Below, in pieces: positions 1-64,000 of a DNA stretch of 64,000 nt; the stretch's first letter is position 1, and each line of letters starts with the position of its first letter. Under the pieces are notes generated by a model that saw only the letters and a list, made by a program, of their open reading frames with translations, searched no databases and was not told the origin of the DNA. The stretch lies in assembly GCA_013423385.1 (NCBI GenBank), contig BLZA01000016.1:148682-212681 (forward strand). Reading direction: 5' to 3'. Source of the DNA: Naganishia liquefaciens. Taxonomy: Eukaryota > Basidiomycota > Tremellomycetes > Filobasidiales > Filobasidiaceae. Both the position numbers and the translations under genes were made by a program.

Positions 1-757
1 CCTGGAGGTCCCCAATTAGCACAATCGCAAACTGTGCCTCTCGCCGCGCTCACCTCGGTAGAAACTCGCTCCACTTCCAACGCAAACGTCGACAACTGAT
101 CCACCATGTTGTTGATGATCTCTGCTTCATATCAGCTACCGTATTCCATGTTCGCGCTACACTGATCGCCCGGAACTCACCCTTGAGCTCAATCATCTCC
201 TGCCCCTTGACCGGCACGATAATCTTTTGCGTCAAATCCCCCAGCGCCACGGCCTTGCACACGCGCGCGATATCCTGCACCTGTGCTTTTAACAATTCCA
301 ACTCGGTCTCGGCGCTCATCGGGGAATGCACGACGTCGTCCCGCGGCGTGGTGGGCGTTGCATGACGACTGATGGTAAGATGATTCATCGGTGTGATCGG
401 AAGAGAATCCTTTGTCGACCTGCGACACGTTGGACACGCTACGTTGCTGCCGTTCTCCCTCTGTCGAACGCCATTGACTGTCCGTTCATTCCGCTTCAAG
501 AGCCTCACCTCCTCTTCAGCGTCCCTCAACCGTTTGCCCATCTCGAGCACGGCTTTTTCCACCTGCAGCTCGGCATTCGAACGGGAATGATGTCGACTGA
601 GCAAGTCGGCAACCTGGGATTCGTCAATGGGTGTCGTGGTCGAGGGCACGGCGACGCCCATGAGCGCCAAGAGGTGTTCGGCGAATGCTTCGTTGGACGC
701 GGTGGACGCGAGCATCGTATGACCTTCTGATGGGACGAGTCGTGACCCCGGCTCCAT
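1..757 (-). CDS. Group III hybrid histidine kinase (Nik1/Os-1-like), 5' part only
   Basis: Group III hybrid histidine kinases sense osmotic stress and fungicides through repeated HAMP domains and feed the HOG MAPK pathway from the cytosol. Here only the N-terminus is present. The ATG is at 757-755, followed by about 150 residues of variable sequence with a coiled-coil stretch. The first HAMP repeat follows (DIARVCKAVALGDLTQKI, then VPVKG). An intron at about 180-122 splices ELK to EIINNMVDQLSTFALEVERV, restoring the HAMP consensus of the family. A second intron begins at 53 (GTGAGC) and ends at about 2, so the kinase and receiver domains lie off the left edge. The N-terminus before the first HAMP is unremarkable. 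A HAMP from another sensor is possible, but this wording is close to Nik1-type proteins. Confidence 0.85.
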
Positions 758-2158
758 CTTGGAGGCTATTGTGAACCCGCAGCCGTGATTTGTTTCTCAA
801 ATTCTGGATGTAGACCTATCTGCAGCAGATTCCATCAGTGAATCTAGTCGCGAATGCCAAAGGACGTCTGTCATCCCCTCGGGGTCAACTCACCGTGTAT
901 CAAGTCCCAATCAAACCATACCTCTAATGTTCCGTTTATGCTGTGTGATCCTTCCGTCGTCTCGCTGTATCCTCAACCATTCACCCGTCAATACAGACAT
1001 CTTGAACCTTGCGCCGATCCAAGCATTCTCTCGACGGAACAATGCCCTCCCTCCCTCGCTCGTCGCCGGTGCGGCCCAGCGAGCGCGCGGCTAATGCCCT
1101 CTTTTCGGCACAAAATTGCGGGTGCAAATCAGCTGTATATTCAATTGACGGGCTGTACAAGGGATTGCAAGGTGATTTTACCCGCTTTTCAATTCCGGGG
1201 GGTGGTAATGGGGTGGTGTGCCAACGGATGAGGCTTGTTTGATCGGGATTGTGGCTGATTAGCGGTTAGGGAAGCTCGGCGATGCGATGTACGCCGCCGA
1301 AGAATATTGTAGCTGGGGCGAGCACCCTGCTTGTTCTCCGACGGAATATGTCATGTCGCCATGCATGTCAAGTGGAATACCATGTCGTACACGGTGCGCA
1401 CTCGTCCAATCCTCGACGAATTATGGGCATTTGGTTAGGATGTCTCTACATCACGTAAAAGGATGTCGCAGTTTTTTTATGTTTCGTGGCTCGTAGCATT
1501 TCGAGCGAGGGCCTTGCAGCACAAGGCCCGTGAGTCGCCTGAAACTTGCGATCTTGCCTTTTGGTGGGCACGAGCTGGCGCATGTTTGTGCCAGATTCGT
1601 CCCACATGTCCCATATGACAAGAGTGCATCGAGAATGCAAGTGTTCGAAAGGAACACCCGTTGCGATTGACCCAGGAAAACCGCTGGGCTATGACCCCAC
1701 ATACCATAAAACCTCGAGTCGACAAGATGGCTCGAGACGTCAAGTAGTCCCAAATAGGCATTGGACTCACAGCCGAACAGTAGTATCAAGTCGAGTGTCA
1801 TACGGAACAGAAGCGACGCGACCCAACCCAACCCAACCCTTCGCGCCGACACAGCCATGACGCACCGACGTTTGCCGATGTCCCACAGCCCGATAGACGC
1901 ATCCACCACCACCGCTGCCTCCACGCGACCGACGGCCCCCGCGACTTCGCCTCCCCCGCGCGACTTGTTCGGGGCGCACCCTCGCACGCGTCTTCCGTTG
2001 TTGTTGTTTTCACGCGCCTGAAACACAGCCGCGAGCAAAGTTGGCCCCGGTATATAGCTTGTCGGTCCTCGTCCGCCATCATCCTACGGCTGCACCCCCC
2101 CTCCGTCCCGCGCCCCTCGCTTTCGCACATTACCCAAGTCCCCGCCAGCCCGCCAGCC
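758..2158. other. Intergenic region between divergent kinase and surface-protein genes
   Basis: About 1.4 kb without a convincing gene. It must hold the promoters of the leftward kinase gene and the rightward surface-protein gene. The last 150 bases before 2159 are strongly C/T-rich on the plus strand, with a TATATA-like element near 2051, as in many fungal promoters. Short open frames here show no domain or codon signal. Confidence 0.5.
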
Positions 2159-2938
2159 ATGTTGCCCACAACGCTACTCACCGTCGCCCTCTCCGCGCTT
2201 GCCTCGGTCCAGGCCATCCGCGTGAATTCACCCAGCACGTCGACGGTTCAGTCGGCTGGGAGCCCGTTGCAGTTGACCTGGGAGAGCGTCAGCACGGATC
2301 CGACGAGTTTTGCCGTGGTGTTGGTCAACCAGGTGCGTGTACCCTGTATCGTCAAGCGTGAAAATCGTTGATACTGATGACTTCTTTTTTTTTTCTGTGG
2401 GGGGTTTCGTAGAATGCCGAGTTCCTTTCCAACTCGCCCGTGACACTCATCGCGAACCAATCCACCTCGGCCGGATCCACGAGCGTCTCCTACCCATCGT
2501 AAGCCCCAATCTCCTCTCATTCGTCATGTTTCACTCGGATATTCATTCCCACGCCTCAACACCAGCGGCTCATGGCCCGCCGGAACGGGATTCCAAGTCA
2601 ACTTTGTCAAGTCTACCGATGAAGTAAACTCGATTCTGGCGCAATCAGGCATGTTCAACATTACGAGCTCGGGAGGATCTTCCTCTTCTGCCTCGTCGTC
2701 TTCCAGCGCTTCGTCATCGTCGGCCTCCTCATCGCGTGCGTCAACATCATCATCGGCCGCATCGACCTCGGCTGCGACCGTGATGCAATCGAGCACGAGC
2801 GCGGTGTACTCGGGTAACGCCCAATCCACCGGGGCGATTCCCTCGGGACAGGCGGCGCCGACGAGTGGAGCGGTCGCGTTGAGCGTGAGCGGTGGTGTTG
2901 CAGTCTTGGGAGCGTTTGCACTCGGTTTGGTCTTGTAA
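2159..2938 (+). CDS. Secreted Ser-rich GPI-type surface protein (Kre9/Knh1-type N-terminal domain)
   Basis: Three exons (2159-2332, 2413-2498, 2566-2938) give about 210 residues. A clear signal peptide (MLPTTLLTVALSALASVQA) is followed by a domain of about 100 residues beginning IRVNSPSTSTVQSAGSPLQL, then a TWESVSTDP stretch. This matches the fungal extracellular Kre9/Knh1-like family often called the Ser-Thr-rich GPI-anchored family. Next come a Ser/Ala-rich O-glycosylation spacer and a hydrophobic C-terminus ending GAFALGLVL, typical of a GPI-attachment signal. Both introns have GTGCGT/GTAAGC donors and keep the frame. The role is inferred to be in the cell wall or outer membrane leaflet; the substrate is unknown. 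The family call rests on layout and motif wording, not on a search. Confidence 0.82.
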
Positions 2939-3011
2939 TAGAGGATCTCTTTTATGGATTTTTTTCTTCTTTTGTTTATTCCTGGGACAAGTACACACGG
3001 ATGAAATGTCT

Positions 3012-6000
3012 CTACGATAACAACGTCAACACGGCCTTGACCACATCCGTCCCAACATCCACCCCGCGACCGTGCTCAACGCCCTCGATAGCCTCGCCCA
3101 ACTTGACATCCACCAGCCGCCTCACCTGATTCACCAGCACTCCGACGCGCGCCCACGCCCGCATCCGCAGGACGGACCCTTGCTTGCCGACCATGAGTCC
3201 GCCCGCAAAGTGATTGACCGTGACGCTGCCGCCAAACAAGAGCAGCGCAAAGAGCGGGATCTCGGTCGCGTCAAACAGAAAAGGTTTGCTCGTTTCGGCC
3301 TTGTGAAAGTAGGTAAGGTAGCCGAGTTTGAGGTTGGGTTCGCTGAAGAGAATGGCCGCCGGGTGCTGTTGGGCGGCGTGAAAGAAGGGGGGGGGGGGGT
3401 TCAGCTTTTGGTACGACACGGGAGCGGCGTCGATGAGAGGACGTACGATGAATACGCGACTCGAGTCATCGTAAAACTTGACCTCCTTGGCCTCGTGCTC
3501 TTTGACGAGCGCTCCGGCCTGGATCTTTTCGAACCGTGCATCCGGTGGACGGATCATGGCGACACGGGGATAAAACGCGCCCGTGAGGATGCCCTTCAAC
3601 AGGTGCTCATTATCGCTGTTGACGTTGAGCGCTGTACGATCCGTAATGTAGCCGAGCTCGGTCAGAGAGCCGAGAAAGTCTTGGCGCAGGGAATTGATGT
3701 CGCGAATGGTGGAGGGGTTGATAAAGTTCTGTCGTGGGGGGGGGGGGTCAGCAGGTGCGAAAAAATCGGGTACGGTCGACCAAACGCACTTCTTCGCAGA
3801 ACGCGCGGAGCGAGGCGTTTCTCAGGTCCCGCGTCGCATCGTATGCTCGAAGGTTTAGCAAGATGTCGCTCTTCCCCCACGCAAAGCGTTCCCTCGCCCT
3901 AAAGTTTCGTTAGCCATCGATGCCCTCTCGCAGCACGACCGTGCGCACCTCTTCATTTCTTCCCGTTTCTCCATGGGTCCGGCAAAGAGCGGCTTGCTCG
4001 AGAGCATGGCAGCGATAGTCAAGACTGCGGCGGGATCAGTACAAGCAGATTATATTTGATGCATCAACGTACCGGGATCCAATGCGCGGAAAACACAGCC
4101 CAGGACAAGCATCTACAATGGAGATCAGTCACCGAATTGTACCCGACCCTGGCCACGCACTTTTGCCAGCCGCAGATCCACCGGCAGCGCCGCCATGTGT
4201 CGTCCGAGAGCCGTCAAATGACTCGTCATGGCCTCGCCCTCCACGGCGCCCAAGTCCAACAACGTCCGCCACGCTGAATCAATCGCGCCAATCTTGGGCG
4301 GATCAATCGCTTTCAACAAATACGTCTTGACGTCGATGCTCTGGTCCATAGACTTTACTTGTAAGAACAGCGACTCGAGCGGCGTGCGCAGGATTTCGGG
4401 AATGGCAAAGCGCGCCATGTACTGTTCCTCAATTCGACGCGTAAAGAGCTTGTAGCAGACTCCCGGCTTGACTCGACCGGCTCGTCCGCGCCGTTGTTTA
4501 GACGCCGCCCGGCTCGTGTACGTCTCGACGAGCTTGGACATGCTCGTGTCGGGATCGTACTGCGTCTCCTTGACCTTGCCGCAGTCGATGACGTAGACGA
4601 TTTCAGGGATGGTAATGGACGTCTCGGCCACGTTGGTCGCCACGACGACTTTGCGACCCGACGTCTTGGCGAATACTTGCTTCTGCTCATTGTTGGACAA
4701 GTTGGCGTGAAGCGGCAGAATCGTGCAATCACGCAAACCGGCCGACCGAAGGACGTCTATCGTGGACTTGATCTCGGCCACACCGGGCATACTACTAGAG
4801 TCAGCGCAGATCGTCACGGATGAACGGCACTTACAAGATTAGTATACCTTCATCCTTTTTCGACGTCTTGTCAACATGGCGCACAATGGCAGCCACCAGA
4901 TCATACGGAATAGACTGGCCTGTCGACAAAATTTCCAGCGCACGTCTGGCATCGTCATTGATATCGAGTTTTGCCAGAGCATCACGCAGAGATTGCTTCT
5001 GCTCCTCGGTCTGACGCATCTTGTACTTGGGTGCTTCAGGTCGGAATGACAAGTCGGAAATGTAGTCCTCCATGTAGCTGTGACATGTCAGCCCGGGTCG
5101 GGTCTCTGCCTCTTCAACTTACAAATCCTGAACCGGGTGCGTAAACCCGGGAATCTCGAGCGCGGGAGCGCCGCCAAAGTAGTCTGCGGCGCGGGTCAGC
5201 TCTGTCTGCGAATGCTCGGACGAAACATACTGATAAACGTCTGCTGATTGATGGTGGCACTCATGAGAACGACCTGCAAACGTCAGCATAGCACAGGCCA
5301 CCAAGCACAAACATACCTTGATCCGCTGGTTCCGCTCGAGAAGCTCTCGCAGCTGCAATAGCAAAAAGTCCGAGTCGACCGACCGCTCATGCACTTCGTC
5401 GACGACAATGTGCGATACTCCTTCCAGATCCGCATCTCCGCCGGCTGACAAGCGGCGCAGAATGACTCCAGTCGTGACAAATGAGATTTGAGTATTGGGT
5501 CCCGTTTTCGATTCCCCTCGGATCGCATAGCCCTGCAGGAGTTAGCTATAACTCGAATGAGGTGGCCGGCAGGACTTACCACGGTCTGCGCGCCCTGATC
5601 CAAGTCTTCCATGCGTTCATCGGCCACACGACTTGCCAATCCAAGGGCGGAGACACGTCGCGGCTGCGTGACGACAATCCTGGTCTGTGCGCCGCGCCCA
5701 GCTTCGATCTCGTGGTCGAGGATAAACTGCGGCAGCTGTGTACTTTTCCCACAACCAGTCTGCACTTGAGTCAGCACGGGCCAGCTGGCCTCGACGGGGA
5801 CTTACCTCTCCCACCACAATCAAGACCCGGTTCTTTTCCAAGAGGGCCGTGATCCGATCTCGCTCCTGCCACGCCGGAAGCGCCATTCGTGCGCACAACA
5901 TCTTGTCCCATCCGGGCATCTGGCGCATCCTCTTCTGACGCTCTTCGACGCCCTGCAGAGCCATTGGTTCCCTTTTGCGCCGCTGTCCGCGCTTCTTGCT

Positions 6001-8598
6001 CGTCACCATCTCGGCTTCTTCCGTCGCCGTCTCGACCTGCGGCACCAAGAACTGTGTGACATGTCCGACGTCTGGCGGATTTTCAACAGCCTCTGGGAGG
6101 AGCTGTTCGAGAATCTCGAGCATGGCGTACACGGCGCCGCCCTGGCCGGCTTCTAGCAATGACCGCAAATCTGGCCGCTCTGGATCTCGAAATGCTCGCA
6201 ACACCTGGGCGTGTAGATGTAGCTTGATGTACGATGGCAACGAGGCCGACGTTAGGTAGAATGAAGGCGGATGCGTAGGGTACATGGCTGACGGGTAAGG
6301 TGATTCGGGCGAAAAGATGACGTTGAGTACGAGCTCGTCGATATCGATCTGAAACTCGGTCTCGGACGTCTCGCGATACCGGTCGCCGAGCACGCTCGAT
6401 AGGATCGTCTTTTCCTCGAGCCGCACCGTCTCACGTTCCTCCTCGGGCTCGGCCGCCACGACGGCTTGCGGTCCCCATTCGTCGTCCCACCCACACAGCC
6501 TGCGCCCGATCATATCCAGTGCCATGCTTTCGCTCTGCGCATCATCGACCACACGCTCGACGGCTTTTCTCGGAAACCCGGCTTTGACGACCTTGTCGAC
6601 GAGCCACCCCCGCAGCAGTCCTTGCTGTCCGCCGCTCCCGGCCGCAGCAGACGACACGAAATCCTTGACCCCGCGTTGCGGCGTATACCGCGCCGGCAGA
6701 TCGTCCTCGGGCAAGTGGACGAGCAGCCATTCGATGGCGGCCTCGAAAGGCGAAAGAAAGCTCAGACTGAGCATCAACGGATCGCGGCCCTTGTCGCCGC
6801 TATGTAGACGCTCGTGTGCGCTCACGAGGGCCGCCATGCATGAATCGACGTGGGCGCGACGGAAGCCAAGGTCGATCAATTGCGTGCGGATCGCCGCTGG
6901 ATCAAAGCCCGGCGTGTTGGCGCCCGAGGGCAGGGTCGAGGGTGTCGCCTCGGACTCGCGCGTCGCCTCGAGAATAGCGGAAGGGTATTTGGACATCATC
7001 TGGCTGTCATTAGCCACGATCAGCCAACCTGCCTCGGTCGCGTACTCACCCTTCGGATAATCTCCTCGACGACTTCCCGCTGTGTCTGTGTCATCTTGAC
7101 CTCGGGCACATTCTTCCATCCACGCTCGCCGCCACTTGCTTGCGCCATACCATTCCCGGCCTCCTTGCGACCCTGCACTGTCTCGTCCTTGTCGATCTTT
7201 TCCAGCTTTTCCTTGCGCTTTGCTTGCCGCTCCTCGACTTGCTTTTTCGCCGCAAACGGATCGGGATTCCATTCCCATTCGCGGTGTGCTGGTGCAGCCG
7301 CTTTTTCGGCGAGGAGCGTGGACCAGTAAGGGCGTATGGAGGGCGGGAGGACCATGCTGAGGGGAAGGTGCGAGCAGAACTGTAAGGGGTGGGTTAGGAC
7401 AAGTCGAGCGGTTGGTTAAGGGTAAAGCGAGTGAGAAGGCGGATTGCAGGCGGGTAGTTGTACCTCGTTCGGGTCTCTCGAAAATTGCAAGGGAACCCTG
7501 GCGTTGACGCGTAACAGGGTTTGTTTGTCATACGCCAAACACCCGATCGACCTCTTGGCTTCCTCGCCACATTACGGGCTCATGCGCGAACCCACGCGCG
7601 AGCCCAAAGAAGCCGAGATGCCTTGTCGACCAACAGAAAACATCCTTGCCATTACCCACTTGTCCATCTCGAGGCGGACACACCCAAATCCCTTGCCCTG
7701 GATAAGAGCTTTGGTGTGCGGTCGCCTCCGCCGATCAAGATGACCGATCGTGGAACCATCGATCGTATCGGCCGCGAGCGACATCGTCGGGATGATTCGG
7801 CACCGGAAAAAAAGGCCATCGAATGCTCGTTCCGCTCGCGATGGACTGTCGGTCATCCCATGATGACCTCAATCCCGACACCATAGATCCAGCTGCGCTT
7901 CGTGAAAGACGCCGACTCTGCCCGTCGACGCTGGTAGTCTCGCTTCGCTCGAGGGGATTCTCAGCCATCCTACGACAATCTCGCAGGATCCCTGCCTGCG
8001 GCGCTTGTACTCTCGCTCCGCTCGACGAGACAGGCATTCTCGGCCGTCCTACGACGACCTCGGAGAATGCTTGCCTGCGGCGCTGGTATTCTCGCTTCGC
8101 TCGAGGGGATTCTCGCTCCCTCCGATCGCTCGAGGCCGCCGTCCGCGCCGACTCACCCGGAATAACCCGTACACCGCGCCCATATGCCTCGCCATCACCT
8201 GTTCCTGCTCCCCTTGGTCCACCTTTACCTCTGCCACCATCCTCACCACATCCAAATCCGTCACATTCTTATTCTTTCGTTTCCTCAGCAATACCTTGAC
8301 GTTCCACGTCCCGTTTCCCTTATTCGGCGTCTGTTTCCGGGGGGAAAAGCGTTAGATGGGGATCAATGCATTGGAAAGCCACGCGTACCGCTTCCACCAC
8401 GGGCCTCTCCCATCCTTCCTTTTGACACCGTTCATTCAACAATGTCACGGGCGTCTTGTACCCAACGGGGAACAACGGCTTGGGCCTCGGTGGGTCGTCC
8501 GCGGCCGGTCCCTGTTTCTGCGGTGGCGGGGCAGACTTGGCCGAATTCCCAGCGTTGCCGGATTTCACGACGTTGCGGGGTCCTTTACGTGGTGGCAT
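3012..8598 (-). CDS. DEAH/DExH-box RNA helicase, DHX57/Ucp12-type
   Basis: I resolve 15 exons giving 1,381 residues, the normal size of DHX57-type helicases. Exons 1-2 (8598-8389, 8330-8157) encode a basic start MPPRKG and a dsRNA-binding-like module ([18 protein letters not shown]). A 777-nt intron (8156-7380) follows, and exon 3 resumes in phase with [19 protein letters not shown]. The order is then a UBA-like region, an RWD-like region, Walker A GETGCGKST (near residue 640), motif II DEVH (His at the last position, but Val for Ala), MSATI, motif [10 protein letters not shown], and the HA2/OB-fold C-terminus. Further exons are 7379-7050, 6999-5806, 5759-5580, 5532-5317, 5273-5231, 5183-5123, 5077-4835, about 4794-4161, 4112-4073, 4024-3949, 3898-3790, 3728-3447 and 3365-3012. 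One acceptor near 4795/4792 is ambiguous. The protein likely unwinds structured RNA. It shares a 257-bp divergent promoter with the carotenoid gene. Confidence 0.93.
7380..8156 (-). other. 777-nt giant intron of the helicase gene
   Basis: The donor GTGAGT is at 8156-8151 and the acceptor TTACAG ends at 7380. Splicing joins YGLFR to FCSHLPL in phase 0, matching the expected continuity of the N-terminal domain with the [10 protein letters not shown] block. Other introns in this gene are 43-81 nt. The donor-proximal third holds the tandem repeat at about 7931-8130. The remainder (7380-7930) holds no recognisable gene. Confidence 0.85.
7931..8130. repeat. Imperfect tandem repeat, about 75-79 nt unit, about 2.7 copies, inside the giant intron
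   Basis: Three units begin near 7931, 8004 and 8083. On the plus strand each has a GCCTGCGGCGCTGGTA-like head, then CTCGCTTCGCTCGAGGGG, then (in the first two) a CC.TCCTACGAC.A.CTCG tail. CTCGCTTCGCTCGAG is partly self-complementary at its ends. The units differ mainly by transitions. Related sequence occurs in the protease intron near 59,615-59,645 and 59,827-59,905. Confidence 0.85.
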
Positions 8599-8855
8599 CG
8601 CCAAGCTCGGTTCGATGGGAAGGGAAATCCCGGGGCGGGGAGGGGGGAGCCAGCGGGTTTTCTTGGGCAAAGCACGGGGGTGCATCTGAGACATCCAGGG
8701 CGGATGCGATCGGCGGATGCAAATACCTGGGTGTGCGCGGATGCAGATGGTTGAAACACGCAGGGCATGCCCCGTCTCTACATCGATGACGTCCCCTTGC
8801 AGTCGTCGGGGTGGGGATCATCGCGTGTGGATTGGTCAGCCAGTTGATCGCACAG
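8599..8855. promoter_or_regulatory. Bidirectional promoter between helicase and phytoene desaturase
   Basis: Only 257 bp separate the two divergent ATGs (8598 on minus, 8856 on plus), so both promoters and 5' UTRs must share this stretch. No light-response or TATA element is certain by eye. The sequence around 8701-8760 (GGATGCGATCGGCGGATGC, then CGCGGATGCAGATGG) carries repeated GGATGC motifs that could be factor sites. Confidence 0.5.
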
Positions 8856-8863
8856 ATGGCAGA

Positions 8864-8902
<39 letters not shown>

Positions 8903-11364
8903 TAAAAAGGCGATCGTCGTCGGATGCGGGGTTGGGGGGAGTGCGACGGCTGCACGACTCGCGGTTGCGGGATTCGACGTCGAGGTGTTTGAAAAGGTGT
9001 GTTGCTCTCGTCTCCCCGCTACAGGACGAGTTCACTGATAGGGACCCGTCGATCTCCTCGTTTGCCAGAATTCATTCTCGGGAGGAAGGTGTAGCTTGAT
9101 ACACCACGATGGATACCGATTCGACCAGGTACGCCTCAATCTTTCCACCCCGCCGCTGGCCTCGTACTGACACGCACACCCTGAAGGGCCCCTCCCTTCT
9201 CCTCCTGCCACCCATCTTCCACGCCCTCTACTCCGACCTCGGCACGTCCCTCGAATCACACCTCGACCTGATCAAATGCGATCCCAACTATGTCGTTCAT
9301 TTTCACGACGGGGAAAGCGTCGTTCTGAGTACGGATCGGGCGCAGTTGCGTGCCGAGGTCGAGCGCTTCGAGGGTGTTGAGGGTGGGGAGGCACTTGAAG
9401 GGTTTCTCACGTACGTTCAAAGGGGTTCTTTTCAACCCCCAGGCCTCCATCACTGACTGGAACCTCTCCCCTGCAGCGAATCATCTCGTCATGCAGCACT
9501 CTCATACAGTCTCGTCCTCTCAAAAACATTCACATCTTACCTCTCCCTCCTCCGACCTTCATTCCTCGTCAACGCCATCGCCTTGCATCCACACCTTCCA
9601 CTATGGAACAGGGTTTCCCGGTACTTCAAGACTGAACGGTGAGGCGATGGCTTTCGGCCAAAAAAAAAAAGGAAAAAAAGAAAAAAAAAGCGTTGGAGAG
9701 CTGATCAAGGGATTTCTTGATAGCATGCGAAGGGCATTCTCATTCGGGAGCATGTACCTCGGTTCTTCACCGTTTGATGCGCCGGGGACGTATAGCTTGT
9801 TACAGTGGACCGAGACCGTCGAGGGGATTTGGTATCCAAAGGGGGGATTCCACAAGGTAACGTTCGGCCGAGCCCATATACGACAGGGTCACTCCGCCGC
9901 GTCAGAAAATGGGAAAATCATTTATTTTTTCTGATTATTTGTCTTGTTTCTCGTAGGTCGTTCAATCCCTTGTCGACATCGCCCGCCACCACTCGGCGAA
10001 CTTTCACTTCTCCACCCCCGTCTCACACGTCAATGGCTCCACCTCGGGCACCGCCACGGGCATCACTCTCGAAGACGGAACGACCCATGATGCTGATCTC
10101 GTCGTCGTCAATGCCGACTTGGCGTGGGCGCATGGGAATCTGTTCAAAGATGTGCGGGGAGAGCAAAGGGATCCGCGGTTGACGAAGCGATTGGAGGGGA
10201 AGCCGCATTCGTACGTCCCACGTCCATCGCGCTATTGTTCCGCGGGGTTTATCTTGTGCTGATGAATGGCCGGCTCGCGCGGGGGGATAGGTGTTCCTCG
10301 ATCTCGTTTTATTGGGCAATGGACCGAAAGCTTCCGGAATTAAAGGGTCATAATATCTTCCTCGTGCGTCTTTCCCTTGTCCCCCTTTTATCCCACGATG
10401 AACGTGCCAACACGCCTCATTGCAGGCCGAGGAATACAAGGAATCATTCGATGATATCTTCCGAAAAAGTAGCATGCCCCGCGAACCAAGCTTTTACGTA
10501 AACGTCCCATCGAGAATGTAAGCCACGCCCTTCCCCCTCGTTGAACCCTTTCCTCGCTGACGCTGACACTCCGCAGCGACCCAACCGCTGCGCCCGAGGG
10601 CAAAGACGCACTCGTCGTCCTCGTCCCGATCGGACACATGCTCCTCGCCGACAACCGCACGCCGGAAGACTGGCGCGGTCTCGTCGCCAAGGCGCGTGCA
10701 CAGGTGGTCGAAGTCATGGAGGGCAGGTTGGGCCTGAAGAGTGGGCAACTCGAGGAGATGATCGTGTGGGAGGATGTCAATACGCCGGTGACGTGTACGT
10801 TTTCTGCGGGTTCACGTTCTTTATTCCTTGGCGATGTGATGATGGGGCTGATCAAGAGGGATAGGGAAGGACAAGTTTAACCTGACCCATGGATCCATTC
10901 TCGGCATCTCGCACGACTTTTTCAACGTGCTTGCTTTCCGTGAGTCTCGCTTTCGTTGTCCTCGCCCGTCAGACGCTCAACCCCGCCTCCGCCTCCGCCC
11001 TGTAGGCCACCAAGCGCGCCATCCGTCCGTGAAAAACGCCTACTTTGTCGGCGCGAGCGTTCACCCCGGCACCGGCGTACGTGCCTCCCCCGCACCTCTA
11101 CCGTACCACGAGCTAACACCCCCTACCCCCTCCTAGGTACCCATCGCCATCGCTGGCTCCCGCTTATGCACCGAGGCTATCATGTCAGATCTCGAGCTGC
11201 CCTTGCCGGCGACATACCACCCGGCGCCGTTCGTTCCCCAGCGCAAACTTGATGTGCGTGAGTCGCCGAGGGTGCAGGATCTCGTGGAGGATTGGGCAGC
11301 GGCGGTGCTGTGGGCGCTGTGTGGGGCCTTGGTGGCGTTGATATATGTGTGGCTGTGGAGGTAG
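8856..11364 (+). CDS. crtI: Phytoene desaturase (CrtI/AL-1 type)
   Basis: An FAD-dependent membrane-associated enzyme that introduces double bonds into phytoene on the way to lycopene-type carotenoids. Twelve phase-consistent exons (8856-8996, 9069-9128, 9187-9410, 9477-9638, 9724-9856, 9957-10210, 10291-10363, 10426-10517, 10577-10794, 10865-10939, 11006-11076, 11137-11364) give 576 residues, the usual CrtI length. The dinucleotide fold VGCGVGGSATAARLA is followed by FSGGRCSLIHHDGYRFDQ and GPSLLLLP. The C-terminal signature is NAYFVGASVHPGTG, then VPIAIAGSR. A hydrophobic C-terminal segment (about 18 residues, near AVLWALCGALVALIYVW) fits membrane attachment. The ATG at 8856 is chosen because MAEK is directly followed by 11 Gln and then the FAD motif. 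The Gln run is unusual for the family. No phytoene synthase/cyclase gene lies in this window. Confidence 0.95.
8868..8903 (+). repeat. CAG trinucleotide microsatellite encoding poly-Gln
   Basis: An uninterrupted run of 11 CAG codons lies between MAEK and RKKAIVVGCG in crtI. It encodes 11 glutamines immediately before the FAD-binding strand and is likely to be length-variable between strains. Confidence 0.9.
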
Positions 11365-11717
11365 GAATGTGGCGGGGTGGTCGATAGATTAGACTGTTCG
11401 AGTGGGTTACCTGTGTTAATATAATCGCTTGGTCACGTGGATCGAGGTGTGCGTCTCAGAGTGTGGCTTGCGCGTAGGACTCATAGGTGGCGTGCCGCGA
11501 TGGACGGGTTTACTGGATGTCGGCCCAAAGACGGAATAACGTACACCTCCTTTAGAGCGACCCTCTGCTGAGATACGACTCCTTTGTGGTGTGGCCCCCT
11601 ATCGCGACATCGAGTAGATTGCGTGCGCGGGAAAGGTATTGAGTATATGAGGAGGAGCGCGGCAATCACGCGGCATGGATAACTCCTGACAAGGTCGCCT
11701 GCAATCTCATCATCGCC
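11365..11717. other. Intergenic region
   Basis: This stretch holds the crtI 3' flank and the promoter of the next gene. I see no gene, repeat or RNA in it. Confidence 0.4.
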
Positions 11718-12356
11718 ATGCATCTCAACGTCAGCCATACCGGAGCTTTACGCATCGATGGGAAACCCTGGGAGCCGAACGGCAGAAGCGTGCTGGAGCT
11801 GCAATGTCTAGTCAACAGGCTCTCGGACGCACACCAGGCTGCGCTCCTCAAATATCAATCTTTTGACGCGGATCGCGCCTCCAGGAAGTCCGAAAAGAAT
11901 TGCAAAGCTGATCATCGGTCAAAATCGAAAGTTGCCTCTGGGGAAACTCTATGCCTTTGCCCGAATGCTTGTGCATACTGTGAGCAGACGAGATGGTGGT
12001 TCAAGGCTTGGGAACTCAAGAACCAGCATATACACGCGAGGGTCGCATTGCAACAGGCTCAGCAGGAGAATCGACTTGCCGGACGGGGTGGAATTGGTGG
12101 GAATGAAGGGGAGTCAAAAGCGTCATCCCGCGCGGGCAACATGGGAGAGACGATTATAAAAATAGGGGGTTTTGGAATCTCTTCAGATGCCCAAAGTATC
12201 TACAGCTCAAAATCAGCGGCTGCCGGCTCTGAAAGCAGTGATTGGTCTGGTCGAGGATCGAGTGATGGCTTGATTCCTGCATCGCACATTCACACGTGCA
12301 AGCCATTCCTTCAACGTGTCAAGAGTACCCTCGGCAGCCTCAGGTCATTCTCATAG
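11718..12356 (+). CDS. Orphan protein, 212 aa, with Cys cluster and Gly/Ser-rich C-terminus
   Basis: A single open frame with a real ATG and good length. No family is recognised. The N-terminal 60 residues are predicted to be helical (SVLELQCLVNRLSDAHQAAL). A basic region (RASRKSEKNCKADHRSKSK) is followed by the compact Cys cluster CLCPNACAYCEQ and an aromatic-basic segment (RWWFKAWELKNQ). The C-terminal half is low-complexity Gly/Ser with a final basic motif. The four Cys within 10 residues could bind metal, but the spacing is not a classical zinc finger. There is no signal peptide. It lies downstream of crtI on the same strand with no sign of a functional link. It may instead be a short lineage-specific gene. 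Confidence 0.55.
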   Translation: MHLNVSHTGALRIDGKPWEPNGRSVLELQCLVNRLSDAHQAALLKYQSFDADRASRKSEKNCKADHRSKSKVASGETLCLCPNACAYCEQTRWWFKAWELKNQHIHARVALQQAQQENRLAGRGGIGGNEGESKASSRAGNMGETIIKIGGFGISSDAQSIYSSKSAAAGSESSDWSGRGSSDGLIPASHIHTCKPFLQRVKSTLGSLRSFS

Positions 12357-12819
12357 CCAGTTTTCGTGTATCCTCAGAGGGAAATGCTAAATCTCGACTA
12401 GAATTAAAGAGCGAATGGTTGCAGTTCGAAGGATGATCGCATGCTTGGATTGGTCCAGCAGAGGGAGAGGAGAAGATCTGATGATAGTATATAGACAATG
12501 CAGAATGGTCCCCGACGTGGACATGAGTTCTCATCTCTCACCTTCAATACGTCTCGTGAGAAAACCTCATTAATGCCTTCTTCGTCTCTACTCAATGGTC
12601 AGCACTCTTTCGTTGTTTAGTTTCCCACCGATTGCCGTCTTTGAGGTTCAGACAACGGTTTTGCACATGAATTCAAGATTACCTTTGAGATACATAGTCG
12701 GTACACGGTACAAGTGGAACAACAACTTTAGGGACCGCCTGTTCTCAAGCGCTCTCGGTGTTGACGAGAGCTTACAAGCCAACTCCTTCGACATTCTTGG
12801 CTTGCATCCAAATGTACGC
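12357..12819. other. Intergenic region (convergent gene ends)
   Basis: Between two genes that converge here. Nothing identifiable was seen; open frames overlapping on both strands look random. Confidence 0.35.
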
Positions 12820-13884
12820 TTATCGACTCTTGGATTTCGTCCCGATTCTCGGGGGGCTGAGCCAATGCTTTCTCTGCTTGCCTCGCCGCGGGCCCTCAGA
12901 CGACTTGTTCCTGCTATCTTGCTTTGCAGATTCGTCCTGTGAATACAGTGTCTGTAGAGGAAATTGGGGGAAGAGACGTTCTCCCGTTCCATCCCGCCCC
13001 CGCGTAGCCCATGGATCCTGTAGAAGGGTCAGCCAGGTATCTGGGAAACGCCAAAGCACCAACCCGGTAGAATGCACACTTGGCCGCATGCTGATACCAG
13101 CGAAATGTCCTGTATTGTTTGAACTTCGACGTGCCCCGGACATTACCATGCGCAATGCTGAGCAGGCATGTGTTGGGATTTTTCGCCGCTTTTGCGACGT
13201 GGCACCAGCACGAGTATCGTTCTTGATCATAGCCCGCGATAATGCGCTTCTCTAGTAAATCGGCAAAGAATTCCTCGCCGGTTTTCGTGAGGTCGATAGC
13301 TGGCAGGTGGCGTGAATAGTTCTCCAGAGCAGACGAATGGGACTTGAAAGCTGTCTTGGGCGATTCATTGGTGTTGACGGCATCCGGTTTGGGAGATGCG
13401 AATGGAGTAGATGAAGCGCCTCTTGCAGAATCGTTATCCGAGCGTTGTAGAGACTCCTGTCGACGCGTACGGTGATCGTCTCCTGACGTCGATGGTATGA
13501 CGACTTCAAATCCGCCCCTGTCATCTTCCGCCTCGAACTCCTGCGCAATCCGTCAGCTCTGATGTGCCCTAGAAAACCGGAACCTACCGCCTCATCCTCC
13601 GAGCCCTGCTCTTCCAGCCCATGTCTCAGCTGATCCACCAATTCCTCCAATTCCACAACTCTTTCGGCCAATATCCGGTTGGCCGTTTGCAGTCCTTTGA
13701 TCTCCCGTTGAACTTCCGGGGACCACGCCGCAGTGCTGTGATTGACAGGTGTGTCGCCCTGCGCGCGGGACATGCCGAGTGGCGATCGAACCGTGTGGGA
13801 TTTGCGGGATCGCTGAGGTCCACGAGCGATGTCTGAGAGAAAGGAGGTGCTGTCAGCAACAAGCTCCCTCGAATGCTTGGACAA
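12820..13884 (-). CDS. Coiled-coil orphan protein, uncertain ends
   Basis: The frame from 13884 contains SPEVQREIKGLQTANRILAE and ERVVELEELVDQL, a good short coiled coil. An intron at about 13587-13541 (GTAGGT...GCGCAG, CTGAC branch) joins it to a long open frame without ATG that runs to about 12914. This encodes an acidic linker, KTGEEFFADLLEKRIIAGY, a Cys/His/Trp-containing stretch (YSCWCHVAKAAKNPNTC) and an aromatic-basic region. The C-terminus is uncertain. Direct reading stops at 12914-12916. A further weak intron (GTTGGT donor, CTACAG acceptor near 13021) would extend it to 12820. The 5' end is also uncertain: a CTCTCAG acceptor at 13835-13833 suggests an upstream exon, perhaps in the open frame 14174-13911. 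No family recognised. Confidence 0.5.
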
Positions 13885-13910
13885 GTCGTCTCAAGATACC
13901 TCGGTTCCGT

Positions 13911-14174
13911 TCAATCAGCGTTTAGCAAGGACCTGACCATATGCTGAACGTCTTGTATACACGCCGTAACAGAGGTAGTCATCAAGAGAAGAGAGGGGAA
14001 AAGCGAAGGCATAGCAGATAGAGTTCCAATGGCATCGTCTGCCGCGTGATGGAGCACAATAACCCCGTCCTCATCAACAAAGGGCCGGTTGTCGGAATTC
14101 GACTGATTGATGAATTGATGGAAGGATGCCTTTTTGCTCCCGAAACCTGAAACGCGGTTATTCACTCGATACAT
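13911..14174 (-). CDS. Possible 5' exon region of the coiled-coil orphan
   Basis: An 87-residue open frame starting with ATG, 46 bp downstream of the TBC gene stop on the same strand. It reads plausibly as protein (SNSDNRPFVDEDGVIVLHH, then AADDAIGTLSAMPS), but no family is recognised. A GTATCT donor near 13901 and the CTCTCAG acceptor at 13835 could connect it to the next exon, although the exact join is not in frame by the simplest route. It could be a separate tiny gene or chance. Confidence 0.3.
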   Translation of the reverse strand: MYRVNNRVSGFGSKKASFHQFINQSNSDNRPFVDEDGVIVLHHAADDAIGTLSAMPSLFPSLLLMTTSVTACIQDVQHMVRSLLNAD

Positions 14175-14220
14175 TCAGCGCTCGTTATTGTTATCGTTAT
14201 ACAACTAACTAAAATGTCCA

Positions 14221-16761
14221 TCATCGTCCGTCTGTGAGCGCTTCCAAGTGCTCTTTCCGCCGTCTATCCAGCTCTGTCGATGTTATACTACTCTTAAACT
14301 GCTCCTGTAACTGCGATGTTTCATCAGCTCAGACCTCCCAGGGTCCTGATGACATACCAGTACCAACTTGTCTGCCGTCCAGAGCCTCTCTGTGATGGTG
14401 TTGAGGTATTCAAACAGCTCTCCCACATTGTCGCACCCCAGTATCCCCTGTTCCCCCAATTTCAGAATGGCGATCACCGTACATGGTATCACCTGTAGAG
14501 CGATCAGCCACGAGTCATTCCGCGCACGGGGACCACTCACATCTCGACCCTCGACCATGAAGCAATCCCATATGCGCAGCAACGTCTCGATTGGCAAACA
14601 ATTCGCAAACAAGCTGAGGATCCAGCCAAAGGTGATCGCTGACAACTCGACGCCGAGGTCCTGCAGATGAGCCGCAACCTCTGGCAGCAGGCTTTCTACG
14701 AGATCTCCAATCACGGCCTGTTCAATCATGCTCCCCTGCAGGGACGACGTGAACCAATCGTCAGGCAGCATATTCTTGATGATGCTGACAAACGTCCAGT
14801 ATGCCTGTTCCTCGTCATCATACGTGAGCAGCAGTGTCGCAGCAATGAGGTTCATCCCTTGGCAGTAACCTACGCGAATCAGCGAGCGAGAACACGCGAG
14901 CGGAAACGGCCACCTACCGATCTGCGGATCCCGCCACGCGTACGCTGATAAACACCTCCGCAACTTTTCACACCCGACTCCATCCCCGCCGAAAAATACG
15001 TTTGTCGGAAACGTCCGTTTCACATCCTTTTCAATCTCGACCAACGTTGGATGCTCGTCACCCTGATGCACCGCCAGAATCTCTTGGTATTCTCCCGGCG
15101 TGAATGCCTCTTTTGCGCCCGAACATTCCGCCCAGACGGATGCACGCAGGGCGATGGGAATCCCCATGGTATGCACGAGGTGGATGAACCGTTTCATCAG
15201 GTCGCGGCCGATCTTGCCGTCGCCGAGGTTGGCGACGCCAATGACGTCCTCAAATTGTCCAGCGACGCTGGGAAGCTTTTGACGACGGTATTTCAGAAAC
15301 TGATGCCATTTCTTCATACGTTCCTGCTCCTGCTTGTCGTGCATTTCCGCCAACTGCCCAAGCAGCGAAGCGAGCGGTTTCCGGTACTTGGACGCAAGTT
15401 GATCGAGCTTTGCTTTACGTAGGCGTATACTCCCGGCGGGAACTGTCGCCACTTGCTCTGCCGACGAAAGCGTGGGCTTTCCGGGGGACGGACTGAATGT
15501 CGCGATCGTGGCCGACCGATGCCGGCCAACCGTCACTTTTCCCGGCGTCGTCGTCAGAGAATGCTGCATCGAGATCGCCTCCTCTGGCTCCTCTACATCC
15601 GCCATTCCCTGTTGTAGATCCAACAGCATCTGCACGTATTTCAAGTGATAGACAAACCCGTACCGGTCAATGTACGGCTCCAATTCCGAGACTTCGCCGA
15701 ATCGTGATGATTTACTCGGGAGGTGGACATCGTTGGGCAGGAAATCATCTGCGGTAGCCCGTCGAACGAGCATCGGCGGTGGACGCTCCGAGGGATCCAT
15801 CATGGGTTCCATCTGCACGGCATGCAGAGGAGCCGGCCCCGGGCTGGGTGATTTCGGGGTACTATTGCTGCCGATGGTGGTGGTCGTACGGCTTCTTCGA
15901 CGACCGGTATCGAGTGCGCTTGCAATGCTCGACGATCGGGTTCCGCGTGTCGGCGTAGCGTTTTCCTCAACGGGGATGGAAGAGAGCGTCCGGAGCAATG
16001 CCTTTCGAGCGCCACCTTCAGGCCGTTTGTCGTCATCCTTGCCGGAACCACGACGCGTCCGGACACCGACGCCTTCCCGCTTCGCACGTTCTACCAGCTC
16101 CTGCGCCATCCTTTCAACTCGGGAGCGGTGATCATGACCGACGAGCAATCCGCCCCCTTTCGGGCGGATAATCGACGTGGGATCCGCCGTGAGGATTCTC
16201 GTCGCATGAACAATGGCGCGAAAGGAAGGCGTGCTCCCGCCATCGCCGTACCGGAAAGAACCATCCTCTGCGGGCTGATCTCCAAATGTCCGCGCGTGGG
16301 CTGGATCTGTATGTGAAGCAACGATGGGCGCCGTGGCAGCCGGTTCAAAGATGATTTCATTGCGCTTGACGGATCCGGAACGGGAACGACTCGCGGGATC
16401 CTCCTTGACGGGCTTGGCTGGGCCCCAGAAGTTGAAGCCTGTCCAGCTCGCACGACTACTCCTCCGCTTGTGTGTTTTTTCCGCTACGAGAAGATCTGGA
16501 CCAAGTGTCAGCTCCGCACCCGGAAGGGAAACCACCAGACATCCACGTACCGGTATTCGGCTTGCGCACCATAATCCTCGATCCACCCTCCCGCGCATCA
16601 TCCGGCCCCGTCCCCGTCGTCTTGATACTCGGCGTCCGTGACGCACGTTCCACCGCTTCAGCGGAAGATTTACGCGTCGGCGTCGGCGTCGGCGTCGGCG
16701 TCAGCGATGTCTCTGCGATATTCGTCGCAAGGGCTTCCTCGAGTCGTTCCCTGACCGACAT
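14221..16761 (-). CDS. TBC-domain Rab GTPase-activating protein
   Basis: TBC proteins switch off Rab GTPases in membrane traffic by supplying an Arg finger and a Gln finger. Five exons (16761-16551, 16495-14918, 14869-14541, 14492-14358, 14310-14221) give 780 residues. The first about 480 residues are Ser/Thr/Pro-rich and disordered. The TBC domain shows GIPIALRASVWAECSGA, then IEKDVKRTFPTNVFF (Arg finger context). VGYCQGMN (Gln finger) is made by splicing across the 14917-14870 intron, and later parts are DLGVELSAITFGWILSLFAN and LLRIWDCFMVEG. The last exon adds a charged helix ending LTDGR. Two introns are exactly 48 nt and stop-free in frame, so an unspliced read-through looks deceptively open. 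The Rab target cannot be named from sequence. Confidence 0.92.
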
Positions 16762-17217
16762 GGATTGCTTGTATCGGAATCATCAGACCGCCAGTTCCTT
16801 GCAAAGAGAGGCAAGATGCAGGCTTCTCTCACCTGATCAAGACGCCGTCGCCCAGGGTCCCGCCATAACCGCTCCAAACTCTGCGCCGTTCCATCATCCT
16901 CTCGATCTCGGCCCGACGACAACAGCCGACTCTCACCGCGCGGTGGACTCGGCGGGAACAGCGGCTCCTTGGCGTCCGTCTCCCGCGCGCCAGTCTCCGG
17001 GTCATCGTCTCCGTCGTGCATGACATGTGCGGTGGGGCGAGGATGGGATGCTCGACGGAGAAGCAAGGCAGGAAGCCGACGGGCGATCAAATGAATGTCG
17101 ACTCGTCCGTCACTATGGGATCCCGCGCGACTCGGGTGATTTGCATCCGCGAGACATGAGTCGTCAGCAGAGAGTGGGCATTATCATACAACAACAGGTG
17201 CAGGTGGGTCCAACTCG

Positions 17218-19566
17218 TCATCTGGCTACCGATCCCGCCCAATACGACGCGCCCGTCTGCCCCTCCCGCATCCCCGTATACGCCTCCTCATCAGGTCTCC
17301 ACACCCGACTCGAATAATCATCCGAGCCCGTCGCAATCTGCCAAGGAGAAGCCGGATCAGCCAAAACGCTCGAGCACATCTCCCCCCCTCCCCCCCCCCT
17401 TCCCCGCCGCGCAAAACCCACCTGATCAGCCGCCCAATCAATCGCCCCAACCTGCCTCGTATGCCCACCAAATCCACACTCGACGCCCTGCACGGCATTC
17501 ACCGCCTCCCCGCCCGGCGCATCCCATCGTCCCAAGAAATCCCGCTCGATCCCCCACATCGCAAACCGTCCGGCCGTCGTCCCGCACGCTAGATAACCTT
17601 CACAGGGAGAAACGGCAAGCTTGAGGTAAAACGAGCTCGTCGTCATGTTGGGATGGGTATAGAATGTTGGCAGTGCGAGTCGAGGCGAAGCGATAGCATG
17701 GGAATGGATCCGGGCATCGTTGCACATGGCGTAGACTTTGCCCTGGGCTTCAATGAGGGAGATGATCCCGCGACTACGTCGACCCCGGTCGGCGGTCCGG
17801 TCGAGCGTCTCGCTTGCGGCTTCCGATACAAAGATCCGACGCGGCGACGCGAGTTGCGCACGGATGTCCCAAAACTTGACGACGCTGGATGATTTAAAAA
17901 AAAAGTCAGTACGAGACAGCCATCGCTCGGTCAATCTGGTGCGTACCCATCAGCTGATCCACCCGAGGCGATCAGATTTCTATCCGTCTTCAAGGCTAAT
18001 AAACTGGTCACTGACCGTACAGCACTCCTCTACTACATCATCAGCTCCGAGAACACCTCGAGGACCAACGCACCGCGACTCACCGCCGACGGCTTCTTGC
18101 CATAATTCTCGCCGTGCGCATTCCTGATCGACATTACGGGTGCAATCCTCTGCTGATCCCAAATCCCGGCATTGCCGACCCGTGCACGCTGATACCGATG
18201 CAATTCGATCCCCAAATCATCGTGCCAACTCCCCGCAGTCCGTAAATCAAAGATCAAGATGCTCCCGTCCCGTCCGGCCGTCAACACGGTGTCTTACAGA
18301 CCATCAGCATCTCATTGCACGACCTCTGTCGTCAGCTCACTCACTCTGATCATACCACGCACACGTCTTCAAGCTACTCGTATGCCCTTGCAACAACGCC
18401 TCTCGTACAACCTCACCTTCCCGCAACCGATTCACCGCGCCATGCTGGTCCCCACTCGCCGTCAAGAGTCGTTCGTCGCTCGCATCCCATTGCACGTCGA
18501 ACACTGCGTTCTGATGCGGGAACAGCTGCCATGAGGTCGTTCCCGGTACGGCGGACCGATGGTGCGTGGCGCCGTACCGCGTGTCGATGAGTTTGACGGT
18601 GCCGGATTCGGTGGCGAGTGCCAAGAGTTTCGGGCCTTGATTTGATGCCCGTTTGGCAGCTGTATGAATGTCAGCACATGTGCGAAAAGCGGGGATCGGG
18701 GAATGCTCACCGTGGGAATAGGAACACGCATAGACGGGACTCCAGTCACGGATCCGGAATCCATTGTGTTCCGGATTCGGTTCGACATGAATGACATCCT
18801 CGTGAATGTGACTCGAAAAAGACCGCATGTACCGTGTCCGTGTGGCAGGCAAGGTATCCACAAGCTCCGAACCGTCCATCGTTGCATGTCGAACGAATCC
18901 CTTCCCCGGGGCAAGTCCGCGTGTTAGACCGGCACCCCTCGAACGGCCCATTACCGCACGCGCGTTCCGCTGTCTCCACGCTGCAAAACGTCGTTCCCTT
19001 TGTTCGGCTGTCTCGGCCTCGGTAGAATCGGCAGAGCTGTCCGTAGAAGGGTGGACGACGGGATCCGCACGTTCTCCCGATATTACGACCTTGCGTATTC
19101 CCGAACGCTGCGACGCCTGTCTCGTCATCCGACAAAGCGCCATATACCCCTCGAAACTCGATCGTTCCTTGTCCGCTTTGTCCTCCTTCTCAAACTGCAC
19201 TCTGTCTCCATCACTGGATCCCCCATTTGGCGGGGCCACCTCTGCCAACGGCTGTCGTTTCCCGAGTCCAAGAAGATCATACACCCTTTCCGCTGCTGGT
19301 GAGGGCGTACACAGGTCAATCATCACGGCCGAGCCACGTCTTGTCGGCGTCTGTGGCGCTTGATGCGTGGTGGCGGCAAATATCTTGCGTTTTGTGCCGC
19401 GTGGTGGGTCCGGTGATGCGGCTGGCGCAGGGGAAGTGGCGGGAGCAGTGAGGGGGCTGCTGAATAGTTGCATCGGGGTCGCCGAGGACCGTGGCGATGC
19501 CAAATCCGGGAAGCTGCTCAAGGCGTTGGAGTGCCTCGCGGATTGATGCACCGCCATGCTGTTCAT
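17218..19566 (-). CDS. Cdt2/DTL-like WD40 protein (CRL4 substrate receptor)
   Basis: Five exons (19566-18345, 18292-18084, 18029-17947, 17884-17422, 17337-17218) give 698 residues. An N-terminal disordered region is followed by WD40 repeats: LLALATESGTVKLIDTRYG, then AVFDVQWDASDERLLTASGD, then VLTAGRDGSILIFDLR, then SGGSADGVVKFWDIR, and finally IATGSDDYSSRVWRPDEE. The order and the VVKFWDIR and SSRVWRP wording are typical of Cdt2/DTL, the receptor that recruits PCNA-bound Cdt1 and other targets to the Cul4-Ddb1 ligase during S phase. Joining GAIDWAADQ to IATGSDD needs removal of an 84-nt, stop-free, G-rich intron (17421-17338). Another WD40 regulator is possible, but Cdt2 is the best fit. The stop at 17218 is tentative because a further 3' exon cannot be excluded. 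Confidence 0.8.
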
Positions 19567-20366
19567 GATACTTGGTGACTATGGGTGTCCTCGACGCACG
19601 CAGACTGAAGACGACGACTGACGGGGTTGACAGCATCCAAGATGAGTGAGTAATTCAGAGGCAACAAGGCGTTTGATCGGGACGCGCCGTGCGGAATCAA
19701 ACAACGCGTCGAGGGACGCGTCTGCCTCGCGCGTCGGACGTGATGGCACACATGAAGCAGAGATGAGCGTCACATGCAGGGGGCTATCAACGGTTTAGAA
19801 GACAACAACCACTTCTCCGTGGAAATGTACAGCACATCTCAGCCCCATCACGGACTCGGCAAGGATACGTCTCGCTACGATTCTGCCTGACGTCATTGTT
19901 GGGTACTCCTTTTATTCTCGTCATCTATTCAAGAGCAGTGTAGGGCCGACGGGGATTTGTGCAAAGGATTTTGGATACCGACTTTCCCTTCATCCTAAGG
20001 GATTGTGTTTCTCCTCATTATCACGTCATAGAGTCAGGAGTAGCACTCTCCAGTTCCGCTCTGTTCGGGACTCGATTTGACAAAGCTTTTTTCCAGATAT
20101 TCCTTTGAACGGCGAGTATATTCAACTACGTGTGGCGGTGAACGTATGCAGGAGGCTATACTCCATTGCTATGATTGGCGCAAAGCGAGGCAGAATTCGT
20201 GCCGATGAGCATAGCCCAGAAGTGACTCCCTTGTCGCTGACATTGAATACTTGCTAACGGATACCGACGTACGTCAGCTGACTGGATTAACAAGAGGGAA
20301 AGGAGCGCCTGCACCCATCCTCCAAGAACGACACATGTGTATATATGAAAGTCCAATTGTCGCAGC
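19567..20366. other. Intergenic region
   Basis: 800 bp between the divergent Cdt2-like gene and the next orphan. It serves as promoter space; TATATGAAAG-like sequence near 20341 may be a core promoter for the rightward gene. No gene seen. Confidence 0.4.
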
Positions 20367-20945
20367 ATGTCGAACATCAAGCATCTTCGTATTAACACTT
20401 CAGCTCACAAGGGTCACCCCCACAATTTCGTGCAGAAGCTGGAAGTGACTGTTCAACACTTGGCGAAACATTGGGAAATCTGTTCCGACGAAATTTACGT
20501 CACATTTCTCGCCACTGCTGTGAAATTCGCACAAGAACGGCCTTTAGCTTTCCAAGAAGATGCGCGACTGACCGTATATAGAAATATGCACACGGGAGTA
20601 GTCACCTATGGTGCTGCGTTCTCGGGCAGTTTGGGCGATATTACGAGTGAACAGTTGACCAATATCGAGGTAAGTTGTACCCTGATTTACTAAAAGCCTA
20701 AGCCTAGCAGTAGTTGCGATTAAAGCTGACCCTGTATGACCGTCAATTTCCAGGGGAAAGGGCAGTTCGACGACAACGGATACTCGCTCAACAATGGCTT
20801 AGGCTCGGAAATGAGCTTGAAATTGCCGCCAACTGACTTGTCGGGGTCTCTGCTCTCCAACGCCTTCGAGAAGGGCGACGCTGTCGGCCAACATACTGGC
20901 TTCGTGGGCAGCATTGGGTCTACCCACTCCACGTTCACTTTGTAG
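20367..20945 (+). CDS. Orphan protein, 164 aa, two exons
   Basis: Exon 1 (20367-20669) and exon 2 (20754-20945) are joined by an 84-nt intron with GTAAGT donor, GCTGAC branch and CCAG acceptor, giving 164 residues. No signal peptide or membrane segment. The N-terminal half is beta/alpha-like (KLEVTVQHLAKHWEICSDEI, LTVYRNMHTGVVTYGAAF). The second half is Gly/Ser/Leu-rich and ends STHSTFTL. Good splicing signals and a real ATG support a genuine gene. I do not recognise the family. Confidence 0.6.
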
Positions 20946-21667
20946 AGAGCCTAGGTGTAAGAGATAGCCTGACAAACTATATAGTAGTGTAGCAGAAACG
21001 ACGACGCCCCATCAGATCTAGTACTACGTACTAGCTGTCCGCGGCCAGGACCTACGTCGCTCTGACAAAACTCGGGCTCATGGGCGTACTCCGAGCATTC
21101 GCTTTGAACTACAACCTTGGCTCCTAGTTCAATTGCAGACCCTCATTTCATGAAACAAATGACTACCAAGGGCATGGAGAGAAAGGCCCTTAGCGTACAA
21201 GTGAGAAACCTTAGTGGCTTCTTCGGATGTCGGTCTCGGACTGGGAGCTCGTACGCCTTCTCGTGCGATGAGGCGGCAAGCAATGCGGCTGTGCAGTCGC
21301 TTGCTTCAAATCGATATCAAGATTGCGTGTCGTAGAGAAGGCTGGCGGACTTCTTTCACAAGTCGGGTGATGTGACACAAGCAATGCAGGTCGCGGAAAT
21401 AAAGGCATGTATCATAATTCTGTGTCAAAGGTGACGGTAGATATGAGATGTCGGCGATTCAAGGCTTTTAAAGGAGGAATATAGAAGTTCTGTCCGAAGT
21501 ATATCATTTTCTTCTACATAGCCCCGTTTTCAGTCTCAGAACATCGCTGAAAGGACTGGGCCTGCTCTTATATCAACCGCGATGTATCACTTCGACCCGT
21601 CTAGCTTCCGAAAGCCGGTCATCTTCACATCTTGAGCGCCCAGAACTGATACTGCTTCTATAGCAAC
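20946..21667. other. Intergenic region
   Basis: About 720 bp holding the 3' flank of the orphan and the promoter of the first Cys/His-rich paralog. Nothing else identifiable. Confidence 0.4.
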
Positions 21668-22477
21668 ATGCCGCTTCCTGCTGATGTCATATCGTGGTCC
21701 AACGATGCGAAAGCATTTAGATGTGGAATGAACGGTCAACATTCAGAGAGATATGGCTGGAGGAGGTACAAGGCCTGTCACCGCTCTTTCACAACGATGG
21801 CGCAGTGGCAGGCGCATATGAACAACAAGTGTCATGTGTGTGGAGACCACAGTTACCTGGACAAGCGTGGAAATTCGCAAAGCGCTTCAAACATCACAAA
21901 GCACGAGAGGGGTCACGATCCTCGAAACTATCCCGGAGTGAAGCCAACCTGGCTTTGCCAAGCTTGCGGAGTCCGACATCGGCCGTGGGGGTCGAGATCT
22001 TTCAATCTCGATCGACTGGGACATTTGGGGCACGGACTGTGTCCAGGTCAACCTTTTGACTATACGACTCTGTGGCAAAATCCCGAAGAAGAGATTCTTA
22101 CAGATGTTCACTTGGCCACCGAGGGCTTGGCTCAAGTTTCAGCTACCGCTGTCGAAGGCGCGTCGGTTGAGATAGACGTACATGCACCTTCAGCTGCTGC
22201 GGACGCCGGATTTGCCACACAGCCCGGTATTTGGTCCATACCGAACACGTTGTGCCCTCCCAATGCGTTCTCTGGGACTGATCTTTATTCCGCCTCCCAA
22301 CAGTTGAACGGCTTTCCTCCCGATCAAGTGCTAGTCAACCCTTCCATTGATACGCATAAGGAACTGGACTGGAGGATAGACGCGGAGCAGTCGATAGTGA
22401 ACCATCAACCTGATGAACGTCACAGGTCAATCGTGTATAGTGAATGTAAAGACGTTACAAATCTGGCTCTGGAGTGA
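21668..22477 (+). CDS. Cys/His-rich putative zinc-binding protein A (tandem paralog)
   Basis: Intronless, 269 residues. It aligns over its first about 150 residues with the next gene (22957). Shared candidate metal ligands are C19, C37, H50, C55, C58, H79, H83, C97, C100 and the Cys of LCPG, in the blocks RSFTT..QW.AH.NN.CHVCG, HSYLD, KHE..H, CQACGVR and GH...LCPG..FD..TLW. The spacing C-x(12)-H-x(4)-C-x(2)-C is not a standard C2H2 finger but resembles degenerate fingers. The C-terminal about 120 residues are acidic and disordered, like a transcription-factor activation region. There is no signal peptide. I do not recognise a named family; a DNA-binding or RNA-binding role is inference. Confidence 0.7.
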   Translation: MPLPADVISWSNDAKAFRCGMNGQHSERYGWRRYKACHRSFTTMAQWQAHMNNKCHVCGDHSYLDKRGNSQSASNITKHERGHDPRNYPGVKPTWLCQACGVRHRPWGSRSFNLDRLGHLGHGLCPGQPFDYTTLWQNPEEEILTDVHLATEGLAQVSATAVEGASVEIDVHAPSAAADAGFATQPGIWSIPNTLCPPNAFSGTDLYSASQQLNGFPPDQVLVNPSIDTHKELDWRIDAEQSIVNHQPDERHRSIVYSECKDVTNLALE

Positions 22478-22956
22478 AGCTCTAATTGGAGCCTGAAGCT
22501 GATTCAGGTCGCGAGGCGACTCAACAAATCCGCAAAGCCCCGCACAGGTATACGCTGGTGAATTGAGCATATAGATCAGTGGGGGAAAACCAGTTTCCCA
22601 AGAGATGTGTCTGTCTATAGTATGGCTCTGCCAACATAGAGACGGTTAGCTACATACAGACGGTTGGCTAATATACAAGGGCTGCAGCCATGTTTGGAAA
22701 AAGAGCTGCCATTCGCTCAATGTCACCGATAGATTTCTAGCCATGATGCGGAGATCAAAGGATATGCAAGGAAGAAGACTCATAATCCTTTTCGAAACTC
22801 TGAAGAGCCTAAACCGCCCTGCTCAGCTCATCTTAAAGCCACAAGCCAGAGTACTCTATATAGAGTAGGTTTCAGACTAGCTAGAGCCTTCCTCACGCCA
22901 CCCTTTTTCTCCTTCGCTGAACCCATTCTCGCGCTGTCGATCATACCTCCAACAGC
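22478..22956. other. Spacer between tandem Cys/His-rich paralogs
   Basis: 480 bp. CTATATAGAGTAGG near 22856 may be the core promoter of the second gene. No gene, no obvious terminal repeats. Confidence 0.4.
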
Positions 22957-23736
22957 ATGCAAACTCCTGGTAGTCCCATCTCACAGGTGAGAGAGGCTGT
23001 TACCGCTCCGAAGTATCATTGTGGAGATAATGGCAGGTCCTGCGAGCGGCACAAATCAAGATGGGTACGCAATTGCGGTCGTTCTTTCACTACACAAAAG
23101 CAATGGGAGGCGCATGTGAACAACGAATGCCATGTTTGCGGCCACAGCTACCTCGACCGTTTTGAAAACTACAAGAGTCCCGCTGTCATCAAAAAACACG
23201 AGGGGATCCATTTAACAAAGGATATCTCGGAAAAGAAAAAGGCTGAAAACGTCTGTGAAGACTGTGGAGTTCGCATGTGGACGAGGCTCGGAAGAGACGG
23301 AAAACCAAACTCAGGTCACACCGAGAACAAGTTATGTCCAGGTTCGAGGTTCGATTTCAGCACGCTATGGGTAGACGACGACGACAAGGGAGGTCTCCGC
23401 GATGATCCCGAGACGGCGGGGAACACCATCCAGCCGTCGCTTCCGCCTGGCCGAAGCGAAACGATGGAACAAGACGCACCGGCATCAATCAATGATCCCG
23501 CAAACCCAGTCCATGCATTCCACCCTGGATTTCCTTCCGAGAACTCCCTTACTTCCCAGATGGAATTAAATTCACGGGCTGGTTTGGGCACATCATCTAT
23601 CCCAATGTCGGTTCCTTCCTCCGCTCATGAGCATTTTGATCTCTCTGTCAATGTTCCACCAGATACTTCGATAGAGCTTATTCCATCTGACACATCTGTC
23701 GAAATACCGAGCGGTGTGATGGGACAGAGTCCGTGA
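22957..23736 (+). CDS. Cys/His-rich putative zinc-binding protein B (tandem paralog)
   Basis: Intronless, 259 residues, same strand as and 480 bp after its paralog. It conserves the ligands C22, C40, H53, C58, C61, the KHE..H pair, ENVCEDCGVR and LCPGSRFDFSTLW, and adds C29 and H32 absent from copy A. Identity is clear in the N-terminal 150 residues, while the Pro/Ser/Asp-rich tails have diverged (this one is rich in DTSVEIPS-type motifs). The pair is a local duplication that kept the metal-binding frame and both open frames, suggesting selection. Function unknown; transcriptional regulation is a guess from layout. Confidence 0.7.
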   Translation: MQTPGSPISQVREAVTAPKYHCGDNGRSCERHKSRWVRNCGRSFTTQKQWEAHVNNECHVCGHSYLDRFENYKSPAVIKKHEGIHLTKDISEKKKAENVCEDCGVRMWTRLGRDGKPNSGHTENKLCPGSRFDFSTLWVDDDDKGGLRDDPETAGNTIQPSLPPGRSETMEQDAPASINDPANPVHAFHPGFPSENSLTSQMELNSRAGLGTSSIPMSVPSSAHEHFDLSVNVPPDTSIELIPSDTSVEIPSGVMGQSP

Positions 23737-24602
23737 CATCGCAGCCTTCCGGTTTACGCCTTTTTGGACCGTTGGACCCGGAGGGGGTGATCTGGTACGA
23801 ATATGAGAGTGGACTATACGTTACATTGTAGAACTCTACAGATTGAAGGTATGACACAAACCTCGCATATCGTGAGCGAAAAATCGATTCCATCGATGAA
23901 CTGTTGTACGATAGCAAGCTCAAGCGTACGCGAGATTTGACTTTTACTTATTCGATCTTTAAAGTCCAAAGCTTGTCGGAAGCCGTAGGGAGGCCGTATA
24001 AATCTGACAGCTGTTGTTACGCTGCCTGTTCTAGAGATTAGTTTACAGACCCAAATGAGAATAGACTTGTTGCGTTCAGGTTGACTTGCCTAGCCTGCGA
24101 TGCTCATATGGTCTGTTCGCCAGACGGCCGACCGCTCAGACGGCGCTCCATTCAGCCATTCCACGGGACAGAGAATTTGATCAGGTGGTGCACAATACCC
24201 TCTGATTGCTTCTTCTGGGAAACTCTACAAGCATTAGGCCAGGAGAGCACAGGAAGGCACGACGAGTGGTGATACTGTGGCGTCGGAACAGCGTTATCTA
24301 CTGTGCTGTAGCTTCTGCCCAGGTCTCGGCCGGGTGCACCTTTGAACACCGATAATCAAAATGCAATCAGAATGGAATCAGCCCCTCAATCGGCACGGGT
24401 CCAATTGTAGAACCTTGTTGAACTAAAGCAAGGCCCAGGCTCGAATGACGTCAATGACAACAACTCGGGTCGATTTTGGATCCGCCCATCGCAAGCTAGG
24501 CAAGGCTTTTATCACCGGGGCAAAGGGATATAGCCCAGGCGAGTCTGTAGTCAGGCGACGTGACTGTTGCGGGTGCCATTCTAGGATTCGCCGCTGTCCA
24601 GC
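23737..24602. other. Intergenic region
   Basis: 865 bp upstream of the channel gene. Short open frames here lack any domain. No repeat or RNA gene identified. Confidence 0.4.
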
Positions 24603-27600
24603 ATGTCAGCGACAAACAAGGACACTACTACCTCGACGTGAGTCTGATCATGACCTTTGATGAGTCGGATTTTGATCTCCTTTTCATAGACCGCAATTCG
24701 TTGCGGCCCTTGTATTGGGAGCCGCCATCGTTGGAGGACTTTCGGCCGTCTTCGTCCTTCTTTACAGGAACCCGAAGCTTCGAAGGGTATACCAAGCTCG
24801 ACATGAGTTGGCACCGGAAGAGTGAGTGTGGTTTGTGAATAAAACACCCAAAGGAGGTGAACCTGATGCGGCTCCTATTCATAGGAAGCGACCGGCTGCT
24901 CTGCCTCCCGGATTAGCTCCATGGTGGAAGACGATTCTCTTGTCTCCAGATAAACTTGTCATTGAACAGAACGGTCTCGATGCCTACTTTTTCTTGCGAT
25001 TGTAAGTTGCGCACGGCATCTCTGCGTAGTATCGCTAAAACGCCCCTTCCCAGCATCAAGATTTTTGGATTGTACCTTCTCGTGCCGTACTTTCTCCTAA
25101 CATGGATCATCCTGATGCCAGTTTCGTGAGTCCATTGTCCATCAGCAGCGGCCACGCTGATCGTTTCCACAGTGCAACGAGTCCCAACCAAGGGCTCTCA
25201 GGGCTCAACATGTTTACCTTTGGTAACGTCGGCGAAACCGTTCAAGTCCGCCACGTTGCCCACTTTCTGGTTGCCGTTACGTTGATCCGTGAGTCACCTG
25301 GTAGTGGAAAGGCCACTCGCTCAACCCCTACTCAGTGTGGACGGTCTTCACCGTCTTCAAGGAATTCCAACACTTTATCAAGACGCGTCAACAATGGCTT
25401 TCCACCACGAACCATCAACGACTCGCTCGAGCGCGAACCGTTCAGCTCGTCAATGTACCTCAGGACCTCATGAGTGGCTCGGCCCTTCGTGAACTCGCTG
25501 GAAGCATCACTCAGTCCTCGTCCCCCGTCAAGGTCTGGCTCAGTCGGGAAGCCAAGGAGATCGAAGACGTGTACGATGATCGAAATGATGAGCACCTGCG
25601 ACTCGAAGCCGGCGAGGGGAAGATGTTGATGCAGGCTGTCAAGAACGTCAAGAAGAACAAGCTCCCCTCTGGCTCGTCCGCTTCGTCGGATCCGGAACGC
25701 GCCTCATCGGTTGACGCCTTGCTGGAGAAATACCTCACGCCCAAGCAACGCAACAAGATTACCTGGAAACAAGGCTTCCTCGGGCTGATCGGCCGCAAGA
25801 TGGATCGCGAGCAAAGTCCGGCGTTTATCCGCGAAAAGAACGAAGAACTTGAAAAGATGCGTGCTGATCTCGAGCAGTTCAAGTTGGGCAATGTCGCCTT
25901 CTTGCGGTTCAAGACCCAGGCCGAGGCACATACGTTTGCGCGATGCGTCAACAGGGCAAAGGAGCGCAAGGGGATCACAACTGGAATCGAGGTCGTCCCC
26001 GAGGATATCGAATGGAATAATACGGGCAAGAACCCAAAGCAGCGCAAGGCCAGCGGCATTATCTCTTGGTCACTGACGATCGGTCTCATCATTATTTGGT
26101 CCATTCCCGTTTCCTTTGTCGGAGCTGTCAGTAACATTGACGCCCTGTGTCAGACCGCAAGTTGGCTCGCATGGATCTGCACGATTCCAGAGGCCGTGTT
26201 GGGTATCATCAAGGGTATCTTGCCGCCTGTCTTGTTGGCTGTGCTGTTCATGCTGTTGCCGATCGTCTTGAGACTGTGGATCAAGATGACTGGTGTTGTA
26301 CGAAAGAGGTGAGCACCGAGTGTTTGACGGGCGAGTTGAATGCTGAGCCCCCGGTGACAGCGACATCGAGCTCAAGCTCTTCTCTCGATTCTGGCTGTTC
26401 CAGGTCATTCATGGGTTCCTGGTCATCACGTTCAGTAGTGGTCTCATGGTATGTCTGCGAGGAATCGTCAGAAATGACGCTGACTTTTTTTCGCCCAGGC
26501 GGCACTGGGAGATTGGGAAACATTCATCAATGACGCGCCTACCATGCTGGCCAACAAGTTGCCCTCTGCAAGCATTTTCTTCGTGACCTTGTACGTCCAC
26601 CCTGCTTTCACTCCGCGAATATGGCTAATTCCCTTATAGCATCGTCACAGCCACCTTTTCGTCTGCAGCCCAAGCCTACAGCCGTGTCGTCCCCGTCGCC
26701 ATGCTCCTCCTGAAGGGCATCCTCGGTGGAAACACCCCTCGCAAGGTCTACACGTCGGAGTTTAAGATGCAGAGCTTTGCATGGGCCACCGTTTGGCCGC
26801 CCGTGTGCTTGATCGTCTGTATCACCATCGTGTACAGTGTTATTCAGCCGATCATCGTCGGCTTGGCATTGGTTGCCTTTGCATTGTGAGTGCAGGGTAC
26901 CTGCGTCGCCCTTTCTTTACGCTAATCTTGTCCGCAGAATGTACTCGGCCTACAAGTACTTGCTTGGATGGTGTGCGGATCAACCGGATGCGCTTGAGAC
27001 GGGCGGAATGTACTACCCCAAGGCGCTCAACACCGTCTTTGTCGCTCTTTATCTCGAAGAAGTCTGCCTTGCCGGTTTGTTGTTCTTGAGCACAAAGCCC
27101 GGTGGCGGGCGGGCTCCGAGTGGACTGGCGGGTGGTGTGATCATGGTGAGCAGATGAGCGAAAGTGTCGCTGTCATTTGCTAATTTTCGGTTCAGGTCAT
27201 CACGGGGTTCATTACCATTGCCGCTCACGTATACATCAAGCATCGATTCAACAAGGAGACCCTCACGTACACCAACTCTTCGTTGATTGGCGGTAGTGCG
27301 TCAACGACCAAGCTTCACCAGACAACGACCGCGGGCACGGAAGGAGGCTATGGCCGAACGAACACAGACGCGCTCGTCCGAGACGACGATTCTTCCGACG
27401 CCGGGGAGCACTACGGCAACACGACCGGCATGCACGCGCACGCTTTCGATCATCCTGCGTTCTGGAAACGTCAGCCGATCGTCTGGCTCGCGGACGATGA
27501 GTTGGGTATCGCGAGGCTCGAGGTGGAACGACTGAATGATCAGCACGGGGTTGAGGCGAGTACGCAGTATGCCAAGTTGGATCATGAGGGACATATCACG

Positions 27601-27654
27601 GTAGAGAGGGCGCCGCCTGATGATGAGTACTACGGAGGCATGTCGCAGCATTAG
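24603..27654 (+). CDS. Csc1/TMEM63-family osmosensitive cation channel
   Basis: Eleven phase-consistent exons (24603-24637, 24690-24821, 24885-25001, 25054-25125, 25173-25288, 25336-26308, 26361-26448, 26499-26590, 26640-26885, 26938-27145, 27196-27654) give 845 residues. The family is a plasma- or endomembrane mechanically/osmotically gated cation channel. Seen features: a first membrane helix (QFVAALVLGAAIVGGLSAVF), the conserved LSPDKLVIEQNGLDAYFFLRF, and the ARTVQLVNVPQDL start of the cytosolic domain. Next comes the DIEWNN block before the RSN1_7TM core, then SDIELKLFSRFWLFQVIHGF and PRKVYTSEFKMQSF. The C-terminal tail is hydrophilic with HPAFWKRQPIVWLADDELG. The start was fixed by splicing MSATNKDTTTST to PQFVAALV, which fits the family N-terminus. 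The substrate ion cannot be read from sequence. Confidence 0.93.
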
Positions 27655-28559
27655 AGGGACAAGTGTGCCTCGGTGCATCCGCAAAGTATAGACTTTTGGA
27701 GAGACTGGACTTTCTTTCTATAATACTTGTATTACTTATACTCCGCCACGAGCACGCCACGAGATACACGAGTCTGAGACTTTTGTCATGCACGTTAGCC
27801 AGGAGAGCTTGCGGGGTCTTGGGCCCGTTTGTAAGGCTGACAGCCTCATCGAGCTCGCGCCTTGCGGAATTGGAATGCCAGCTGGCGCCTCACCTCGGCC
27901 AGGGCCCCGCTGTCACCTCGGTCTCGTGTTTCCATGCGCATCCGAAGCGTGAGACATCATCATCAGGCACGCGTTTACGGCCGGCGGATGCAGATCGGGG
28001 TATAGCGGTCAGGAGAATGCGCTGCAGCTGCTGCTAGCACGGCAACTGTCCCGCATCGCAGCATCGGTGCGGAGATGCCATGGAACGTTTAGAAAGCGGA
28101 AGCAGACAGGGAAAGGGAATTGTCTACGCCAGGTTTAGCTCCCTTGTCGAGTCGTGTATAGGCAATTCGCAAATCGTGAGTCAGCTAGTTGAAGCATGAA
28201 GAGCGCGTGGGTAACTTATGGGAGAGGGCAGAATCGTGGCAAGCGACTGGCGAATGGGAAGGCACAGAAACGGAATACAGCTTGCTTGTGAGACCGTCAG
28301 TCATGAAGTATCGGACGAGGCTTTTGAAAGCATCCAGGGAGTGAAGCAGGGGCGGAAGGGCACCTCGGAGAGATGCCTGCCTCCTACATATATGTGAAGC
28401 GCCGCTGGATATGGGTCCCCGTTCTTCGTCCGATGCGAACAGTCTGCCGCTTACTGGACCATTCGAAGTGAGTCTTGTCATTGGCCTGACCGTTGTTTGG
28501 GCTGACAGCTTGCCTTTCACCCAGAACCGGCGACACATATCCCACGACCCCATCAGATC
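27655..28559. other. Intergenic region with possible 5' UTR intron of the lipoxygenase
   Basis: About 900 bp. A well-formed intron-like segment (GTGAGTCTTG donor at about 28469, CTGAC branch, CACCCAG acceptor at about 28526) lies just upstream of the lipoxygenase ATG. It is not in frame with it, so it may be a 5' UTR intron. No other gene seen. Confidence 0.45.
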
Positions 28560-30694
28560 ATGTCGAACATTCCCGCCTCTCCAGAGGCCGGCGCGCCCGA
28601 CAACAAGTTTAATCTCCGAGTATGGGATGCAGGACTTGTCGTTCAAGAGCTGGAGCGCAATCACCTGTTGCCTCGAGACCTCACGGGTTCGCCGACTATC
28701 AGAGCCATGGGCGTCATCACTCCGGCCACGAAGCCTAAGAATAGGATCAAGGAGGGCACATTCAGTGGAACAGCAAAGGCCATGACGGAGGTTTATCATC
28801 GAATCCAGATGCGGCGAGTGTTGTTGGGCTGTCTGAGAGACACCGCAGCTGATGAGTGAGAGTGTGCAGCTTCAACTCGTTCTTTGACGTGATTGGAGTA
28901 GCACCTTCGATCCCCATTCGAACGACGATGGAGCAGGCGAGGTTGACATACCAGTGGACACCCCTCACTGGACCTCATGCGGACCTATATCCACCTCACC
29001 TCTACCTCATCCCAGAAGGACCCGATTATCTCAACACGTTCCAGATTTTCAACGGCATGCGTCTGCTGGACGTCGGATTTGTGCTGGCATCAATCATTCC
29101 TGAAAGCTTCAAAGATTACATCATGTCTGATCCCGACGATGGTGCCACGATGCAGGAGCTCGACGATCGCAATCACAAACTTCGCGCCGAGAAGAAGAAT
29201 ATCTACAAGGAGCCCAACGTTGGGGACTGTAAAGTAACGCCCTGGTATACCGACGAATCGTTCGGTCAGCAGCAGTTTACAGGCGCAAACCCAACTACCA
29301 TCGAGGCTGCGTCGCCTCAATGGGCCAAAGAGTTCCAGAATGAAGCAACGAAGCAGGGCAAAACTGAACTGGCAAAGGCGATCGCCGATGCTGCCACAAG
29401 TCATTCTTTGTTCGTCCAGGATTGCGAGTACTACCGCGCGGCCGTCGGGGCTGGTCCGCTGGCAGAACTCTCGGCGGGCATCACCGACCCCGCCAAAGCC
29501 CGTTTCGCTTGCGCTTCGGTCTCACTATTCATCCTTACCAAGGCAGGCAAGCTTCACCCCGTCGCCATCGTCATCGACTACAAGCAAAACATGGCTCACT
29601 CGGTGTGCCTCTTCAATCGGCGTCTCACCCCAGAAGACAACAGCCCTGACCAGGCGGTCGATTGGCCGTGGCGATACGCCAAAACATGTGCCTCGAGTGC
29701 CGATTGGATCCGACACGAGGTCAAGGTCCACTTGAACGACTGTCATTTCATCGAGGAAGCCACGATTATCGCTGCGCATCGCGCGTTCCCAACCGATCAC
29801 CCGGTCTACAGGTGCCTGCAACCTCATTGGCTCAAGACGTTGCCGTTGAATGCCGGGGCGAGAGCCACGTTGGTCCCGCAGGTAGTTGTCCCCTTGATTG
29901 GGATGACCACGGATGCGACGTACAAATTTATCAGGCACGAATACAACACGTTTGACTTCAAGGGTCACTATGTGCCAAATCACCTTGCCAGTCGCGGATT
30001 CCCCTTGGCAGAACTCGGATCGGACAAATTCCACAACTATGCATATGGAAGAGAGATTCTTCTCATGTGGCAGCTCTTACGGAAGTTCGTCAAGGCGTTC
30101 CTTACCGGCAATGGGCTGACGGACGCAAAGGTCGCCAACGACGACGCGATCAAGTATTGGTACTTGGAAATGCAAAGCAAGGAGGGCGGACAGCTCCCAT
30201 CTTTCCCGACTATCAAGACGCTCGATGACCTTGTCGACTGCGTGACCATGTGTATTCACATCGCGTCCCCTCAGCACACTGCCGTCAATTACACGCAAGA
30301 GTACTACAACTCGTACGTTCCCAACAAGCCACCCGCGATCTGTGCGCCATTGCCCAAAACACTGCAAGAGCTTCAAGCAATTGGGGAGAGCGACCTCATG
30401 AAGGCACTTCCCGTCGGGCGGGCCAACGAATGGCTGCTTGCTTCGCATCTCGTTCACTTGCTCAGCTATCAAGTTGCCGAGGATCAAAACATCTACAACT
30501 ATGGTGTCTCGCTGTTCAAGTTGACCGAAGGCGACGATACCCAAACGGCCATCCACGATGCCGCTCGGCAATTTGTGATTGATCTGCTCGAGTTTGACAA
30601 GGTGACAGAGCAGATGCAGAAGCAGTTGGACAATCAAGAAATTCCGTACGATGTGCTGCAGCCAAAACTCAATGCCGTCTCCATCTTGATTTAA
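28560..30694 (+). CDS. Lipoxygenase
   Basis: Lipoxygenases insert dioxygen into polyunsaturated fatty acids using a non-haem iron (or, in some fungi, manganese). Exon 1 starts MSNIPASPEAGAPDN. A short intron lies somewhere within 28,815-28,871; the likely join is near RIQMRR to FNSFFDVIG, but the exact sites are uncertain. The remainder is one open frame of about 600 residues, total about 690-700. Metal ligands are visible as HLNDCHFIEEA (H-x4-H-x3-E), the later pair SPQHTAVNYTQ (H and N), and a C-terminal Ile in NAVSILI. WPWRYAKTCASSADW and PVYRCLQPHWLKTLPLNAGA are conserved flanks. No signal peptide is seen, unlike secreted manganese lipoxygenases. Product specificity cannot be read. Confidence 0.93.
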
Positions 30695-31193
30695 TGTGAG
30701 GCGGGGTATGTGGAAGACAGCTCTCGGGAGATCTGGGAGGATGATGTGGTGACGTGGATCATTGAAAAATGCCGCTCTTCTCTTTCATGACTAATCCTGG
30801 CAAAATAGCACTCTTGTATGGGGTAAACTGTAAGATGGACTTTTGATCGAGAACATTTGTTGAGAATTAGCTCGCACTTGTCGATTTGCAAGATTACCTT
30901 CTGCCTGCTTTCCACACGACCTCAAGGAAACGCCCATCAGAAATCGTTATAGAATAGGCTCAAGTAATGGATTTTCACCAAGTATTCCACCAAGTTCCAC
31001 CAAGTAGCCCGACGATGGTTGTTAGGCTACGGATCTTTGGTGTAACAACTGTGTCGAAGCGCCCTGTGTGACTGCAACTATCTGTACATCAGACACATTG
31101 TCTTCACACAATGGGATTACCTCAAAGTTTCCCTTTCCTTTCAACAGCACGAGTCGAGTCACGCTGCATCCTCCTCCAACCAAGCACACCAGC
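30695..31193. other. Intergenic region (convergent 3' ends)
   Basis: 500 bp between the lipoxygenase stop and the stop of the leftward basic-protein gene. It contains a short direct repeat, ACCAAGTATTCCACCAAG then TTCCACCAAGTAGCC, near 30,976-31,008. No gene seen. Confidence 0.45.
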
Positions 31194-32565
31194 TCACCGC
31201 ATCCGATCCCTCACATACACCCCTCCCCGCTTTCTGCGCCCCTCCCCCTCCATCTCCCTGACACCGATCGCACTTCCCGCGAATCCAAGAGCATACCCTC
31301 CACTCTTCCCGCCCACCTCCTCAGCGGGCGCCCAGAACCGATGGGTACCCAAGTACGGATTCGTCCAGGGCGATCGTTTCCCCGAATGACGGGTCGAAGG
31401 CTGGATGTGTGTGTGTGGATGGGTTGGGTGGGGAGGCGGGATGAGGCCCAGGCGGTGGGCGCGGCGGGCGATGCGGCGGAGGTGGGCTTTTTCGGTGGTG
31501 CTGGGTGGGCGGTTTGAAGGGTGAGCTTTTGAAGAGGGTATACTGGAAGGGGAGGACGTGTCTTTGCCCTTGATTCCGGCGGGGAGGACTTTGCCGTTGT
31601 TGGTAAACGCAATATGAGCTGCCGTGCGTGTTGAATGCTGAAGTGGTCCGCGTTTGAGCGCCAGTGCGATGGGGTCTGCCGAAAGCTTGGGATTGGAGGA
31701 GAGCTGTGATTTCTTGGCTTGTATTGTCGGCTTTGTAGGCTGCGTTGTAGTGTATCCGGGGTGTGTCAGTGCGAACGATTGCGAGAAGGGTGGCAGGGCG
31801 CGTTCGAGTTGCAGGTTGATGATACCGATCGGGGGGACCTGTGACATGGCATTGTCAGTAGGTTGATAACAATGTATTGAAACAAGCGTACATCGGACTC
31901 GAGCTTGTACGCTTCAAGTTTCCGCTTCGACGTCCCAGAGACAGCAGTCAGGACGTCAGAACCATCGACTGCTACACTGTTGGTCCGAAGTCGGAGTCGC
32001 TGTTTTTCCCCCTCGGTCAGTGGAACATGACGAGGATTTCTTGCGAATAATGATCAGCCGCGACGTAACGTCCAAGGCAGGGGGCAAGCTCACGGTGTAA
32101 TCCAGGTCGGGTCTTCTGACGGCAAGAGGGAAATCGGCTTTACGGGCCTTCGCGAGAAGAGCTTGAATTCTAACAATAACGGATATGTCAGAATTGCGGC
32201 TCGTCACCATCGAGACGAGACTTGTCGGACTGACCGACCACATCCACCGTTTCCTCCGCCATCCGCTTTTGCTCTTCCCGCTTGGCCTTTTTCTTATCCA
32301 TCTTCCGCCGCTTGGCATTCTTCGGCAGACCAGCTGCGGCACCATCATCTTCGTTGCCAGCGTCTACTTCTGCCGGGCCTTCGACAGTCGGTACTGCCGC
32401 CTGCTGCGCATCTAGAAGCGTAGACATGAGCGCCCGGTACACATTGTCCAGCCGTGAGAGGTCCAGCCCTCTGGACTCGTCGCCAGAGGATTCATCCTGG
32501 GATATCGTATCTGCGACGGATGGCACGGGAGTTGCCAGGGGGTCGAACGTGTAGATGCTCTCCAT
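31194..32565 (-). CDS. Conserved basic fungal protein, 408 aa, possibly nucleolar
   Basis: Four exons (32565-32208, 32169-32094, 32039-31892, 31838-31194) give 408 residues. The second intron boundary is chosen because splicing out a very short 38-nt intron yields DEFKLFSRRPVKPISLLP, which reads as a conserved motif, then SEDPTWITPRNPRHVPLTEG after the next join. Other blocks are KRRKMDKKKAKREEQKRMAE (basic, nuclear-localisation-like) and SADPIALALKRGPLQHSTRT, then AAHIAFTNNGKVLPAGIKG. The C-terminus is rich in His/Pro/Arg and ends YVRDRMR. The wording reminds me of a fungal DUF2011-type protein, but that is recollection only. Function unknown; a nuclear or nucleolar site is inferred from basic composition. 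Confidence 0.72.
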
Positions 32566-32847
32566 GACGAGTGGGCTGGGATGTTGTGTCGATGGTGAGG
32601 AATATACCCACGATGGTGTGTGGTGCCCGACACTTGTCGTCTCGAATCGACTCGTTTCCTGGGTGAAACATTTCCCGATCGCGCGCGACCAAGTAAACAA
32701 CGCCGTCCGCAGCAGTGTCAGAAACACAGAAAGCTTGTCAGAAGAGAATCCAACTACAGGAGTATCATCGAGCTCTCATACGGCACGACATGTGATGCAA
32801 ACACAAACCTCTAAAACTGTGCATTGTTCATACATGTTTCATACACT

Positions 32848-34037
32848 CTATAGGACGGTCGCCCAGAAGGGCTTTATTGCGCTTGACACACACTGCGTGC
32901 CGTTCAGCACGAATCCTCGCATGCAGCTCGAGGCCTCGCATTTTCCTCGGGTGCACTACCATCAAGGCATCAGCATCCTGTCCATCGTGGTCAATGCAAA
33001 TGTACTCACAGCAACCTCGCTAACGCCTTCCAAAGATGAGCAGTCTTCGCCCTGATCCTTGCCCGAGACAGGCCATTCACATCCGCCACAGCTTTCAAGG
33101 TCGCTACTTGTGTCGATGCATTCCCAGCCAACAGGCTTCCCCAAGCTCAAGGACGCATGACTCGTATAACATGCCTCGAGGCCGACAGGACAAAGCGACG
33201 CCGCGTTGTCCATGCTAGGAGGCAAGAGCTGGGATCGTCGGCCGGGAATGCCCGAGACGCAGCTGGCGGTGTCGGCGATACAGTACGAGGTTCCGCAAAG
33301 CTTGTAGCCCGTGTTGCACTCTGGACCAAGGTTTTCCAAAAACGTGAGTAGGGTAATGCCTAGCGGGAGCAGAGATGACACGTACGAAAGCTGCAAGTCG
33401 TGCCCGGAAGCGTGTTACCGCCCGTGCAGAGCGGCGATGAGTTGGCAGGGTATGGGCAAGTCGCGGCTCGTGAGGCGACCTATAAACGGCCTCATCAGTA
33501 TAGATCAGTTGGTCCCCGGTCACAAGGCAGACTCACAGCGTTCTGGCCAGCGATACGACCAAGACCCAAGAGGTTGGTGAGTCCACCGACAAGGTTGACA
33601 ACCATCGTGAGAAGACCACCAAGGACACCCCCGGACGAGATCTGAGCGTCCAGTCGCGCAACAGAGTCAGGAGTCTGGGAAGCCACTATCAGTATCGGGG
33701 GTTTTCGCAACCCAGGGAAAGATCGTACCAAGACACCGGCTTGTGTACATAGACAAATGCCATCAATCAACGTCTGAAAAAGGAATCTCAGTGATGCTGA
33801 CGGAAAGATGATACCAACAGCCTTCACCAATCGCATCAAGCCGACCGAAATTCGAATCGGCACTGTCGCGCATACAGTGCCCCTCACGACCTCCTGTCGC
33901 CGCTTCAATCTGTCCGAGGTATCCCTTTGCGGCGATATTTTAGTCGTTGACGAGGCTTCGAGTGGAGCAGCCGAGACGGCAAGAAGGAGGGCCAAAGCTT
34001 CAAAGAAAACGCAGAGATATGGTTGGAGGAATCGCAT
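32848..34037 (-). CDS. CPL1-like secreted cysteine-rich protein, copy 1
   Basis: About 300 residues in six or seven exons. Layout: signal peptide (ALALLLAVSAAPLEA), propeptide ending in a Kex2-type site (SDRLKRRQ), then VCATVPIRISVG and GICLCTQAGVL. A hydrophobic Gly/Leu/Val segment follows (GGVLGGLLTMVVNLVGGLTN), then CPYPANSSPLCTGGNTLPG. The Cys-rich CPL1-like domain ends it: CPVGLEACYT, GWECIDTSSDLESCGGCEWP, CTRGKCEASSCMRGFVLNGT. The C-terminus is IKPFWATVL. CPL1-like proteins are secreted in basidiomycetes; Cryptococcus CPL1 affects capsule and host immune response. All introns are 45-75 nt and fall at the same places as in copies 2 and 3. It is closer to copy 3 than to copy 2. Role here unknown. 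Confidence 0.85.
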
Positions 34038-36085
34038 GGTGCACGGTTTGCCGTGAGTGGAAAAGCGTTCGTGCGGTTTAGGCGCGGATTGAGGCTGGGA
34101 ATCAACGTCAGAAACGCGGTGTTTCCCAGGCGTAATTCGAAGGACGGTGGACGGATACGGTCGAGCTTGGGATCCGTGGTCATATTCATCGGCGACTGGG
34201 GATTTATACCTGAATGATTATCATCCGTTTGAGAAGTTGAGCATCCTGATCCGTCGGCTGTCTAGTTTGAGCAGGATTATCCCTCGAGGCCGTTTCACTC
34301 TGTCGGTTGTCGAGTCTCAAGCAAAATTATCCATCGAGATCGCTGATTCATCCTCGGTGGGTCTTATTCAAGATGTTTCTCATCTGCGTTACCGTCTTTC
34401 ACATGGCGAGCGACAGGTCCTATGTAGAACGGTTGGATCCGCGAGACGTCGAATAAAATACAGCAGATGCTGTAGCATTCGAATCCATTCCTAGACGGAA
34501 ATGGCGGAACATAATTTATCTTGCGACGCACATTCGAGCGAGACAAATTAAATACCCATGTGGCGTTTCTGATATCTGAAAAGAGAGTTTGAGACTATCA
34601 ACACGACTGAAGGCGACAGGTATTTTCACGCCTTTGCTCTCGTTGGACCTCCACCCAGGTCTCACACGCTTGACTGCCATTCGCGTACAGAGCCTCAATT
34701 GGCCGTATGGCTATTCTCCTATCTGGGAATGGCGATGTACTTCTCGCTTGACCGAGTAACACGCTGCCTCGGGAGTTACCCCAGGCCCCCAACCTAACCG
34801 ACCGATGAGAGATCTGTGCGATTTCGCACTGGCTTCAAGTATAGCTACACAGCTTGGCATGATTGCAGCCTCGATGCCTTTGAGCAGCTATACGAGCAGG
34901 TGTGAGAGGATTTATGCGAGATCAAGCTATCAGCTCTTTATGAATACAGCTACTTGAATACAGCTTGAATACATGACCCATCGAAGCGCTATCGCAGAAT
35001 CAGAACGCGGGCCACTGCCCGGCGGGTGGAAAAACACCGATGTCTCGCTTTGCGGATGCGTGATCCTGATTACAGGCTCGCCGTTCCACGTGCGCCTTCG
35101 ATCCGATCCGATGGGCATTTAGCCGAGCCGACAGCCGGATGAGCTTTCTCATCCACCTGATAGCTTGCGTGATACTGCACAGCCCCACTTTGTAGGAGGC
35201 AAGCGAGCTGGGTGCCATGGACCAGCTGATGAATCGGGTCACCAGACCGACCACTTTCGCAACTGATCAGCGTTGTCCAAAAGGGCAGAGTGGGAGACGT
35301 CCGTGAATGCGACAGTCATCCAGGTGTAGTAGATCACCGCAATGTGTCTCAGCGTCCGTAAATGTGCACACGGTGCAGCAGTCGCGAGCCGCGACTAGGT
35401 AGCTCTGCGTTCTACTTCTCGATCAGAACTACCGGATTGACGCTGCATTCGGTAGTAGGCTCAAGAAGCTGGGCAGGCGTTACAGCGGTATTTCTCCCGG
35501 GAGCGCGGAACGTCTAGATAAAATATCCGTCGGAGTATTGCTAATCCTCAATATTACGAGAACAGGATGACAAGAGGACGTATATACCGTTCGTGAGCAG
35601 TGCTTACTACGTGTAGGTATCCTTATACGAGGTGAAAGCTGACTGCCTTAGGACGTGCTGTGACGGTCTCGATTAAGCCTTCGCCAGGATCGCATGATGT
35701 TGGCTTCTCGAAACATCGCCTGCACAATGTCACTCAAAGAATAGCTTTCTCCATCAAGGATTTCGTCACGCAAAACCATGTTCTTCTAGAATCCCATACA
35801 ACGATACATGCGCCCTTTCCCCTCGACGCGAATACAAGCGATTTCGGCTGCATGTCACTTCATTTTCAATCGCGTTATCTAAGATCGTATGTCGGCAACA
35901 TGCTCGCGAATAACATTTCGAGACCGCCTGTCGCCACGGCTCGTATGTCCGCGGGTAGGCATGCATCATTGGTTTATCGATCCCGCATTAAGGTGGTATC
36001 GCAGTGTCGGTTGCCGGCTACTACAAAGTATTCGGACGGCCGTGGCTCGTGGTACGATGACTGGCTGTGACCATACTGCTTCGGG
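34038..36085. other. Intergenic region, about 2 kb
   Basis: Upstream of CPL1-like copy 1 and downstream of the HSF-type gene. A 136-codon plus-strand frame at 35,660-36,070 has no domain or splice support. Nothing else identifiable. Confidence 0.4.
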
Positions 36086-38539
36086 TTACCAGCACTCGGG
36101 CTCATCACATTCCTCAATCTTGACCGACATCGCTCCGTCATGGGCTATCCCCGCCCTCGAGGAGCCCCACGTCAAAGGCTCAACCTCTACAAGCACGGCG
36201 TCACTGAGAACCTCGGACATAGTTCCAGCTTCTGATGGGGCCAAGGACTGATCAAAGGAGCGCGCATCAATTCTCGTCTTACATTGAACATCGACCTTCA
36301 TTCCGGCGGAGCTGCACGACTTGCGACTTCGTTCTGGCGTTATCGATCTGGGGGACAAGCTTGCCTTCTCCATGCCCCCAATGCTACCAAGGGCCGCGAT
36401 GCTGATCCGCGAACTATCAATCGATGCGCCGACAATTCCCGGGAGCTCCCGAGCTTGTGACTCATCTTGTTGACCGTGCTGAGGTGCACTGAGGCGCCTT
36501 GGGGAAGCCAAGACACTAGAGGTGTCGTGCCGGTCAAAGGGCGGCAAGGGTAAGGTTGAGTACTCGCCAGCCACCTCAAGCGGTACCGGATGGCAGGGAT
36601 GACTCTGATATCGGGTGTCATTCTTGACGCAAGGAGGCGGGGTGGGATCGCATGGTGGCATTCCAATCAGGCCATCCGCACTGCCATGTGACGCTGGGTC
36701 TCCAGCTTGTGCAGAGGGATCGAATGCGAAAGCGGCTGACGCATTCTCGATGTTTCCCTGCTCTGACGCCGTGCCGAGCAATTGCTGCCAAAACCCTCCA
36801 GGCGGAGCGCGCGAAAGTGTAGGCTCATTGCCACCGTCTTCGCGCCCTACGACACACCTGCTTGCGCCACTCTTCGGCGTGAAAGGATGATAAGGGACGC
36901 TCCTCGGACTGGAAGAGTACATCATGATTCCAGATTTCACAAATGGCATCGGTAGCGTTCCTGCACTCATTTTTCGGATTTTGGTGCCCACTGGTGGAGC
37001 GTTGAGCGGCAAGGGCGTAGAGGCGGCAACTTGAGGTCGTAGAAGCGAGCGCAAAGGGACAGGAATAGGGTCCGGCGTCGTTTTGTCGATGAATTCGTAA
37101 CGCGCTCCTTTGCCGAGCACTGGCAACGGCGCCTTGCCGGAAGTCTTGCGGTTGTAGTTGCGTGGCGCAACGCGACGCTTGTAAGTCATCAGCTGATGAA
37201 TGGTAGATGATCGATCCAATTCACAGTGCGCTGCGAGTCCAGGTCAGCTGATGCTCAATGTATAAGCTCGGTGCCGTACTCCATACCGTCACATTCGCTT
37301 CACGACTGGATTCGCCCTGCTTGACCGACAACTTGCGCATGAAACCGTAGATCTTCAGGAAGAATCAGCATAAAGTATTCAGTCATTCGGATTTGTGACC
37401 CACGTTCAATTGTCTGCTGAAACTTGCAAACTTGTTCTGCTTATAGACCAGCGGCAAAATGCGCGCTTCCAAGGCTTTAGCGCCCTGGATGATGATTTGA
37501 CGACCGTCTTTATCCCAATGAAGGATCTGAGATCTGGTCAACGACAAATAGAGGCCGATCACCAACTAGGACGTACGTTTTGGTACGCTGGGTCGGCCAG
37601 TACACTGTCCACCTGTCAGCCAAGGATGCGGGCTGGGGTGAGCACGACTCACTCGTAGAGCTTCGTCAAGAAATTCGGACCAATATTTGTTTCTGCTCGC
37701 TTCCTCTTCGGTGACGAAATGAAGCACTTTGCTGTTTCCGTTCCGGTTACAGGCGGTTTGCAACTGGCTTCATCGCGCATTTTTCTTTTATTCGGCGATG
37801 AATCATTCCCGGACGTAACGCTTCTTGCCAATGGCGAGGTCACGAACAGGGAAGAGCTTTTGGATGCCGTAAGTGGTGCTTGCGTTCCTGATGATGAGCT
37901 TGGTGACCCGCGCGCGAGGGATGATGGGGCAGCAATGGCGACGCGATTCAACCCGAAATAGGCAGCTTGAGCCGAAATGCCTTGATCAGACGAAGACCTC
38001 GAATTCACCGTTGTTGCCGTATCAAATCTGTTTTCTGCTGGAACAAGTTGTAGACGTTGATAGTGCGACAAGGGCGAAACGCTGAGCGGGTTTCCATATT
38101 GCGGGTACGGGTGCGCCTGAGTAATTGTGACAGGCGATTGATTGGGAGTCGGACGATGGGAGGGGATCCCGTAAGCAGTATGTACAGGATCCCATGAAAA
38201 GGTTCGTCGACTTTGAACTGGTGCCGCAGGAGGGAGGTTGAAAGCGAATGGAGTGGGCGTTTCCTCCCTCTTATGCTGTGGCAGCGTGTTGAGAAGTGGA
38301 TTTGTCGTGTCTAGCGGGACCTTGGCGATTGCTGGAGCGTGGATTTCCAGCGGACCGTGCGTCATGTGTCTGGGATCTACGGCTCGCATAGTGATCGAGT
38401 GTCCCCAATATGGTCCTGGGATCGCGTTCGGGGTAGTTGGTCCAGCTAGAAATGCCGCAGTCTGTCGGATGGGCGTTGATAGGTTCCCAGGATTGACCGT
38501 CATTGGTCGTGCCCAGTCCTCAGACGATGTTGAGAGCAT
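36086..38539 (-). CDS. HSF-type transcription factor with DNA-binding domain split by a 36-nt micro-exon
   Basis: Five exons (38539-37653, 37612-37577, 37533-37404, 37352-37280, 37230-36086) give 756 residues. The first about 290 residues are Ser/Pro-rich with a nuclear-localisation-like SSPKRKRAE. The HSF-type winged-helix domain follows: NFLTKLYE, a micro-exon (WTVYWPTQRTKT), ILHWDKDGRQIIIQ, LPLVYKQNKFASFSRQLNIY, GFMRKLS, and the closing NVTVWTHCELDRSS. LPxxxKxNxFxSFxRQLNxYGF is the family signature. No obvious HR-A/B coiled-coil trimerisation region follows directly, so it may be an Sfl1-like or divergent HSF-domain regulator, not canonical Hsf1. A short upstream coding exon is possible because a GTGAGT-to-AACAG intron precedes EDEADDLVSM in frame with the ATG used here. 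Confidence 0.87.
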
Positions 38540-40028
38540 GCTGACGAGGTCATCAGCTTCATCCTCGACCTGTTTGCAGATATGTGGTACTCACGTCACA
38601 GTAGGAAACAACAAAAGATCAAAGCGCTAATATTTCGACCAGCAGGTGTTTTGATGAAGCTACAATGTGGAAAGTCAATCAGCACGATGTACCATTGCTA
38701 CAATTCGTGACACGGAGATCCTTATAGTATGCATCGAATCTGAGGTGCCAACAATCTCTTAATGTATCCATATCGGTCCTCCCATACGAGAATCGCATCA
38801 CCCCTGTTGAAAGGTGTCGACCAGCCAAACACAGGGCGATCGGTTGTAATATCGCATCTCGTGCTCCTTTCAAGAAGGCATGCCGGAACGCCATAGCGAG
38901 ATCCGACTGGTACTCACCAATCAGAGTATCGCTGTTTCCTTTGTTTTGGACCTGAAGTCTTGAACAGAACGTTGCGGAGAAGCGCTAATATTGCCTTCGA
39001 ACCAATCAAAAGGAGACCCAGAAGGCGAGAATTACTACTGATCGAGAGAGGCACGAGGATCAGTCATCCACCTCCCCAGAAGCGCAGATACGCACAGAAA
39101 TTATTCTGACGCTCCTTTCAATCATCGGTGCAGAGAGAAGACGAGAGAGCCCTGTAAAGAGCCCACTATATACTAGTTTTCTCCGTCATAAATGCAATGC
39201 CGGATGATTTCCTCTCGAATTGACCATGCTGTGCGAAGTGTCTGATGCGGGATCCTCGCATCGAAACAGGTCCGTTCACGTCGCAATACCAGTAATCTGT
39301 CCCCTGTGCGGTGCTGAAACGTTCTTCTGTGCCTTGGAATACTGGAACGATTTGATGCGTTGATTCCTGGAGTGATCGACCACATTGGGCGTGCAAGCAT
39401 CATCTTATCAGATACTCTTGTCTGATTCACAAATCAAGCAACCAGGACGCAGATCTTGCCCTTCTGAAAAACCGCAGTGCAGTGCAGACAAAAAAACGAA
39501 GAGGAGTGGCCGATGTAAGATGCCTCAATACCTCATTCGGGAAATTCTAGCCCTCGACCGAGGGTAACGTCACTCCGAGAGGTCCTTCCAACGAGCTCTT
39601 CGATGTCAGAACCCCTCCTTTGATTGATGCTCCATAGAAGCGCTTTCGATGTTTCAAGAATCACATTGAGGGAGCTTGGGCTTTTTTTCCTCGTGTGCGC
39701 TCGTCGGGGAGCTTCTAGCGCGGCAGCTGCAACGAGTCTGTGCTACGAGTTGCCTTTTAGCTGTTGCCTTTTATAGCGTTTGTCGAAAGTTGACGAACCC
39801 AAAGTGTCAAGATAGGGTATCATCCGGTGCCTTCAGCCTTACTGCAGCGAATCAGAACCGACATTTTTGTGCCGTGTGGTGCAGCCAGCCCTCTACCATC
39901 CGGGTGATCTTGGGCTGAATGCGCTCAACAAGAAGCCTCAGACGTCGACGGTGGACATAGTCTATGCATGCAACAAATAAGGGTAGACAGGGTATTCACA
40001 ACCCACCTGGCGGATGTCCCACGTACTA
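38540..40028. other. Intergenic region, about 1.5 kb
   Basis: It holds the HSF-type gene promoter and the 3' flank of the F-box-type gene. No coding, RNA or repeat feature recognised. Confidence 0.4.
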
Positions 40029-41645
40029 TCAAAGGCTAACAACTTCATACCTCACATTACTGATACCATATTCGCTGCGTGCAAAGCTCCTCTCATACTC
40101 CTGCTGAAGGTCTTGCAGCTGCCTCCTCTGCTCCTCGCTCGTGCCCGTCAGGGCTTCTTCATCCTGCTCGCATATCCAAGCGTATCGATGAAGCTCCGTA
40201 AAAGAGCGTACGTCGAACTCGCCTTCGAGCCATCCCGATAGCTCAGATTCTCCATCACGAAGGTCCTTCGCGTCTTTCTGATCAACTCTATACTTCATTT
40301 TGACGAGATCGACTGGCATTTTCCGGGCAGATAAAAGATCGCAAAACTTGACATCCAGATCGAAGCTGGGGACCGGCGATTTCGAGGCTCCACGAATACG
40401 CTCGATGGCTTGCATTACGCTATTCATGTCTACGGGAGCGAGATTCTTTTTGAGCACCCATTCGCCGTGCCTATGTTGTTGGAAAGACGCCAACGGCAAG
40501 CCCCGATTTTTATCTCTCGCGGCATAAACAATACAAAGTTCAATCTTGCAAAGTGTGGTCTTGCCAATTGTCTCGCAGAGCTTTTGCAGTGCGTCCTGCT
40601 GTGCGAGTATAGACAAGTCTTCAGCGTCCTGCGACTGTGAATTCGTTATTGACTTGCCCAGAGATCCCAATTAGTAAGATATTCAGTCCTTAGCAGAGGC
40701 TCCACATAAACGCAAAGCTTGAGAAGTTCCAGCGACGGCCACGTTCTGGTGAGCGGATTCAACCACTCAAAAATAGGGTTTTCCGCAGTGATGCGATTGC
40801 CCCTCGAATCATGCCCATCCCACCAGTCCTCGAAAACCGATATGTTGAGGTGGAGTTTTCGTAGATTGGTAGAGTTGAGCGGTCGGAGAATGATCGTCAA
40901 CAACTCAGAATTGTGAGCTTCCGTCTCTCTGATACATGTGCGGGGCAATCGGATACAGAGCTCTCGGATACCATTACGGGTGCGCTCCTCAGCTGGGCAG
41001 GTCGGTTGCTGAAATGTCAGGGCAGCCAGTTGTCGGCCTTTATGGTGCATCGGGCAGCTTGCGAAGTCGAGGTTTAAACTCTCGAGTTCAGGATAGCATT
41101 GCAGCTGATTGAAGAGTGAATCGTGTGGCAGCTGACGAGGTTGGGACAACGTCGGTCTATTTTCCGATGACGACCATTTGAAGGCCACATTGGCGGTTCT
41201 GTGAGATCAAGGACGGAAGTGTCAACAGACACTAGATCAACACGGCTATCATTGCCGGTATGACAAACACTCACCTAACGGCAGCGGTGATCACATGGCT
41301 CCTCGTCCTCAAAATGCCCTCGGCGGTCCTCCACAAGTAGAGCCTTGACAAGTAACCGGATTTGCCGACACAGTCCCGAAAGTACGAATGCGAAATCGCG
41401 AAGTGAAAAAGATCTTGTCCACAGCCGCTATGCCCTTGTCCGGCCTCTGTCAAGGATTCTTGAACGGATCCTGCATCATCAGCGCATAGGCAGATATGCT
41501 TTGATACAGAGTTGAGGCTCGACGACTGATCGATGTCGCGGCTCACGATGTGCAGGACGATCAGATGAATGATCTCCGGAGGCAGGTTGAGAATGGCTGT
41601 CATCTTGAGCTGAGAAGGGAGAGAAAGGACGCCGATCAGTGACAT
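40029..41645 (-). CDS. F-box-type protein, 492 aa, intact copy
   Basis: Three exons (41645-41275, 41198-40658, 40595-40029). The N-terminus has an F-box-like start, ILNLPPEIIHLIVLHIVS. A middle region with leucine-rich features follows (LESLNLDF, IRELCIRLP, LRKLHLNISVFEDWW, LELLKLCVYVEP). The C-terminal region is helical and charged (EEQRRQLQDLQQEYERSF). The exon 2/3 junction uses a GC-AG intron: GCAAGT at 40657-40652 to CAGCAG at 40596. Without it, the frame stops after WASQ. The neighbouring pseudogene has a GTAAGT donor at the equivalent place, which supports the site. If a true F-box protein, it would be an SCF ubiquitin-ligase adaptor. Basidiomycetes often carry many fast-evolving members. 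The ATG at 41645 is used; an in-frame ATG just before TAILNLPP is an alternative. Confidence 0.72.
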
Positions 41646-42310
41646 CTTAGAGGCGAAACTCGTCCCTCTCACGATAGCGGTAAGGTCGATCTGGCAACCC
41701 GGTCAGGATTCAAGGCCGGCTCTTGACGAGATAGTACAATCCTCCTATTGGGCGAATTATCACAATTCTCCTATCACGCGAAGCACCGCGAACCCGGAGC
41801 CGATTTAGCCGATGAGGGATAGCGAGCCTTTGATGATCATCGGGGTCCGAGAGATGCCTTAATTATTTGGGAGAAGGCTTTACGATGAACAGATTGCTGT
41901 GTGCTTGCATATTCACTCCATTGCATGATCGCTTTCGCTGTTGCGCGCTGGCTCGGGCCGGCTCAATCAATCAATCCGGGCCCAGACGAACGCCGTTCCC
42001 TGAGTCACGAGCGCTGCCACGCATCAGCTACGAAGATGAGCCGACTATTGCGTGGAGTCTAACGAGCGTAGGAACAGGGGGCAACCGTGTTGTCTTACTG
42101 TTCAGACATACTCGATCTCCGGAGCGAAGCGCTTCCTACACTCTCCTATCCTTGACGAGAAGCTTCGCCCGTTCCTGAGAAGGTGCTTATTTAGGGACCC
42201 ACTTCTAACGATTTAGGAGATTCCCATTATGAGTTCCATATGCACAAGTTGGCATCAAAGCTCTGAGAAACGTCTTTTATACTTTGTTTCTGTATCGGCA
42301 TACCATTGCG
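41646..42310. other. Intergenic region between F-box-type gene and its pseudogene
   Basis: 665 bp; promoter space of the intact gene. Nothing identifiable. Confidence 0.35.
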
Positions 42311-43843
42311 TTAAGCATTGTCGGAGGTATTTTCCGTAAACGCACGAGTATACTCGTGTCGCAGTTCTCGCACACGGTTCACGTATCCTTGACCCCAAGT
42401 CCCCACAAGATCTGGATCCTCATCATTCATCCAGGCAAGTCGATGAACCGCCTTGAGCGCCTTTGCTTTGATGTAAATATCGAGATCATGGGATTTCGCA
42501 GACTCTCCCGTGGACTGCCTATCCAGATTGTGACTGTAGTCTTGATTCTCAGTGCAATAGCGTATCTTGATCAGACCCACCGATACTCCTTCTATGCCTC
42601 TCAGATCGCGATACCTGAAGAATATATATTGAGACCGGGTACCGGGATCTTTTTGACCACTCGCATGTTGTCAATGCGCTCTGGCACACAATGTTTCTCT
42701 GTTGGGGCAATACTGTCCTTGAGGATCCAAGACCGATGGCTGGTCTGCTGAAGGGCTTCCAGGGGAATAGCATGACTACCGTAACCCTCAGTGAGGACGG
42801 CACAGAGCTGGATCTTGCGGGCCCTATATCCGGCAAACTTCGAGCAAAGTTGTTCCATTGTGTCTCGCGGTACTCGCCAGAATGGATAATCTAATCCTCA
42901 AAGAGACGAATTTGACTTACCCATGGCGTCCATCCCCATGACACTACCAAAATCATACTGAGGTTCCAGATGTACACATATTTTGAAATTGTCGACACGT
43001 CTGAAAAGATCGGGAAACGAATCGAAGAACCTGACGATAGGGTTGTCCGCAGTCAATTGTCTGTTTCCCGTGGCAGACGCGCTCTACCCGTCAACCCAGA
43101 TCGAGATGGCGATTTGTAGTTGCAGGAGCTTTGAAAGTTTGAGCGCGCCAGCAACAGCAGAAAGCAGCGTCAAATTGGACTCCAACTCCCTGACACATCG
43201 TTGAGGTGATTCGATGCGTAGGTGCTTGATGCTGTGGTATTCATTCTCCTCGAGAAATGCAAAATAGTGTGGAAGCCCAAAGGTCGAGAGATCCATTGAG
43301 TCGAGAGCCGAGAAATCCAGAATTACGCGATCAAGCAAAGGAAAGCGTCGTGGATATCGATGAGCAAAGCCTATGCAAAATGGCAATGCGCGCCCGAATG
43401 TAACCGGGAAAGGAACGTAGTCAACGTTAGCGGTTCTGCAGGATGTAGATGGGTAGAAGGTACATCAGCAAAACAACGAGAGCTGGAATGATCAGCTTGA
43501 CTTGCCGAATAGCAAAACAGATCGTCCTCTGTGCGAATGGGGGGATCGCAGAGGTTCCAGCCCACAAGTGAACTGTTTCACACAGACCGGACTGCTCCAT
43601 AGAACGCTTGAGGTATGGATGCGATAATGCAAACTGGACGACGTCTTGTATGTTCGCACGTAGGTACAAAGCCGAAATTGGCAATTGTCGCCGAGATGAA
43701 CCTGCTTCAACGGCACATGGGACAAGGGAATGAGAGGGGGAAGGCTCATTCGACAGCTGACAGGAACACAGGGAATAGCAGTAATCACATGTATATATAT
43801 GCAGTATCTTGATCGACCGGACCAAGCGATGCCACGGCATCAA
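42311..43843 (-). pseudogene. Decayed paralog of the adjacent F-box-type gene
   Basis: It aligns along its length with the intact gene 0.7 kb away. QFALSHPYLKRSMEQSGL matches FHFAISHSYFRDCVGKSGY. The first intron acceptor is conserved (CAG then ACCGCTAACGT). LRIESPQRCVRELE, ICVHLEPQ and DTMEQLCSKFA match the equivalents in the intact copy, and LRHEYTRAF matches LQQEYERSF. Breaks: an in-frame TAG at 43086-43084, between WVDG and SASATGNRQLTADNP, where the intact copy reads through GHDSRGNRITAENP; and a frameshift near 42,601-42,605 between NIYSS and YRDL. The F-box itself is not recognisable at the 5' end. Donor sites otherwise look functional, so loss is fairly recent. Confidence 0.75.
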
Positions 43844-44280
43844 GGCTTTTTTCGATCATGAATGGCCAAAGGACTTTTCTGGCTTGTTGAAATCCCCTTC
43901 TGCTGGAAAGTCCGCCGACTGGACATCTAAACCCATACAAGCCCATTAGATCAATCGGTGGGCGATCGTCCGAACGCAATTCAGAAACAGGAAGTATATC
44001 CGTCCATTGATGAAGTCCGCCAATCGAGATCTCTTGGACCGAATGGTCAATGTGAAGTCCGAGAATCCTTTCTTGCGTTTGGCGGATCGATGCAAAATTG
44101 TAAAAAAAGAATTTAACGGAGGAACAGTGATAAGACAGAATCCCAAGGTGTTCTGCCACTGTGGTCAAGCCTACCCCCCCATTCGCGTTGACGCAACAGA
44201 CATGGCATATTCCCGAGCGTCGTACTGATACAAAGCCGGATTACTGGATCCGCCCATTTTCATCTACCATCAATCAAAGC
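43844..44280. other. Region downstream of eIF3l
   Basis: A 127-codon minus-strand frame (44168-43785) has LRR-like wording (HSVQEISIGGLHQW) and may be a further F-box-family remnant belonging to the pseudogene's 5' side. I cannot align it with confidence. Confidence 0.3.
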
Positions 44281-46278
44281 CTAGCGGGCCCACGGGCTTC
44301 CACCCGTCTTGGCTGGCGCACCTGTCCTCGGTGGCTGTCGAGCGCCCGCGGCACCGCGCTGTCCCTGCTTGGCATCTGCTGTCACAGCATTGGCTTGTCC
44401 TGGACGTGTGATTGGCAAGGGTGCCGACCGGATGGTCTCGAGGACACGCTGGGCGTGTTCGGCGTTTCTAAAAGACGGGTCAGGTCCATGCCCCGAAAGG
44501 AAGCGTCCGCAAAACGTACCGAATGAAGTATCCCGCGAATCGCTTGTTTATCGTTGTCTCGGCAACAGAGACGGCGTCCTGTGTACAATCAGCATCAGCA
44601 GCATCCCTCGAATGACGCGCCGCGCAGACTCACGTTGTTGATGGTAAAGTCCAGGTTTCCAACATTCAGCCTCTCGCCATCCAGCAACGATCCCTCCTTG
44701 CAGCCGTACGTCCTGCTCGCCGTCTTCAGGTTCATCATCTTCTCCAACACGGCATCCTCATCCTCGTCCAAAAAGCTCGCCAGCTTGGCAGCATCAATCG
44801 ACGTGTACAGCTTCAAGAACGATCGCATCGTCGGCGCCGCGAGCGAAGCCTTGACACCGGCGAGGAAAACATCGGCGTGACGCGTGTGCGGGTCGATCGT
44901 CGATTCCTCGGCGGCCCACGCCTGGAGGTGGTCTTCGTTCTCGTACGGAGGTGCGATCGGGGAAAGGAACTTGGGTGCGGCAGAGAGGTAGAGGTCACGG
45001 TAGACGGGAAGAGCGTCTTCACCGCCGCGCTGCATGGCCGTCAACTGTTCGCCGTACTTTTCACGCATAGCCGACATGGTGCCTTCGTCGACGGGTCCGG
45101 GCGCAAGAGTGGTCGAGATGGCGAGGAGGGCGTACATTCGGTCACATTGACGCGAGATCTGCGGACAGAGTCAGTATATGCCTTTGACTTGGTGAGGTCG
45201 CACAACTTACTGAACCATACTGGTAAGACCGGGTATGGAAAGACTTCATTCGGTTGAAGTAGATCAAGGCGGAGACGAAAGACCGGATGGCATCGTGGAA
45301 TCGTCCCAACGTCATGTAGGCGAATCCGACGTGGTAGTAGGTGCTGATATGGCAGGCGGTGATCTTGGTGAACAAGGCCTCGCTCGACAGCTCAACGTTG
45401 ACGAGCGTCTGCAATGCCAACGTGGGGTCACCGATCAAGACGTGCACACGAAGCAGACAGATCAAGGAAAAGTATCCCAAGTTTCGGTACAGCGGCTTGG
45501 CGCCGTATGCGCCTGCAATCTCGGCCACACGTTCGGCCGATTCGCCCGCACGCTCGGCGGCGAGCTGTTCGTTGATGCGCGATCGCTGGACGAGCGAGTA
45601 GAGGACGTTGAGGACCGAGTAGCAGCTCCAGATCTGCGGGTTCTCGGCCAACAGGGCTTTTTCGTCTTCCGTCTTCTTGCTGATCTCGGCGCGCCACGCG
45701 GTAAAGGACTGGAATTGGTAGACGAATTCATCGAGCATGTCCCAGAGCCATTGGATCGGCAAGTCGAGGGCGATCGGTTCATCCGAGTTGAGGAGCAGGT
45801 TGAACAATTCGCAAATGTTTTCGTACGACTCGAATCGGTCGTTGACGTTGGGCTCCAACTTGGCGTAGACGTGTCGGAAGTAGAGTTCCCGGTAGAGCGT
45901 CAAGAAGACCTGATCTCCGCCCACCAATCCACTCAGTAGCTCCGCCTCGGGCCACTCGGAATCCGCATAGTACTGCGCCGTCAACCTGTTCCATCCACCT
46001 TCATACATGCTCGAGATCTGCGCCGAGTCATTTCCGACAATGGCCTGGTGGAAGGCGACGATGAATCGCTTGACGTCATCGGGGACCTGCTCGAGCTGCG
46101 TCCGACGCTCCTCTTCGAGCTCCTTGGCGTAGTCTCCGTTACCCTCGGGCACACCTCCATGCTCGTCAATGTATTGCGCGTAGTTGCCCGTCGAGACGCC
46201 CGGAGCGCTCGTGTCCATGGACGCCGGAAGCAGCGATTCCGGGTCGGCGGTGGCGTCGGCGTAGTACTGTTGGGCCAT
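44281..46278 (-). CDS. Eukaryotic translation initiation factor 3 subunit L
   Basis: eIF3l is a PCI-domain subunit of the eIF3 complex, which organises 43S pre-initiation complexes on the 40S ribosome. Four exons (46278-45211, 45158-44634, 44578-44520, 44467-44281) give 612 residues. Family blocks seen: [77 protein letters not shown], then [20 protein letters not shown]. The C-terminal PCI part has [17 protein letters not shown] and [13 protein letters not shown]. The C-terminal tail after the last domain is Gly/Pro/Ala-rich and ends [14 protein letters not shown] is used as the start; the upstream in-frame ATG would add 20 basic residues. This subunit is absent from budding yeast but usual in basidiomycetes. 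Confidence 0.95.
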
Positions 46279-49200
46279 GTTGGTTGTTGTGTGATTGCAC
46301 CGAACAGATGCCCCTTGCGAACGCAATAATGTCGTCAAGAAGACGGTGACCGCGTCGATTGCGTTTTCCTCGTTGTCCGCTAGTTTGCCCGCACAAAAAG
46401 AGGCGCGCAGGTCACGTGACAGGGCAGAAGGGGGACTCGGTCTCTTCGACCCCTGGCAGCCATGGAGGAGGCATCGGCCTTGACGGCTAGCAAGTCATGT
46501 CCGGTGGGAGGCATAACAGCAGACGTCTACAGAGAGGGAGCGCCAGCAGAGCGCCACAAGTAGGTCTTGAAGGACCTGAAATGCCGGCAAAGCGCTGCTC
46601 CGATCGTCTTGGATAATGCTGAAACTGCAAGTGAGAATTTGAAACCCTTTCTTGCCGATGGCTTTTACAGAGCATGAAGTAGGCTGTATTGATAAACCTA
46701 GAATGATAGGCAGAGCTCAGGTGGGTATACGTACCAATCGAGCGAGACCGGTTACAGCGCGTGACTCCTAGATGCGCCACGCCACCCTTTTTCGCCTTGT
46801 CGCCTGGGAGTAGTTCCGCAATCAGCCGCCGTCATACGTGACATCCCGTCAATGGGGGACTCTCTCAAAACGATGGCAACAGTGCATGGCGGCCGTCTCT
46901 GAGTCTCAGACTGCCCAAAATGCTTGCTAGACACCAGCCGGTAGCAAGTTGTCCCTCGTCTGCTTGCATTCCGAACCCTCAGGCGGTTCTCCTTCGAGGT
47001 TTCAACATGCTTGGGGTTCTACCACAAGGTAGTTATCTCTCGACTTTCTCGATCCGATCCGCGTGATGTCATGTATTGAATTGTCGACAACGAGTGTATC
47101 GTCCGTGCGCGAACGATGTGCTCGCAAATGTCACAGCTAGAGCCTCACGCGATCTTGAGTCTGTCTTTCACTGTTCACAGCCGCTAAGTCTCGAATGCCA
47201 TGAACCTGGTCCTGGACCACATTCTCGTTCAGCATTCGTACGGTGCTCTGACGAGCGCTTGTGCTTGACGAGCGTTTGTACGCTGATCCCTTGCTTCCTT
47301 GGTGCACTGACAACAGATACGCAACATCCTTCTTTTAATAACGGCGGCTTCCTTCCTGAGCCACTGATCATGCATACAGCGGCAACGGCAGAAGACCTTG
47401 TGGGACATGACCTGGTAAACAGGAGGCAATCCCGGCTGGATCCGAACTGAAGCTCGGGCGGCAAGCCGGTAACCAAAAAGATGCATCCTTGCCTAAGCTT
47501 ACAACGAGACGAAGGACTTGATCGCAGAGATTGGGGCTTCTTTTGTCGTGACTCGTGAGCTATAATCGTCCGCCCTGTTCAACCCAGCTGGGTCTTCCCG
47601 TGATCGTCCGGACAATCCTTTGAGCTCGGCGTCTGTGGGTCTACCCGTTCGATCATTGTCTGTCGCCCTAACGCGACTGGAGATATTAAAGCTCTACAGG
47701 CTGATCTCGCCTAGCGCTCGACACCACAATCGCTGAGATGGTCGCCAATCGAAGGAACCTGCCTTGGGGGCTGCAGATACGCCTTGTTGAGGGTATCCAT
47801 CGTGTCAGACTGACACCCTTGAGGCTTGCATGTAACTGGCAAAGAACTGGTCTCTGAAGACGATTTGACCAAGACTGGCATCTTGTCATAGACGTCCGAC
47901 GCGGTCTTCCTTCCTGCGCCGAGCTTACTTCGTGCGCCGAGCTTACTTTTTTTACAGTATGCTAGAATCATTCCAAAGCGATGAGGGTTTGGATGCTAAT
48001 TCGCTATATCAAATATTGCAGAGGATATGAACGGTGAAAACGTATTCCATCATCCTTTACAATCATGAGAATTTCAACAGGGCGCGGACGACTGCCATCG
48101 CGAAGTCCTACTTTTGCCGCAGGAGATCCACTTTGCCGCGATTTGGGGTTCCCGCAAGGGACCGAATCACACAATGGCGGGCCGGTTTGGCTACAGGGCA
48201 GCAGGAAATAGTTGGCGCATCGTCATTTGAGAGACTTTCGAGAGAAATCGTATGACTATGGTTTGGCCCCGTTGAAAGGGCACAGTCACAGAAAAGATTG
48301 TCACGTTGGGCAGCGTTTACGCAGCTTTCCCGCCACCAGATCTAGGCACACTGCCCCTGACTGATCCGTCAACTTTTCTGGGCAGACTGTGTATATAGAG
48401 GAAAGGAGGTGACAGCACTGGTTTGCCGAGGGGTACGGCAGATTGCCCTTGATTTCACGAGCCTTAGATGACTTGGCGTGAGACATTGCTTGGAGGGATT
48501 GACAGGGGGCCACTGATGAAACACATCGCTTTGTAAGCTCAGCTTCGTTGACGATCTGATAGCGCATTTGTCACCGATCAGCTTCTGCGGAAGAGTTTCC
48601 CTCCTTAAACAGATCTCTAGAATAGCTCAGGACCCCTGTTTTCCCTGATACGTGAACTAATAGCTCCTGAGCCTCGCTACCCGACTCGCTTCCTCTAGGT
48701 GTTCTCTCATGCTTCCAATTGTCTTCCTGTTCTCCCATCTGCCCATCCGCTATGCGAGATTAGAATTTCGCCGCTACAGCAGCTGCTACAGTGAAGTGAC
48801 TAACGGCATTCTCCGGAGGCTTCCGAGGCATCCGATCTGCGGAGCGGCGGCAAATATTCTCGGAATGTCGCGGATGCCCACGCGGCTTTTCTTTCATTCG
48901 CGCCCGGAAAAACCAGAAGCCTGCCAGAAGAGCTAATCAAGGAAGGTCCAGAAGCCCTCTCTCCTACCTTCTCCTCCAGCAGAGCACACAAAGCACTTGG
49001 CCCCGTCTCCGGCGCAAGCGGCCTGCTGCAGTGCTGCAGTGTTATTAAAAGGGCAGCGAGAGCCGAAGCGCAAGCAATCAGCTAAACAACCCATAAAATC
49101 AGCAGAGCTATGTAAGAATCTGGGAAAAGCTATAAGCAAGCGCTGCTGAGCATCGTGCTGAATGGAGCCTAAAATCGTCGATACAAGTGCTTCGTGGCAA

Positions 49201-51630
49201 ATGTAGCGCAGCGCGCTTGAAAGCGGATCGATTGGGGACAGTCCTTTTGAACCCTTCGGCGGTCAGCTCTGAAGAAACAGAGAGTCGAAGAGAGGTTACC
49301 GCAGAGGACGGCTGCGGAATGACGTGTGGCGTTCAGTTCAGGTAGCTGCTGAGCGCAGCATTAGACCGTACCGGCGATGACAAGCTCGGAATGAGCGACC
49401 TCCTAGCATCAGCGTATTGATAAGCATGTTCAGAGGACAAGTTTCTGCAATTGTACAGCTGATGAATGAGCTGTCAATGGAACAACGTCATCTCTCTGCA
49501 ATGAGGTTCTGCCGCTCTTCCAAGCTCAGTAAGTCGATACAGCAGAGTTATATTTTGGGCAACATTTTTTGTGCATGTATAACAACATATCTAATATCTA
49601 CAGTCACAGATGGAGGCAGGACTGAGTGCACCGGAGCCGTTAGCAACCGCGAACAGGCTTCAGGTGCTTCCTTCAGGTGCTTTGTGGCTTTTGCAAAAAG
49701 CCAGACAAGCTATAGTAGAGAAAGAGGTAGGCTAAATTGCACAGGCTGTACAAGACCTTTCGTTGTTGCCAGCAAGAAGAACGCAGTATTGCGGAATATC
49801 CTGCTGTGAAGCCGGCCGATGTCACTCGACTAGTCGTCCCTGCCTTGCGCGAGAGGAGGAATGCGTGACATGTTCATGATTTATGCGTTATAGCGCTATC
49901 TGAGAGCATGTTGAAGAAACCTATAGTTCGTCCTTGGAAGAGGCAATGACTTTGACCCGTGATTACACGCCGGGCCTTTGCAGTACGTGAGTGCATGAAT
50001 ACAGTAGCAGAACAACTACAAGAATGATTGTCGAAACCCGGAAGAGCCATTGATGAGATCTGAACTCGGCATGAATCGGCCCGCAATAGGTCAGGGCAGG
50101 TTCTGTTTGCAGTGGTCGCATGCAGCACAGAGAGCCTTGTGAAGTGGTGATGCAATTGAAAAGCGCTCTGGTTAGACCTGCGGGAAAGCGAAGGGCAAAG
50201 CTGAACGAGCGAGCTCGATAGCAAAATACCCGATTGCTTCATCGGAGTCAGATATTGGCTGTCTTGACTAATAAAGCTACTCGAGAAGCGTAGCGAGATA
50301 CTGTACGTTACTCCGAGCAATTACTCCCGCAAGGCTCGTTACGCTCCTTTGCAGAGGGTGCCGCGGGCTCCTCCAAAGCTCTGGGCTGATGGAGCTGGTA
50401 AATGCTCCATCTAGCTTTGCAGCTGCATACAGCCATATGGGCCTGAAGTGCCGCCTGGCGTTACGGGCAAGTCCAAATGTCATGGCGATGGGAGCCTCAA
50501 GCTGAGCCTTCATGAAGACTCCTACTGCTTCAAAATCTATCAACGTTTTTCTCAGCAGGCGCTGCCGCTGTGGATCTCATGGAGCGATGCTCGAAGAGCT
50601 CTTCGCAGCAAAGGTTTCGAGCTCAAAGAAATGGTGTCCGAATTGACAGGATCTTGAAATGGCCTACGGTTGCCGGGAAGATCTTCGCATAACGTAATGC
50701 CGTGTTCCGCAATCCTTCTTCCATAGCTTTGCGCCCTCGGGAAGAACTCTGGAAGACTACTGGAATGCGATATGGATAAATCCCTTAGCAAGTTGTAAGC
50801 GAGCCGCACAGCATCCTATAACGTAGCCTAGAGCAGTCACTGCAAATAGAGCTATCCGCCCTCGGCAAGGTCTTCTCTGTAAAATGGCCGCTGCAATGCC
50901 AACATCGCTCACATGCGGTGCGGCGACTGGGGCACATGCATAGCTAGGGGCACTTGCTTGTAGGACCGCATGAGGACACATCATCCGGTGGATCTCTGCC
51001 ACGCAATGCGGAAAGAAATGCCCAATTTCTCCCGGCAGCCAACAAAGACTACCCGGATGCGACATCCGCCCGAACAGACGCATCTTCACATTCTAACGTA
51101 TTCGTAATGACTTCCGGCGCTGTCTCTCGTAGCGGCAGCAAGCAAGAAGATACGCACCTTCGCCGAATGGGCGACTCGACCAAACCTCTGATTGATCCCT
51201 TAACCATCCTGCTAGCGCATTGGTTTGGAAGCCGGATCCCTCCCGCTGCTGCTAGAACTCATTCGCCAATGCTGTCACAATTAAAGAAGCCTGCCGCACA
51301 GAGGTCAATTTCAGAAGATTGGGCTGCTCGCCAATGGATTGAGCGTTGATGCGGTGCAGCGTCCCTGATCTTGATCGATCTCGCCATCTCCAAATCCGGA
51401 AGCGAGAGAAGGGAAGAAGATTACGATGAAAAACGAGGAGCATGCCGCCGCAGGATATAACTCGTCAGCGCATGGGTTGCGCAGCAGTTGTTGCACCCCT
51501 CTCTCATCCATTCTTCCCCTCTCCAAAGACTCCCTTCTGGCCGCACCATATCTCCTCCCCCATCGGTCCTTCCTCAAGCGACAGTCCTCACCTCCAATCA
51601 ACCATCAACCGATAGAAAGAAGCAACAACG
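46279..51630. other. Gene-poor subtelomeric stretch, about 5.3 kb
   Basis: The first about 150 bp are the eIF3l promoter. Beyond that, open frames are short, overlap on both strands and show no domain or splice-supported coding signal. I see no terminal repeats, reverse transcriptase or transposase motifs. It could be old, mutated repeats or non-coding RNA territory; a repeat-library search would decide. Confidence 0.45.
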
Positions 51631-52790
51631 ATGGTCCGACTTACTCAACAGCTCTTTACTCTCTTTGCCGCCCTGTCCGTCATCCTTATGGCTGCCGCCA
51701 ATCCGATCGCTACCACCACTACCCACGTGTCACCGAGGAGAGACACCTCAGGCGGCCTGATGACGCGAGGGCAGATCAAGAGTGGTACTCTTTGCGATTC
51801 GGTAGCGATTGTCATTCAAGCTGGCTACAAGAAATACGTGAGTGCTTACTTCGTCGCTGTCCTTTGTATGCAAGCTCACCTATTACATCAGACCATCCTC
51901 GACAACATCTGCATTTGCACTCAGGACGGTTATATCGTAGGTTTATCTTATTGAGAACTAAGTCCGCCTACTGATATCCCTCCTCGACAGACGGACGATT
52001 CGCTGCAGAACCTCAACGGGCAGATCCAAGCCGGCGGAATCCTTGGCAACCTTTTCAACTTCGTGATTCAGTTGATTGGTGGACATGCCAACTTCCAAAA
52101 GTCTTGTAAAGAGGCTGCAGAAGGGGCGGTGAGTCGAGCGACGTTCATATCGAATCGACTGCTGACGCGTCAGACAGGTCCGGAACAAGCATTCGACATG
52201 TCCTTACCCTGCCAACTCGTCTCCCGTCTGTAAAGGAGGCAACACTCTGCCCAACAGCAAATGCCACTTCAGTAAGCTTGCTCAGCCATCACGATGAAGG
52301 TCTGACTCACTTTGCCCTTTCCAGAATGCAAAAACGGCTACAAGCTCTGCGGCACGTCCTACTGCATCCCAAATCACTCTTCGTGTGTCTCTGGTATGCC
52401 GGGCCGACGATCCCTCGAGTTGCCCATTTCCGACAACACCCAAAATCTGTGCCCGCCCGGTCTCGAAGCGTGCTACACCAGCGACGTTTCCATGAAGTTC
52501 GGTCGACCAGTCGGCTGGGAATGTGTCGACACCAGCAGCGACGTAGAAAGCTGTGGTGGCTGTGAATGGCCGGTCGCCGGTCAAGCGCAGGGCCAGGACT
52601 GCTCCGACATGTCCGGTGTCAGTCGGGTATCGGTGAGTTTGGCCGGAAATGTCGAGTTCGAGCGGCGTCCTGACTTGATTCACAGTGCAACCGAGGACAG
52701 TGCCAGGCCGAGACTTGCATGCGTGGTTTCGAAAAGAATGGAACGGAATGCGTTGAATCGGCCAAGCGAAGCTTTTGGCAAGCCATATAG
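51631..52790 (+). CDS. CPL1-like secreted cysteine-rich protein, copy 2
   Basis: Same architecture and intron positions as copies 1 and 3. It has a signal peptide (LFTLFAALSVILMAAANPIA) and a propeptide with SPRRDTSGGLMTRG, where the usual KR before the mature start is replaced by TR, so the Kex2 site at this place is weakened. ICICTQDGYI, CPYPANSSPVCKGGN and CKNGYKLCGTSYC follow. The Cys-rich module is CPPGLEACYT, GWECVDTSSDVESCGGCEWP, CNRGQCQAETCMRGFEKNGT, ending KRSFWQAI. The hydrophobic middle segment has drifted (FNFVIQLIGGHANFQKSC) and gained a Cys. It is the most divergent of the three. Introns, about 45-60 nt, lie at roughly 51,838-51,890, 51,938-51,991, 52,130-52,178, 52,275-52,325 and 52,630-52,684. 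Confidence 0.83.
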
Positions 52791-55700
52791 GCGGGCCGGA
52801 TCCAGAAGCACGCACGCCTTTTATAGTCGCCCCTATATTTCCACATAATACTAATGGACAATACTTAGATGATCGGGTTTTAAATCTGGCTTATAGCTCT
52901 ATATGTAGATAAGACAGGCGTCAGCAACCGCCTTTACCCTCTTTATAAAATATACGTATAACCACTTACGAGTAGATATTCAGCCGTTTGCGTTGTTCAC
53001 CAACAATCGGTCTACTCTGGGACAGCGATCTCCATGGCAACCTGTACATCGTTGTTCTAAGGCGAACAGTCGCATAGGCTCTCTTGTAACAGGGAAGCCG
53101 GGATCCAGCAGGCGCTTTCGGTGTCCGGTATCATCGCATTGTGCAGAAAGGATACGAGACCTCAATGGACGACCGTCGATCAGTCTGGACAGGTATCGCG
53201 GAATTCATATGAGCCCATACTGGGCGTTTTGCTCGGAACCAAATTTGGGGATACGCAGGTTGCGGTTGGCAGTCATCTGCGACTTCACGGTATCCATTGC
53301 CGGATCGAGAGTTTTCCGGCACAAGCACAAGAGCGCCCTAGTCGTCCAATCCATCGAATACCTAACGGCGGCGATCTGAAAAGAATCCCTAACGGCGGCG
53401 ATCTGAAAGAAAAAACCCCACCTCCCACTGGATCCGAACGTCGTAGATCAAATCGAGTTTTTGGGTGCAAGTGTTCTCGAGCGGCATCGTGTGGTAGGAC
53501 AGGACGGTAACGCTGGCTCTGCTATAGCTTGTGCCTGACTGCGGAAATATCGAGCAACGTCCTCGAGGAGTCCAATGGTTCCAATTCAGGATGTTTTTAT
53601 GGAATCGCTTTGACCAAGGAATGCGAAAGACCACAAGTCTTAAAAGGAGACTGACTTGGGCGCAAAGTATCACCTAGTACCGGCGAGGCTGAAAACGAAT
53701 AACAAGCTTGTAACGCTCATCTGTCATTCCGGATAAGGCTGTGACGGAAGTAGAGCTCGTTGAAAGTGCTCGCTCGAAATCCGTGCTTGATATGCGAATG
53801 AAGCCGAGTGAGATCCTGCAGATCTGCTGGTATGAAACAGTTATCGTCGAAGGCTTGTTTCGGACTTGATTATGCACAGGTGACGCACCGCACCGCACTG
53901 TCGCCCATCGGTAATGCGATCATCGAGTAATACGATTCTGGGACATGTTCAAAGACAGAGGGACTGACAATCTTGACGCGTCGATGTTGTTCGTAAGTGA
54001 GTCATGCGCAGCCGTGTAGCGATGCGTTGAATTATCGAGGCTCATCCAACGAAGTCGAGATGGTGCGCTGTAGAATCCACTGTGCTAGTACGGGCGGTTC
54101 GCAACTGCATGTCGCGCGATTGAATGTATCCAGCAATCCCCGGGAAAAATCTGTTCTTGCGCGTTTCGAGGATGCACTCAACATCGTTCTTTGCGGGCAT
54201 GTTATTGTAATGACTTGCCAAGCTGAAGAAAGGCAAGGATGAGATCAGTCTCCGAGCGGTCGACGCGATCAACTTACTTGAAGGCCGCTCCTTTGGGCAA
54301 TCTCCTGGTCCAACCACGCGCCACGATCCCGAGCAGTGATTCATCGGACAGACTTGTCAGATTCTTGATCATGAGGTGCCGACGCATTGAACGGGCATCG
54401 TCGCATTGAACATAACAAAACACGACGGAAAGGCGAGGGGAGATGGCGGGCTCATGGCGAAACGCGTCTCAATGGGCGCGACACAATCGAGCCGATGTTC
54501 GGTCCGCCGCGCGTTTGGAGCCGGGGGCCGACGTGTTGCCGCGGCGAAGGGGGGAACGATAGCTGGAACGATATCTATCGTTGAGCTTGGTGAGATTGGA
54601 GTGTGGGTCGAGACAGCTGTGTCCAGACGTTTACGATGCGTGGAATCAGGGTGCGGATCCGCTCGAACTCTGCTCCGCAAAAAAGAGGTGCTCGTGCTTG
54701 GGGAGACTACGTAAGGGAAGCAGCAAGATTTGCCTCATCCACCAGACGGCAAGACAACCCAGGCGCAGAAGCATGTTCCTTGTTGTAACGATGTATAATG
54801 GGAGTCTGGAATCGTTAGAGTGCAACTCGATGACGCATGTATTCGAGAGCTCGTTGGCGAAATCGTGAGCTTGCGCTTACAGCCTCGTCCCTCTTCGCTT
54901 CTGGCAATCTCGGTTTTCCGCTCGATAACGCCTCGAAGAAGAGAGTGTATGATGTTATCGATAACTTCGGGGCATATCGTGGCTGACGATGTCACTTTGC
55001 TGGAATGTATCGGATAGTGACGTGATGAGATTGTATTTCGGGTGCTGACAGTGCATCGGATGTCACAGCTGATATCGCCTCCACCAGCGAACATGCACCG
55101 CCTCTGGAGCGGTCCTAGTAATATGACGATAGTTCCCTGGTTGGAAGATGGGTGCCAGGTCGTTTTGCTGCGTGGCAAACATCAAGGAATCAAGGTCTGA
55201 GGGCGCCCTGGATTACAGGATTACAGGTAGATTCCTAATGTCATCTCATTCACGAGCGAAGCAAGTCTGCTAATTAAGACACGCGTACACTGTGGTATCT
55301 ATAACCGCGAAGCGATGTCGGTAGGCGTCCTGGTCCCATACGAATCACAAGCGACTGAGCCGCGGGATTGTGGCTGCCGCATTAAGGTAAAAGTTGACGA
55401 TTGGTGGCTCGCATGTCGGTCGTTTCCCTTTCACATGAGTCCCTTATTACGAAAGTAGGGACGCTGCGTATCGATAGCCGGCACATACATTGACGCTTGG
55501 TGGCATTTACAAGCAGCAACGGCGACCGGGCTGCAATAGCCGTTCACCAAGGCACTGCAGCTAAGGTAAAGTGGACTCAGAAAGTGACGCGACGTACGGT
55601 ATCGCTAAGGGAAATGTCTGATCCGCGGATGCAAACCTGCTCGGTCGCGTTTCGAGGACTTTGAATCCGCGCTAATTGCAACTTTTATCCGATTCATGCG

Positions 55701-57376
55701 CTCAGATTTGCTGACTCGACTGTGCATCGGGATAAATGGAACAATGAATCAGCATAAATGAGCAAGGTCTCGGTGCCGCCATTCCAATGGTCTACGGTAA
55801 TTCCGGGCAGCTGTCCGAGCGTATGAAGACGCACACGAGCGTAGGATTTTGCTAAGAGTCTGACTGGGAGTTTAGGCATTCCACGAAGCAAATGATGGGA
55901 AAAAGTCACAGCAAGGGTCAGCAGCAATTTGGCGTTGGCAAGGGGGGAGTGTAAATGTGCTTGTAATAATCACTGACCCCGACACAGTCTTCCAAATTCA
56001 AAAGGAAAGATACGGAAGCTGCTACGGAGAAAAGCTGATAGCACATGGGCAAAAAATGCTGGCAAAAGTAGCTGGAGAAAGCTCGATGTGCGGTCCCACG
56101 CCCAAAGCGCGGATGTATGTGCTTGAATCAGTCTTGTAATCTTTAGGTGATTTGTACGTGACCGCACTCTGTGTAGTGAGTCAGGTTCGCATCGAGAGCT
56201 CTGATGTCCGTGACCTCGACGCAACAGGTTCCTCATAGCTGCCGTCGACCCTGACTTCCAATCAAGGACTCTCAGGGACTCTCAGAAATCCTGACGACGA
56301 CGTCTCCAGGGCGGATCGACTGCCTGCACGACGGGACAAGCGAGGGACCGAGCCCGGCAGAGTCCTGAAAGCTCGCGCGGCTGCCGGCCTAGTTCATCCG
56401 ATCGGCTCGGTTCGAACGCTGGCAAATTCCGCGCGTTCCTGCCGTAATGGATTATTCATCCGTAAAGCGAGACATTGGTGAGATTCACCCCTGATCGGTC
56501 GTCGACGACCCTATTTCACAGCGGTGGATTCGCCAGCTGTTGGGCCATGTTTGCAATCCCTAGGGCACCCAGGCTGCAGTTGATTGCATGCTGAGTAGGC
56601 ATTCTGGAAGCCATCCTCGAATCGCGGTGAGCTGTCGATCCGGCGGGATCTCTGTTTATCGCCCCTAAATCTCTGAGTTCAGGGTGCTGTTCGGTAAAGC
56701 TAGAACGTACCGGACCTTGGTATCGAATGAGCTCAGCCGCCATGCCGTATCTGAAGCGGCACTCTGATGGCAGGATGGCGGAAAGTACTGAGTGATCCAT
56801 CGTTGACAGGAGGCCAGGTATGTAATTCCTCGTACATGCTCAGTCAGCGTCGATAATCATAAACTTTCGTCTAGATGCCAAGGGTCTTGCCCTGGCTCAT
56901 CTACCGGCCTCGGTCGAATATGCGTCGAATTGAGCATGTCTTTCTGCCAGATCCGGCGAGGAATCTCTTTGAACGCTAAGGCATCTGCTATCATCGACTT
57001 CTCGCGGATCCGGATCATCGAGAATGGATTGGTCGCCTGCCCTGAGAAGGAAGTTTCACATATGGAAAAAACCTTTGGCCTCAAGGCATCCGAGGATGAA
57101 TCAGCGACAACGAGAGCGACATTGAAGTTTGTTTGGCTTGGCTCAACTTGCACCTGCGGAATCGGAATGTACAACTGAAAGAGGAAACGACAGCCGTCAG
57201 CGTATATAGGCAATTTGCTATGGAAACGATTGGCATATCGAGTCCGGAGCATTCGTTCGTCCGCCGTCGAGTTGCTCCTGCGTGGGTTTCACATTCTCTC
57301 CATCCTCGCCCCTCACTACCCAGCGCACGGACAACTATAGCCCACGGAGCCATAGCGACTCGCAAATAAACCAACG
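52791..57376. other. Gene-poor subtelomeric stretch, about 4.6 kb
   Basis: No supported gene. It contains a 27-bp-period direct repeat at 53,362-53,409. Open frames are short and overlapping on both strands. No mobile-element motif recognised. Confidence 0.45.
53362..53409. repeat. Two-copy tandem repeat, 27-bp period
   Basis: CTAACGGCGGCGATCTGAAA occurs twice, 27 bp apart, separated by AGAATCC. The copies are identical over the 20 bases, pointing to a recent duplication. Confidence 0.9.
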
Positions 57377-58549
57377 ATGCGACTCACAGGATACCTCTTC
57401 ACTCTGTTCGCGGCCTTGGCCCTCCTTCTCACCGTCTCGGCCGCACCACTTGAAGCCTCGGGAACGACCAATGTCTCGCCCCGAAGGGACACCTCGGGCG
57501 GCTTGATGAAGCGACAGGCGGTTGTCACGGGAACTGTGTGCGCAACGGTGCCTATCCGAGTAACGGTGGGCGTGGTGCAATACGTGAGTCGAGTTGGCAA
57601 TTTGTAGCCGCCAAGACTGAGATATCTCTTGCAGACTTTGATCAACGGAATTTGCCTGTGTACCCAAGCCGGCGTTTTGGTGTGTTCTCCCGCTGCTTCG
57701 TGGAAACCATTCGTCGCTGACGACAACCGATCAGACTCCTGATTCCCTTACACGACTCAACGCTCAGATCACCGCAGGCGGTGCCGTCGGTGGTGTTATC
57801 GCCACCGTTGCCAACCTGGTCGGCGGTCTCACCCAGCTCTTGAACCTTGCGCAAATCTCGGGTCAGAATGCTGTAAGTCTGCTCCTGTATGGCCTGATTA
57901 GGTTCGTACTGACGGGTTCTGTCACCAGGTTGCCTCGCAACCCGCTTCGTGTCCCTACCCTGCCAACTCGTCGCCACTCTGTACGGGCGGCAACACGCTT
58001 CCGGGCACGACCTGCAACTTCCGTACGTTTCCCTCATTTCAGGCCGATGATTCCGCTCACGCTCGAAAACCCTTTGTCCAGAATGCAATACCGGCTACAG
58101 GCTCTGCGGTACTTCCTTCTGCATTCTGAACACCGCCAACTGCGTTTCTGGCTTCCCCGGCCGACGATCTCAGCTTCCCGTTCCTAGCGTCGACAACGCG
58201 GCTTCGCTCTGCCCTGCTGGCCTCGAGGCATGCTACACGAGCGACATGTCCATGAGCTTGGGCAAGCCCGTCGGCTGGGAATGCGTCGACACGAGCAGCG
58301 ATGTGGAGAGCTGTGGAGGTTGTGAGTGGCCCGTATCCGGCAAGGGCCAGGGTGAGGACTGTTCGTCCTTGGACGGTGTCAACGAGGTTTCGGTGAGTGG
58401 TTTCTGGAAGATACTTGGATGTGGCGCTAACACTTCCATGCCAGTGCAACCGAGGCAAATGTGAGGCGTTGAGCTGCATGCGAGGATTTGTTCTCAACGG
58501 CACGGAGTGTGTAAAGGGATTGAAGCCCTTCTGGGCCGCCGTCGCATAG
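57377..58549 (+). CDS. CPL1-like secreted cysteine-rich protein, copy 3
   Basis: About 298 residues. Signal peptide (LFTLFAALALLLTVSAAPLE), propeptide with SPRRDTSGGLMKRQ (Kex2-type KR), VCATVPIRVTVGVVQY and GICLCTQAGVL. A hydrophobic segment follows (GGAVGGVIATVANLVGGLTQ), then CPYPANSSPLCTGGNTLPG. The CPL1-like module is CPAGLEACYT, GWECVDTSSDVESCGGCEWP, CNRGKCEALSCMRGFVLNGT, ending LKPFWAAVA. Introns lie at about 57,582-57,634, 57,680-57,731, 57,871-57,928, 58,022-58,080 and 58,393-58,444. The near-identity of key blocks with copy 1, which is inverted and 23 kb away, suggests more recent common origin or conversion between those two. Predicted secreted; target unknown. Confidence 0.85.
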
Positions 58550-59182
58550 AGTGTTCCGACTTCCACATGTGAACGTATGGACAATGGACCCGTTTTGATG
58601 ATTGAATAATTGGCCTTAGGCATATATTGAGCGTGATGTTGACCTGTATAGGTGATTCATTTCATGCGATCCAAATAAAATAGGATACTAGATGCGCGTG
58701 GTATTGAGCATGGCAAGCAGCAAAATAATGGGTAGAAGCATTCATACATGTAGTCGGCAGCTGCGCCGAGGAAGAGGCGACACAGGTCATCTCTTGCATC
58801 ACAGCGGGACACTTCATCGTCTAAAATGCACGTACAAAGGGAGACGGCGAGTTTGCGTAGCGAGAGACGCGTTCTTGACGGACTTTCGCACATCAAATGG
58901 CGCTCAACGCAAGGCTCGACCGCTCGGGTCCCTTGGGTTGGTGTTGGGTTGACGCTGGAATGATTCTTGCCTTCGACGCCGTACTCGATCTGAATGTCAC
59001 TCGCTCACAACCTAGGCCAGCAAAATGGATTTTAATGGTCCAACACGCGGCCGCCGTCATTTCCCGATCGCAGCCAAGGCGTTTCGTTTCGTTTCGTTTC
59101 GTTTCGTTTCGCCCCTGGGATTCCCTTTATTCGCATCGACGACAAGGCATCTCCTGGGAGAAATACGCAGGCAGGCATAGAT
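58550..59182. other. Intergenic region with promoter of the protease gene
   Basis: 630 bp between CPL1-like copy 3 and the protease. It includes the CGTTT microsatellite about 75-100 bp before the protease ATG. No gene recognised. Confidence 0.4.
59080..59111 (+). repeat. (CGTTT)n microsatellite, about 6 units
   Basis: A run of GTTTC units lies about 75-100 bp upstream of the protease ATG, in the probable promoter or 5' UTR. It is likely to vary in length between strains. Confidence 0.9.
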
Positions 59183-62100
59183 ATGTACAGAGCTGTGCGC
59201 AGTGGGCTTGCAGTCAAGAGGTTATCGACGACGACGACGCAGCACGCCCGTGCCGGATTATCAATCAGCGCCGCGAGCAGGGCTTTCCGACCGAATATCG
59301 CGACGACGAGGATGGGATACATCGGTGGTCAGCGGAGAAGTTTGGCGGCGAGTGTGAGATCGGAGGGAGCGGTGCAGAGGCCGGATGTAGTCAAGACGAC
59401 GAGCTATCCTTTGCCGCCAATGGATACGAAAATCGAATTGGAGTTGCCGCCATCAGAGGACAGGAAACATCGGTATTTCAGGTTGGGCAATGGGGTCGAG
59501 TGTGTGGTTGTGAGTGATGAAAAATGTGATAAAGCGGCCGCGGCGGTAGATGTGGGCGTGGGCAGTCTGGAGGATAAGGAGGGTTTGGATGGGTGTGCGC
59601 ATTTTTGGTGAGTTACGAGTGAGCGAGTGAGCGAGGATACCGGCACCGTAGAGAAGAGAGCCCAATTGAAGCAGGGCGAATGCGGAGCGTAAACAAAGGG
59701 TGCGCGAGACTTATGTGCTTTGTGGGGCGGAGACAATGATATCCGCGCTGTCGGCAACCAATCCTCAACTCATGCCGTAAGGCGCTGGAGTGTCAGTTAT
59801 CCGTCACATGACGGTTGTACACCAATCTCTCGAGTGATAGCGAGGAGTGTTTTGCCTCAAGCAGAATCTCCTTGGCAACGTCGTAGGACGGCCGGGCATC
59901 CGTCTCGCATGGGAGACAGCGCCAATCCAGAGTTTTCAGGTCTGGCAGCATTACAGGGTCGTCGCGGACGAGGAATCTTCCGAGGCTGTTACAAGGTGGT
60001 CGGGAATCGATGGCTGTTCGAGCGTACGCCAATGACGGCTCAGTTTCCCATCGGTATCACTGTCTGGTTCGGCGTCAAAGCATTTCTGTACTGGCCCAGT
60101 CTCGAGGCGAACACTCATGCGACGTCTCCAAACTTGGGCGACATCCGGGTTGAAATCGCCCGGTCGACGGATGTCGAGAGCCGAGGGGCCGCCTCACGCA
60201 GGAAATGGACCAAACTATGGCATTTTGAGCAACCTCGGATTACTGCTAGCCGCACGGTTCGCTCAGGCCTTCATATTGTCCTCGCTCGCGCCCTATATTA
60301 CCGAAAGAACGTCCTCCGCTAACCCTTTTCAGCGAGCATCTCCTCTTTCTTGGCACAGAGAAATACCCACAAGAGAACGCCTACTCTACCTATCTATCGG
60401 CAAACAACGGACACTCGAACGCCTACACTGGCCTGTCAAATACCAACGTAAGCCTACGCTGCTCACTCATCTGCCATCTGCTAACCCCCTCGCAGTACTT
60501 TTTCGAGGTAGCCCCTGAAGCTCTCGAAGGAGCGCTCGACCGGTTCGCGGGATTCTTCACGGCACCGCTATTCGACGCGTCATGCACAGAACGCGAAGCC
60601 AACGCCGTTAATTCAGAACACAACAAGAACCTCCAATCGGACATGTGGCGATTCTATCAGCTTGAAAAGCATCTTTCGTCGCCACGTCATCCGTACCACA
60701 AGTTTGGTACGGGCACCCGCGAAACGTTATGGGATGCACCGAGGCGCGAGGGCCGAGATCCGCGTGCCGAGTTGATTGAATGGTGGCGCGAAATGTATTG
60801 CGCCAAGCGAATGAAGCTGGTCGTCATGGGCCGGGAGAGCCCGGAAGTGTTGGAGAAGTGGGTCAGGGATAGGTTCGATGCTGTGCCTGTGCGCACGAAG
60901 GAGGGCGAGGAGCGATTGGTATACAACAGCGATGTCATGGAGCAGGAACAAATGGCAGTGAGTGCGCCGTCGCATGACCATGAGTCGAGCTGATGTTACG
61001 CAGAACTTTGTGTTTGCAGAGCCCGTCAAAGATGTCCGCGGATTGGAGATCACGTTCCCGTTCCCAGATCAGAGCCATCTCTACGCATCCAAGGTATGTT
61101 TGCCATTCGCTGATGACGCTTATTGTTCCGGCTAACACCTCGTAGCCTGGAAACTACTTGGCACACTTCCTTGGTCACGAAGGGCCCGGCTCAATTTTGT
61201 CCTACTTGAAACGCCACGGATGGGTCAACTCGTTGCGCGCCGGATTCCAAAGCGGATCTGTCGGCTTTGACTTTTTCAAGGTCACCGTTGACCTCACTGC
61301 CGATGGGTTGGTGCACTACAAGGACGTCGCCATGACTATCTACAAGTACATCCACCTCCTGCGAAGCGTACCACCACAGGAGCACGTCTTCAAGGAGATC
61401 AAGGCGCTGTCCGATATTGGTTTCCGCTTCGTTGAGCGTGGACACGCTTCCTCATACGCCTCCGAGCTGTCAACGCAGCTGCAGCAACCTGTGCCGCGTC
61501 AAAAGATCATCTCGTCGCAGTGGCTCGTCGAGCGATTCGATCCGGAAGAGTTGAAGGATGCTGTTCAATTGTTGGATATTCGGCGCAGCGTGATCACCGT
61601 TACGGCCAAGAAGATGCCGGCCGACGTCATTCCTTTGGACAAGGCTGAGCCGGTGTATGGCACAAAGTATAGGCGGGACAAGATCCCCGAGGAGTTTATT
61701 AAAGAGGTAAGTTGAGTCCTGGTGTCATGGGATTCATGCTGACTGTTTAAGGCTTTGAACGGGGCCCTGATTCCGGAATTGCATCTGCCGGGGCCCAATG
61801 CCTTTATCCCGGAAAAGCTAGACGTCAACAAGATTGAAGGAAAGCAGGTGGGTTTCTGGGCCTCCTCCGCGAGCTAGTTACCCAATTAACTCGCTGTAGC
61901 CCGCTTCTCGTCCGAGTCTCCTCAAGGATACACCTCTTGCTCGCCTTTGGCACAAAAAGGATGACCGGTTCTGGGTACCGCGAGCCAACGTATTCCTGGC
62001 CCTTCAATCGTAAGTCCAGCCACATTCGTACAGGCTTGCGCTGACTCTCGCAGTCCTTTACTGGACGTGACACCGCGCCAAGCGACCCTCGCTCGACTCT

Positions 62101-63814
62101 ACTGCGACTTGTTCCGTGACTCGATTACCGAGGAGGTGTATGATGCCGAGTTGGCCGGTTTGCAGTACTCGCTCGAGTATGCCGGAGACTCGATCACGGT
62201 CGGAAGTGTCGGCTACAATGACAAGCTGCCCATGTTGACGGAGAAGATGGTCACGATGATGAAGGCTTTCCAGGTCGATCCGGAGCGATTTGCAATCATT
62301 AAAGATCAGGTAGGTCAATCCCTAGCGCTCTGCAGCCGATGCTCATTCACGACAGCTCCAACGTGTGTGGACAAATTTCCAACTCGAAGAACCCTACTCG
62401 TTGACCGCCTACTTCGCTCACTACGCCGAATCGGAGCGCATGTGGACTCCGGCGGAAAAGTTGGCGGAGCTTGAGCGTAAGTCGCTCTGCATCTGGAAGA
62501 TTATGATCTGATCGAGACCCCTCCCGCGGTAGACATCTCCCCCGAAGATGTTCAGACTTTTGCCAAAGAATTCTTTGCGCGCATGTACATTGAGACGCTT
62601 GTGCACGGTAACATGGACGTCAAGGTATGTCTAGAACGACTTCTGTGAGGATCCAACGCTGATGCTGCTTGTAGGCCGCGACCGATTTGCAAGCCATGGT
62701 CGAGCGCGTACTTGGTGCTCAGCCTTTGAGCGCGCCCGAGAAGCTGGGTGACCGAAGTCTACTATTGCCCGAGGGTAAGTCTGTGCGCCCGTGCCTGGTG
62801 TCTCTGTCTTATGTTGATCCTTTTGTAGCATCCGAGCACGTATGGAAGATGTCGGTCCCGAACGCGAGCAACGTCAACTCGTCGTGCGAATACTATTGTC
62901 AGGTCGGAGACGTGACGGACGATCACCTTCGACCGCGACTATCGTTGCTTGCGCAGCTCGCGCATGAACCCGTCTTTAACGTTCTGCGAACGCAGGAACA
63001 GCTCGGGTACCTCGTCTTCAGTGGCGCACGCGCGGCGACGGGCGTCATGGGCTTGCGAATCCTGTTGCAGAGTGAGCGCCCCTCGGCGTATCTCGAGACG
63101 CGGGTCGAGGCGTTCCTCGACTACTTTAAGAAATTCCTGGAGGACATGAGCGAGGAGGACTTTGTTGTTGCGCGACAAGGCTTGATCAGCAAGAAGACGG
63201 AAAAGCCCAAGAATCTGCATGGCGAGAGTTCGCGCTTCTGGACGGCGATTGGAGATGGGTATTATGACTTTGATCGTCGTGAGTGGTCAATTCCCGCGTG
63301 AGAGTGGGGTTCGAGGCTGACACACGACACACGGTCTGTAGGCGTCCGAGATGTCAAGCAGATCAAGCAAACGACCAAGCAAGAGGTTATCGACGTCTTT
63401 ATGCGGTACATCCACCCTTCATCGCCGACGCGACGCAAGCTCTCGATCCACATGGACTCGCAAATCAAGCCGACAGAGGATCCTGTGGCGCGGGCCAAGG
63501 TGCTGATGGAGACGCTCGCGGGCAAGAGCGTGGTCGTGCCCGAGGAAGAATGGCAGCAGCTGATGGCATCTCAACCGAGTGTCGAGGCCGTTCAAACGTT
63601 TGCGAGCGAGTGCATCAAGGCGTCTTCTGAAATCAAGGCCGAGGAAAAGACGGTGCTCGAGGCGTTGGTGAGCGCGCTTGCCGAGCCGCCGAGGGAGACG
63701 ACGGCACGTGTAAGGGAAAGTAATGTGTTGATCGAGGACATCGTTGGGTGGAAGGCTTCGTTGCAGTGTTCAGCGGCGGCCAGGCCGATTGAGGCGCTCG
63801 AGGTCAAGGCGTAG
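59183..63814 (+). CDS. Insulysin/Ste23-type M16 metalloprotease, probably mitochondrial
   Basis: Thirteen exons (59183-59607, 60333-60447, 60496-60957, 61004-61093, 61146-61706, 61752-61847, 61900-62009, 62054-62309, 62356-62476, 62533-62624, 62675-62774, 62829-63278, 63342-63814) give 1,116 residues. M16A proteases degrade small peptides in a closed chamber using an inverted zinc motif. Here HFCEH is assembled across the first intron, followed by LLFLGTEKYPQENAYSTYLS and the downstream zinc Glu context CTEREANAVNSEHNKN. Other blocks are HEGPGSILSYLKRHGW, EHVFKEIKALSDIGFRF, RTQEQLGYLVFSG and the late LIEDIVGWKASL. The N-terminus is Arg/Ser/Ala-rich and lacks acids for about 45 residues (MYRAVRSGLAVKRLSTTTTQ), a good mitochondrial presequence. 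A later ATG (MGYIGG) could give a cytosolic form. It is the last gene before the telomere. Confidence 0.95.
59608..60332 (+). other. 725-nt giant intron of the protease gene, splitting the zinc motif
   Basis: Donor GTGAGT follows CAT TTT TG; acceptor TTTTCAG precedes C GAG CAT. Splicing makes HFCEH, so the Cys codon in the middle of the catalytic motif is split. The other introns of this gene are 44-63 nt. It holds a 200-codon plus-strand open frame (59,720-60,322) with no recognised domain, plus two segments related to the helicase-intron repeat (about 59,615-59,645 and 59,827-59,905). Confidence 0.88.
59827..59905 (+). repeat. Diverged copy of the helicase-intron repeat unit
   Basis: Read along the gene, it contains in order CTCGAGTGATAGCGAGGA, CAAGCA, TCTCC and CGTCGTAGGACGGCCG. 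The helicase intron, read along its gene, has CTCGAGCGAAGCGAGAA, CAAGCA, TCTCC and the same 16-mer CGTCGTAGGACGGCCG. A second partial match lies near 59,615-59,645. Confidence 0.75.
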
Positions 63815-63985
63815 GGGGCCGGTTGTATACCACAAGCACTATTCCCAAGCATTGCATATGGTTCCAGAAGCTCTTGACTGTACGCAAATCCCCCGTCGCC
63901 CCGTTTGTTTGCGCCCGAGTTGGCCGATTGCACGCGACTTGAAGTTTCAACTTGCAACGACTCAAGTCACCGCATCCACCGGGGG
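63815..63985. other. Protease 3' flank up to the telomeric repeat
   Basis: About 170 bp. No further gene fits between the protease stop and the terminal repeats. Confidence 0.6.
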
Positions 63986-64000
63986 TTAGGGTTAGGGGGT
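63986..64000 (+). repeat. Telomeric repeat start (TTAGGG, TTAGGGGG)
   Basis: TTAGGG at 63986-63991 is followed by TTAGGGGG at 63992-63999 and a final T at 64000 that would start the next unit. The G-rich strand runs 5' to 3' toward the window end, the correct polarity for a right-hand chromosome end. Variable G number per unit is known from some basidiomycetes such as Cryptococcus. Only two units are visible, so an interstitial tract cannot be excluded. Confidence 0.7.

Follow-up and report, generated by a model that had tools for sequence, protein, structure and literature searches.

Giant introns of Naganishia liquefaciens carry a dispersed family of tandem-repeat arrays. At nearly all examined loci, as judged from the sequence and from splice models, an array begins only tens of bases downstream of the 5' splice site, in the orientation of the gene, and is followed by largely unrelated intron sequence. 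Within the limits of the splice models, the family is anchored behind the donors of giant early introns, mostly the first or second of a gene. We give about an even chance to the reading that this structured repeat family acts in the pre-mRNA, where it would most probably help to process introns far above the usual length. Two of these introns lie in the 64,000 nt stretch of DNA that was analysed as a whole (the window), for which an earlier note had proposed an intron-borne repeat shared by two giant introns. As a whole, that interpretation is partly supported.

Both introns are real, and the coordinates that had been given for them were exact. The helicase intron runs on the minus strand from 8156 to 7380 (777 nt, GTGAGT...CCTAACCCACCCCTTACAG), with the donor GTGAGT at 8156-8151, the branch sequence CTAAC at 7397-7393, as read from the letters, and an acceptor CAG ending at 7380. 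It is intron 2 in the model of a DHX29-type helicase gene, a detail added to the earlier description. The protease intron lies on the plus strand at 59608-60332 (725 nt, GTGAGT...GCTAACCCTTTTCAG) with CTAAC at 60319-60323, and is modelled as the first intron of an insulin-degrading-enzyme-type (M16) protease gene. The ends of both introns are canonical, and each has CTAAC as its branch sequence. A gene finder trained on these data, with nothing but the repeat masked, reproduced the lengths of 777 and 725 nt exactly, and splicing restored a domain across each junction, namely DSRM_DHX29 (48-185; junction at 128) and Peptidase_M16 (residues 66-200; junction 98/99), where the HFCEH motif itself is split by the array intron (59600-59607 / 60333-60339). 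As had been claimed, both introns are far longer than the others in the same genes, which according to the gene finder are 12 introns of 43-70 nt in the helicase gene and three of 46-52 nt in the protease gene. The median over the 60 predicted introns of the window is 54.5 nt (models with at least 300 coding bases). Six other window introns of more than 250 nt were predicted by the gene finder, and these appear to be thinly supported models.

Short tandem repeats also occur beside both genes, with cgttt units just upstream of the protease gene (59080-59111) and a CAG tract beside the helicase gene (8867-8901). Elsewhere in the window, a lipoxygenase gene (28856-30694, plus strand; Pfam PF00305) is modelled as intronless. 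Three related stretches, 74-88% alike, were found at 32843-34020, 52199-52638 and 57391-58554, the first inverted relative to the other two; on a brief look at the letters, paralogous cysteine-rich proteins appear to be encoded there. The eIF3L reading frame is 89% identical to that of N. cerealis over 90% of the query, which places the organism close to Naganishia, and the top hit, at 96%, is a metagenome protein.

The helicase array (7908-8133, minus strand, sense to the gene) starts 23 nt behind the donor and is delimited by two profile hits of 115.5 and 99.9 bits, both copies being part of the training set, and by genome matches. It contains a hairpin module of the form CGAG-GTCGTC-GTAG-GACGGC-CGAG at 8039-8062, with an exact 16-mer at 8041-8056 and the ends of the 24-mer placed by reading, and a second, diverged module at 7960-7983, in which the 16-mer has three mismatches (7962-7977). 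Behind the clear array, a decayed module (GGTCATC...GATGACC, 7851-7868, minus strand, read from the letters) forms the last row of the hairpin alignment; its arms depart from the common form at pairing positions and are still complementary, and some of the changes are at CpG sites. In the protease intron, a decayed repeat unit in the sense of the gene covers 59820-59930 (plus strand), as seen in the pairwise alignment and in a 36-bit profile hit, again from the training set. Its hairpin module (59873-59896) includes the exact 16-mer at 59879-59894 and has lost two of six stem pairs and one CGAG flank. In addition, the intron opens directly behind its donor with repeat-like text (59612-59652), a putative decayed array leader placed by reading and without a statistical test.

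The block shared by the two introns has the order and orientation that the earlier note had described, and tandem units of 79 and 73 nt are present. The sense local alignment of the introns scores 55, compared with 31 for the antisense alignment. The margin over the shuffles that the earlier note had named as a control is narrow, as the maximum in 1000 dinucleotide shuffles was 54, and for this reason the match between the two introns alone is just past chance. This near tie, together with the lack of any other BLAST match for the protease intron, is what a resemblance of two unrelated introns by chance or composition would predict. That the repeat is real is settled by the genome-wide counts. 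The 16-mer has 44 exact copies in the genome, and 123 copies within two mismatches compared to 16 for a reversed control. For a second module, GAGCGACCGNAGGGAGCGAGA, 133 genome matches within two mismatches were obtained and none for the control. With the helicase intron as query, at least 131 genome matches including itself were found (40 of 68 candidates scored); among the matches listed, all besides the self-match fall in its first 241 bases after the donor. Chance resemblance was rejected on these counts, is already contradicted for the helicase intron, and is very improbable overall; a donor-proximal leader is, by reading, present in the protease intron too. Because BLAST with the protease intron returned nothing but itself, this intron is regarded from its sequence as a decayed member of the family. 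No further copy was seen in the window, as had been stated, where the unit profile hits these two loci only (both copies are among its 70 training sequences).

Using this profile, 46 arrays were delimited in 38 fetched loci and the window, 44 of them outside the window. They are about 0.1-1 kb long and run one way, apart from weak opposite hits in two. Their units mix a few modules, which are (T)CGAGCGAAGCGAGAATACC, GAGCGACCGGAGGGAGCGAGAATACC, AGCGCCGCAGGCAAGGATTCC and two perfect hairpins, CGAG-GCCGTC-GTAG-GACGGC-CGAG and CGAG-CGCGCC-GTAG-GGCGCG-CGAG, which have identical CGAG flanks and GTAG loops and different complementary stems. Successive hairpins are spaced by about 101 nt (median of 80).

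Several other origins of the arrays were considered and rejected. A known RNA family was rejected as Rfam gave no match above the gathering score in the window and in 18 of the 38 fetched loci, and a prokaryotic contaminant as an exact 24-mer was unmatched among the 84,980 prokaryote species searched. Arrays are crossed by long reading frames on the antisense strand; one of these frames was searched and yielded no homolog at E<=0.001 (7996 candidates scored), so that protein-coding arrays were rejected and the frames are ascribed to composition. The suggestion of a MITE did not hold either, as inverted pairs of at least 25 nt involving the window copies are absent from the window, save for a match between the two arrays.

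The position of the arrays relative to genes was assessed with splice models and gene models, for which the underlying hexamer model was trained without the arrays. In models with a bridging intron, 42 of 46 arrays score better on the sense than on the antisense strand (p 4e-7 in a Wilcoxon test in which an absent model was set to zero). When both strands were given to the gene finder, which is home-made and unbenchmarked so that its introns are predictions, 37 of the 44 arrays outside the window were placed in introns of the sense strand. Three of the 37 fall in an antisense model as well, and the remaining seven arrays lie in no model. A GTRAGT donor within 110 nt upstream, which counts as a test independent of coding models, was present for 34 of 46 arrays on the sense strand and for one on the antisense strand, compared with a mean of 2.7 and a maximum of 10 at random positions (500 rounds). 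The 12 arrays that lack such a donor within 110 nt include two second parts of introns already counted (L029, L035) and a weak single hit (L011, 2303). The other nine, in a non-blind reading, show a weaker donor at the edge of the array or leader (GTGCGT, GTGAGC, GTAAGC, GTGGGT or GTGCGG), except for the protease intron, which instead has GTGAGT 212 nt upstream of the array. At 16 further loci fetched as short pieces, GTRAGT was found upstream in 11, a number meaningful for the sense strand alone as little antisense-side sequence was fetched. Four of the five misses have GTGAGC by reading, and L055 is without a donor.

In 32 introns, the density of module words rises from 0.78 per 25 nt just before the donor to 4.38 just after it, compared to 0.41 behind the donors of 111 short introns. 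For this profile, introns with an array more than 220 nt from the modelled donor were dropped, which reduced 37 to 32; in the set of array introns, 39 rows represent 37 distinct introns. By another route, among the 37 sense placements outside the window, the modelled donor was at least 274 nt from the array in L015, L025, L027, L036 and L046, and 147 nt in L010. Donor scores have a median of 4.03 at array introns and 3.29 at short introns; GTGAGTC is the commonest donor of short introns too (15 of 111). At the protein level, a Pfam domain spans the array-intron junction in nine of 15 hand-picked spliced proteins. These nine are the two window genes, mevalonate diphosphate decarboxylase, a homeodomain protein, a branching-enzyme-like protein (CBM_48), Utp11, SPC25, PTPLA and CLASP_N. 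Among the remaining six, TBCD shows a marginal overlap, three have a domain on one side only and two are without a family. At the examined loci, splice models, gene finder and donor counts strongly support the claim of an intron-borne repeat in sense orientation. The genome-wide search that had been proposed gave copies that, at the loci examined, are concentrated in predicted sense introns, and an even intergenic spread without strand bias is contradicted. The position near the donor and the orientation with the gene suggest that the family acts in, or travels via, unspliced RNA.

Array introns are both long and early. Their median length is 1098 nt, compared to 57 nt for 198 other predicted introns at the same loci. 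Of these 198, 20 are above 300 nt although they lack an array, which counts against the pre-mRNA explanation. Among 35 models outside the window, the array intron ranks first in 21, second in 12, third in one and fourth in one. The coding sequence ahead of it has a median of 250 bases, and the median distance between the modelled start codon and the donor is 279 nt. This promoter-proximal position would fit intron-mediated enhancement, in which the arrays would be orientation-dependent boosters of transcription. The repetition of the motifs and the general function of many flanking or host genes agree with this explanation, which we nevertheless regard as quite improbable. When only the flanking open reading frames are viewed, the arrays resemble a minisatellite in a promoter or intergenic region between divergent genes. 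This was rejected because the splice models place the first exon beyond the array. Two loci, L036 (896-1068, minus; 1907-2254, plus) and L047 (849-1031, minus; 1988-2202, plus), have two arrays each that point apart, as would be the case if each member of a head-to-head gene pair had its own array, and many other array genes also show a divergent neighbor.

The exons flanking array introns have a marked composition, within the limits of the splice models. In the preceding exon, the median GC skew over the last 100 nt is +0.58 at 35 array introns and +0.03 at 88 array-free first introns (p 2e-11), and the third codon positions contain 59% G and 17% C compared to 35% and 34% before array-free first introns. 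Introns near the edge of a locus were left out of these skew counts, leaving 35 array, 88 first and 106 later introns. In the following exon the sign is reversed, with a median skew of -0.23 for 37 array introns and -0.33 for 15 better-supported, hand-picked ones compared to -0.06 (p 0.001 each), and with 45% and 48% C at third positions compared to 37%. Both window genes show the pattern: the helicase intron lies between a G-rich exon (8157-8330, minus strand; skew +0.59 in the last 100 nt) and an exon with a C-rich start (7050-7379; -0.42 over 100 nt), and the protease intron between a G-rich exon as modelled (59312-59607, plus strand; +0.62 in the last 100 nt) and another C-rich start (60333-60448; -0.33 over 100 nt). 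Ordinary introns show a mild form of the same G-rich-before and C-rich-after pattern. The computed exon-exon duplex energy is -79 in the 15 introns and -61 at 60 ordinary introns, and cognate exon pairs perform slightly better than non-cognate ones (p 0.03, uncorrected, both in the 15 and in 36 containing them). Three other pairings gave nothing. The two sets overlap, and exon-exon pairing as a closing stem was set aside as no more than a hint.

G-rich elements at the start of first introns are known from human genes, and in GC-skewed R-loop promoters the non-template strand is G-rich at the first exon-intron border. Unlike these, the arrays consist of modular hairpin repeats with a conserved loop and flanks common to many loci. 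Another explanation is a minisatellite linked to transcription, in which unstable, G-rich, R-loop-prone DNA behind promoters would collect repeats that extend as far as the exon and are halted there by the constraint on coding sequence, without a function at the RNA level. The short distance from start codon to donor agrees with such a process, as does the rise of the GC skew, which is about -0.2 at -300 and reaches +0.58 immediately ahead of the donor. So does the location of array loci near contig ends, with 26 of 60 within 60 kb and 12.8 expected, in a list hand-compiled from the genome-wide match lists and with neighboring loci counted apart. However, the preceding exon has less C and more G without a rise in T, unlike the product of deamination, and R-loops do not predict a C-rich exon after the intron. 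The recurrence of the same modules at unlinked loci and the substitution bias in the hairpin stems, described below, also speak against a minisatellite, which we consider unlikely.

If the hairpins act in the sense RNA, a C>T change in a stem keeps a G.U pair, whereas a G>A change breaks the pair. Counted once per array and position, the stems carry 25 C>T and 8 G>A substitutions (p 0.005) along with 24 transversions, compared to 5 C>T and 13 G>A in the unpaired parts of the hairpin modules; the other modules show no clear per-site excess of C>T. Relative to the rest of the module, the bias is significant for one stem type (p 0.002) and not for the other (p 0.34). In 20 hairpin variants examined for covariation, 89% of cells are paired compared to 76% after shuffling, and 14 cells carry double changes compared to 3.5 after shuffling and 0-3 in slid registers. 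Three of five measures lie above the shuffles, and the other two were reached by 87 and 64 of 500. Since the 20 rows were chosen by hand, this count is illustrative only, and most of the double changes distinguish one stem type from the other. Within a single type, double compensation was counted in one of 56 changed pairs for one type and in none of 23 for the other. The first 400 nt of 42 arrays fold weakly below shuffles, with a mean z of -0.85 for the sense and -0.12 for the antisense strand (p 0.006), and the raw folding energy is lower in the sense strand for 17 of 42. In sum, the hairpin stems carry a sense-RNA substitution bias that is absent from some tests. A structured RNA is the best of the three readings offered by the earlier note, with the two complementary-stem hairpins and the sense G.U signature in its favor and the weak folding of whole arrays against it.

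A further property of the arrays concerns splicing signals. The sense strand, 21 kb in total, contains no GTRAGT, three CTRAY and 585 YAG, and the antisense strand one GTRAGT, 45 CTRAY and 205 YAG. Read in sense, the units are nearly donor-free and poor in CTRAY branch sequences. Branch points would come with a reversed array, and selection against them in antisense copies could alone explain the sense orientation, even though YAG is more frequent in sense arrays.

In fungi with introns of about 55 nt, the splice sites are thought to be paired across the intron, which makes introns of 0.3-2.8 kb a problem to be solved. According to the favored explanation, the hairpin array would act in the pre-mRNA as a compact, splicing-silent spacer behind the donor, and the G-rich end of the preceding exon and the C-rich start of the next would define the ends of the intron or draw them together. 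The introns in question are about twentyfold longer than is normal at these loci. The arrays would have been lengthened by local tandem duplication, and the copies at about 60 loci may have travelled with their splice site. The strongest form of this explanation is put forward tentatively and as a possibility well short of an even chance: a genome-wide cis-acting splicing system, in which a splice-silent, donor-anchored hairpin array and complementary G-rich and C-rich exon edges would close the intron, and which would have spread to dozens of genes as a unit with its own 5' splice site.

The notion of spread with a splice site comes from a common leader, GAGCCGAGGAGCGAAGCGACGA, which with up to four mismatches turned up 11 times in the fetched DNA, distributed over 10 introns. 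At all 11 places it lies 7-29 nt behind a donor-like GTRNG(T/C), the leader having been picked from these same introns, and genome-wide it has 17 matches within three mismatches compared to four for a reversed control. Being shared and close behind the donor, the leader suggests that copies travelled with their own splice site. The tails behind the arrays are largely unrelated, as pairwise comparison of 29 introns gave four short matches at E<=0.01 (three of the 32 introns were left out because their tails are too short), which disfavors an element comprising the whole intron. The introner-like part of the earlier interpretation is half supported in this way: related copies lie in introns in one gene orientation according to the splice models, and they have the 5' and not the 3' intron end in common.

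A mobile introner-like element with its own 5' splice site that recruits a 3' site is a possible, though doubtful, alternative to action in the pre-mRNA. In this case, insertion would have created or rebuilt the giant introns, the arrays would have grown and the 3' parts decayed. The leader behind its donor-like GT and the end of the repeat words at the donor fit such an element, and introners that bring a 5' and recruit a 3' splice site are described (PMC9860276). On the other side, the tails share no more than the four short matches, the window copies are without inverted ends, the copies are diverged tandem mosaics unlike near-identical whole introns, and most target introns (33 of 35) rank first or second in their gene model.

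Several known systems resemble the family in part. Introners and fungal introner-like elements (PMC4457414, PMC9860276) share the presence of related sequence in many introns of one genome, in sense and near a splice site. They differ from the present family, which forms tandem modular arrays at the 5' end only, with unrelated 3' parts and introns that are not near-identical wholes, mostly in first or second giant introns and in a Tremellomycete host; the main text of PMC9860276 is without any word starting with 'basidiomycot'. Intron gain by repeat expansion in Cryptococcus (PMC2395259) also links repeats to introns in a related yeast group. There, one gene gained introns identical to its others, whereas here one family is distributed across dozens of unrelated genes. 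The zipper stems and structured introns of Saccharomyces (PMC12350175) are alike in placing RNA structure in long introns, where a shorter path between splice signals is proposed. Those stems belong to individual introns, whereas a repeated, donor-anchored hairpin family with G-rich and C-rich exons is found here. For vertebrates, splice sites and exonic splicing signals are reported to be related in a length-dependent way (PMC1713244). In the literature on Naganishia, introners, long and first introns, intron-mediated enhancement, dispersed repeats, R-loops and GC skew, no description of this family appeared among the papers listed, as judged from titles and the beginnings of abstracts with few subscription journals covered.

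Together, a repeat that starts at the donor and a distinctive composition of both neighboring exons, visible even at third codon positions, amount to a rule that can be tested in one organism. The question it poses is whether the array makes long introns spliceable, raises expression, or merely rides on the RNA. In the biology of N. liquefaciens, the array family may represent an intermediate between introners and ordinary long introns.
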